This document shows positions 1-30,797 of a stretch of DNA of 30,797 nt, piece after piece; within the stretch, counting starts at the first letter, position 1; every line of letters begins with the position of its first letter. The notes below the pieces were generated by a model. The model was not told where the DNA came from. It searched no databases and saw nothing but the letters and a program-made list of their open reading frames with translations. The stretch lies in IMG/VR virus record IMGVR_UViG_3300044621_001249, positions 1 to 30,797 of that record, one strand, 5' to 3'. Both the position numbers and the translations under genes were made by a program. This stretch comes from a virus.

Positions 1-948
1 AGCGCGGCCTACAAGGCCCTGGAAGACGCCAACGGCGGGGCTTTCCCGGTGGACGGCGCGGCCATTGCGCGAACTGCCGACACGATGTTGGCAAAAAAGC
101 TGAAGACAGAATTTTTGTCCCCCAGCATCAGGTCGCAATTGGAGCGATTCAAAGCTGGCGAACAAATGACGTTCGAACAGTTTGAAGCCATGCGAACCAA
201 CCTGGCGGCAGAAATCCGCAAGGCCGAGCGCACGGGTGACGGCAACGCGGCCACCGCGGCAAGCATTGTGCGCGATGCAATGGAACAGCTGCCGATTCAG
301 GGTGAAGCCGCGGCGTTGAAGCCCCTTGCGGACAAAGCCAGGGCGCTGGCAAAGCAGCGGTTTGACGCGCTGAAGAAAGACCCAGCATACAAAGCCGCAG
401 TTGATGAAACCGTGCCCGCCGATAAGTTTTTTGACAAATACGTCATTGGCGGTCACAACAAAAACGTCAACACAATGATTGAAACGCTGGGCCGTGACAG
501 CCCGGCGCATCAACACATTAAGGCGGGGGCCATCAATTGGCTGTCTGACCGCGCTGGTATTGTGGACGGCAAAGGCAATTTCAGCCAGGCCAACTACAAC
601 AAGGCAATCAAACGCCTAGATGATGTCAATAATTTTGGGGCGATTTTTGACCCCGAAACCGGTTTGCAGCTGAAGACCCTGGGCAACGTGGCAAATTACA
701 CGCAATTCCAGCCCCGTGGCGCGTTTGTGAACAACAGCAACACGCTGGTCGGGTATCTGGCAAACAAGGCCGCTGGCGGGCTGGAAACGGCTGGAAACGT
801 CATTGGTTTGAAGACCATTGGCTATCCGCTGGGCAGCGAAAGTCGCCGCGTCATTCAGGGCGCCCGCGAACGTGCCGAAGTCAAACGCGCTTTGGAGCCA
901 GGCGCCGGTTCTACGCTGAAAGACATCAGCAAAAAAGGCCAACAATAA
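1..948 (+). CDS. DNA-ejection / internal virion protein, C-terminal part (5' truncated by window edge)
   Basis: The reading frame is open from the first base, so the true start lies outside the window; a GTG at 49 is only an internal codon. About 315 residues are visible. They are mostly helical, rich in Ala, Lys and Glu, with no signal peptide or membrane segment. The second half has the pattern LSDRAGIVDGKGNFSQA followed by DPETGLQLKTLGNV, of the kind seen near the C-terminus of large podoviral ejection proteins. Such proteins sit inside the capsid and enter the cell with the DNA. The start of a second ejection gene at the other end of the window, and the tail fibre just downstream, support this placement. 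The family assignment is inferred; the large virion-associated enzymatic part, if any, is not visible. Confidence 0.6.
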   Translation, partial: SAAYKALEDANGGAFPVDGAAIARTADTMLAKKLKTEFLSPSIRSQLERFKAGEQMTFEQFEAMRTNLAAEIRKAERTGDGNAATAASIVRDAMEQLPIQGEAAALKPLADKARALAKQRFDALKKDPAYKAAVDETVPADKFFDKYVIGGHNKNVNTMIETLGRDSPAHQHIKAGAINWLSDRAGIVDGKGNFSQANYNKAIKRLDDVNNFGAIFDPETGLQLKTLGNVANYTQFQPRGAFVNNSNTLVGYLANKAAGGLETAGNVIGLKTIGYPLGSESRRVIQGARERAEVKRALEPGAGSTLKDISKKGQQ

Positions 949-968
949 ATTGAAATGAGGAAAACCAA

Positions 969-1697
969 ATGAGCGTCAACCTTTCACCAATTGGCAACGG
1001 CCAACAGTTTTTTGACAACAATGGCGTTCCGCTAAATGGTGGCCTGTTGTATGCCTACCAGGCCGGTTCTAGCACCCCGCTTGCCACCTACACCGACATC
1101 AACGGGACGGTTGCCAATGCCAACCCCATCGTGTTGGATGCAAGCGGTCGCAGCGCAACGGAAATTTGGCTGTCCTACGGGTTTTTCTATAAATTTGTGT
1201 TGAAGGATTCCAGCGGTGTGACCATCGGAACCTACGACAACATTTACGGCATCGTCGGTGTCCAAACCGCGGTAGGCACGACTATCCCCGCGGGCATGAT
1301 TTCGCTTTGGTATGGCGCAATCGGTTCTGTTCCTGCTGGCTGGTATTTGTGCGACGGCAGCAATGGAACACCTGATTTGCGCGACAGGTTTGTTGTTGGC
1401 GCTGGTTCGGCTTATTCAGTGTCACAAACTGGTGGTTCTGCTGATGCCATTGTGGTCAGTCACACCCACACAGCAACATCGGCTGTTACCGACCCAGGCC
1501 ACAATCACACTGCTAATGGCACGGTTGCTACGGGCGGCAATATTAGTTCAGGTGGCGGAACAAACGGCGGCGTGGTTACAACCAGCACGGCCACCACAGG
1601 TGTCACCGTTGCAACGACCGTCAATTCAGCGGGCACATCGGGCACCAATGCCAACCTACCGCCTTACTATGCTTTGGCGTATGTGATGAAGGCGTGA
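969..1697 (+). CDS. Tail fibre protein with tailspike-type head-binding N-terminus and tail collar domain
   Basis: 242 residues. Residues about 10-95 (GQQFFDNNGVPLNGGLLYAY, then a segment ending in KFVLKDSSG) resemble the head-binding module found at the start of many podoviral tailspikes and fibres. Residues about 105-150 (IPAGMISLWYG, GWYLCDGSNGTPDLRDRF) match the phage tail collar domain. A His-rich stretch (SHTHT, DPGHNHT) follows, as in trimeric fibre tips that bind metal, and the protein ends in the usual NLPPYYALAYVMKA. It therefore probably attaches to the tail and contacts the host surface. An AGGA ribosome site precedes the ATG. It is short for a complete receptor-binding fibre and may act with the 1328-residue fibre at 22293. 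Confidence 0.85.
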   Translation: MSVNLSPIGNGQQFFDNNGVPLNGGLLYAYQAGSSTPLATYTDINGTVANANPIVLDASGRSATEIWLSYGFFYKFVLKDSSGVTIGTYDNIYGIVGVQTAVGTTIPAGMISLWYGAIGSVPAGWYLCDGSNGTPDLRDRFVVGAGSAYSVSQTGGSADAIVVSHTHTATSAVTDPGHNHTANGTVATGGNISSGGGTNGGVVTTSTATTGVTVATTVNSAGTSGTNANLPPYYALAYVMKA

Positions 1698-1698
1698 C

Positions 1699-1923
1699 AT
1701 GGCTGAGATTGACCCCGTGAAATACGGCGTCCTATGGCAAAAGGTTCAAGACTACGAACGCCGGTTTGACCAAATGGAAGCCAAGATGGACAAGATGGAA
1801 AACAACATTGAAAACTTGGTGGCCCTTGCCAACCAGGGGCGCGGTGGGTTTTGGGCTGGCATGGCGCTGGTGTCGGCCATTTCATCGGCTGTCGGTTTTT
1901 TTTCAAGTTATTTTCATAAATAA
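1699..1923 (+). CDS. XhlA-like membrane protein of the lysis cassette
   Basis: 74 residues. The N-terminal two thirds form a charged heptad-like coiled coil (ERRFDQMEAKMDKMENNIE). The end is a single hydrophobic segment (FWAGMALVSAISSAVGFF). This matches the layout of haemolysin XhlA-type proteins, which associate with holins in the inner membrane. The start is one base after the stop of the fibre gene, so translation is probably coupled. Codons for residues 68-70 contain a run of eight T, discussed as a possible slippage site. A role as a holin partner or antiholin is inferred from context. Confidence 0.6.
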   Translation: MAEIDPVKYGVLWQKVQDYERRFDQMEAKMDKMENNIENLVALANQGRGGFWAGMALVSAISSAVGFFSSYFHK

Positions 1924-1933
1924 GGGTGCCGTA

Positions 1934-2341
1934 ATGGAAGAACACGAAAAAACTGCATTGTTGGCGCAAATTGAAATTCAAAAAATTGAAGCGCAAAGCA
2001 CCGCCAAAGAGGTGGCTGGCAAAGCAATTGGTCGACAGGGATTGTTTTACATCACGTTAATTGTGGTAATTGGTGTTGGGTCTTCGTTGTTTCTTGATGA
2101 AGGAAAAATTGCCGCTGTTATGGGGCTGTTGGGTTCGGCATTGGTCGCATTGATTTCAATGTTAAATGGAATTGCTGGCGCAACGCCGAAGCAAGAAAAG
2201 CCAGAATTTGAAGTCATGAAACAATTGATTGATCGCCTAGATCGCATGGCTGATCGTGACCCAATGTCGGTTTCTGTTGAGGGCGACAAGGTTGTGGTTA
2301 AAAAAGGCGATGAATCGTTTACAACCAAAAGGGGGGAATGA
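1934..2341 (+). CDS. Two-pass membrane protein, putative holin or holin partner
   Basis: 135 residues from the ATG at 1934, which has an AGGG ribosome site; the frame is open further upstream, but that part overlaps the preceding gene and has no good start. Two hydrophobic helices are visible (FYITLIVVIGVGSSLFL and IAAVMGLLGSALVALISML), preceded by a charged helix and followed by a soluble tail of about 55 residues ending in Lys- and Glu-rich sequence. Position between the XhlA-like gene and the holin-like gene suggests a lysis role. The long charged tail is unusual for a pinholin. The region is more AT-rich than its neighbours. Confidence 0.55.
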   Translation: MEEHEKTALLAQIEIQKIEAQSTAKEVAGKAIGRQGLFYITLIVVIGVGSSLFLDEGKIAAVMGLLGSALVALISMLNGIAGATPKQEKPEFEVMKQLIDRLDRMADRDPMSVSVEGDKVVVKKGDESFTTKRGE

Positions 2342-2862
2342 TGATTCCAATTGTTGGCGCATTACTTGGAACACTTGCTGAAAATGGCCTGGGTCTGTTG
2401 GCAAGCGCCATCCAGGCCAAAGGAAAACAAGTTGTTGAAGAAAAACTGGGCATCAAGATTTCGGACAATCCCAGCCCTGAAGAAGTGGTGACATTGCGCC
2501 GCCTTCAGTTTGAACACGAAGAACGCCTGATTGAACTTGGCATTGAAAAAGCCCGCCTGGAGCAAGAAGAATTGGCCGCGCTGCTGGCCGCGCAAGCCAA
2601 CCAGGAAAACAACATCAGCGACCGTTGGAAGGCTGACATGTCTTCCGATTCGGTGCTGTCAAAAAACATCCGGCCCATGACCCTGATTTACTTGCTGGGG
2701 GCTTACACGTTGTTTGCGTTGCTGGATGGTGGTGGGTACAAAATTGCCGAAGCCTACGTGACCCTGTTGGGCCAGTGGGGCATGTTGGTGATGACCGCAT
2801 ACTTTGGCGGGCGCACCGTTGAAAAAGTTATGGAAATGCGGAATAAGGGAAAAGACAAATGA
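2338..2862 (+). CDS. Holin candidate of the GTA_holin_3TM type
   Basis: 174 residues. An N-terminal hydrophobic or amphipathic helix (PIVGALLGTLAENGLGLLAS) is followed by a charged helical region, then two hydrophobic segments introduced by SKNIRPMTLIYLLGAY and ending with AYFGGRTVEKVME. The RPM...GRTVEK pattern around the last two helices is what I know from the three-helix holin family associated with gene-transfer-agent release and many phages. The start overlaps the stop of the preceding gene by ATGA, and its own stop overlaps the endopeptidase start, so the whole cassette is translationally coupled. It would let the endopeptidase reach the cell wall. Confidence 0.65.
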   Translation: MMIPIVGALLGTLAENGLGLLASAIQAKGKQVVEEKLGIKISDNPSPEEVVTLRRLQFEHEERLIELGIEKARLEQEELAALLAAQANQENNISDRWKADMSSDSVLSKNIRPMTLIYLLGAYTLFALLDGGGYKIAEAYVTLLGQWGMLVMTAYFGGRTVEKVMEMRNKGKDK

Positions 2863-3197
2863 GCCTGTCACGAGAACAAGCCGCATTCCTGTTGGACGCA
2901 TGCAAGCTGATTCAGTACGCCACCGAGCAGGGATTTATGGTAACGGGCGGCGAACTGGCCCGCACCCCTGAACAGCAAGCCATCCATTTCAAGGCAGGTC
3001 GATCAAAGACCATGAACAGCATTCACTTGAAACGCTGCGCCATTGATCTAAATTTTTTCAAGAATGGAACCATCGTTTGGGACAAGGCCACGATTGCGCC
3101 GCTGGGGGCATATTGGGAAAGCCTACACCCCAAGAACCGATGGGGCGGCAATTTCAAAAGCCTGGTGGACTGCCCGCATTTTGAGCGCAACGTTTAA
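2859..3197 (+). CDS. M15-family endopeptidase (endolysin)
   Basis: 112 residues. Zinc-ligand pattern of the VanY/L-alanyl-D-glutamate peptidase family: SIHLKRCAIDL gives H56 and D63, and CPHFE gives H107, with RWGGNF just before it. It probably cleaves the peptide stems of peptidoglycan, as the phage T5 and A500-type lysins do. There is no signal peptide, so export depends on the holin. The start overlaps the holin stop (ATGA). The stop codon overlaps the stop of a small gene on the opposite strand. No Rz/Rz1 spanin pair was recognised nearby. Confidence 0.85.
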   Translation: MSLSREQAAFLLDACKLIQYATEQGFMVTGGELARTPEQQAIHFKAGRSKTMNSIHLKRCAIDLNFFKNGTIVWDKATIAPLGAYWESLHPKNRWGGNFKSLVDCPHFERNV

Positions 3198-3286
3198 TCG
3201 AAAAACAGCCACCCGACCAGGGCCAGCACAAAGATGACTGCACCAATGCACATCAGCAGCTGGCCCACATCAATCACAATTTTCAT
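3194..3286 (-). CDS. Tiny single-pass membrane protein (30 aa)
   Basis: A 30-residue reading frame that is almost entirely one hydrophobic helix (VGQLLMCIGAVIFVLALVGW), ending LFFD. A good ribosome site (AGGA, seven bases before ATG) and a 4-base ATGA overlap with the upstream gene support translation. It is the last gene of the leftward operon and its stop overlaps the stop of the convergent endopeptidase gene. Function unknown; small membrane proteins at such places can affect lysis timing or superinfection, but nothing in the sequence decides this. Confidence 0.5.
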   Translation of the reverse strand: MKIVIDVGQLLMCIGAVIFVLALVGWLFFD

Positions 3287-3804
3287 TCGCCAATCCTGAT
3301 TGCGTTGATGTTGAAATTTTCAGCCATCACCGCTTCATAATCAAAATGCTTCCCGAAGCAATCGCGGAAATACACGGTTTCGTCTGACCAACCTTCGATG
3401 GTGTTGTTGTAGATAAAAACCTTTTTTGGGATGCTGGTTGTGCCGCACAGAAAATGCAACCCTTTGACCGTTACCCGCCAAAGCCCGTCTGATTTTTTGG
3501 TTTGGTCTTCGTGCCGGTCGGCCTTTTCAATCAACCCCCAGCGGTGCATGGTGGTGTAAGTTTTGCCGCGCAGCATCCAGCGCGGGGCCGTGTTGGGCAC
3601 ATCCACCCAGCCATCAACATCAGAAGCCGCCTTGGACAGCCACAGCAGCCCCAGGGCCATGATTTCGGTCATGGGGAAGGGGGAGATTTTCCCCCACTTG
3701 CCGCAGCACGGGCAATGGCCGCCATCGTTTTCAATGGTGTCGCGCCAGTTCTTTTTCAGCTGGTCTAAATATTTTCCTTCGTCGCCAAAAAAATCCAATT
3801 GCAT
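3283..3804 (-). CDS. Unknown protein with CPCC zinc knuckle and winged-helix-like region
   Basis: 173 residues from the ATG at 3804, chosen because an AGGGGG ribosome site precedes it; an upstream extension would overlap another small gene. Residues 30-35 (HCPCCG) look like a zinc-binding turn. The middle part (MALGLLWLSKAA, then RWMLRGKTYTTMHRWGLIE) resembles the helix-turn-helix and wing spacing of winged-helix DNA-binding domains. I do not recognise a named family. Last but one in the leftward early operon. Confidence 0.65.
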   Translation of the reverse strand: MQLDFFGDEGKYLDQLKKNWRDTIENDGGHCPCCGKWGKISPFPMTEIMALGLLWLSKAASDVDGWVDVPNTAPRWMLRGKTYTTMHRWGLIEKADRHEDQTKKSDGLWRVTVKGLHFLCGTTSIPKKVFIYNNTIEGWSDETVYFRDCFGKHFDYEAVMAENFNINAIRIGE

Positions 3805-3812
3805 GGCGCCCC

Positions 3813-3962
3813 CTAGCTGAACCACAAATAGAACCCGTGAAGGATTCCAATCGGAAAGAAAATTGCGCCAGCCAACAAGAATCCCCACATCCCTTCCGCG
3901 AAGCACGTAAAGATGTGGGTCAACCAGGCAAAGAAACAAAGCCAGCCAATGATGTGACCCAT
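3813..3962 (-). CDS. Small membrane protein (49 aa)
   Basis: 49 residues with two hydrophobic stretches (IIGWLCFFAWLTHIF and FLLAGAIFFPIGILHGFYLW) separated by a short loop, so a two-pass hairpin is likely. An AAGGA ribosome site lies correctly before the ATG. It starts nine bases after the stop of the SSB-like gene and ends nine bases before the next gene. Function unknown; it fits exactly into the space between two well-supported genes, which argues that it is real. Confidence 0.55.
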   Translation of the reverse strand: MGHIIGWLCFFAWLTHIFTCFAEGMWGFLLAGAIFFPIGILHGFYLWFS

Positions 3963-3971
3963 GATGATTCC

Positions 3972-4253
3972 TTAGAAGTTTGGCAAATCGTCGTTCATGT
4001 CATCAAACCCGCTGCCCTGCGGCGCCTGGCGCGATTGCTGGCGCTGGGGCTGGTCTTCGCGTTCGCGGGGTTCGTTGATGTAGGCCCAGCCATCCCAGCC
4101 GCCTTCCTTCAACGGGATAACGTCAATTTTCAGCATGGGGCCGTTCTTCGTTTCAATGATTGAGCCGATGCGCTGGTAGCGGTTTTTCTGCTGGCCCTGG
4201 GCGTTGGTGTAGGTGCCGGTGATGACGGTGATTTCGTTGATAAGTTTTGCCAT
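3972..4253 (-). CDS. Small single-stranded-DNA-binding-like protein
   Basis: 93 residues. The first two thirds are beta-rich (EITVITGTYTNAQGQ, RIGSIIETKNGPML), as in small OB folds. A Gln- and Arg-rich linker follows, and the protein ends in an acidic tip (DDMNDDLPNF) very like the C-terminal tail by which bacterial SSB recruits partners. It sits directly downstream of the exonuclease and in the same operon as the Erf-like annealing protein, the usual place for a recombination SSB. Ribosome site GGGGA. Single-stranded DNA binding is inferred from the tail and context. Confidence 0.6.
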   Translation of the reverse strand: MAKLINEITVITGTYTNAQGQQKNRYQRIGSIIETKNGPMLKIDVIPLKEGGWDGWAYINEPREREDQPQRQQSRQAPQGSGFDDMNDDLPNF

Positions 4254-4256
4254 GAT

Positions 4257-4883
4257 TTATTCCCCAATGATTTTTTTCAGTTGATCGACCTTGACCGCGG
4301 TTTCGGCCAAGAATTTTTTAATTTCCGCTTCCATGTCAGCAATGAACGTATCGTCACGCGGAACACGTTTGATGAACAGCTGGGCCTTGGCGGGCATGCG
4401 CGGGTCGAACACCACGTAGTCACACCAGGCGCGGCCAGCGCAAGCCATTTGAAACTGCATTTGCGCGAAATACTTTTGCGGAATTGCGCCGGTCAGCAGC
4501 GTTTCAATCATGGTGGCCGTGTTGGGGCATTTGATTTCCACGCACCCATCGTCGCCCACCAGGCCGTCAGGTGACGCGCCAGCCATTGCAATGGTTGGGT
4601 GATTCACAAACCCGATTTCTTCGACCATGTTGCCGCTGGCGGCTTCGTATGCGCCGCGGGCGAACGGTTCCTGGTCGGTGCCCCACTGCATGGCGCTGTT
4701 GGTAAACGATTCCTGGCGGGTGCCGGTGATTTGTTCGACCACCAGCTGGGCCATGTAGTTTTCGCGGCTGGCGCTGTAACCGGTCTTTGTGCGGGCCATC
4801 ACATCAGACACTTTGGACGCGGTGACTTTGCCCAGGCGGGCGGCAAACCATTCGTCGGTTCGTTGTTCGATTTCTTCAGTCAT
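4257..4883 (-). CDS. YqaJ / lambda-exonuclease family 5'-3' exonuclease
   Basis: 208 residues, close to the 226 of lambda Exo. Motifs in order: QRTDEWFAARLGKVTASK at the N-terminus, GTDQEPFARGAYE at 68-80, ASPDG with catalytic D106, VEIKCP with E116 and K118, and QMQFQMA at 141-147. These are the PD-(D/E)XK residues of the family, which digests one strand of double-stranded DNA ends to give 3' overhangs for annealing. It is encoded with an Erf-like annealing protein upstream and an SSB-like protein downstream, forming a Red-type recombination set. The start overlaps the end of the preceding gene by 4 bases. Confidence 0.9.
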   Translation of the reverse strand: MTEEIEQRTDEWFAARLGKVTASKVSDVMARTKTGYSASRENYMAQLVVEQITGTRQESFTNSAMQWGTDQEPFARGAYEAASGNMVEEIGFVNHPTIAMAGASPDGLVGDDGCVEIKCPNTATMIETLLTGAIPQKYFAQMQFQMACAGRAWCDYVVFDPRMPAKAQLFIKRVPRDDTFIADMEAEIKKFLAETAVKVDQLKKIIGE

Positions 4884-5146
4884 TTTTTACCTTTCAGTTG
4901 TTTGAATTCGATGCCTTTCCATTGGCAAACTTTTTCCGGTTTAAGCATCATTACAAAACCTTCAATGTCGCCGTCGCCGCCAATGCTTTGAACTTCATAT
5001 CCAAAATCGCCACACTGAACAACAATTGGCGCGTCTGGATTGATTAGGTCTTGTTTTTCTTCGTCGCTGGATTCTTGCCACCGTTGCATGATGTCCATCA
5101 TGGTTTCAAGAACCTGGCGCATAGTTTGAGATTTAAATTCGATCAT
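4880..5146 (-). CDS. Unknown early protein (88 aa)
   Basis: 88 residues, helical N-terminus (MRQVLETMMDIMQRWQE) and a mixed C-terminal half with VVQCGDFGYEVQSIGGDGD. No membrane segment. No family recognised. It overlaps the exonuclease start by 4 bases (ATGA), so it is probably translated as part of the same recombination operon. Its own ribosome site is weak. Confidence 0.65.
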   Translation of the reverse strand: MIEFKSQTMRQVLETMMDIMQRWQESSDEEKQDLINPDAPIVVQCGDFGYEVQSIGGDGDIEGFVMMLKPEKVCQWKGIEFKQLKGKK

Positions 5147-5151
5147 TTTTG

Positions 5152-5364
5152 TCAGTGGCTTGGTTTTGAAACAGGGCCGAACAATGCGTCGGCGGCATCA
5201 TCAGGAAAGCGCGAACCCCAATCCATGATGAATTCAATGTCGTGGGTTTCGTTGTGGCCGATGGCGGCGCTGATGAAGGATTGGACGCCTTCGCTGGTTT
5301 CGGCGCGAACAATCCCCACCAAGCCCTGGGCGTTGGAAAACCAAATGACGTTAAGCGGCTTCAT
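5152..5364 (-). CDS. Unknown early protein (70 aa)
   Basis: 70 residues from ATG at 5364, which has an AAGGAAAAGG ribosome region inside the end of the Erf-like gene; ten more residues upstream are possible but less likely. Mixed alpha/beta composition with FIMDWGSRFPDDAADALFG near the end. No recognised family. It overlaps the annealing-protein gene by 14 bases and lies between it and the exonuclease gene. Confidence 0.6.
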   Translation of the reverse strand: MKPLNVIWFSNAQGLVGIVRAETSEGVQSFISAAIGHNETHDIEFIMDWGSRFPDDAADALFGPVSKPSH

Positions 5365-5947
5365 TTGCCTTTTCCTTTTTAGCGCGTTCAACACGGGCTT
5401 TTTTCGCGGCCATCACTTTGGCTTGCAGCGCCTGGTTGCCCTGGCATGCGGCGAATGCTTCCTTGTAAACCTTTGCCAGTTCGTCACTGTTGGCGCTGCC
5501 TTCAATGGCCGACAGGAAGTCGGTAATGTCAGGCGTGGGCACAGCTGGTGCCGCGGGGCGTTTGCTGGCCGCGTTGCCGTCGTCGTCTTCGGGTGCAATG
5601 CCGCAAGCGGCCATGAGGCTGTAACGGCGGGCATACGTCAGCGCGGAGCCGTAACCCTGGGCGTCGTGTTTGGTGGCCGGAACGTGCAGCTGGCCGTTGC
5701 TGATGGTTTCGCCTGATTCGTGAATCAGCATGGTTTCCACAATCACGCCGTTGTCCGATGGTGTCACGCGCTGCATCATGGCGATGCCGTTGTCGTTAAG
5801 CGCGTCAATGACGGCTTCGACGCATGCTGACAGGTCGGCATACCGCGAACGGAAATGCGGGTTGCTGGATGTTTTAAGGGCTGGGCCGAATGCTTTTTGC
5901 GCTTTGACCAGCGCCGAAGCAATTTTGCTGAAAGTCATGGTTTCCAT
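5351..5947 (-). CDS. erf: ERF-family single-strand annealing protein
   Basis: 198 residues, near the 204 of P22 Erf. The family signature is clear: HFRSRYADLSACVEAV near residue 31 and HDAQGYGSALTYARRYSL followed by GIAPEDDDGN at about 94-125. The C-terminal part is an Ala/Pro linker and a Lys-rich helix. ERF proteins form rings that anneal complementary single strands and can circularise the phage genome. It works with the exonuclease at 4257 and the SSB-like protein at 3972. AGGA ribosome site eight bases before ATG. Confidence 0.9.
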   Translation of the reverse strand: METMTFSKIASALVKAQKAFGPALKTSSNPHFRSRYADLSACVEAVIDALNDNGIAMMQRVTPSDNGVIVETMLIHESGETISNGQLHVPATKHDAQGYGSALTYARRYSLMAACGIAPEDDDGNAASKRPAAPAVPTPDITDFLSAIEGSANSDELAKVYKEAFAACQGNQALQAKVMAAKKARVERAKKEKANEAA

Positions 5948-5960
5948 TTGTTGTTCCTGG

Positions 5961-6092
5961 TCAGTTGAAAAGGGCCATCACAGCGATGGCGGCGAATACG
6001 GCAACGACAATCGTTATCCATATTTTTTGGAAGGTAGTCAGGCGCCTGGTGCGCGTATACGGGCCTTCGATGGTGTAGGGTGGTTTTGGCAT
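5961..6092 (-). CDS. Tiny single-pass membrane protein (43 aa)
   Basis: 43 residues: a basic N-terminal half (YTRTRRL) followed by one hydrophobic helix (IWITIVVAVFAAIAVMALF), predicting the N-terminus in the cytoplasm. AAGGA ribosome site before ATG. It fits exactly between the gene ending at 6138 and the Erf-like gene start at 5947. Function unknown. Confidence 0.5.
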   Translation of the reverse strand: MPKPPYTIEGPYTRTRRLTTFQKIWITIVVAVFAAIAVMALFN

Positions 6093-6113
6093 GGTGGGTT
6101 CCTTTGAAGTTAT

Positions 6114-6129
6114 CCCCCCAGGCGGGGGG
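6114..6129. other. G6/C6 hairpin in intergenic leader
   Basis: Six C, a four-base loop and six G form a perfect GC stem between the stop of the 6138-6350 gene and the ribosome site of the 43-residue membrane protein. There is no T run on either side, so it is not a typical terminator. It may act as an mRNA stability or attenuation element. Compare the similar stem at 21378. Confidence 0.4.
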
Positions 6130-6137
6130 AGCAACGA

Positions 6138-6350
6138 TTAAACATTTGCCAGTTCTTTGGCGTAGTTGATGGCGGGAACCAGCATTGCGCTGCCGTAGAT
6201 GCGGGCGCCGCCAACGGGCAGCTGGGCATCGGTGTCCCACAACGTCACCGCAAAACCTTTGGTGACCTTGGTGACCAGGGCCGCAACGCCCAGGTCAGCA
6301 TTGATGAACGTTGCGATTTGGTTTGGATTGGTGATGGTGACGGCGTTCAT
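6138..6350 (-). CDS. Unknown early protein (70 aa)
   Basis: 70 residues, no membrane segment, beta-rich centre (VAALVTKVTKGFAVTLWDTD). Strong GAGGTGA ribosome site within the end of the preceding gene, whose stop overlaps this start. No recognised family. Confidence 0.6.
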   Translation of the reverse strand: MNAVTITNPNQIATFINADLGVAALVTKVTKGFAVTLWDTDAQLPVGGARIYGSAMLVPAINYAKELANV

Positions 6351-6601
6351 GCTGTCACCTCGCCAGCGTTCAATTTGCCTTCCATGACCAGGAACAAAAC
6401 GCCTTTGGCGCGGTTCAAAGTTTGGCGGGCGCCTTCGGTATCGCCAAACGCCATTTGTTCTTGGGCGTCAGACATCAGGCCCGCCACAATCATGTTGGCG
6501 CCGCTGAATTTGTAGGTGATGGAATTGGTAACGCTGTCCAGGAAAGCCTGGAAGTTGCAGCCATAAACTTGGCTGTCGCGGCTGGTGATGTTTGCATTCA
6601 T
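6347..6601 (-). CDS. Unknown early protein (84 aa), first gene of the inner leftward transcript
   Basis: 84 residues. The C-terminal half (DAQEQMAFGDTEGARQTLNRAKGVL) looks like a TPR-like helical hairpin. AAAGGA ribosome site. It is the first gene behind the promoter at 6643-6672, with a leader of about 35 bases, so its transcription can be controlled apart from the genes closer to 7209. Function unknown. Confidence 0.65.
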   Translation of the reverse strand: MNANITSRDSQVYGCNFQAFLDSVTNSITYKFSGANMIVAGLMSDAQEQMAFGDTEGARQTLNRAKGVLFLVMEGKLNAGEVTA

Positions 6602-6642
6602 TTCAATTTCCTTTCGTAATAGACCCGTGAGGGCATGAGTGA

Positions 6643-6672
6643 AGTATAAGCTGGCTTAACTTTCGATGTCAA
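6643..6672 (-). promoter_or_regulatory. Leftward sigma70-type promoter
   Basis: On the minus strand TTGACA (6672-6667), 18-base spacer, TATACT (6648-6643). The -35 box lies at the very end of the upstream 55-residue gene. The predicted transcript starts near 6636 and leads into the gene at 6601. The spacer carries the best copy of the dyad listed at 6647-6658. Confidence 0.7.
6647..6658. promoter_or_regulatory. Operator-like dyad, perfect copy
   Basis: TAAGC-TG-GCTTA: a perfect inverted repeat with a two-base centre. It overlaps the -10 box and spacer of the leftward promoter, so a bound protein would block transcription. Related sites lie at 7260-7275 and 7345-7358. The likely binder is the Cro/YdaS-like protein at 7367; this is inference. 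Confidence 0.5.
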
Positions 6673-6823
6673 CACATTTCGCAAAAATTTTTCCCAGGTT
6701 GCGACGAACAGCCAGCGCGGTTCGTAGTTCTTCCAGGGTGCGGCGTTCAATGTAGGCGCCGCCAACGGTCGCGGCGTAGTAGGTCACGCCAGCCCGATGC
6801 ACTTTGATGATTTTTGGTTCCAT
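6656..6823 (-). CDS. Unknown early protein (55 aa)
   Basis: 55 residues from the ATG at 6823, with an AAGGTG ribosome site; a longer upstream frame overlaps the next small gene and is less likely. Basic, with GVTYYAATVGGAYIERRTLEEL. Its 3' end contains the -35 box of the 6643 promoter. No recognised family. Confidence 0.55.
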   Translation of the reverse strand: MEPKIIKVHRAGVTYYAATVGGAYIERRTLEELRTALAVRRNLGKIFAKCVDIES

Positions 6824-6833
6824 GTTGTTCACC

Positions 6834-6932
6834 TTAAAACAGGGCCATTGCAAGCCACAGTAAAACGTAGATGACGGGCGCTGCAACCAGCGCCATCAGT
6901 ACCACTTCCCAATCGGTCGGTTCGCGGTTCAT
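6834..6932 (-). CDS. Tiny single-pass membrane protein (32 aa)
   Basis: 32 residues: a short polar N-terminus (MNREPTDWE) and one hydrophobic helix reaching the C-terminus (VVLMALVAAPVIYVLLWLAM). AAAGGGGG ribosome site; the 13 bases around the start are identical to those around the start at 3804. Ten bases separate its stop from the next ATG. Function unknown. Confidence 0.5.
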   Translation of the reverse strand: MNREPTDWEVVLMALVAAPVIYVLLWLAMALF

Positions 6933-6942
6933 GGCGCCCCCT

Positions 6943-7209
6943 TTAACGAACGGCCCGCGCACAAGCGTCGGCCCACAGTGGACTATCGGGAAACACGCGA
7001 ACCCGACCTTTTTCGAAGTAGTCGGTCATCGTGTCGGTGTTGTTTTCGTAGGGAGCCGATTGATCGGCAAACACGCGGCCCAGGGCGCCGGTGTAATCCT
7101 TGGCGTAGATCGTGACGCAATCGCGCCCATCAACCAGGTTGCCGCGGCTGTACCAGACACGGGCCTTTTCGGCGCCGTTGGTAACGTAGAACTTCATCAT
7201 TTTGACCAT
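6943..7209 (-). CDS. Unknown first leftward early protein (88 aa)
   Basis: 88 residues; AGGAG ribosome site seven bases before the ATG at 7209. Mixed alpha/beta with WYSRGNLVDGRDCVTIYAKD and a basic C-terminus. It is the first gene behind the promoter at 7258-7286, the position of early takeover or regulatory genes in many temperate phages. It does not look like a CI-type repressor: I see no helix-turn-helix or peptidase residues. No recognised family. Confidence 0.65.
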   Translation of the reverse strand: MVKMMKFYVTNGAEKARVWYSRGNLVDGRDCVTIYAKDYTGALGRVFADQSAPYENNTDTMTDYFEKGRVRVFPDSPLWADACARAVR

Positions 7210-7257
7210 CTTGAGTCTCCTAAAAAGACCGCTTGCAATTCGCTACGGCATGACTGA

Positions 7258-7286
7258 ATGTTAAGCCAGCTGAACAGACATTGCAA
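7258..7286 (-). promoter_or_regulatory. Leftward early promoter (PL-like)
   Basis: Minus strand: TTGCAA (7286-7281), 17-base spacer, TAACAT (7263-7258). The predicted transcript start near 7251 gives a leader of about 40 bases before the gene at 7209. An operator-like dyad overlaps the -10 box. Confidence 0.6.
7260..7275. promoter_or_regulatory. Operator-like dyad at the leftward promoter
   Basis: GTTAAGCCAGCTGAAC: TTAAGC-CA-GCTGAA, one mismatch in the inner dyad compared with the site at 6647. It overlaps the -10 box of the leftward promoter, consistent with repression. A partial sequence CCCTTAACTTT at 7304-7314 may be a weaker further site between the two early promoters. Confidence 0.45.
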
Positions 7287-7331
7287 CAACTATTTGTAAA
7301 GCCCCCTTAACTTTGTTGGGAATTGGTGGTG

Positions 7332-7360
7332 TTGACACAACGCGCAAGGTGGCTTAACAT
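7332..7360 (+). promoter_or_regulatory. Rightward early promoter (PR-like)
   Basis: TTGACA (7332-7337), exactly 17 bases, TAACAT (7355-7360). It is the strongest promoter match in the control region. The predicted start is about 7367, which is the first base of the ATG of the Cro/YdaS-like gene, so the transcript would be leaderless or nearly so. Confidence 0.7.
7345..7358. promoter_or_regulatory. Operator-like half-dyad at the rightward promoter
   Basis: CAAGG-TG-GCTTAAC shares the right half (TGGCTTAAC) with the sites at 6647 and 7260 but has a degraded left half. It covers the spacer end and -10 box of the rightward promoter. A weaker site here would fit graded autoregulation by the first gene product; this is inference. 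Confidence 0.4.
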
Positions 7361-7366
7361 CGAAAG

Positions 7367-7525
7367 ATGGACAAAGCACACGCAATCGAAAAAGCTGGGT
7401 CAGCCAAGGCGCTGGCCGAACTGCTGGGCATCACACGCGCAGCTGTAAGCCAATGGGGCAAGCAGATTCCCCCGGCCAGGGTTTGGCAGCTGCGGGCGTT
7501 GCGTCCGAAATGGTTTAAGGGCTAG
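7367..7525 (+). CDS. Cro/YdaS-like helix-turn-helix regulator
   Basis: 52 residues. Helix-turn-helix around residues 12-33 (SAKALAELLGITRAAVSQWG), followed by KQIPPARVWQLRAL and the terminal RPKWF typical of YdaS and Cro-type proteins. It would bind operators as a dimer; the dyads at 6647, 7260 and 7345 are the natural candidates. Only a weak GAAAG lies before the ATG and the mapped promoter places the transcript start at about the ATG, suggesting leaderless translation. It is the first rightward gene. No partner CI-type repressor is visible in the window. Confidence 0.8.
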   Translation: MDKAHAIEKAGSAKALAELLGITRAAVSQWGKQIPPARVWQLRALRPKWFKG

Positions 7526-7556
7526 AATTGTTTGGAATCCGGCTAGGTTGGAAGTC

Positions 7557-7655
7557 ATGAGCCAATCGAAAAGCGCCCCGCCCGCCTGCCGTGATTTCTT
7601 TTTGTGCGGGAGAAAGGCGCGGATATATGCACTACTACCAATTTCACATTGGTGA
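7557..7655 (+). CDS. Doubtful small reading frame (32 aa) between the regulator and the YdaU-like gene
   Basis: A 32-residue frame with a fair GGAAG ribosome site. It overlaps the start of the YdaU-like gene in another frame and has no membrane segment or recognisable domain (MSQSKSAPPACRDFFLCG). It may only be leader sequence. Listed because it is the only candidate in the 100-base gap. Confidence 0.2.
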   Translation: MSQSKSAPPACRDFFLCGRKARIYALLPISHW

Positions 7656-8340
7656 CTATCGGGCATCAACAGCCCATCTTTCCAACGAAGAAGATTTGGC
7701 ATACCGGCGACTGCTGGATATGTACTACGACACGGAGCAGCCTATCCCGCTGGATACCCAGTGGGTTGCCAGGCGGCTGCGAGTAGATACCCAGGTAATT
7801 GCCAACGTTCTAAAAGACATGTTTACGGCGACTGATTCGGGTTGGACGCACGAACGTTGCGAAGCTGAAATTGAGCATTACCAGCACCTGGCTGAAAGAA
7901 ATCGGGCCAACGGACGCAAGGGTGGACGCCCCAAAAAACCCAGTGGGTTGCCAGTGGAAACCCAGATCGAACCCAGAAAAACCCTAACCAACAACCAGGA
8001 ACCAACAACCAACAGCCAAACAAAGAATAAAGCGGTTGTCACCGCTGCGCCTGACGGCGTTTCCCAGGAAGTCTGGGAATCATTCCTACAACAGCGAAAG
8101 GCATCCAGGGCTGTGGTAACCCCCACCGTGGTCAAAAAAATCGCCCAGGAGGCCCAGAAAGCGGGTTGGACGCTGGAAAACGCCCTTGCCGAATGTGTTG
8201 CTAGGGGCTGGCGTGGGTTCAAGGCCGATTGGGTTGCTGAAAAACAGGCCAAGAACGTCGGGGAGCGTAACCGCGACTTGATGCAAGGGTTAACCCGCGG
8301 ATTGATTGGAGGTGGCAAAAATGTCCAATTACTCAAGTGA
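7627..8340 (+). CDS. YdaU-like (DUF1376) replication-module protein
   Basis: 237 residues from ATG 7627 with a GGAGAAAGG ribosome region; a GTG 36 bases upstream is less likely. The N-terminus (YYQFHIGDYRASTAHLSNEE, then AYRRLLDMYYDTEQPIPLD) is the DUF1376/YdaU winged-helix signature. A Lys/Arg-rich linker (NGRKGGRPKKP) and a Thr/Asn/Gln-rich low-complexity stretch follow. The C-terminal region (WESFLQQRKASRAVVTPTVV, ending GWRGFKADW) resembles the second domain found in phage replication initiators of this type. It probably binds the phage origin or host replication proteins. The origin itself could not be located. Confidence 0.75.
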   Translation: MHYYQFHIGDYRASTAHLSNEEDLAYRRLLDMYYDTEQPIPLDTQWVARRLRVDTQVIANVLKDMFTATDSGWTHERCEAEIEHYQHLAERNRANGRKGGRPKKPSGLPVETQIEPRKTLTNNQEPTTNSQTKNKAVVTAAPDGVSQEVWESFLQQRKASRAVVTPTVVKKIAQEAQKAGWTLENALAECVARGWRGFKADWVAEKQAKNVGERNRDLMQGLTRGLIGGGKNVQLLK

Positions 8341-8728
8341 ATACCGCGACCAGGATTTTTGCGCGATTGACGAAGGCCTAGATTACATCTTTGCCAGGAT
8401 GGGCGCGATTTACGGGGCTGTGTTTGTTCGGCATTGGGAAGGTGTTGACCACCAGCTGGTGCGCCAGGTCTGGGCCGAAGAATGCGGGCGCATGCTGACC
8501 TACAAACCCAAACTGGACTATGCCTTACAGCACATGAATCCAGACCGTCCACCGTCGGCCTTGGCGTTCAAAAAGCTGCTGAACGATGCCCCGCGGATTC
8601 CTGACAAGCCGCATTCAATCATCACGCGCCAGCCGACCCTGCACGAAAAAATGGCGACGGAAAAAGCCAAGGCTGAAGCGATGGCGAAGCTGCGGGAACT
8701 GACAGAACAAATGAGGATGCCGAAATGA
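8321..8728 (+). CDS. Probable replication accessory protein
   Basis: 135 residues from ATG 8321, behind a perfect GGAGGT ribosome site seven bases upstream. Helical, with RPPSALAFKKLLNDAP in the middle and a Lys/Ala/Glu-rich C-terminal helix (EKMATEKAKAEAMAKLRELT). It directly follows and overlaps the YdaU-like gene. The place is that of helicase-loader or second replication genes in lambdoid phages, but no AAA+ motif is present, so the role is inferred only from position. Confidence 0.65.
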   Translation: MSNYSSEYRDQDFCAIDEGLDYIFARMGAIYGAVFVRHWEGVDHQLVRQVWAEECGRMLTYKPKLDYALQHMNPDRPPSALAFKKLLNDAPRIPDKPHSIITRQPTLHEKMATEKAKAEAMAKLRELTEQMRMPK

Positions 8729-8937
8729 CAGCAATTCGACCAACTATCGTTAAACAAAAACCAAGGGGCATGAGTGTTGCCCGCCTTGGGTCAAAGCAAC
8801 AAAGGGAATTGATTGAAGCTGAGGCGATTGACATTTTTACAGCCATGACGAACGGCGGTTGCACATTCCAGCAAGCATTGGCGGCAATTTTTTTAAGCGG
8901 TATGAGCCTTGCAAAAACTTTGGAGAAACAATCATGA
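8725..8937 (+). CDS. Unknown early protein (70 aa)
   Basis: 70 residues with a basic N-terminus and an amphipathic helical C-terminus (AAIFLSGMSLAKTLEKQS). GAGG ribosome site; ATGA overlap with the preceding gene and with the following one. No recognised family. Confidence 0.55.
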   Translation: MTAIRPTIVKQKPRGMSVARLGSKQQRELIEAEAIDIFTAMTNGGCTFQQALAAIFLSGMSLAKTLEKQS

Positions 8938-9197
8938 AAATTTATTGTTCATCTTGCGACGAGGTGCAGTTTGTTTTGATTGATGATTGCCGTGATGCAA
9001 AAACCAACAAACCATTTCAAGACATTGTTTGCGCTGAATGCCGTTTGGTAATTGCATCGGGCACACAAATTAAACGCGAATGGCAGGGGCTGACGGATGA
9101 TGAGATTTACGATTCATACAGCGAACCTTGCAGCGATTCAGAAATGGTTGCGTTTGCAAGAGAAATCGAAGCCATGCTGAAGGAGAAGAACGGATGA
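8934..9197 (+). CDS. Small zinc-ribbon-like protein
   Basis: 87 residues from ATG 8934, overlapping the previous stop. Two CxxC pairs, C5-C8 (CSSC) and C33-C36 (CAEC), spaced as in a zinc ribbon. The C-terminal half is acidic and helical. More AT-rich than neighbours. It may bind nucleic acid or a host protein; no family recognised. Confidence 0.6.
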   Translation: MKIYCSSCDEVQFVLIDDCRDAKTNKPFQDIVCAECRLVIASGTQIKREWQGLTDDEIYDSYSEPCSDSEMVAFAREIEAMLKEKNG

Positions 9198-9631
9198 CCA
9201 TCACATTAACCCGTGAGGAAGCGCAGCAGGTGCTGGATGCTTTGGAACAAGCAGGTAATTCGCTTGGCTCATTTTGTAGTGATATGGGTTGGGCGCAAAA
9301 AGACATGGACAACATGGACAACTGCGACGCAATGGCAGAAACCCTCCGCGCCCGACTTAGCGCACCTAAACAGGAGCCGGTGGCGTGGGTTCTACCAGAT
9401 TTTTGGAATCACCTTAAAACATTTAATTGTGGAACTGCGTACAGAATGAAAGGTGACGATAGGCAACCACTCTACACCGCCCCACCACAGCGCCAGCCGC
9501 TGACGGATGAGCAAGTGCGCGACCTGTGGTCATGGTCTGCAACCGCCGAAGCAGAGCGCACGGCAAACACTCAACAACACGCATTTGCCCGCGCCATCGA
9601 GCGCGCCCACGTCATAGGAGAAAACAAATGA
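9194..9631 (+). CDS. Unknown phage protein (145 aa)
   Basis: 145 residues from ATG 9194 (AGGAG ribosome site). N-terminal helical region (LTREEAQQVLDALEQAG), then linker phrases LSAPKQEPVAWVLPDFW and QPLYTAPPQRQPLTDEQV. These are recurrent in accessory proteins of Burkholderiales and related phages. Function unknown. Overlaps both neighbours by 4 bases. Confidence 0.65.
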   Translation: MTITLTREEAQQVLDALEQAGNSLGSFCSDMGWAQKDMDNMDNCDAMAETLRARLSAPKQEPVAWVLPDFWNHLKTFNCGTAYRMKGDDRQPLYTAPPQRQPLTDEQVRDLWSWSATAEAERTANTQQHAFARAIERAHVIGENK

Positions 9632-9837
9632 CGTTCGACGAATGGTTTGTCACATACCCGCTGCCTGCTGAAATCGACACGATGGGCGACACCGACCGTG
9701 AGCAATGGACATGGGCGCTGCGGTCGGCCTACAAAACTGGTTCAGCAGCCGAGCGTGAGGCCTGTGCAAAGGTGTGTGACGACATGGTGTTGTACACAGG
9801 ATTCGACTGCGCCGCTGCTATCCGCGCAAGGGGGTAA
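9628..9837 (+). CDS. Unknown early protein (69 aa)
   Basis: 69 residues from ATG 9628, behind AGGAG. Contains WTWALRSAYKTGSAAEREAC followed by KVCDDM and a C-terminal IRARG, a phrase common at the end of small phage accessory proteins. No function recognised. Confidence 0.55.
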   Translation: MTFDEWFVTYPLPAEIDTMGDTDREQWTWALRSAYKTGSAAEREACAKVCDDMVLYTGFDCAAAIRARG

Positions 9838-9839
9838 GC

Positions 9840-10151
9840 ATGAGCAACGACAAAGCGCACCAGCTGCTGGACAAAGCGCGGGAAGGACAAACATTTGCCT
9901 ACGATGAAATCACAGCCGCCCTTGTCGCAACAGGCGACCTTGCCGGATGGCGAGAAACACACCTGGTCGGAAGCCTGGCGGCGGGAATGCGAAGCCAGAG
10001 ATTGGTTGCGCCGCTGGAAGATTTACCAGCGGGAACACGGGACACGGCTGGCGAATGCTTGGTGGGCGCAGACGATAGAGAAAATCGAGAAAGCCCGCGG
10101 CCCTGGTGCAGCGCGTATGTTGCGGGACGATATGAACAAGGTAAAAAATGA
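9840..10151 (+). CDS. Unknown early protein; overlaps a second reading frame
   Basis: 103 residues. The N-terminal third (HQLLDKAREGQTFAYDEITA, then ALVATGDL) looks like a family of very short phage proteins that normally end about there. The rest (residues about 36-103) is low in plausible structure and coincides with a better-looking reading frame in another phase (9904-10170). Either the gene was extended by loss of its stop, or a frame change joins the two. Start has no strong ribosome site. Confidence 0.45.
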   Translation: MSNDKAHQLLDKAREGQTFAYDEITAALVATGDLAGWRETHLVGSLAAGMRSQRLVAPLEDLPAGTRDTAGECLVGADDRENRESPRPWCSAYVAGRYEQGKK

Positions 10152-10170
10152 GACGGGCGGCAAAAGTTGA
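9904..10170 (+). CDS. DUF7696-like small protein
   Basis: 88 residues if the ATG at 9904 is used. The core (LPDGEKHTWSEAWRRECEAR, followed by DWLRRWKIYQREHG and IEKARGPGAARML) resembles a small helical family common in Burkholderiales phages. The start is uncertain: no close ribosome site, and the frame is open back to a TTG at 9895. It overlaps the preceding frame by nearly 250 bases and the VRR-NUC gene by 23 bases. Confidence 0.5.
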   Translation: MKSQPPLSQQATLPDGEKHTWSEAWRRECEARDWLRRWKIYQREHGTRLANAWWAQTIEKIEKARGPGAARMLRDDMNKVKNETGGKS

Positions 10171-10438
10171 CGCGAATCAAGAGCAAGTGGTTGAAGCATT
10201 ACGGGCCGCTGGTGCTTCAGTACAGACTTTGGCGGCAGTTGGCAAAGGCGTCCCTGATTTGCTGGTGGGTTTTCAAGGCAAAACCCTTTTGCTTGAAGTT
10301 AAAGACGGTCGCAAGCCGCCTTCGGAAAGACGGTTGACTGAAGACCAGTTGAAGTGGCACGGGGCTTGGCGTGGTGGCCCGTTGGCCGTGGTCGATGGTG
10401 TTGACGCCGCGTTGCGAATGTTGGGGGTGATGAAATGA
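10148..10438 (+). CDS. VRR-NUC-type PD-(D/E)XK nuclease
   Basis: 96 residues. GVPDLLVGF gives D37; LLLEVKDG gives E50 and K52, the catalytic triad of VRR-NUC domains. The N-terminal helix (QEQVVEALRAAG) and C-terminal WHGAWRGGPLAVVDG complete the minimal fold. Stand-alone phage VRR-NUC proteins are thought to cut branched DNA such as Holliday junctions or flaps. It lies with NinB and a YbcO-like nuclease, the region where lambdoid phages keep junction-processing genes. Confidence 0.8.
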   Translation: MRRAAKVDANQEQVVEALRAAGASVQTLAAVGKGVPDLLVGFQGKTLLLEVKDGRKPPSERRLTEDQLKWHGAWRGGPLAVVDGVDAALRMLGVMK

Positions 10439-10569
10439 ACAAACACCTGGTTGATTTGGAAAAGTGGGGAAGCCTGAAAATTTCTGACGAATCAGTGATT
10501 TGGTTTTTTGTGTGTTTTGCTGTGTTTGCGGTGGCTTTGTGGGCCTGGGAAGGTTCTGATGATTTATGA
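10435..10569 (+). CDS. Tiny single-pass membrane protein (44 aa)
   Basis: 44 residues: a polar N-terminus, one hydrophobic helix (VIWFFVCFAVFAVALWAW), and an acidic tail EGSDDL. The ATG overlaps the VRR-NUC stop (ATGA) and the 3' end overlaps the NinB start by 11 bases, so it fits the operon precisely. Function unknown; it parallels the tiny membrane proteins of the leftward operon. Confidence 0.55.
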   Translation: MNKHLVDLEKWGSLKISDESVIWFFVCFAVFAVALWAWEGSDDL

Positions 10570-10960
10570 CCTGCACAACCCGCAACAGGCCAAAGTGCTG
10601 ATGGACAACATTTGGCCCGATGTCAAAGCCAACCTGATGGCCGGGCACAAAATGCGCCTGGAAATTAAGCGGGCCACCAGGTCATCCGACCAAAACGACA
10701 TGTTCCACGCCATCATTCACCAAATTTACCTGGCGATGCGGGCGGCTGGGTCTACCTGGTCGGCTGATGATTGGAAGCGCCTGTTGATTGACCAGTGGGC
10801 ACACGAAACCGACCGCAAGATTGGCAAGGTCGCGCCCAGCCTGGACGGGGAACGGGTGGTGCAGCTGGGCTGGCAAACCCATAAATTCACTATCCCGGAC
10901 GCGACCGAATTTATTGAATGGTTGCTGGCCTGGTGCGCTGAAAAGGGAATTGAAGCGTGA
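10559..10960 (+). CDS. ninB: NinB-family recombination protein
   Basis: 133 residues from ATG 10559, with GGAAGG upstream. Pattern of the NinB family: RLEIKRATRSSDQNDMFHAI, then WSADDWKRLLIDQWAHETD and FIEWLLAWCAEKGIEA at the end. NinB (Orf of lambda) binds single-stranded DNA and helps the phage recombination pathway in place of host RecFOR. Length is slightly below the 146 of lambda. Placed between VRR-NUC and the YbcO-like nuclease. Confidence 0.85.
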   Translation: MIYDLHNPQQAKVLMDNIWPDVKANLMAGHKMRLEIKRATRSSDQNDMFHAIIHQIYLAMRAAGSTWSADDWKRLLIDQWAHETDRKIGKVAPSLDGERVVQLGWQTHKFTIPDATEFIEWLLAWCAEKGIEA

Positions 10961-10983
10961 CTGTTTGGCGCAAAAGGCAAATC

Positions 10984-11325
10984 ATGCAAATCTCAAAACA
11001 TACCTACATTCGAAGCAAAAAGCTGTTGCGCCTGGTCGCGGAACTGCCTTGCCAGTTTTGTGGCAACCCGCACATGGTTCAGGCCGCGCACACCAATTGG
11101 GGTGGCGGCAAGGGCCGCGGCATCAAAGCCGACGACAACCTGGTGGCGGCGCTGTGCATGTCCTGCCATTACGACATCGACCAGGGCGCCAAGTGGTCAA
11201 AGCGCGAACGGCAGCAAGCCTGGGTGCTGGCGCACATGAAGACCGTCCAGGCGTTGACGGACGCGGGAACCTGGCCTGTTGACGTTCCCATCCCGACCGA
11301 AGCACAATTGGAGCGCCTTTTGTAA
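10984..11325 (+). CDS. YbcO-like (DUF1364) HNH nuclease
   Basis: 113 residues from ATG 10984 (AAAAGG ribosome site); a GTG at 10957 that overlaps the NinB stop would add nine residues. Motifs: CQFCG (C23, C26), AAHTNWGGGKGRGIKADDN with H36, and CMSCHYDID (C58, C61, H62). These fit the zinc-bound HNH fold of YbcO/DUF1364, which is longer here by about 35 residues at the C-terminus (WVLAHMKTVQALTDAGTW). Probably a DNA nuclease acting in recombination or junction resolution. It is the last rightward early gene before a strong terminator. Confidence 0.75.
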   Translation: MQISKHTYIRSKKLLRLVAELPCQFCGNPHMVQAAHTNWGGGKGRGIKADDNLVAALCMSCHYDIDQGAKWSKRERQQAWVLAHMKTVQALTDAGTWPVDVPIPTEAQLERLL

Positions 11326-11342
11326 GGCAGTTGCCAGTTTTG

Positions 11343-11369
11343 GCGGGGGTTTCGTGCCCCCGCTTTTTT
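11343..11369 (+). terminator. Rho-independent terminator after the rightward early operon
   Basis: Stem GCGGGGG / CCCCCGC (seven perfect pairs), loop TTTCGTG, followed by six T. It lies 18 bases after the stop of the YbcO-like gene and only eight bases before the next gene, so it separates early from late transcription. Read-through would need antitermination or a separate late promoter. Confidence 0.9.
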
Positions 11370-11376
11370 CGCTATC

Positions 11377-11745
11377 ATGGGTGACATGGAAGACGAAACA
11401 GCAGAATTCATTGCGGCATTGCTGCACAGCGCGACGGTTGCACACTTTATGCACCTGTCTACTTCGTCTTTTTCCGAACACAAAGCATTGCGCCGTTATT
11501 ACAATGAAATAATTGATTTGACGGACAAATTTGCCGAAGCCTACATGGGCAAATACGAGCAAATCAAAGAATTCCCGAGTGAATTTCACAACGCCAAAAA
11601 CCCCGTTAAATATTTCACGGGGCTAAAGGATTTTGTGAAAGAATGCCGGGAAGACTTGCCGCAAGACACTGAACTGCAAAACATCGTTGATGAAATCGCG
11701 GATTTGGTGAACAGCACTCTGTACAAACTTCGATTCCTGAAATGA
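11377..11745 (+). CDS. Helical protein resembling DUF5856
   Basis: 122 residues; starts at 11377 or, with GGGTG before it, at 11386. All-helical, with HSATVAHFMHLSTSSFSEHK, RRYYNEIIDLTDKFAEAYMG and KDFVKECREDL. The spacing of His and Glu recalls a ferritin-like four-helix bundle and a conserved protein family of large aquatic phages (DUF5856). Catalytic or metal role unproven. First gene after the early terminator, so probably the start of the late or middle transcript. Confidence 0.6.
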   Translation: MGDMEDETAEFIAALLHSATVAHFMHLSTSSFSEHKALRRYYNEIIDLTDKFAEAYMGKYEQIKEFPSEFHNAKNPVKYFTGLKDFVKECREDLPQDTELQNIVDEIADLVNSTLYKLRFLK

Positions 11746-11756
11746 AAGGGCAGACC

Positions 11757-11966
11757 ATGAAAGAAGCAAAAGGCTACGGTTTCGGTTCTAACGCCAAAGC
11801 ACCCAGCGGTGTGACGGCATCCGATAAATCCGGCGAACGCATGGAAAAGGTTCGCAATGGCGTTGGCATGGGTAAAATGGACGCAGTTGGCGCCGACAAG
11901 AAATTTGACGGTGGCCGTTCTAGCGGCATGTGCTACACGCACGACCGCAAGTCTTACCAAAAGTAA
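11757..11966 (+). CDS. Small basic Gly-rich protein
   Basis: 69 residues from ATG 11757, preceded by AAAGGG; an ATG at 11742 overlapping the previous stop would add five residues. Gly/Lys-rich (KGYGFGSNAKAPSGVTASDK) ending in SSGMCYTHDRKSYQK. Looks partly disordered. No family recognised; the following genes are of similar small basic type. Confidence 0.5.
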   Translation: MKEAKGYGFGSNAKAPSGVTASDKSGERMEKVRNGVGMGKMDAVGADKKFDGGRSSGMCYTHDRKSYQK

Positions 11967-11969
11967 GTC

Positions 11970-12893
11970 ATGATTCCGTTGTCGCAAATGGCGGCGGCGG
12001 GACAAAGACCTGTTGCCCCAGGCCCATCGGCCAGCCCTGAACAAACACGGCTGGCCGCACTTGTTCCGCAGCCCGTACTACCGCAAACGCCGCAGTCGGC
12101 CAATCCGATTGAACAGGCGTATTTCGAAAGGCTGACGAACGATTACCCTGGCCTGGTCGCGCAATACGCCCAGGAGCCGGAATCCGAAGGCGGCAAAATC
12201 ATCAACACCGACATTGCCAGGGAAATGTCGTCTGAGTACAAAGCCGACCGCACCAGGTCAGCTGATGTCCATGAACCGTCCAGCGCGTTCATGAAAAAAC
12301 TCTACGCCGACAAACTTTCCAAACCGACCCCCAAGGGCAAAGACAACACTGTTGTGTTCACCGCGGGCGGCACAGGGGCTGGCAAAACCACCGCGTTGCA
12401 AGCGTCCAGGCAAGTGTCGGAAGGCGTCCGAAACGCCGAAATGGTGTACGACACCAACATGAACAGTTTCGACAGCGCCGATAAAAAGATTCGCCAGGCG
12501 CTGGACGCCAACCGCAAGGTTTCAATCATCTACACCTACCGCGACCCAGTGGAAGCCCTGACCGGCGGGGCATTGAAGCGGGCCACACGCATGGAACAGG
12601 ACATGGGCACTGGCCGCACCGTTCCGCTTTCCGAACACGCCAAAACGCACATCGGCGCCCGCAAGGTGGTGGAACAGCTGCAAGACAAATACAAAGACCA
12701 TCCCAAAGTCAAAATCCAAGTCATTGACAACAGCCGCGGCCCAGGTAAGGCAATGTTAAGTTCCCTTGACAAGCTGCCTAAACTGGACGAAAATGCAATT
12801 AGGAGAGGATTACAGGATGCACTCGAACAAGCCCACCGAACCGGCGCCATTTCCACAGCCATCTTCCGAGGAACGGCAGATTACGCCCGCTGA
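11970..12893 (+). CDS. Zeta-toxin-like P-loop kinase
   Basis: 307 residues. Residues 1-45 are a Pro/Gln-rich disordered leader. Residues about 75-115 (KIINTDIAREMSSEY, then HEPSSAFMKKLYADKL) match the region before the P-loop in zeta-like proteins. Walker A is GGTGAGKT at 133-140 after the strand NTVVFTA. D161 in VYDTNMN and R191 in IIYTYRDP lie where the substrate and phosphate-binding residues sit in zeta kinases, and TGRTVPLSEHAKTH at 214-227 is like the R..VP..H segment. Zeta toxins phosphorylate UDP-N-acetylglucosamine and block wall synthesis; here the substrate is unknown. Location in the pre-packaging block, not in a toxin-antitoxin pair, is unusual. Confidence 0.7.
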   Translation: MIPLSQMAAAGQRPVAPGPSASPEQTRLAALVPQPVLPQTPQSANPIEQAYFERLTNDYPGLVAQYAQEPESEGGKIINTDIAREMSSEYKADRTRSADVHEPSSAFMKKLYADKLSKPTPKGKDNTVVFTAGGTGAGKTTALQASRQVSEGVRNAEMVYDTNMNSFDSADKKIRQALDANRKVSIIYTYRDPVEALTGGALKRATRMEQDMGTGRTVPLSEHAKTHIGARKVVEQLQDKYKDHPKVKIQVIDNSRGPGKAMLSSLDKLPKLDENAIRRGLQDALEQAHRTGAISTAIFRGTADYAR

Positions 12894-12999
12894 ACATCGG
12901 GAAGGCCGGTTGCACGAAAAGGCAACCGAGCAAATGGCAAATGACATGGCCGCGGCGCTGAACCGCGCCATCAACCAGGACAAAATGCCCAATGTCTGA
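12817..12999 (+). CDS. Small helical acidic/Pro-rich protein overlapping the kinase gene
   Basis: 60 residues from ATG 12817, with AGGAGAGG upstream. N-terminal Pro/Glu-rich part and a C-terminal helix (EKATEQMANDMAAALNRAIN). It overlaps the 3' end of the zeta-like gene by 77 bases in another frame. Size, helicity and coupling would suit a partner or antidote, but this is speculation. Confidence 0.5.
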   Translation: MHSNKPTEPAPFPQPSSEERQITPAEHREGRLHEKATEQMANDMAAALNRAINQDKMPNV

Positions 13000-13234
13000 A
13001 ATCAAGTGTGGCGATTGTCGGTTTTTTGCCAACGGCCAGGTAATGGGCAGCTGCCGCCGTTATCCAGCCCAGCAAAACAAGCACCAGAACGATTGGTGCG
13101 GTGAACATCAGCCCATCATGCTGACGCTGCCGGTCTACGACATCATGACCGACGAAACCACGATGGCCCAAGTGCCAGCCACCCATAAAGCCAAGCCTGG
13201 AAGGAAACCAAAAAGTGCTGAAACCCCTACATGA
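12992..13234 (+). CDS. Small four-cysteine protein
   Basis: 80 residues. Cysteines at 6, 9, 21 and 36 (CGDCRFF, SCRRYP, DWCGEH) form a C-x2-C-x11-C-x14-C pattern typical of a small zinc or iron-sulfur binding module often seen in phage and Burkholderiales hypothetical proteins. The C-terminus is basic. Overlaps the next gene (GroES) by 20 bases. Confidence 0.6.
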   Translation: MSEIKCGDCRFFANGQVMGSCRRYPAQQNKHQNDWCGEHQPIMLTLPVYDIMTDETTMAQVPATHKAKPGRKPKSAETPT

Positions 13235-13475
13235 CCGCGTGTTGGTCAAGCCGCTGGTGCGCCAGCTGTCCGACATCATCGTGGTAAACAACACTGAGCC
13301 TTTCAACGAAGGCACAATTGTTGCCGTGGGGCCAAAAGTGCATGAGGCCAAGCCTGGTGATTTCATTAAATACGGCAACGGCGACTATTTGAAGTGGCCC
13401 GTTCACCGTATTGACGGCCAGGATTATCAGATCATCCAGGAAGCTGACATTGCTTGCATCGTTGTGGAGGATTGA
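13215..13475 (+). CDS. groES: GroES-like co-chaperonin (Cpn10)
   Basis: 86 residues, starting at GTG 13215 with AAGGA eight bases upstream. LKPLHDRVLVKPL is the canonical N-terminal strand of Cpn10. The mobile loop (QLSDIIVVNNTEPFNEG) carries a hydrophobic IIV where bacterial GroES has IVL, so it can probably dock on host GroEL. GTIVAVGPK, AKPGDFIKYG and YQIIQEADIACIVVED complete the fold. Phage-encoded co-chaperonins (T4 gp31 and homologues) tune GroEL for folding the coat protein. Its position just ahead of packaging and coat genes fits this. Confidence 0.88.
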   Translation: MLKPLHDRVLVKPLVRQLSDIIVVNNTEPFNEGTIVAVGPKVHEAKPGDFIKYGNGDYLKWPVHRIDGQDYQIIQEADIACIVVED

Positions 13476-13478
13476 GAA

Positions 13479-13640
13479 ATGGGCAAACCCGGGCTTTACG
13501 CCAACATTCATGCCAAGCAAGAACGCATCAAGCAGCAAAAAGCCGATGGCCGACCCGTTGAAAAGATGCGAAAGCCAGGGGACAAAGGTGCGCCAACCAC
13601 CGCCGCTTTCAAACAATCAGCCAAGACGGCCAAAAAATGA
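13479..13640 (+). CDS. Small basic protein (53 aa)
   Basis: 53 residues; GGAGG ribosome site nine bases before ATG. Phrases MGKPGLYANIHAKQERIK and EKMRKPGDKGAPT are typical of a small basic protein conserved in many aquatic phages ahead of the terminase. Lys-rich, probably nucleic-acid binding or a minor virion component; function unknown. Confidence 0.65.
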   Translation: MGKPGLYANIHAKQERIKQQKADGRPVEKMRKPGDKGAPTTAAFKQSAKTAKK

Positions 13641-13909
13641 AAAAGCACGACAAACCCATCCCGCACAAAACGACCGGGAAAGGCAAGACCTACAACCCGA
13701 CCGAAAAAGGCGCTGGCATGACAGCGAAGGGCCGTGCAGAATACAACGCAAAGAACAATGCCAATTTGAAACCGCCAGCACCAAATCCCAAGACGAAAGC
13801 CGATGCCGGGAGAAAGGCATCGTTTTGCGCCAGGATGGAAGGGGTGGTGAAAAACGCGAAAGGCCCCGCGGAACGGGCTAAAGCCAGCCTAAAAAACTGG
13901 AATTGTTAA
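13637..13909 (+). CDS. Basic protein resembling DUF6321
   Basis: 90 residues, ATGA overlap with the preceding gene. GAGMTAKGRAEYNAKNNANL, a Pro-rich turn, then KASFCARMEGVV. This is like a conserved family in which the same GLTAKGR and SFCARM blocks occur. Strongly basic. It usually accompanies the small MGKPG protein. Function unknown. Confidence 0.65.
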   Translation: MKKHDKPIPHKTTGKGKTYNPTEKGAGMTAKGRAEYNAKNNANLKPPAPNPKTKADAGRKASFCARMEGVVKNAKGPAERAKASLKNWNC

Positions 13910-13940
13910 TCCCTTTTGGAAACGATAAAGGAAACCCAAA

Positions 13941-14537
13941 ATGAGCAATACGAAAGCAATTGGCGTTGCATACGCCGACCCCGCGTTTGATTCGGTGCAA
14001 GTTGGTACGTCCAGCGCCCCGATTCAAATTTCCAGTGCTGGCGTCCTGAATGGCGGCTATGCCACCACCAGCGCAGCAAGTGGCGACACCCGCCTGACTT
14101 ACCAAAAGCTGACGTTCACCAGCACCGGTTCCGGTGAAGTGATGCGCGGTTTTGCCGTGGTGACCGGCGCCAGCGCCGCAACCGCTGGCACGATCAACGG
14201 CGCCCACTTCAGCGCAGAAATGCAGGGCGGGTCGATTTCCGGCGCGGCCAACGCAGTTCGCGCAACCATCGGCGGCACCACTGCCAGCCCTGGCGGCACC
14301 TTGGCTGCAATCCAGCTGGACAGTAACTTTGCCAGCGGCGTGACCCTGCCTGGTTCGGCTGCATTCATTCGCGTGACTGACACCAACACCGTCAAGGTTG
14401 GTTCGTTGCTGAATATGCCCGCCCCGGCATCAAACACCATCTTCCGGGCCAAATCGGCAGCGGCTGTCACCCATGTCATCAAAATCGTTGCTGACAACGG
14501 TACGCCTTACTACCTGATGGTTTCGGACGCTGTGTAA
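13941..14537 (+). CDS. Probable virion protein (198 aa)
   Basis: 198 residues; AAAGGAA ribosome site. Beta-rich, Ala/Gly/Ser/Thr-rich composition with VNG-type turns (GEVMRGFAVVTGASAATAG, NAVRATIGGTTASPGGT), like small capsid-decorating or head-associated proteins. No signal peptide. Lies between the small basic genes and the terminase. Virion location is inferred from composition. Confidence 0.55.
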   Translation: MSNTKAIGVAYADPAFDSVQVGTSSAPIQISSAGVLNGGYATTSAASGDTRLTYQKLTFTSTGSGEVMRGFAVVTGASAATAGTINGAHFSAEMQGGSISGAANAVRATIGGTTASPGGTLAAIQLDSNFASGVTLPGSAAFIRVTDTNTVKVGSLLNMPAPASNTIFRAKSAAAVTHVIKIVADNGTPYYLMVSDAV

Positions 14538-14725
14538 TGTTGAAGCACCCCGACCCTGAAGTTCAATTTCTGGTTGAGGTGCTGGAGGGTCAACGTGACC
14601 AGGCGGTGGCGCAAGCTGCCGCCTTTTTCCGGCAAAACCAAGAATTGACGCAACGCATCAAAGAACTAGAAACCCAACAACAAAAAGCCGTTGACGAACA
14701 ATGCGGCGGCAACACTGGAAACTGA
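14537..14725 (+). CDS. Small coiled-coil protein (62 aa)
   Basis: 62 residues, starting inside the preceding stop (TAATG). A single amphipathic helix (QVAQ... pattern with RQNQELTQRIKELETQQQKA) likely forms a coiled coil. No family recognised. Confidence 0.55.
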   Translation: MLKHPDPEVQFLVEVLEGQRDQAVAQAAAFFRQNQELTQRIKELETQQQKAVDEQCGGNTGN

Positions 14726-14726
14726 C

Positions 14727-14909
14727 ATGACACTTGAAGCCTTACAAAAACGCCTGGTTGAACTGCAAAACATGGCAAACCAAACCCATTCGCAATTGAT
14801 GCAAATCAACGGGGCCATCCAGGACACCCAGTTCTGGATTGCCGAATTGTCCAAACCCCAGGAGAAAAGCGATGCCCCTGATTCGGTCGATGACGCCCAA
14901 AGCGTTTGA
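14727..14909 (+). CDS. Small coiled-coil protein (60 aa)
   Basis: 60 residues from ATG 14727, one base after the preceding stop. Heptad pattern in EALQKRLVELQNMANQTHSQ and an acidic C-terminus (DAPDSVDDAQSV). A frame extending 36 bases upstream exists but overlaps the previous gene. Function unknown. Confidence 0.55.
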   Translation: MTLEALQKRLVELQNMANQTHSQLMQINGAIQDTQFWIAELSKPQEKSDAPDSVDDAQSV

Positions 14910-15042
14910 AAAGAACGTGAAGGCCGAAATCAAGGCCGGAAAGCCCCCGAAGCAAGCCGTCGCCATTGCCTACGATGTCAAGCGTGACGCCGCAGCTGGG
15001 GTGAAGAAAACCGCAGCACTGTTGAAAAAGACCAAGAAATGA
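14872..15042 (+). CDS. Small basic protein resembling DUF6496
   Basis: 56 residues from ATG 14872, preceded by GGAGAAAAG. AFEKNVKAEIKAGKPPKQAV followed by AIAYDVKR is the phrase of a small basic phage family (DUF6496-like). Lys-rich tail. It overlaps the end of the preceding gene and the start of the small terminase gene (ATGA). Confidence 0.6.
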   Translation: MPLIRSMTPKAFEKNVKAEIKAGKPPKQAVAIAYDVKRDAAAGVKKTAALLKKTKK

Positions 15043-15572
15043 ACGACACCGCAACCCCATCCAAACGGAAGCCCAAAGCCGAAAAGGCCAACGGCGGGGT
15101 TGCGCCTGTCAAACGTGGTCGCCCATCGGTCTATGACCCGATATTCTGTGATGAACTGATTGAACTGTTCAGCCAGCCCGCAACCAGGGAAGTGACACTG
15201 AGGGACGCCAAGGGCAACGAACGGGTGGAAATACTACCTGGGGTTTTCCCTACCCTGGCGCGATTCGCTGCCATGATCGGGGTGACACGCGAAACCCTGC
15301 ACGATTGGGCGACCGCCAAAACCCCTGAAGGCGAACTAAAGCACCCCGATTTTTCTTACGCCTACAAAAAGGCCAAGGAATTTCAGGAAGCCAACCTGGT
15401 CGAGGGCACGATGGCTGGCGCCTACAACAGCACGTTTGCCATCTTTACGGCCAAGAACGTCCTGGGCTGGCGCGACAAGACAGAACAGGAAATTACCGGT
15501 AAGGACGGCGCACCGTTGACCGGCATCCAGGTTTCGTTTGTGACGCCCAATGGAACAGCAGCAGACAATTGA
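15039..15572 (+). CDS. Terminase small subunit
   Basis: 177 residues. Basic N-terminus (KRKPKAEKANGG, VKRGRPSVYDP), then a helix-turn-helix (FPTLARFAAMIGVTRETLHD) and a helical central region (YKKAKEFQEANLVEGTMAGA) followed by FTAKNVLGWRDKTE, a phrase common in small terminase subunits. It recognises the packaging site and stimulates the large subunit. The gene overlaps the large subunit by 23 bases. Confidence 0.88.
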   Translation: MNDTATPSKRKPKAEKANGGVAPVKRGRPSVYDPIFCDELIELFSQPATREVTLRDAKGNERVEILPGVFPTLARFAAMIGVTRETLHDWATAKTPEGELKHPDFSYAYKKAKEFQEANLVEGTMAGAYNSTFAIFTAKNVLGWRDKTEQEITGKDGAPLTGIQVSFVTPNGTAADN

Positions 15573-16833
15573 CCAGGCCATTGCCAAGGCCGAATTCCCG
15601 GTCAAGTTGCAGGGCCTATTCAAAAAGTCCCGCTACAAGGTTTGCTGGGGTGGCCGCGGCGGGGCCAAGTCATGGGGCATTGCCAGGGCACTGCTGATTA
15701 AGGGCGCCAAAAGCCCCATTCGCATTCTGTGTGCCCGTGAGTACCAGACCAGCATCAAGGATTCCGTCCACAAGCTGTTGTGCGACCAGATTGAAGCCCT
15801 GGGATTGCTGGGGTTCTACGAAATCACCCAGAACAGCATCCGGGGCCGCAACGGCACGGAATTCGCGTTCATTGGCCTGAAGAACAACCCGACCAACATC
15901 AAATCGTTCGAAGGCGTGGACATTTGCTGGGTTGAGGAAGCCCAGACCGTGAGCCGGTTCAGCTGGAACATTCTCATTCCGACCATCCGGAAGGAGGGTT
16001 CGGAGATTTGGGTGTCGTTCAACCCGGAACTGGAAACCGACGAAACCTACCAGCGGTTCGTTATCAACCCGCCCCGGGATTGCATTCAGATCAAGATCAA
16101 TTGGTACGACAACCCCTGGTTCCCGGAAACCCTGCGCCTGGAAAAGGACGCGCTGAAGGCCAGGGACGCCGAAGCCTACAACCAGGTCTGGGAAGGGTTA
16201 TGCCGCCAGACGGTGGATGGCGCCATCTTCGCCAGGGAAATGCAGCAAGCCGAAATGGATGGCCGCATCACCCGGGTGCCCTATGACGCCACCAAGCCGG
16301 TTCACGCCGTGTTTGACCTGGGCTGGTCAGACCAGACGGCCATTTGGTTCCTGCAATTCATCGGCATGGAAACCAGGCTGATTCGCTACATGGCGGGCAG
16401 TCAAATGACCATGAGCCATTACCTGGGACAAATGCAAAGCCTGGGTTATGTGTACGACACGCTATGGTTGCCGCATGACGCCGAAAACAAAACACTGGCG
16501 GCGGCTGGCAAATCCATTGAGGACATCGTGCGGGCCGCGGGCTACAAAACCCAAATCATGCCGCGGGTGCCGGTCATTGATTCCATCAACGCGGCCAGGA
16601 CGGTTTTCCCGAACTGCTGGTTTGACCGCGAGAATTGCGCCGACGGGCTGACCTGCCTTCGGCATTACCGTTACGAAGTTGACCCTGACACCGGCCAGTT
16701 TGGGCGCACACCATTGCATGACCAATACAGCCACGGCGCTGATGCGTTTCGCTATATTGCCCTGATGGTGAGAGAGCCGTCCAAGCGAAAGCGGCAAGGC
16801 ATGATTGCACCCGCTGGCAGTTGGATGGGATAA
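15550..16833 (+). CDS. Terminase large subunit (PBSX/Terminase_3 type)
   Basis: 427 residues. Walker A GGRGGAKS at 34-41; Walker B VDICWVEE at 123-130 with the catalytic Glu; coupling motif SFNPE at 156-160. The RNase H-like nuclease has D256 (VFDLGWSD), D310 (PHDAENK) and D398 (HGADAFRY). It pumps DNA into the procapsid and cuts it. The length and motifs fit a headful-type enzyme, though the packaging mode cannot be proved from sequence alone. Confidence 0.95.
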   Translation: MEQQQTIDQAIAKAEFPVKLQGLFKKSRYKVCWGGRGGAKSWGIARALLIKGAKSPIRILCAREYQTSIKDSVHKLLCDQIEALGLLGFYEITQNSIRGRNGTEFAFIGLKNNPTNIKSFEGVDICWVEEAQTVSRFSWNILIPTIRKEGSEIWVSFNPELETDETYQRFVINPPRDCIQIKINWYDNPWFPETLRLEKDALKARDAEAYNQVWEGLCRQTVDGAIFAREMQQAEMDGRITRVPYDATKPVHAVFDLGWSDQTAIWFLQFIGMETRLIRYMAGSQMTMSHYLGQMQSLGYVYDTLWLPHDAENKTLAAAGKSIEDIVRAAGYKTQIMPRVPVIDSINAARTVFPNCWFDRENCADGLTCLRHYRYEVDPDTGQFGRTPLHDQYSHGADAFRYIALMVREPSKRKRQGMIAPAGSWMG

Positions 16834-16855
16834 TTTACAAAGAAAAGGGGCCAAT

Positions 16856-19066
16856 ATGAGCGATTACCAAGACACTGGCGATGATTCGCGCATCACTGAT
16901 GCGATTCAATTCATGCGCCTATCGGCTGAAGCTGATTCGAATAACCGCACTGAAGCCCTGGCAGACATTAAATTTGCCGCTGGCGACCAGTGGCCGGTGG
17001 AAATCCAGAACAGCAGAAACCTTGAAGCGCGGCCCTGCCTGACCATCAACAAAATTGATGCGTACGTGCGCCAGGTCACGAACCAGCAGCGCCAGCAACG
17101 TCCCCGCATCAAGGTGCATCCCGTCAACAACGAAGGCGACCTGAAGATTGCCCAGGTGATTGAGGGCATCACCCGTCACATCGAAGTCAATTCCAGCGCC
17201 GACACGGCCTACGACACCGCGTTCGATTACGCCGTTCGCATGGGCTGGGGCTATTGGCGCGTGGTCACCGATTACACCCGGGAAGATTCGTTCGACCAGG
17301 AAATCTATATCGAGCAAATCGACGACCCATTCAGCGTTTATTTCGACCCCAATTCAATTTCCCCCGATGGTTCGGACGCCGAAAAGTGCCTGATTACCAA
17401 GGTCATGCCCAAGAGCGTGTTCCGGCAAATGTATCCAGGCGCCGACGACGGTAGCGGGTTCATGCCCCGCGGCGTGGGCGACGACAGCGCCGAATGGGTG
17501 ACCAAAGAAGATGTGCGAATCGCTGAATACTTCTACATTGAGCGCAAAAAAGCCACCCTGGTGATGCTGTCGGACGGCACGAAGGCATTCGAAGACGAAT
17601 TGCCCGCCAAAGAAATCATGGACGAAAGCGGCATTGCCATCATTGACAAGCGCCCCAGCTGGCGCAAGGTCGTCAAGTGGTGCAAGCTGACCGCAATGCA
17701 AGTGCTGGAAGAAAAGGAATGGCCGGGCAAATGGATTCCGGTTGTCCCATGCTACGGCGCCCAGGTCATTGTTGAAGGCAAGCGCAAGAAATACGGCCTG
17801 GTGCGGTTCGCCAAAGACCCGCAACGCATGTATAACTTCTGGCGCACCAGCATGACTGAGAGCATTGCCCTGGCGCCAAAGGCCAAATGGCTGCTGGCTG
17901 AAGGCCAGGACGAAGGCCACGAAAACGAATGGGCACAGGCGAACATCAAATCCACGCCAGTGCTGCGCTACAAGCAAAAAGACATTGAGGGCCAGCCAGC
18001 CCCGGTGCCGCAGCGTTTGCAGCCGGAGCCGCCGCCCGAAGGCATCATGGTTGCCGCGGGCGCGATTTCGGACGACTTGCAAACCGTACTAGGCATTTTT
18101 GACCCAGCCCAAAAGATTCCTGGCAACATTTCGGGCAAAGCCCTGAACGGCCAACAACAACAGGTCGACCTGTCGAATTTCCACTTTTACGACAACATGA
18201 CCCGTTCCATCAAGCAGACGGGCAAAATCCTGTTGGACTTGATTCCCAAGATTTACGACACCCAGCGCGTGATGCGAATCATTGGCGTGGATGGCCGCGC
18301 CGACATGGTGACCATCAACGAGAAAAGCGCCATTGGCGAAGTGTTGAACGATGTGACCGTGGGCGAATACGACGTTGTGATGGACACCGGCCCAGGCTAC
18401 AACAGCAAGCGGCTGCAAGCGGTCGAAGCAATGGCCCCGCTGATGGCCCAGCCGGAGATTTTCCAGGCCGCTGGCGACCTGATGTTCCGCAACATGGACT
18501 TCCCTGGCGCCGACGTTATTGCCGACCGCCTGGCCGCAATGAACCCGCTGGCGCAGATTGACGAGAAATCGGACATCCCGCCCCAGGTTCAAATGAAGTT
18601 GAAGCAACAGGAAAAGGCGCTGCAAGATGCCCAACAGCAGCTGGTCGCCATGCAGCTGGAAATCAACAACCGCGGCGAAGTTGCCATGATTCGGGAGGAA
18701 GGCGCCAACAAGCGCAAGCTGATGGACGTTACCGCCCGCGCATTCAACACCGAAACCATCAACGAAGCCAAGGTCAACCAAACCAACGTCAAGGCGGTCA
18801 CCGACCAGAACAAGGCCGAATTGGACGCCATCGTGCAATTGATGCTGCACAACATGGACACCAACCGGTTGATGCAGGAAATCGAGCGCCGCAACCGCGA
18901 GCAAACCGATTACACCGCCCTGGCTGAACAGGAAATCCACCGAAACGCCAACCCATTTATTGATGGCGGGCCGATGATGCAGCCCCAGCCCGCGCCGCAA
19001 ATGGTGACGCCTGAAAATATGCCGCCAGCGCCAGCGCCTGAAATGGGCATGGGAATGGCACAATAA
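16856..19066 (+). CDS. P22-type portal protein
   Basis: 736 residues from ATG 16856 behind AAAAGGGG (a 17-residue upstream extension overlaps the terminase). P22 gp1 has 725. Motifs: FMRLSAEADSNNRTEALADI, KFAAGDQWP near the start, NQQRQQRPRIKV and DPFSVYFDPNS in the clip and wing, QRMYNFWRTSMTESIALAPK, and a long C-terminal helix (QMKLKQQEKALQDAQQQLVA onward) as in the P22 portal barrel. The end is Met/Pro-rich. Forms the dodecameric DNA channel at one capsid vertex, contacting the terminase and gp4-like protein. Confidence 0.92.
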   Translation: MSDYQDTGDDSRITDAIQFMRLSAEADSNNRTEALADIKFAAGDQWPVEIQNSRNLEARPCLTINKIDAYVRQVTNQQRQQRPRIKVHPVNNEGDLKIAQVIEGITRHIEVNSSADTAYDTAFDYAVRMGWGYWRVVTDYTREDSFDQEIYIEQIDDPFSVYFDPNSISPDGSDAEKCLITKVMPKSVFRQMYPGADDGSGFMPRGVGDDSAEWVTKEDVRIAEYFYIERKKATLVMLSDGTKAFEDELPAKEIMDESGIAIIDKRPSWRKVVKWCKLTAMQVLEEKEWPGKWIPVVPCYGAQVIVEGKRKKYGLVRFAKDPQRMYNFWRTSMTESIALAPKAKWLLAEGQDEGHENEWAQANIKSTPVLRYKQKDIEGQPAPVPQRLQPEPPPEGIMVAAGAISDDLQTVLGIFDPAQKIPGNISGKALNGQQQQVDLSNFHFYDNMTRSIKQTGKILLDLIPKIYDTQRVMRIIGVDGRADMVTINEKSAIGEVLNDVTVGEYDVVMDTGPGYNSKRLQAVEAMAPLMAQPEIFQAAGDLMFRNMDFPGADVIADRLAAMNPLAQIDEKSDIPPQVQMKLKQQEKALQDAQQQLVAMQLEINNRGEVAMIREEGANKRKLMDVTARAFNTETINEAKVNQTNVKAVTDQNKAELDAIVQLMLHNMDTNRLMQEIERRNREQTDYTALAEQEIHRNANPFIDGGPMMQPQPAPQMVTPENMPPAPAPEMGMGMAQ

Positions 19067-19067
19067 T

Positions 19068-19096
19068 TTGACAGCCAGCTAAACTTGGCTGAAAAT
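19068..19096 (+). promoter_or_regulatory. Candidate promoter before the scaffold gene
   Basis: TTGACA (19068-19073), 17-base spacer, GAAAAT (19091-19096). The spacer holds AGCCAGCT followed by TTGGCT, sharing the AGC-CA-GCT core of the early operator-like sites. The gap of 79 bases between portal and scaffold is one of the larger ones in the late region. A small stem (CCGTG/CACGG) lies downstream at 19110-19124. The -10 box is weak. Confidence 0.4.
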
Positions 19097-19145
19097 CAAT
19101 AAACCCTACCCGTGGGGCACACGGGGCAAATTCTTAGGGAAACCT

Positions 19146-20099
19146 ATGTCATTGGAAGAACGGTTGGCCGCAAATGTGGTCACCAGCGAAAATTTAGCTG
19201 AATTCACGGCCCAGAAACTTGGTTTAGCTGAACCGCAGCAAGCGGAACCCGCGGCGTCAAATGATGACGAGCCGGAACCCGAAGCCGGTCAGAGTGGACA
19301 AGATGGGGAAGGTGATGATGCGACAGCGACAGACGAGCAAGGGAAAGAGCGCAAGCCCAACCCGAAAATCGAAAGGCGCTTTTCAGAGATAACCAAGCAG
19401 CGCGAGGCGGCGAAAGCGGAAGCCCAGCAAGAACGCGAAGCAAGGTTGGCCCTGGAAGCCAGGCTGAAGGAACTGGAATCCAAAGCGAATCCGCAACCGG
19501 CGCAAGCCCCCGCGAATGAACTTGGCCCAGAACCCCAGCCTGACCAGTTCAGCGACATGTTCGAATACGCGAAAGCGTTGGCCGAATATACCGCTGACCG
19601 GAGATTGATGGAACGTGACCAGCAAGAGGTTCAACGCAAAGCGGCGGCTGAACAGGAATTGAAATTCAAGGCCTGGGCAGAGCGAATCGACAAAGCGAAG
19701 AATGAATTGCCGGATTTCGACGAAATGGTGCAGAGCAGCGAAGTGTCGGTTTCCGACCCAGTGCGCGATGCAATCATGGAAAGTGATGTGGGGCCGAAAA
19801 TCCTGTATCACCTGGCCGAAAACCCGGAATTCGCTACCAAACTGAATGGCATGTCCGTCATTTCTGCCTTGCGAGAAATCGGAAAACTGGAAGCCAGGCT
19901 GGAAAAACCCGCCCAGGCTACCGGCACGGAACGCGCACCGACCGGCACGACTGTTGTTGGAAAATCAAGAGCGCCAGCGCCAATCACGCCAATTCGTGGT
20001 GGGGCATCCGGCAAGGAAACGGGCGTGGATTCCAATGGGGAATTTCACGGTTCGTTCCAGGCATGGAAAGCCGCACGACTTGCGGGCAAGATTCGCTGA
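19146..20099 (+). CDS. Scaffolding protein (P22 gp8-like)
   Basis: 317 residues; AGGGA ribosome site. Acidic, disordered N-terminal half (SNDDEPEPEAGQSGQDGEGD), a long charged coiled coil (REAAKAEAQQEREARLALEA), and a helical C-terminal half; it lies immediately before the coat gene. This is the composition and position of P22-like scaffold, which guides coat assembly and then leaves the procapsid. P22 scaffold has 303 residues. The very C-terminus (FQAWKAARLAGKIR) is basic, as needed for coat binding. Confidence 0.85.
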   Translation: MSLEERLAANVVTSENLAEFTAQKLGLAEPQQAEPAASNDDEPEPEAGQSGQDGEGDDATATDEQGKERKPNPKIERRFSEITKQREAAKAEAQQEREARLALEARLKELESKANPQPAQAPANELGPEPQPDQFSDMFEYAKALAEYTADRRLMERDQQEVQRKAAAEQELKFKAWAERIDKAKNELPDFDEMVQSSEVSVSDPVRDAIMESDVGPKILYHLAENPEFATKLNGMSVISALREIGKLEARLEKPAQATGTERAPTGTTVVGKSRAPAPITPIRGGASGKETGVDSNGEFHGSFQAWKAARLAGKIR

Positions 20100-20126
20100 C
20101 AAATAACCTTTTTCATAGGAAAAATC

Positions 20127-21368
20127 ATGTCCAACAATTTGCTTACCATTAGCAAGATCACCAACGAAGCGTTGATGGTCTTGGAAAACGAACTGACGTT
20201 CACTTCCGAAGTTGACCGCAACTACGACGACCAGTTCGCCGTGGTTGGTGCCAAAATCGGCAACACCCTGAACGTTCGTCGCCCGGGCCGTTTCATCGGC
20301 ACGACCGGCCCCGCCTTGAACGTTGAAGATTTCAACGAAACCAGCGTGCCCGTCACCCTGTCGACCCAGTTCCACGTTGACACCCAATTCACCACGCAAG
20401 ACCTGGCCCTGTCCCTGGACATGTTCAGCGACCGCGTTCTGAAGCCCGCCATTGCCGCCATTGCCAACAAGATTGACTATGACGGCCTGACGATGGCCAA
20501 GAACAACACCGCCAACATCGTTGGCACCGCTGGCACCCCTCCCACTGGCCTGATTACCTACCTGACCGCAGGTGCGTATCTGGACAGTGAAGGCGCCCCC
20601 CGCGACGGTCGCCGTTCTTGCATCATTGAGCCGTTCACCAGCGCCACCATCGTGGACAGCCTGAAGGGTCTGTTTGTGCCTTCCGACATCATCGGCAAAC
20701 AGTACAGCAAAGGCCTGATGGGCCGTGACTCTGCTGGCATGAACTGGAAGATGGATCAGAACGTTGTGCCCCAGACCTTTGGTTCGTATTCGGGCAAAAC
20801 CCTGACCACGAACACCGCGACCTTCACTGGTTCGCTGTCCACTGGCTGGGCGCAGACTTCGACCATCACCCTGACCGCTTCCGCGGCCCTGACCATTAAC
20901 CAAGGCGATGTCATCCAGATCGCTGGCGTTTATGCCGTCAACCCGCAGAACCGCCAGGCTTACGGTTCGAACAAACTTCGCAATTTCGTTGTGACTGCAA
21001 CCACCGCGGTTGGCACTGGCGGCACTGCTGTGACCGTCAGCCCCGCCATCATCACCGGTGGTCAGTTCCAGAACGTTGTTGTGTCGTCCACTTCGGCCAC
21101 CGCCGCCGTGACCCCGTTCAACAACACCGGCACCGTGTCCCCGCAAAACATCATCATGCACCGCAATGCTTTCACGTTGGCAACCGCCGACCTGGAACTG
21201 CCTGATGGCGTTCATTTCGCGGGCCGCGCAAGCGATAAAGACTTGGGCCTGTCAATTCGTGTGGTGCGTCAATACACCATCAACAACGACAGCATCCCGA
21301 CCCGTCTTGACGTTTTGTACGGCTGGGCGCCGCTGTACCCCGAACTGGCTTGCCGCGTGGCATCCTAA
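20127..21368 (+). CDS. Major capsid protein (P22 coat gp5-like)
   Basis: 413 residues; P22 gp5 has 430. NLLTISKITNEALMVLENEL, RRPGRFIGTTGPALN and TQFHVDTQFTTQDLALSLDM are features of the P22 coat family. The C-terminal part has FAGRASDKDLGLSIRVVRQY followed by LDVLYGWAPLYPELACRV, as in these proteins. The insertion domain and HK97 core cannot be separated by eye. AGGA ribosome site. Likely the main virion protein and the client for the GroES homologue. Confidence 0.93.
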   Translation: MSNNLLTISKITNEALMVLENELTFTSEVDRNYDDQFAVVGAKIGNTLNVRRPGRFIGTTGPALNVEDFNETSVPVTLSTQFHVDTQFTTQDLALSLDMFSDRVLKPAIAAIANKIDYDGLTMAKNNTANIVGTAGTPPTGLITYLTAGAYLDSEGAPRDGRRSCIIEPFTSATIVDSLKGLFVPSDIIGKQYSKGLMGRDSAGMNWKMDQNVVPQTFGSYSGKTLTTNTATFTGSLSTGWAQTSTITLTASAALTINQGDVIQIAGVYAVNPQNRQAYGSNKLRNFVVTATTAVGTGGTAVTVSPAIITGGQFQNVVVSSTSATAAVTPFNNTGTVSPQNIIMHRNAFTLATADLELPDGVHFAGRASDKDLGLSIRVVRQYTINNDSIPTRLDVLYGWAPLYPELACRVAS

Positions 21369-21377
21369 AAGGGACAT

Positions 21378-21395
21378 GGGGGGAGAAATCCCCCC
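21378..21395. other. G6/C6 hairpin after the coat gene
   Basis: Six G, a six-base loop and six C form a perfect stem starting nine bases after the coat stop, followed by TT only. It may slow exonucleases or partly terminate transcription so that coat mRNA is more abundant than downstream mRNA. Confidence 0.45.
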
Positions 21396-21425
21396 TTAAC
21401 CAATCAACATTTTTGGAGAATTAAC

Positions 21426-21848
21426 ATGGCAAATCCAGGCCCAGCATCTAGCACCAGCAATCACCCTTCGGGTCTTGCAACCAACCAGGCAATTCGTCTG
21501 TTGGCTTCCGCACAAGGCGTCAACGTCAATTCGTCGGGTGACACCGTAATGCCTATCATCAACAGCAGCCGTTGGTCGGTGTCTAATGTGGTGTTTACCA
21601 ACGCCAGCATTAGTCTAAGCACCGCAACCGCGGGTGTGTTTACCGCCCCTAATGGCGGCGGCACTGCCATCGTTGCTGATGCGGCGTTGTCTGCATTGAA
21701 CGCAGCAAGCGTGGTTTCCCAGCGCAGCGTGGCTACCACCGCGGCACAAACTGGCGATAACCTTTACCTTGACGTTGGTACGCCCCAAGGCGCAGCCGCA
21801 ACAATGGACGTTTTCGTTTACGGCTACGACCTGACCTTCCTTCCTTAA
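21426..21848 (+). CDS. Small beta-rich virion protein
   Basis: 140 residues; GGAG ribosome site. Ser/Thr/Ala/Val-rich and beta-rich (MPIINSSRWSVSNVVFTNAS, then TATAGVFTAPNGGGTAIV and DNLYLDVGTPQ), like small head decoration or head-fibre proteins. It lies directly after the coat gene and before a terminator. Exact role unknown. Confidence 0.6.
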   Translation: MANPGPASSTSNHPSGLATNQAIRLLASAQGVNVNSSGDTVMPIINSSRWSVSNVVFTNASISLSTATAGVFTAPNGGGTAIVADAALSALNAASVVSQRSVATTAAQTGDNLYLDVGTPQGAAATMDVFVYGYDLTFLP

Positions 21849-21870
21849 TTTGGAATGAAGACCTGAGAAA

Positions 21871-21897
21871 AGCCGCCCCTAACAGGGTGGCTTTTTT
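21871..21897 (+). terminator. Rho-independent terminator after the head gene block
   Basis: AGCCGCCC / GGGTGGCT stem (one G-T pair), six-base loop, then six T. It closes the unit containing coat and the 140-residue protein. Genes downstream (21942 onward) need read-through or their own promoter; none is clear in the 45-base gap (CATAAT at about 21920 has no good -35). Confidence 0.88.
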
Positions 21898-21941
21898 CTA
21901 TTCAAAGTGTAAAATTTTGCATAATCACGAAAGGGGCAAAA

Positions 21942-22283
21942 ATGGTCAATATGTCTGCAATGCGTCCAAGCGGTCGCACGTATGCGTTAAATTTGACAAC
22001 AAACGCCAGCGCCGCGCTGTTGATTGAATCAACCACCAACGACCAAACCAATTATGTTTCCCTGTTGAACACTGGCAGCGGTGTCGCCGCCATTGAATTG
22101 GGCAACGCATCCGGCACGGTTGCAACCCCAGCAATTGCCAGCACCGGCAACGCTGGTTCGTTTGTTCTTCCAGCTGCAATGACTTTTCCGCTTGTAATTG
22201 CGGCCCCAAAGGCGCCGTTCTACATCAAGGGGATTAGCAGTGGCACGAACACGCTATATATCACCGCTGTCCAAGCCGATTAA
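21942..22283 (+). CDS. Small beta-rich virion protein
   Basis: 113 residues; AAAGGGG ribosome site. Beta-rich with repeated polar turns (SLLNTGSGVAAIELGN, APFYIKGISSGTNTLYITAV). Such proteins are common beside phage capsid and fibre genes. It follows the terminator and precedes the large fibre, and may be its head- or tail-attachment partner; this is inference. Confidence 0.55.
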   Translation: MVNMSAMRPSGRTYALNLTTNASAALLIESTTNDQTNYVSLLNTGSGVAAIELGNASGTVATPAIASTGNAGSFVLPAAMTFPLVIAAPKAPFYIKGISSGTNTLYITAVQAD

Positions 22284-22292
22284 GGAAGCGTC

Positions 22293-25200
22293 ATGGCGAA
22301 TGAAGCCGCTGTAACGCAGACCATCAACATTGTCCCCGTCCAGGGGATTTTCCAGCCGGAGCCAACATTCGCCCTGGTGACCCTTATCGGGCCAGCTGGA
22401 ACGCCTTTCTACGCCAACATCAACCCCAATCAATCGGGGTTGCACATCACCAACAGCACGATTGACAGTTCGCCCATTGGGTCGATTACGCCGTCCACCG
22501 GCGTGTTCACCAATGTTGATTTGACCACCGGCACCATCACTTCGGTGCCCAGCGGGCCAACGTCGATTGTCAACCAGGCGTATGTTGATGCGGTGGCGCA
22601 GGGTTTGTCATTCAAACAGCCCGCCAATTACGTCACCATCGGCAACATTACCTTGTCCGGCCTGGCTGTCCAGGCTGGTGGTGATTGGGCCGCCACATTG
22701 ACCGCGGGTGACCGCATCCTGGTCAAAGACCAATCCACCGCCGCGAACAACGGCATTTATGTGGCCGCAGCTGGCGCCTGGTCGCGGGCAGCTGACGCCA
22801 ACACTTATGACGAATATTTGGGCGCGTATTTGTTCGTGCTGTCCGGTACGACTTACGGCGGTTCAGCCTGGGTTTGTACGAACCAGCCTGGCGGCACGTT
22901 GGGCGTCACAGCCATCACGTTCACGCAGTTTTCGAATAATGCGCTTTACACCGCGGGCACGGGCCTGACGCTGACGGGCTACCAGTTCAGCATCACCAAC
23001 GTGGGCACGGCTGGAACCTACGGTTCGGCGTCCCAGGTTCCGGTGTTTGTGACCAACGCCCAGGGCCAGGTCACCGGCGTGACCAACACCAGCATTTCGA
23101 TTGCTGGTTCGCAAATCACTTCGGGCACGATTGATTCGGGCCGTCTGTCGGGTTCATACACCGGCATCACCGGCGTGGGAACGCTGACCGCTGGCACATG
23201 GAACGCCAGCACCATCGGCGTGGCTTACGGTGGCACCGGCGTTGCTACGCTGACCGCGGGTTACGTCAAGGCCGACGGCACAAACCCGTTCAGCACCGTT
23301 GCGACCATCCCCAACACCGACATCACCGGCTTGGGCACGATGTCCACGCAGAACGCCAACAACGTGGCAATCACGGGCGGTTCGGTGGCCGTCGGGACGC
23401 TAAAAACACTGGGCCTGACCGGCTACTTGTACGGCAACGACACTGGCGCGGTCACCGCTTCCACCACGATTCCGAACACCGCGATTACGGGCCTGGGCAC
23501 CATGTCCACCCAAAACGCGAACGCGGTGGCGATTACTGGCGGCACGATCACCGGCCTGACCCAGCTGGGCGCCGACTATTTGCAGTTCAACACTGGCGCT
23601 ACCGTCACGCCCGCGGTGGGTAAGATTTGGTGGGGCGGCGGCACAAGCATGACTATCGGGATGACTACCAACGTCGTCCAAAAAGTCGGCGAAGACCAGT
23701 TTTATTACATCAAAGCGTCTGCGGCCATTACCAAAGGACAGGTGATTATGTTCACCGGTTCGGTTGGCTCATCAGGCGTCATTACCGGCGCCCCAGCCAC
23801 CGGCGTGACCGATGGCAGCTACATCATGGGCATTGCCGCCGAAGACATGGCAAACAATGCTTTTGGCCTGGTGCAATCCTTCGGCATTCTTCGCAACATC
23901 AACACCAGCACATACGTTGACGGCGACATTCTTTGGTACAACCCCGCAGTTACTGGCGGGCTGACCAAAACCAAACCTTCGGCGCCAAACATTAAAGTGC
24001 AAATGGCCGCGGTGGTCAACGGCGGTTCGGCTGGTGGCGGCGTCATCCAAGTTCGTGTGACTTCCGGTTCAACCCTGGGCGGCACTGACAGCAACGTTGA
24101 ATTTGGAACCCTTGCAAACGGCAACCTGATTCAATATAACGGCACGTATTGGACAAACGTTACCCCCGCATCCATTACGGGCGTCGGCACGGCGCTGAAC
24201 CTTGCTGGGGGCGGCGCGGGCCAGGTTCCGTATCAATCGGGCGCCAACACAACGGCATTCCTGGCCGCGGGCACATCGGGCCAAGTGCTGACTTCAAACG
24301 GCACCAGCGCCCCGACATGGACTACGCCGACGGCTTACGCCACGGTGACTGATGACACCACAACAAACGCCACGCGTTACCCGCTGTTTGCAAACCAAAC
24401 CGCTGGCAACCTTACGACCGAATTTGTCAGTTCGACCAGGCTGCAATTCAACCCGTTTACGGGTGAATTCACTTCCACTTCGTTCAGTGGGGCTGGCACC
24501 GGCCTGACCGGCACGGCTTCGGGCCTGTCGATTGGTGGAAACGCAGCAACCGCAACAAGTGCAACAAGTGCAACCACGGCCACCAACCTGGCTGGCGGCG
24601 CTAATGGGTCGTTGCCTTATCAGACCGGTTCGGGCGCCACGACTTTCCTTGCGGCCAGTACCAACGGGTACATCCTGACCCTGGCGGGCGGTGTGCCCAC
24701 CTGGGCGGCTGCTGCGCCGACCGGCGTCACGATTTCCGATGACACTACGACCAACGCCACGCGCTACCTGACGTTCACCAGCGCGACGACGGGCAACATC
24801 ACGACGGAGAATGTCAGTTCCACCAAACTGCAATTCAATCCGTCCACCGGCGCCCTGACCGCGACCAGCCTAACGCCCACGAACGCGGTTGGCATTGCTT
24901 ATGGCGGGACGGGACAAACAACGCAAACCGCGGCATTTGACGCGCTTGCGCCAACGACCACCAAGGGCGACCTGATTGTTGACGATGGCACAAACAACAT
25001 TCGCTTGCCTGTTGGAACAAATGGACAGGTGCTGACCGCTGATTCGACGCAAACGGCTGGTGTGAAGTGGGCCGCGGCAGCTGGTGGAATTACCTGGCAA
25101 GCGGCGCAAACGTCCAATTTCACGGCGGTTGCAGGAAATGGCTATCCGATCAACACCACTTCGGGCGTCATTTCCGTCACATTGCCAGCGTCCCCAAGTT

Positions 25201-26279
25201 TGGGCGACACAATTATTTTTGTTGATTACGCCGGGACATTTAATACAAATAAAGTCACGGTTCTAAACAACGGAAACAAAATTTTAGGTGCTGCCGCGCC
25301 GGTTCTTCTTGATGATTTAAGAGAAGGCATTTCTTTTGTTTATGTTGATTCCACGCAAGGCTGGTTGCCTTACGCGGCAATTAACACAGCTACCCCAAAA
25401 GGTAATTTTACTGCTGACTTTCTTGTTGTTGCTGGCGGTGGCGGCGGTGCGTTCCGGGGTGGACTTAGTTTTGGCGGTGGCGGCGGTGGCGCTGGTGGTT
25501 ATAGAACATCTGCCGGAACATCTGGCGGCGGCGCATCTGCCGAATCTGCTTTAACACTATCTGTTGGAACAAACTACACGGTAACTATTGGCGCTGGCGG
25601 CAATGCTGGCGTATCAGGAACAAACGCCACCAATGGTTCTGATTCTGTTTTTTCAACCATTACTTCTACCGGTGGCGGCAAAGGCCGATCTCAAAACGGA
25701 GAAACGGGGGGAACTGGCGGTTCAGGTGGCGGTGGAAACACAAACCAAGCAACAGGAGCCGCCGGAACGGCAAATCAAGGCTACAAAGGTGGTGATGTAG
25801 GAAGTGGAACCAGGGGTGCATCTGGAGGCGGTGGCGCTGGAGCAGCTGGAACAAATAAAGGTGCAGAAAGTGGATTTCCTGCAAACTCTGCCGGAACTTC
25901 TGGAGGTACTGGCGTTGCATCTTCCATTACTGGTTCATCAGTAACTAGGGCTGGTGGTGGTGGCGGCGGCGGTGCTGGTACGGGCGGCGGTGGTAGTGGC
26001 GGTACGGGCGGCGGTGGTGCTGGTGGTACGGGTACAGGAAATGGTTCTTCTGGAACCGTAAACACTGGTGGCGCCGGTGGTGGCTGTGGCGTTGATTCTT
26101 CTGGTAATACGGGAGGAACCACGGGCGGTGCCGGTGGTTCTGGAGTTGTGATTATTAAATACCCAGACACATACACAATCACAAATCCTGGCGGTGGATT
26201 AACTTCGTCCACTTCATCTTCCGGTGGATTCAAGGTGACAACCTTTACGGCTGGCACAGGAACCATTCAGTTTAGTTGA
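22293..26279 (+). CDS. Very large modular fibre with C-terminal glycine-rich adhesin domain
   Basis: 1328 residues. N-terminal 60 residues short beta segment; about 90-200 a module with LSFKQPANYV, GDRILVKDQSTAANNGIYVA and GAWSRAADANTYDEYLGAYL typical of phage fibres. A repeated shaft follows (two copies of GLGTMSTQNAN about 54 residues apart; two copies of DDTTTNATRY about 129 residues apart; GGTG turns). A middle module contains YYIKASAAITKGQVIMFTGS. From residue about 1046 to 1285 Gly is dominant in GGxGG runs, then a VVIIKYPDTYTI strand and ending GGFKVTTFTAGTGTIQFS. The last part resembles polyglycine-sandwich adhesins that bind host surface molecules. The gene lies between coat and neck genes, where P22 has none. 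The 3' part is AT-richer than the 5' part. Confidence 0.75.
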   Translation: MANEAAVTQTINIVPVQGIFQPEPTFALVTLIGPAGTPFYANINPNQSGLHITNSTIDSSPIGSITPSTGVFTNVDLTTGTITSVPSGPTSIVNQAYVDAVAQGLSFKQPANYVTIGNITLSGLAVQAGGDWAATLTAGDRILVKDQSTAANNGIYVAAAGAWSRAADANTYDEYLGAYLFVLSGTTYGGSAWVCTNQPGGTLGVTAITFTQFSNNALYTAGTGLTLTGYQFSITNVGTAGTYGSASQVPVFVTNAQGQVTGVTNTSISIAGSQITSGTIDSGRLSGSYTGITGVGTLTAGTWNASTIGVAYGGTGVATLTAGYVKADGTNPFSTVATIPNTDITGLGTMSTQNANNVAITGGSVAVGTLKTLGLTGYLYGNDTGAVTASTTIPNTAITGLGTMSTQNANAVAITGGTITGLTQLGADYLQFNTGATVTPAVGKIWWGGGTSMTIGMTTNVVQKVGEDQFYYIKASAAITKGQVIMFTGSVGSSGVITGAPATGVTDGSYIMGIAAEDMANNAFGLVQSFGILRNINTSTYVDGDILWYNPAVTGGLTKTKPSAPNIKVQMAAVVNGGSAGGGVIQVRVTSGSTLGGTDSNVEFGTLANGNLIQYNGTYWTNVTPASITGVGTALNLAGGGAGQVPYQSGANTTAFLAAGTSGQVLTSNGTSAPTWTTPTAYATVTDDTTTNATRYPLFANQTAGNLTTEFVSSTRLQFNPFTGEFTSTSFSGAGTGLTGTASGLSIGGNAATATSATSATTATNLAGGANGSLPYQTGSGATTFLAASTNGYILTLAGGVPTWAAAAPTGVTISDDTTTNATRYLTFTSATTGNITTENVSSTKLQFNPSTGALTATSLTPTNAVGIAYGGTGQTTQTAAFDALAPTTTKGDLIVDDGTNNIRLPVGTNGQVLTADSTQTAGVKWAAAAGGITWQAAQTSNFTAVAGNGYPINTTSGVISVTLPASPSLGDTIIFVDYAGTFNTNKVTVLNNGNKILGAAAPVLLDDLREGISFVYVDSTQGWLPYAAINTATPKGNFTADFLVVAGGGGGAFRGGLSFGGGGGGAGGYRTSAGTSGGGASAESALTLSVGTNYTVTIGAGGNAGVSGTNATNGSDSVFSTITSTGGGKGRSQNGETGGTGGSGGGGNTNQATGAAGTANQGYKGGDVGSGTRGASGGGGAGAAGTNKGAESGFPANSAGTSGGTGVASSITGSSVTRAGGGGGGGAGTGGGGSGGTGGGGAGGTGTGNGSSGTVNTGGAGGGCGVDSSGNTGGTTGGAGGSGVVIIKYPDTYTITNPGGGLTSSTSSSGGFKVTTFTAGTGTIQFS
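23307..23381 (+). repeat. Fibre shaft repeat, copy 1
   Basis: 75 bases encoding a segment from IPNTDITGL to NNVAITGG. It recurs 162 bases downstream (23469-23543) with many silent changes but similar protein, as expected from selection on a trimeric shaft instead of recent duplication. Confidence 0.7.
23469..23543 (+). repeat. Fibre shaft repeat, copy 2
   Basis: Second copy of the repeat at 23307-23381, encoding IPNTAITGL to NAVAITGG. Coding repeats within the fibre gene; not CRISPR or a mobile element. Confidence 0.7.
25431..26145 (+). repeat. Glycine-rich coding segment of the fibre
   Basis: Runs of GGN codons (Gly) in patterns such as GGGGGAFRGG, GGGGGAGGY and GTGGGGSGGTGGGG fill about 240 residues. 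On the opposite strand they make a long proline-rich open frame, which is a shadow. The segment is likely folded as packed polyglycine helices. The DNA is prone to repeat recombination, giving rapid tip change. Confidence 0.75.
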
Positions 26280-26287
26280 GGAACGAT

Positions 26288-26677
26288 ATGGCCCATTATG
26301 CTTTTTTGGATGAAAACAATGTCGTGACAGAGGTAATTGTTGGCAAAGATGAAGGCAATTTTGATTGGGAAACCCAATATGGGTCTTTTCGCGGCCAGGC
26401 TTGCAAGCGCACTTCTTACAACACACGCGGCGGCATTTACTACGACCCCATCACCAACGAACCTAGCGCCGACCAATCCAAAGCATTTCGAAAAAATTAT
26501 GCTGGGATTGGTTACACCTACGACCCGCAGCTGAATGCGTTCATCCCGCCGCGACCATTCCCGTCATGGTCGCTTGATGAAACTTCCTGTCTGTGGCAGC
26601 CGCCTGTTCCATATCCTGAAGATGGTAATTTTTATGTGTGGAATGAAGCGGATAAAAAATGGGAGCAAGTGCAATGA
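26288..26677 (+). CDS. Conserved aquatic-phage protein (129 aa), possible fibre accessory
   Basis: 129 residues from ATG 26288, behind GAGGAA. MAHYAFLDENNVVTEVIVG, RKNYAGIGYTYDPQLNAFIP, PRPFPSWSLDE and PVPYPEDGNFYVWNEADKKW are characteristic of a conserved family in aquatic phages, mostly next to fibre genes. Role in fibre assembly is inferred from position. AT-richer than the flanking neck genes. Confidence 0.65.
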   Translation: MAHYAFLDENNVVTEVIVGKDEGNFDWETQYGSFRGQACKRTSYNTRGGIYYDPITNEPSADQSKAFRKNYAGIGYTYDPQLNAFIPPRPFPSWSLDETSCLWQPPVPYPEDGNFYVWNEADKKWEQVQ

Positions 26678-26997
26678 GCCAACCGCTTTTTACTTGGAAA
26701 ATTTTGGAAATTTCGGCGGCTGATGAACTTATCACCCACGCCAAATATCGTGTTGCCGCCCAGGATGGCGAATTGGTGGTTGAAACCGAAGGAAACTGGT
26801 GGTTCAGCGACAAGATTTTGAAAAAGCCGTTTCCTGAAGTGACGGAAGACGATGTGATTTCTTGGATTGAAAAAGAAACCACGCAATCCGGGGTCAATAT
26901 CATAAAATCGCGCCTGGTAGAGCAGTTGGCAACACTTCAAAGTCAAAAGAAGGTTGTTGCACCTTGGCTTCCGCAAGTTTTTACCCCAGAAATTTAA
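26674..26997 (+). CDS. Conserved aquatic-phage protein (107 aa)
   Basis: 107 residues from ATG 26674, overlapping the preceding stop. FTWKILEISAADE, then YRVAAQDGELVVETEGNWWF and FPEVTEDDVISWIEKET resemble a small family (DUF7936-like) that commonly accompanies the preceding gene. Function unknown; ends APWLPQVFTPEI. Confidence 0.6.
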   Translation: MSQPLFTWKILEISAADELITHAKYRVAAQDGELVVETEGNWWFSDKILKKPFPEVTEDDVISWIEKETTQSGVNIIKSRLVEQLATLQSQKKVVAPWLPQVFTPEI

Positions 26998-27006
26998 GGT
27001 GCCAAC

Positions 27007-27981
27007 ATGACTACGCCATTTGACATTATTAGCCGCGCATTGAAGGACATCGGTGCGCTTGAAGCGGGTGAAGTGCCTAGTTCTGATGCGGCGCAAGATG
27101 CGTTCGACATGCTGAACGACATGTGCGCCCAGTGGTCAAACGAAAACATGATGGTCTTTTACAAGACCGAAATCATTTTCCCGTGCGTCCAAAATCAAAT
27201 CCAGTACACCATCGGCCCTGGGGGCCAGGTTGGTTCAACATTTACTGGTTCCATTTCCGGCACGACCCTGACCGTTCCAGCCAACGGCGTGACCCAGGGC
27301 GCCATCACGATTGGGCAAACCATCAGCGGTTCCGGCATCACGGCTGGAACCACGATTGTGGGGTTCCTAACGGGCGCTGGCGGCAACGTCAACGAGGGCG
27401 GCACCTACACGGTCAGCAAGTCACAAACGGTTGCCAGCACCACCATCACGGGCTACTACGAACGCCCGCTGACCATTGAATCGGCGTTTGTTCGTGTGAC
27501 CACCACCAGCAACGGTGTGCCAATTTATGGCGGTGGCCTGGACTATCCGGTGTCGGTGTTCAGCCTGGAAGAATACGAATCCATCGGCCTGAAATCGCTA
27601 AACGGCCCGTGGCCTAAGGGTATTTACTACCAGCCAAGCGAACTGCTGGGCACGATTTACGTGTGGCCCAACCCGGCCCAGGGCGAAATGCACTTGTTTG
27701 CATCGACCATTTTCCGGCAGTTTTCCACGCTGACGGACACCATCCAGTTGCCGCCTGGTTACAACAACGCGCTGCGCTGGTGCTTGGCCGAACGCCTGAT
27801 GCCCATGTATGGCAAAGCCAGCACCACGCAAATCAGCATGATTAACGCGTTCGCGGCCCAGGCCAAGGCCACCGTCAAGCGCACGAACATGAAGCCGCCG
27901 CAAGTTGCGCGTTACCCTGATTCGCTGATGATTGGTAAGGCCAAGGACGCTGGCTGGATTATGGATGGGGGATTCCGATAA
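27007..27981 (+). CDS. P22 gp4-like neck protein with inserted repeat domain
   Basis: 324 residues against 166 in P22 gp4. N-terminal [35 protein letters not shown] and later [20 protein letters not shown] followed by KRTNMKPPQ are family features. Residues about 76-150 are a beta-rich insert ([10 protein letters not shown] ... [14 protein letters not shown]) placed between two strands of the gp4 core, which extends to about 325. The protein seals the portal after packaging and forms the base of the short tail. The insert probably projects outward. Confidence 0.82.
27232..27456 (+). repeat. [10 protein letters not shown] repeat domain, copy in gp4-like gene
   Basis: Encodes about 75 residues from [15 protein letters not shown] to VASTTITGY. 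Similar segments occur twice in the next gene (28377-28568 and 28590-28778). Protein pattern: [16 protein letters not shown] or similar, GTYTV, then SQTV. Probably a small beta domain used for decoration or sugar binding; function not known. Confidence 0.75.
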
Positions 27982-29843
27982 TGGCTGATTTTGGTTTTGT
28001 CGGGCCTTCGTATGAGGCGCCCAGCATTTACCAGGATGCCCAGGAGTGCATCAATTTCTATCCTGAACTTGACCCCCTGAAGCAGCCTGGCGAACGCGGC
28101 GTGGCCGCGCTGTATCCAACGCCTGGGCTGACTGCGCTTTTGCTGTTCCAGAATCAGCAAGAAATCCGCGGCATGGTCACCCTGTCCGGCGGTGACATCA
28201 TGGTGGTGGTTTGCGGCCCTTACGTTTACGCTATCACTTCCAGCTACACCACCACGATGGTGGGCCAGCTGAACACCAACACCGGGCGCGTGGGCATCAC
28301 CGACAACGGCATCAACGTCTACATTGTGGACGGTGTTAATCGCTACACCTGGCGCATTTCTTCGCCATCGTCGGCGGTGTTTACCGGTTCCATCAGCGGC
28401 ACCACGCTGACCGTTACCGCCATCACCAACGGCACCATTGGCATCAATCAGGGCTTGTTTGGCGTTGGAGTAAGCCAAGCCACAGTCATCACCGCGCTGG
28501 GCACTGGAACCGGCGGTGTGGGCACATATACCGTCAACCTTTCGCAAACCGTCGCCAGCGAACAAATGAACAGCGCCACTGTTGGCGCGGTGGTTACGGG
28601 GTCAATTTCCGGCACAACGCTGACCGTCAGCGCGGTGACCAGCGGAACGCTGTATATCGGTCAAACCATCCAAGGTTCCACTGTCACAACGCAAACCATC
28701 ATCACGGCGCTGGGAACCGGAACCGGCGGCGCCGGAACATACACGGTCAACAATTCGCAAACCGTCACTTCGCGCACCCTTTATGGCCTGAACTGGTCGG
28801 TGTTGCCGTCCACTGATGGCGCATTCCAGGGCGGCACAAACGTTGACATTGTGGACAATTATTTTGTCTACAACCGGCCCGACACGCAGCAATTTGGCGC
28901 ATCGTCTGTTTTGTCGCCCATTTCGCCCGCGTTAAGTTTTTCCAGCAAAGACGGCGCCCCTGATGACCTGGTGACGTTGATTGTTGACCACCGCGAAATC
29001 TATTTGCTGGGGGAAGCATCCAGCGAAGTTTGGGTTGACCAGGGCACCATCCCGTTTCCGTTTACCCGCATTCCTGGCACATCAACCCAACACGGCATCG
29101 TTGCGGCATTCAGTGTGTCCCGGCTGGGCAATTCATTTGCTTACCTGTCGCGCAACAATCGCGGCCAGGCGCAAGTGGTGCAAATGAATGGTTACGTGCC
29201 GCAGCGCATTTCGACCCACGCGGTTGAAGCCACCCTGGCAAATCAAGATGTCAGCGACGCAATTGCCTGGACATACCAGCTGGAAGGACACGAAGTCTAT
29301 GTGATTTCGTTCCCGACCCTGAATTTGACCTGGTGCTATGACATTGCTAGCGGCATGTGGCACAAATGGCTGTACACCAACAATTTGGGCCAGTATGAAC
29401 GCGCCCGCGGCAATTGCTGCGCCGTGTTCCAAGGCCAGGTTTTGGTGGGCGATTACGCAAATGGCAAGGTCTACAAACTGGACAAAACCAACTACACAGA
29501 CGACGGCCAGCATGTACGCCGCTTGCGCCGCGCCCCGCACCTGGTTACTGATTTTCAGCGTCAATACTTTGACGAGTTGCAAATTCAATTTCAGCCTGGT
29601 GTGGGCACTGTAAACGGCAGCGGAGAAAACCCTCAGGCCATGTTGCGCTGGTCAAATGATGGTGGTTCTACCTGGTCAAATGAACACTGGACATCAATTG
29701 GCCGTATGGGAAAATATGCAAATCGTGCAATTTGGCGGCGCCTTGGAACGGCGCGTGACAGGGTTTTTGAGGTATCTATTTCTGACCCTGTGAAAGCCGT
29801 GATTGTGTCGGCCAATTTGAAAGCAACCGCGGGGGAAAATTGA
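27981..29843 (+). CDS. P22 gp10-like neck protein with two inserted repeat domains
   Basis: 620 residues against 472 in P22 gp10. N-terminal [29 protein letters not shown] and later [35 protein letters not shown] and [13 protein letters not shown] match the packaged-DNA stabilisation family, a beta-propeller-like ring between gp4 and the tail needle. Residues about 133-196 and 204-266 are two copies of the domain found inside the gp4-like protein, and account for most of the additional length. The gene starts at the last base of the gp4-like gene. Confidence 0.85.
28377..28568 (+). repeat. [10 protein letters not shown] repeat domain, first copy in gp10-like gene
   Basis: Encodes [14 protein letters not shown] to LSQTVASEQ. 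Related to 27232-27456 and 28590-28778. The lower identity at third codon positions suggests divergence after duplication or separate acquisition. Confidence 0.75.
28590..28778 (+). repeat. [10 protein letters not shown] repeat domain, second copy in gp10-like gene
   Basis: Encodes [14 protein letters not shown] to NNSQTVTSR. It follows the first copy after a linker of about seven residues. GTGTGG is shared with the first copy. Confidence 0.75.
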
Positions 29844-30067
29844 TGCTACCAACACCACAAACGCAGCCTTACCCCCAATCGGAATTTCTTGACCCAACGA
29901 CCAAGCGGCCAACCCGGGCCTGGCAACAGTTCTTCATCAATTTGCTGAACTTCACCAGCGCCAGCACGGCCACAGCTGGTTCCGCGACCCTTCCGGCCAA
30001 TCCGGTGGGGTTCATCAACGTAACGGTGAATGGGGTGGCCTATAAAGTGCCCTATTACGACCAATGA
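29843..30067 (+). CDS. Small virion-associated protein (74 aa)
   Basis: 74 residues from ATG 29843, overlapping the gp10-like stop (TGATG). Starts [17 protein letters not shown], with TRAWQQFFINLLNF and ends VNGVAYKVPYYDQ. A short conserved protein of this type is common beside phage neck and ejection genes; role not established. It replaces the tail-needle position of P22 (gp26), but it lacks the long coiled coil, so it is not gp26. Confidence 0.55.
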   Translation: MLPTPQTQPYPQSEFLDPTTKRPTRAWQQFFINLLNFTSASTATAGSATLPANPVGFINVTVNGVAYKVPYYDQ

Positions 30068-30375
30068 ATTTTGACCCAAAAATTTTTCATCATTTTTCTG
30101 ATGGCTTGTATGCCAAAGAAACAATGATTCCAGAGGGGCAGTTTTTAGTTCAGCATAAACACGAATATAGTCATTTGTCTATTATTGCAAAAGGCAAAGT
30201 GATGGTTTTTGTTGATGATGAAAGTTATGTCGCTGAAGCGCCAGTATGTTTAGAAATTAAGGCTGGCGCAAATCACGGCGTGAAAGCATTGACTGATGTT
30301 GTTTGGTTTTGCATTCACGCAACGGACGAAAAAGACCCGTCCAAAGTGGATGAAGTTTTGATTAAAGGGGAATAA
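30064..30375 (+). CDS. Cupin-domain protein
   Basis: 103 residues, ATGA overlap with the preceding gene. Cupin motif 1: G25-x5-H31-x-H33 with G44 (GQFLVQHKHEYSHLSIIAKG); motif 2: P60, G68 and H71 (KAGANHGVKAL). A single-domain cupin probably binding a metal through H31, H33 and H71. Such small cupins occur beside structural genes in aquatic phages; substrate unknown. AT-richer than the flanking genes. Confidence 0.75.
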   Translation: MNFDPKIFHHFSDGLYAKETMIPEGQFLVQHKHEYSHLSIIAKGKVMVFVDDESYVAEAPVCLEIKAGANHGVKALTDVVWFCIHATDEKDPSKVDEVLIKGE

Positions 30376-30376
30376 T

Positions 30377-30797
30377 ATGCCTTGGATTATTGGCGGTTCA
30401 ATGCTGGTTTCCGGCTTGTTGGGTTCAAGTGCGGCGAAAGATGCCGCACGTACACAAGCGGCTGCCGCCGACCGAGCTGCTCAAGTGCAGCGCGAAATGT
30501 TTGACATCACCAACAAACAGCAAGAGCCTTACCGCGAAGCTGGTTATTCGGCGTTGAAAGACATTGCTGGAAGCAAAGATTACTTCACAAATCAATTTGG
30601 GCCGGAAGACTTTACCGCGGCCCTTGACCCCAGCTATGCGTTTCGGTTGAGGCAGGGGCAAATGGCAACGGACGCCGCCGCAAACCGTGCGGGTGGTCTA
30701 ATTGGCGGTAATGCTATGCAAGGCATGCAAGACTACACCCAGGGGCTTGCCAGCACCGAATATGGCAACACGTTCAACCGGTATCAAACCCAACGCG
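30377..30797 (+). CDS. DNA-ejection protein, N-terminal part (3' truncated by window edge)
   Basis: 140 residues visible, open at the right edge; AAAGGGG ribosome site before ATG. A short hydrophobic Gly-rich N-terminus (WIIGGSMLVSGLLGSSAAKD) then Ala/Gln-rich helices, with EPYREAGYSALKDIAG, DPSYAFRLRQGQMATD and NRAGGLIGGNAMQGMQDY. This matches the DNA-transfer (P22 gp7-like) family found after the neck genes. Injected proteins of this kind help form a channel through the cell envelope. The rest of this protein and at least one other ejection protein lie outside the window. Confidence 0.8.
   Translation, partial: MPWIIGGSMLVSGLLGSSAAKDAARTQAAAADRAAQVQREMFDITNKQQEPYREAGYSALKDIAGSKDYFTNQFGPEDFTAALDPSYAFRLRQGQMATDAAANRAGGLIGGNAMQGMQDYTQGLASTEYGNTFNRYQTQR

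Follow-up and report, generated by a model that had tools for sequence, protein, structure and literature searches.

Phage structural proteins are already known to have Ig-like and carbohydrate-binding domains in common. Promiscuous Ig-like domains were reportedly described in the structural proteins of tailed phages by Fraser, Yu, Maxwell and Davidson in 2006. They are small β-domains inserted in or appended to unrelated virion proteins (heads, tails, and fibres), with a patchy distribution among close relatives. In lactococcal 936 phages, CBMs occur in the neck, the major tail protein and Dit, and host binding was shown for two of them (PMC6669499). The Ig domains of Hoc attach to bacteria (PMC10385173), and phage proteins with structural or receptor-binding roles are known to be mosaic in their domains (PMC10684548).

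The window analysed here, which is the whole 30,797 bases of an IMG/VR virus record, encodes a module that, by analogy and from its predicted structure, behaves like these promiscuous Ig-like and carbohydrate-binding domains, apparently with another fold. It is likewise a small, predicted β-domain inserted in unrelated virion proteins and patchily present among close relatives and, as in the 936 phages, one particle would bear accessory domains in several structural proteins, including the neck. The 936-phage CBMs, however, have different folds and two of them were shown to bind the host, whereas the window virus has a single domain family, known here from its sequence and a model. What is new is a second such domain, very widespread and apparently of a different fold, for which Pfam and NCBIfam have no model.

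A P22-Type Neck with Enlarged gp4- and gp10-like Proteins

The head and neck genes of the record, which comes from a freshwater P22-like virus, follow the P22-type order, running from the large terminase through a P22-type portal, scaffold, coat, and long glycine-rich fibre-like protein to a gp4-like and then a gp10-like protein. The 324-aa protein matched phrog_637 (E 3.8e-6, residues 1-52), phrog_12985 (E 9.2e-43), and Pfam SU10_adaptor (E 1.1e-6), and its ORF adjoins that of the gp10-like protein on the upstream side. Judged by family match and position, the two features by which P22 gp4 (the Ad3 adaptor) is recognized, it is a P22 gp4-like Ad3 adaptor. The 620-aa protein matched the head closure Hc3 family phrog_578 (E 9e-104), and its AlphaFold model aligned with P22 gp10 (8EAP) over 442 residues (Z 38.8, rmsd 2.4); on sequence and predicted structure, it belongs to the P22 gp10 (Hc3) fold and sequence family. 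The features of this region are as follows:

27007..27981, + strand: gp4-like head-tail adaptor (Ad3 type), 324 aa, carrying module A (phrog_637, phrog_12985, SU10_adaptor)
27241..27450, + strand: module A, 70 residues including a gp4-specific NVNE-type insertion (HMM domain; empty site in the gp4 of P26218 and MW202655)
27981..29843, + strand: gp10-like nozzle/head-closure protein (Hc3), 620 aa, carrying modules B1 and B2 (phrog_578; AlphaFold model)
28380..28571, + strand: module B1, 64 residues (HMM domain; absent in the 62%-identical gp10 of MW202674)
28572..28592, + strand: 7-residue linker between B1 and B2 (same length in 105/107 two-module relatives)
28593..28784, + strand: module B2, 64 residues (HMM domain; absent in the 62%-identical gp10 of MW202674)

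Scaffold, gene order, and gp10 fold are shared with P22 gp4/gp10 and their relatives, but P22 itself, unlike the window virus, has the module in neither protein. The initial annotation held that the inserts account for much of the size increase over the P22 proteins. This is correct for gp10 (620 aa versus 472 aa in P22), where the modules and linkers make up about 135 residues of an excess of 148, but only half correct for gp4 (324 aa versus 166 aa), where the module supplies about 70 of 158 residues and the remaining excess is a β region without a P22 gp4 counterpart.

Three Copies of One Domain Family

Three motifs, the last of which is SQTV, mark each copy. They start at 27247, 27400, and 27421 in the 324-aa ORF, and at 28386, 28521, and 28542 and again at 28599, 28734, and 28755 in the 620-aa ORF, and a six-frame scan of the window found the GTYTV motif and its companion 10-letter-type motif nowhere outside these three copies. 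The tandem gp10 segment matched the gp4 copy with an E-value of 3.2e-11 and 61% identity, and no fourth copy was found when it was used as a query against the 30,797-base record. A module HMM also found exactly three domains in the window. Including these, 570 real domains scored above 55 bits, while the best decoy reached 9.4 bits and none of the 38,418 decoys (19,209 reversed and 19,209 block-shuffled ORFs) matched below E 1e-3. The three copies and the carriers found elsewhere are one domain family, and the motif positions, the HMM, and the decoy control confirm that, as first noted, the module occurs once in the gp4-like and twice in the gp10-like protein.

The composition of the modules (2.4% charged residues, 51% T/S/G) differs from that of the gp10 scaffold (16% and 24%, respectively). 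A low-complexity artefact was ruled out by the decoys, by a structural model with a pLDDT of 98, and by the empty sites described below.

Module-free gp10 proteins that are collinear through the insertion site were found in MW202674 (489 aa, 62% identical), MW202520 (528 aa), Rhodoferax phage P26218 (475 aa), and others, and this site maps to about residues 123/124 of P22 gp10. For gp4, a clean empty site was observed in P26218 and in MW202655 (234 aa). MW202674 and MW202520 have a gp4 module at the same place as the window together with a module-free gp10. As judged from these alignments, the modules are insertions in the gp4 and gp10 scaffolds. The clean empty sites in both genes, and dozens of unrelated carriers, uphold the proposal that the same module occupies two unrelated scaffolds.

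Predicted Fold of the Module

An AlphaFold model of a single module, obtained from a 60-row alignment composed of IMG/VR loci only, had a pLDDT of 98.1 and a pTM of 0.85, with strands at residues 2-19, 27-29, 38-41, and 50-68. The module is thus confidently predicted to be a compact β-domain, and it presumably folds autonomously. In the predicted model, the long first and last strands reach the two termini. This strand pattern suggests that they lie side by side, so that the chain would enter and leave at nearly the same point and insertion into a loop would leave the host fold intact. Conserved positions are glycines, threonines, and hydrophobic residues, with G50 and Y52 invariant; from the alignment, they look structural, with no visible binding site among them.

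The best Foldseek match in the PDB was 8ECI chain 1 from Arthrobacter phage Bridgette (probability 1.00, E 0.018, TMq 0.71, Z 7.2), followed by β-barrels of translation factors and F1-ATPase (Z 5-6.4), and Z-scores below 8 can mean a common arrangement. The Bridgette chain and the Arthrobacter phage Judy protein A0A3G2KGJ4 have a similar fold over 62-67 residues at 24-25% identity, with a weak E-value; these proteins differ from the module in being free-standing, with 124-126 residues and no insertion. When the module profile was searched against PDB sequences, nothing matched at E 10. Ig chains were among the fold matches with a TMq of only 0.20-0.27, below the other β-barrels and all with Z below 8, and no Ig-like or Big family of Pfam or NCBIfam matched gp4, gp10, or ten other carriers. 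Unlike the phage Ig-like domains, the module has no Pfam Ig-like match, and its better fold matches are not Ig chains, but the Z-scores are middling and its fold may yet be of the Ig type.

Distribution among Other Virion Proteins

Two degenerate-DNA motif scans located at least 119 stretches in viral contigs and 32 stretches in bacterial genomes, a sample that is motif-drawn and not a census. Among the matches listed, 366 ORFs contained 514 HMM-detected modules. With the module masked, the carriers listed formed 64 groups, a number inflated by incomplete ORFs, and in 52 of them the module was flanked on each side by 40 or more residues. Among these matches, the module thus lies in loops with both flanks present in 52/64 groups, whereas phage Ig-like domains are mainly C-terminal. 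These carrier groups, and close relatives that lack the module and are otherwise collinear, bear out the suggestion that the domain is mobile, and its mobility on an evolutionary scale is well supported.

Nearly all of the carriers with a recognizable function, among the matches listed, were virion parts. In a PHROG/Pfam scan of 40 carriers, in which function was read from a second match besides the module, we found a tail sheath (phrog_205/DUF3383), a major tail protein (phrog_807), a neck terminator (PF23961), minor head (phrog_2122 and phrog_3645) and head structural proteins (phrog_587 and phrog_687), a baseplate wedge (phrog_6), a capsid/maturation-protease fusion (phrog_133/phrog_4523), a tail tubular protein (phrog_394), many fibres and spikes, and also collar and virion structural proteins. 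Two carriers matched a lysophospholipase L1-like esterase, one was a bacterial DUF6701 protein, and the remaining carriers were matched through the module alone. Fold matches in BFVD added an HK97 major capsid protein and a tip attachment protein J. The initial annotation had proposed looking for the module in other phage proteins, and it was indeed found in sheath, capsid, baseplate, tail tube, adaptor, and fibre carriers.

Several individual carriers may be mentioned. L226:5025-7953, L179, and L231, which are prophage-like regions of Rhizobium plus one viral contig, have modules in the tail sheath (DUF3383) as well as in the neck-terminator-like protein next to it; this is a second instance of adjoining tail genes that both carry the domain. 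One related group of viral contigs (L132, L153, L186, and L203) has the module in three different proteins, of 290, 422, and 667 aa, that match no other family. A bacterial DUF6701 protein from a Rhodocyclaceae genome bin (L230:6556-7998) contains two modules, and the giant virus Indivirus ILV1 has two collagen-like proteins (A0A1V0SCQ2 and A0A1V0SDM6 in BFVD) that share the fold at 36-45% identity.

In the gp10 of L044:5602-7740 (also L062, L068, L091, L138, and L172), a β-type segment (TAGTGYSVNDVVTVVGGV...) is nested in B2 between VITALG and GTGSGG, and in L044 this segment matched the head decoration family phrog_9703 (E 9.4e-6), a domain within a domain. In L134:8883-11111 and L193:8044-10311, B1 and B2 are separated by a domain of a third type (...TYYIIATNGTTTFTLS...), with a length of about 88 residues. 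The gp10 loop therefore collects different domains.

Neither Pfam nor NCBIfam contains a model matching the module. It is contained in phrog_21413 and phrog_38233 (tail fiber protein), as columns 397-466 of 595 and 552-626 of 896, respectively, and every module carrier matches at those columns; both are whole-protein clusters of other proteins, in which the module is not set out as a domain of its own. By itself, the module hence makes unrelated proteins resemble a 'tail fiber protein' in profile searches, which calls for caution in annotation. A tblastn search of 50,697 phage records with the tandem segment returned nothing at 1e-3, probably because of low-complexity filtering of a T/G/S-rich sequence, as other module queries succeeded: with E-values up to 10, the gp4 copy found MW202520 and MW202674, and another module found Sinorhizobium phages. 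A text search of 5.39 million papers for the module motif found no mention, from which unpublished status does not follow.

Probable Order of Acquisition in gp4 and gp10

To gather relatives, viral contigs were scanned twice more with gp10 queries lacking the module. No module was present in either gene at 88 loci, while 70 had one in gp4 only, nine had two in gp4 only, 111 had one in gp4 and two in gp10, and five had one in gp4 and three or four in gp10. At the few loci with two gp10 modules and none in gp4, gp4 was present as incomplete fragments only. In a tree of 229 gp10 sequences from which the modules had been cut out beforehand, the loci with a gp4 module were monophyletic (n = 157, support 1.0). 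Within this group, the loci with one gp4 and two gp10 modules formed a clade (n = 85, support 0.958) whose sister consisted of loci with a module-free gp10 (n = 72, support 0.991). The simplest reading of this tree is one gain in gp4, followed by one gain of the pair in gp10; a gain in gp10 before the split, with loss in the sister group, would take one step more. Close relatives thus provide a natural series, from no module through gp4 only to gp4 plus a tandem in gp10, and this is the most useful feature of the system, making the role of promiscuous virion domains testable in one scaffold with empty-site controls.

Tandem gp4 modules with a module-free gp10 (L284:1537-2736, L252, L253, L247, L289, L310, L317, L283, and L285) were scattered at several separate places on the tree. 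In the gp4 of Xanthomonas phage PBR31 (L086:3045-3995), a different insert (LGGDISGAGIPAGATVTAIGANTVTMS) occupies the same loop and may be a far variant of the module; as a module at the same site, this insert (GAGIPAGATVTAIG) is suggestive and below significance, so that the gain could predate the 157-taxon clade.

The linker between B1 and B2 was 7 residues long in 105 of the 107 two-module cases. Within the clade carrying one gp4 and two gp10 modules, pN/pS was 0.130 for B1, 0.101 for B2, and 0.081 for the scaffold, from 328 unsaturated pairs in 86 genomes that are non-independent through shared history. The modules are old in this lineage, and by these measures they are kept under purifying selection rather than decaying and are not hypervariable, in contrast with many receptor-binding tips.

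Possible Role of the Modules

In P22, 12 copies of gp4 and six of gp10 are present per virion. We consider it rather probable that the modules are surface-displayed accessory β-domains that circulate among virion proteins, entered gp4 first and gp10 later as a pair, and make weak multivalent contacts. In such a course of events, an autonomously folding β-domain circulating among tailed-phage virion proteins would first have entered a loop of the gp4 adaptor, and two modules in tandem, joined by a 7-residue linker of fixed length, would later have entered the gp10 nozzle loop at about residues 123/124 of P22 gp10. Both insertions would be old, and the copies would since have been maintained by purifying selection. 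With the P22 stoichiometry, about 24 modules per virion would surround the neck and nozzle, displayed outward from two sites that are presumably solvent-exposed, and they may bind polymers on the cell surface or in the environment through weak multivalent contacts, or make such contacts between neighbouring subunits.

An adhesive or cementing surface accessory domain is the most likely function, as far as analogy can indicate. Adhesion is proposed because of the analogy with the 936-phage CBMs and the Hoc Ig domains; against it, the closest solved fold comes from a capsid structure, which would favour cementing. The modules could then help the neck and nozzle to withstand genome pressure by contacting neighbouring subunits and not the outside world, an explanation that we regard as somewhat unlikely. 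Dimeric capsid cementing proteins were reported in Arthrobacter phage Bridgette (PMC13033339), the source of the best PDB fold match, 8ECI chain 1, which was compared by fold alone, and its Z-score below 8 can reflect a common arrangement. Capsid, sheath, and tail-tube proteins among the carriers and the fixed linker length are consistent with bracing, but sister phages manage without the gp10 pair and the modules are near-neutral in charge.

We find it quite improbable that the modules are nearly neutral passengers, harmless foldable domains inserted by illegitimate recombination and kept as removal is rare and misfolding costly. The very wide range of carriers, the nested and alternative β-domains that pile up in the same gp10 loop, and the gp4 copy number, which drifted several times independently, would all be expected of passengers. 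However, purifying selection on the modules is almost as strong as on the scaffold, although folding alone could account for part of it, the 7-residue linker is constant, and B1 and B2 were retained throughout the 85-taxon clade.

Returning to circulating accessory domains with weak multivalent contacts, a broader version, which we put forward only tentatively, would make this unnamed β-domain family a general plug-in of tailed-phage particles, in head, neck, tail tube, sheath, baseplate, and fibre proteins, that also occurs in bacterial proteins and a giant-virus collagen-like protein, with stepwise accretion at the neck leading to an adhesion collar of about 24 domains.

Source of the gp10 Copies

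The initial annotation inferred that the module had spread within the tail; taken as copying from gene to gene, this part of it is probably wrong. The DNA identity between gp4 and gp10 copies was no higher within the same genome than between different genomes (0.550 versus 0.544, and 0.564 versus 0.557 in a second comparison), whereas each module position compared across genomes gave 0.67-0.69. Recent gene conversion between the gp4 and gp10 copies was ruled out, as there was no within-genome excess of identity. A four-residue insertion before GTY was present in 120 of the 132 gp4 copies and in none of the 280 gp10 and other copies. The gp10 copies were also nearer to modules of unrelated proteins (0.56-0.60) than to gp4 copies (0.50-0.54), a slight difference in a comparison in which trees of 64 residues are weak. 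Because of the missing same-genome excess, the insertion private to gp4, and the proximity of the gp10 copies to modules of unrelated proteins, separate acquisitions from a wider pool appear likelier than spread within the tail. That the gp10 modules are duplicates of gp4's own module would fit the greater age of the gp4 copy on the gp10 tree and its presence in all loci with a complete gp10 pair and a complete gp4, but the same three observations make such an origin doubtful.

It is scarcely credible that the modules belong to the core fold of both the gp4 and the gp10 family and were lost by some members, and for the gp10 modules the empty sites refute this reading: the module is far from present in all family members, as 88 loci have none and 70 have it in gp4 only, P22 gp10 lacks it, the scaffold aligns across the empty site, and nothing in favour of this reading was found among the gp4/gp10 loci compared.

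The 1328-aa glycine-rich fibre-like protein encoded at 22293-26279 of the window contains no module and has phrog_2295 in common with module-bearing proteins of L177 and L097.
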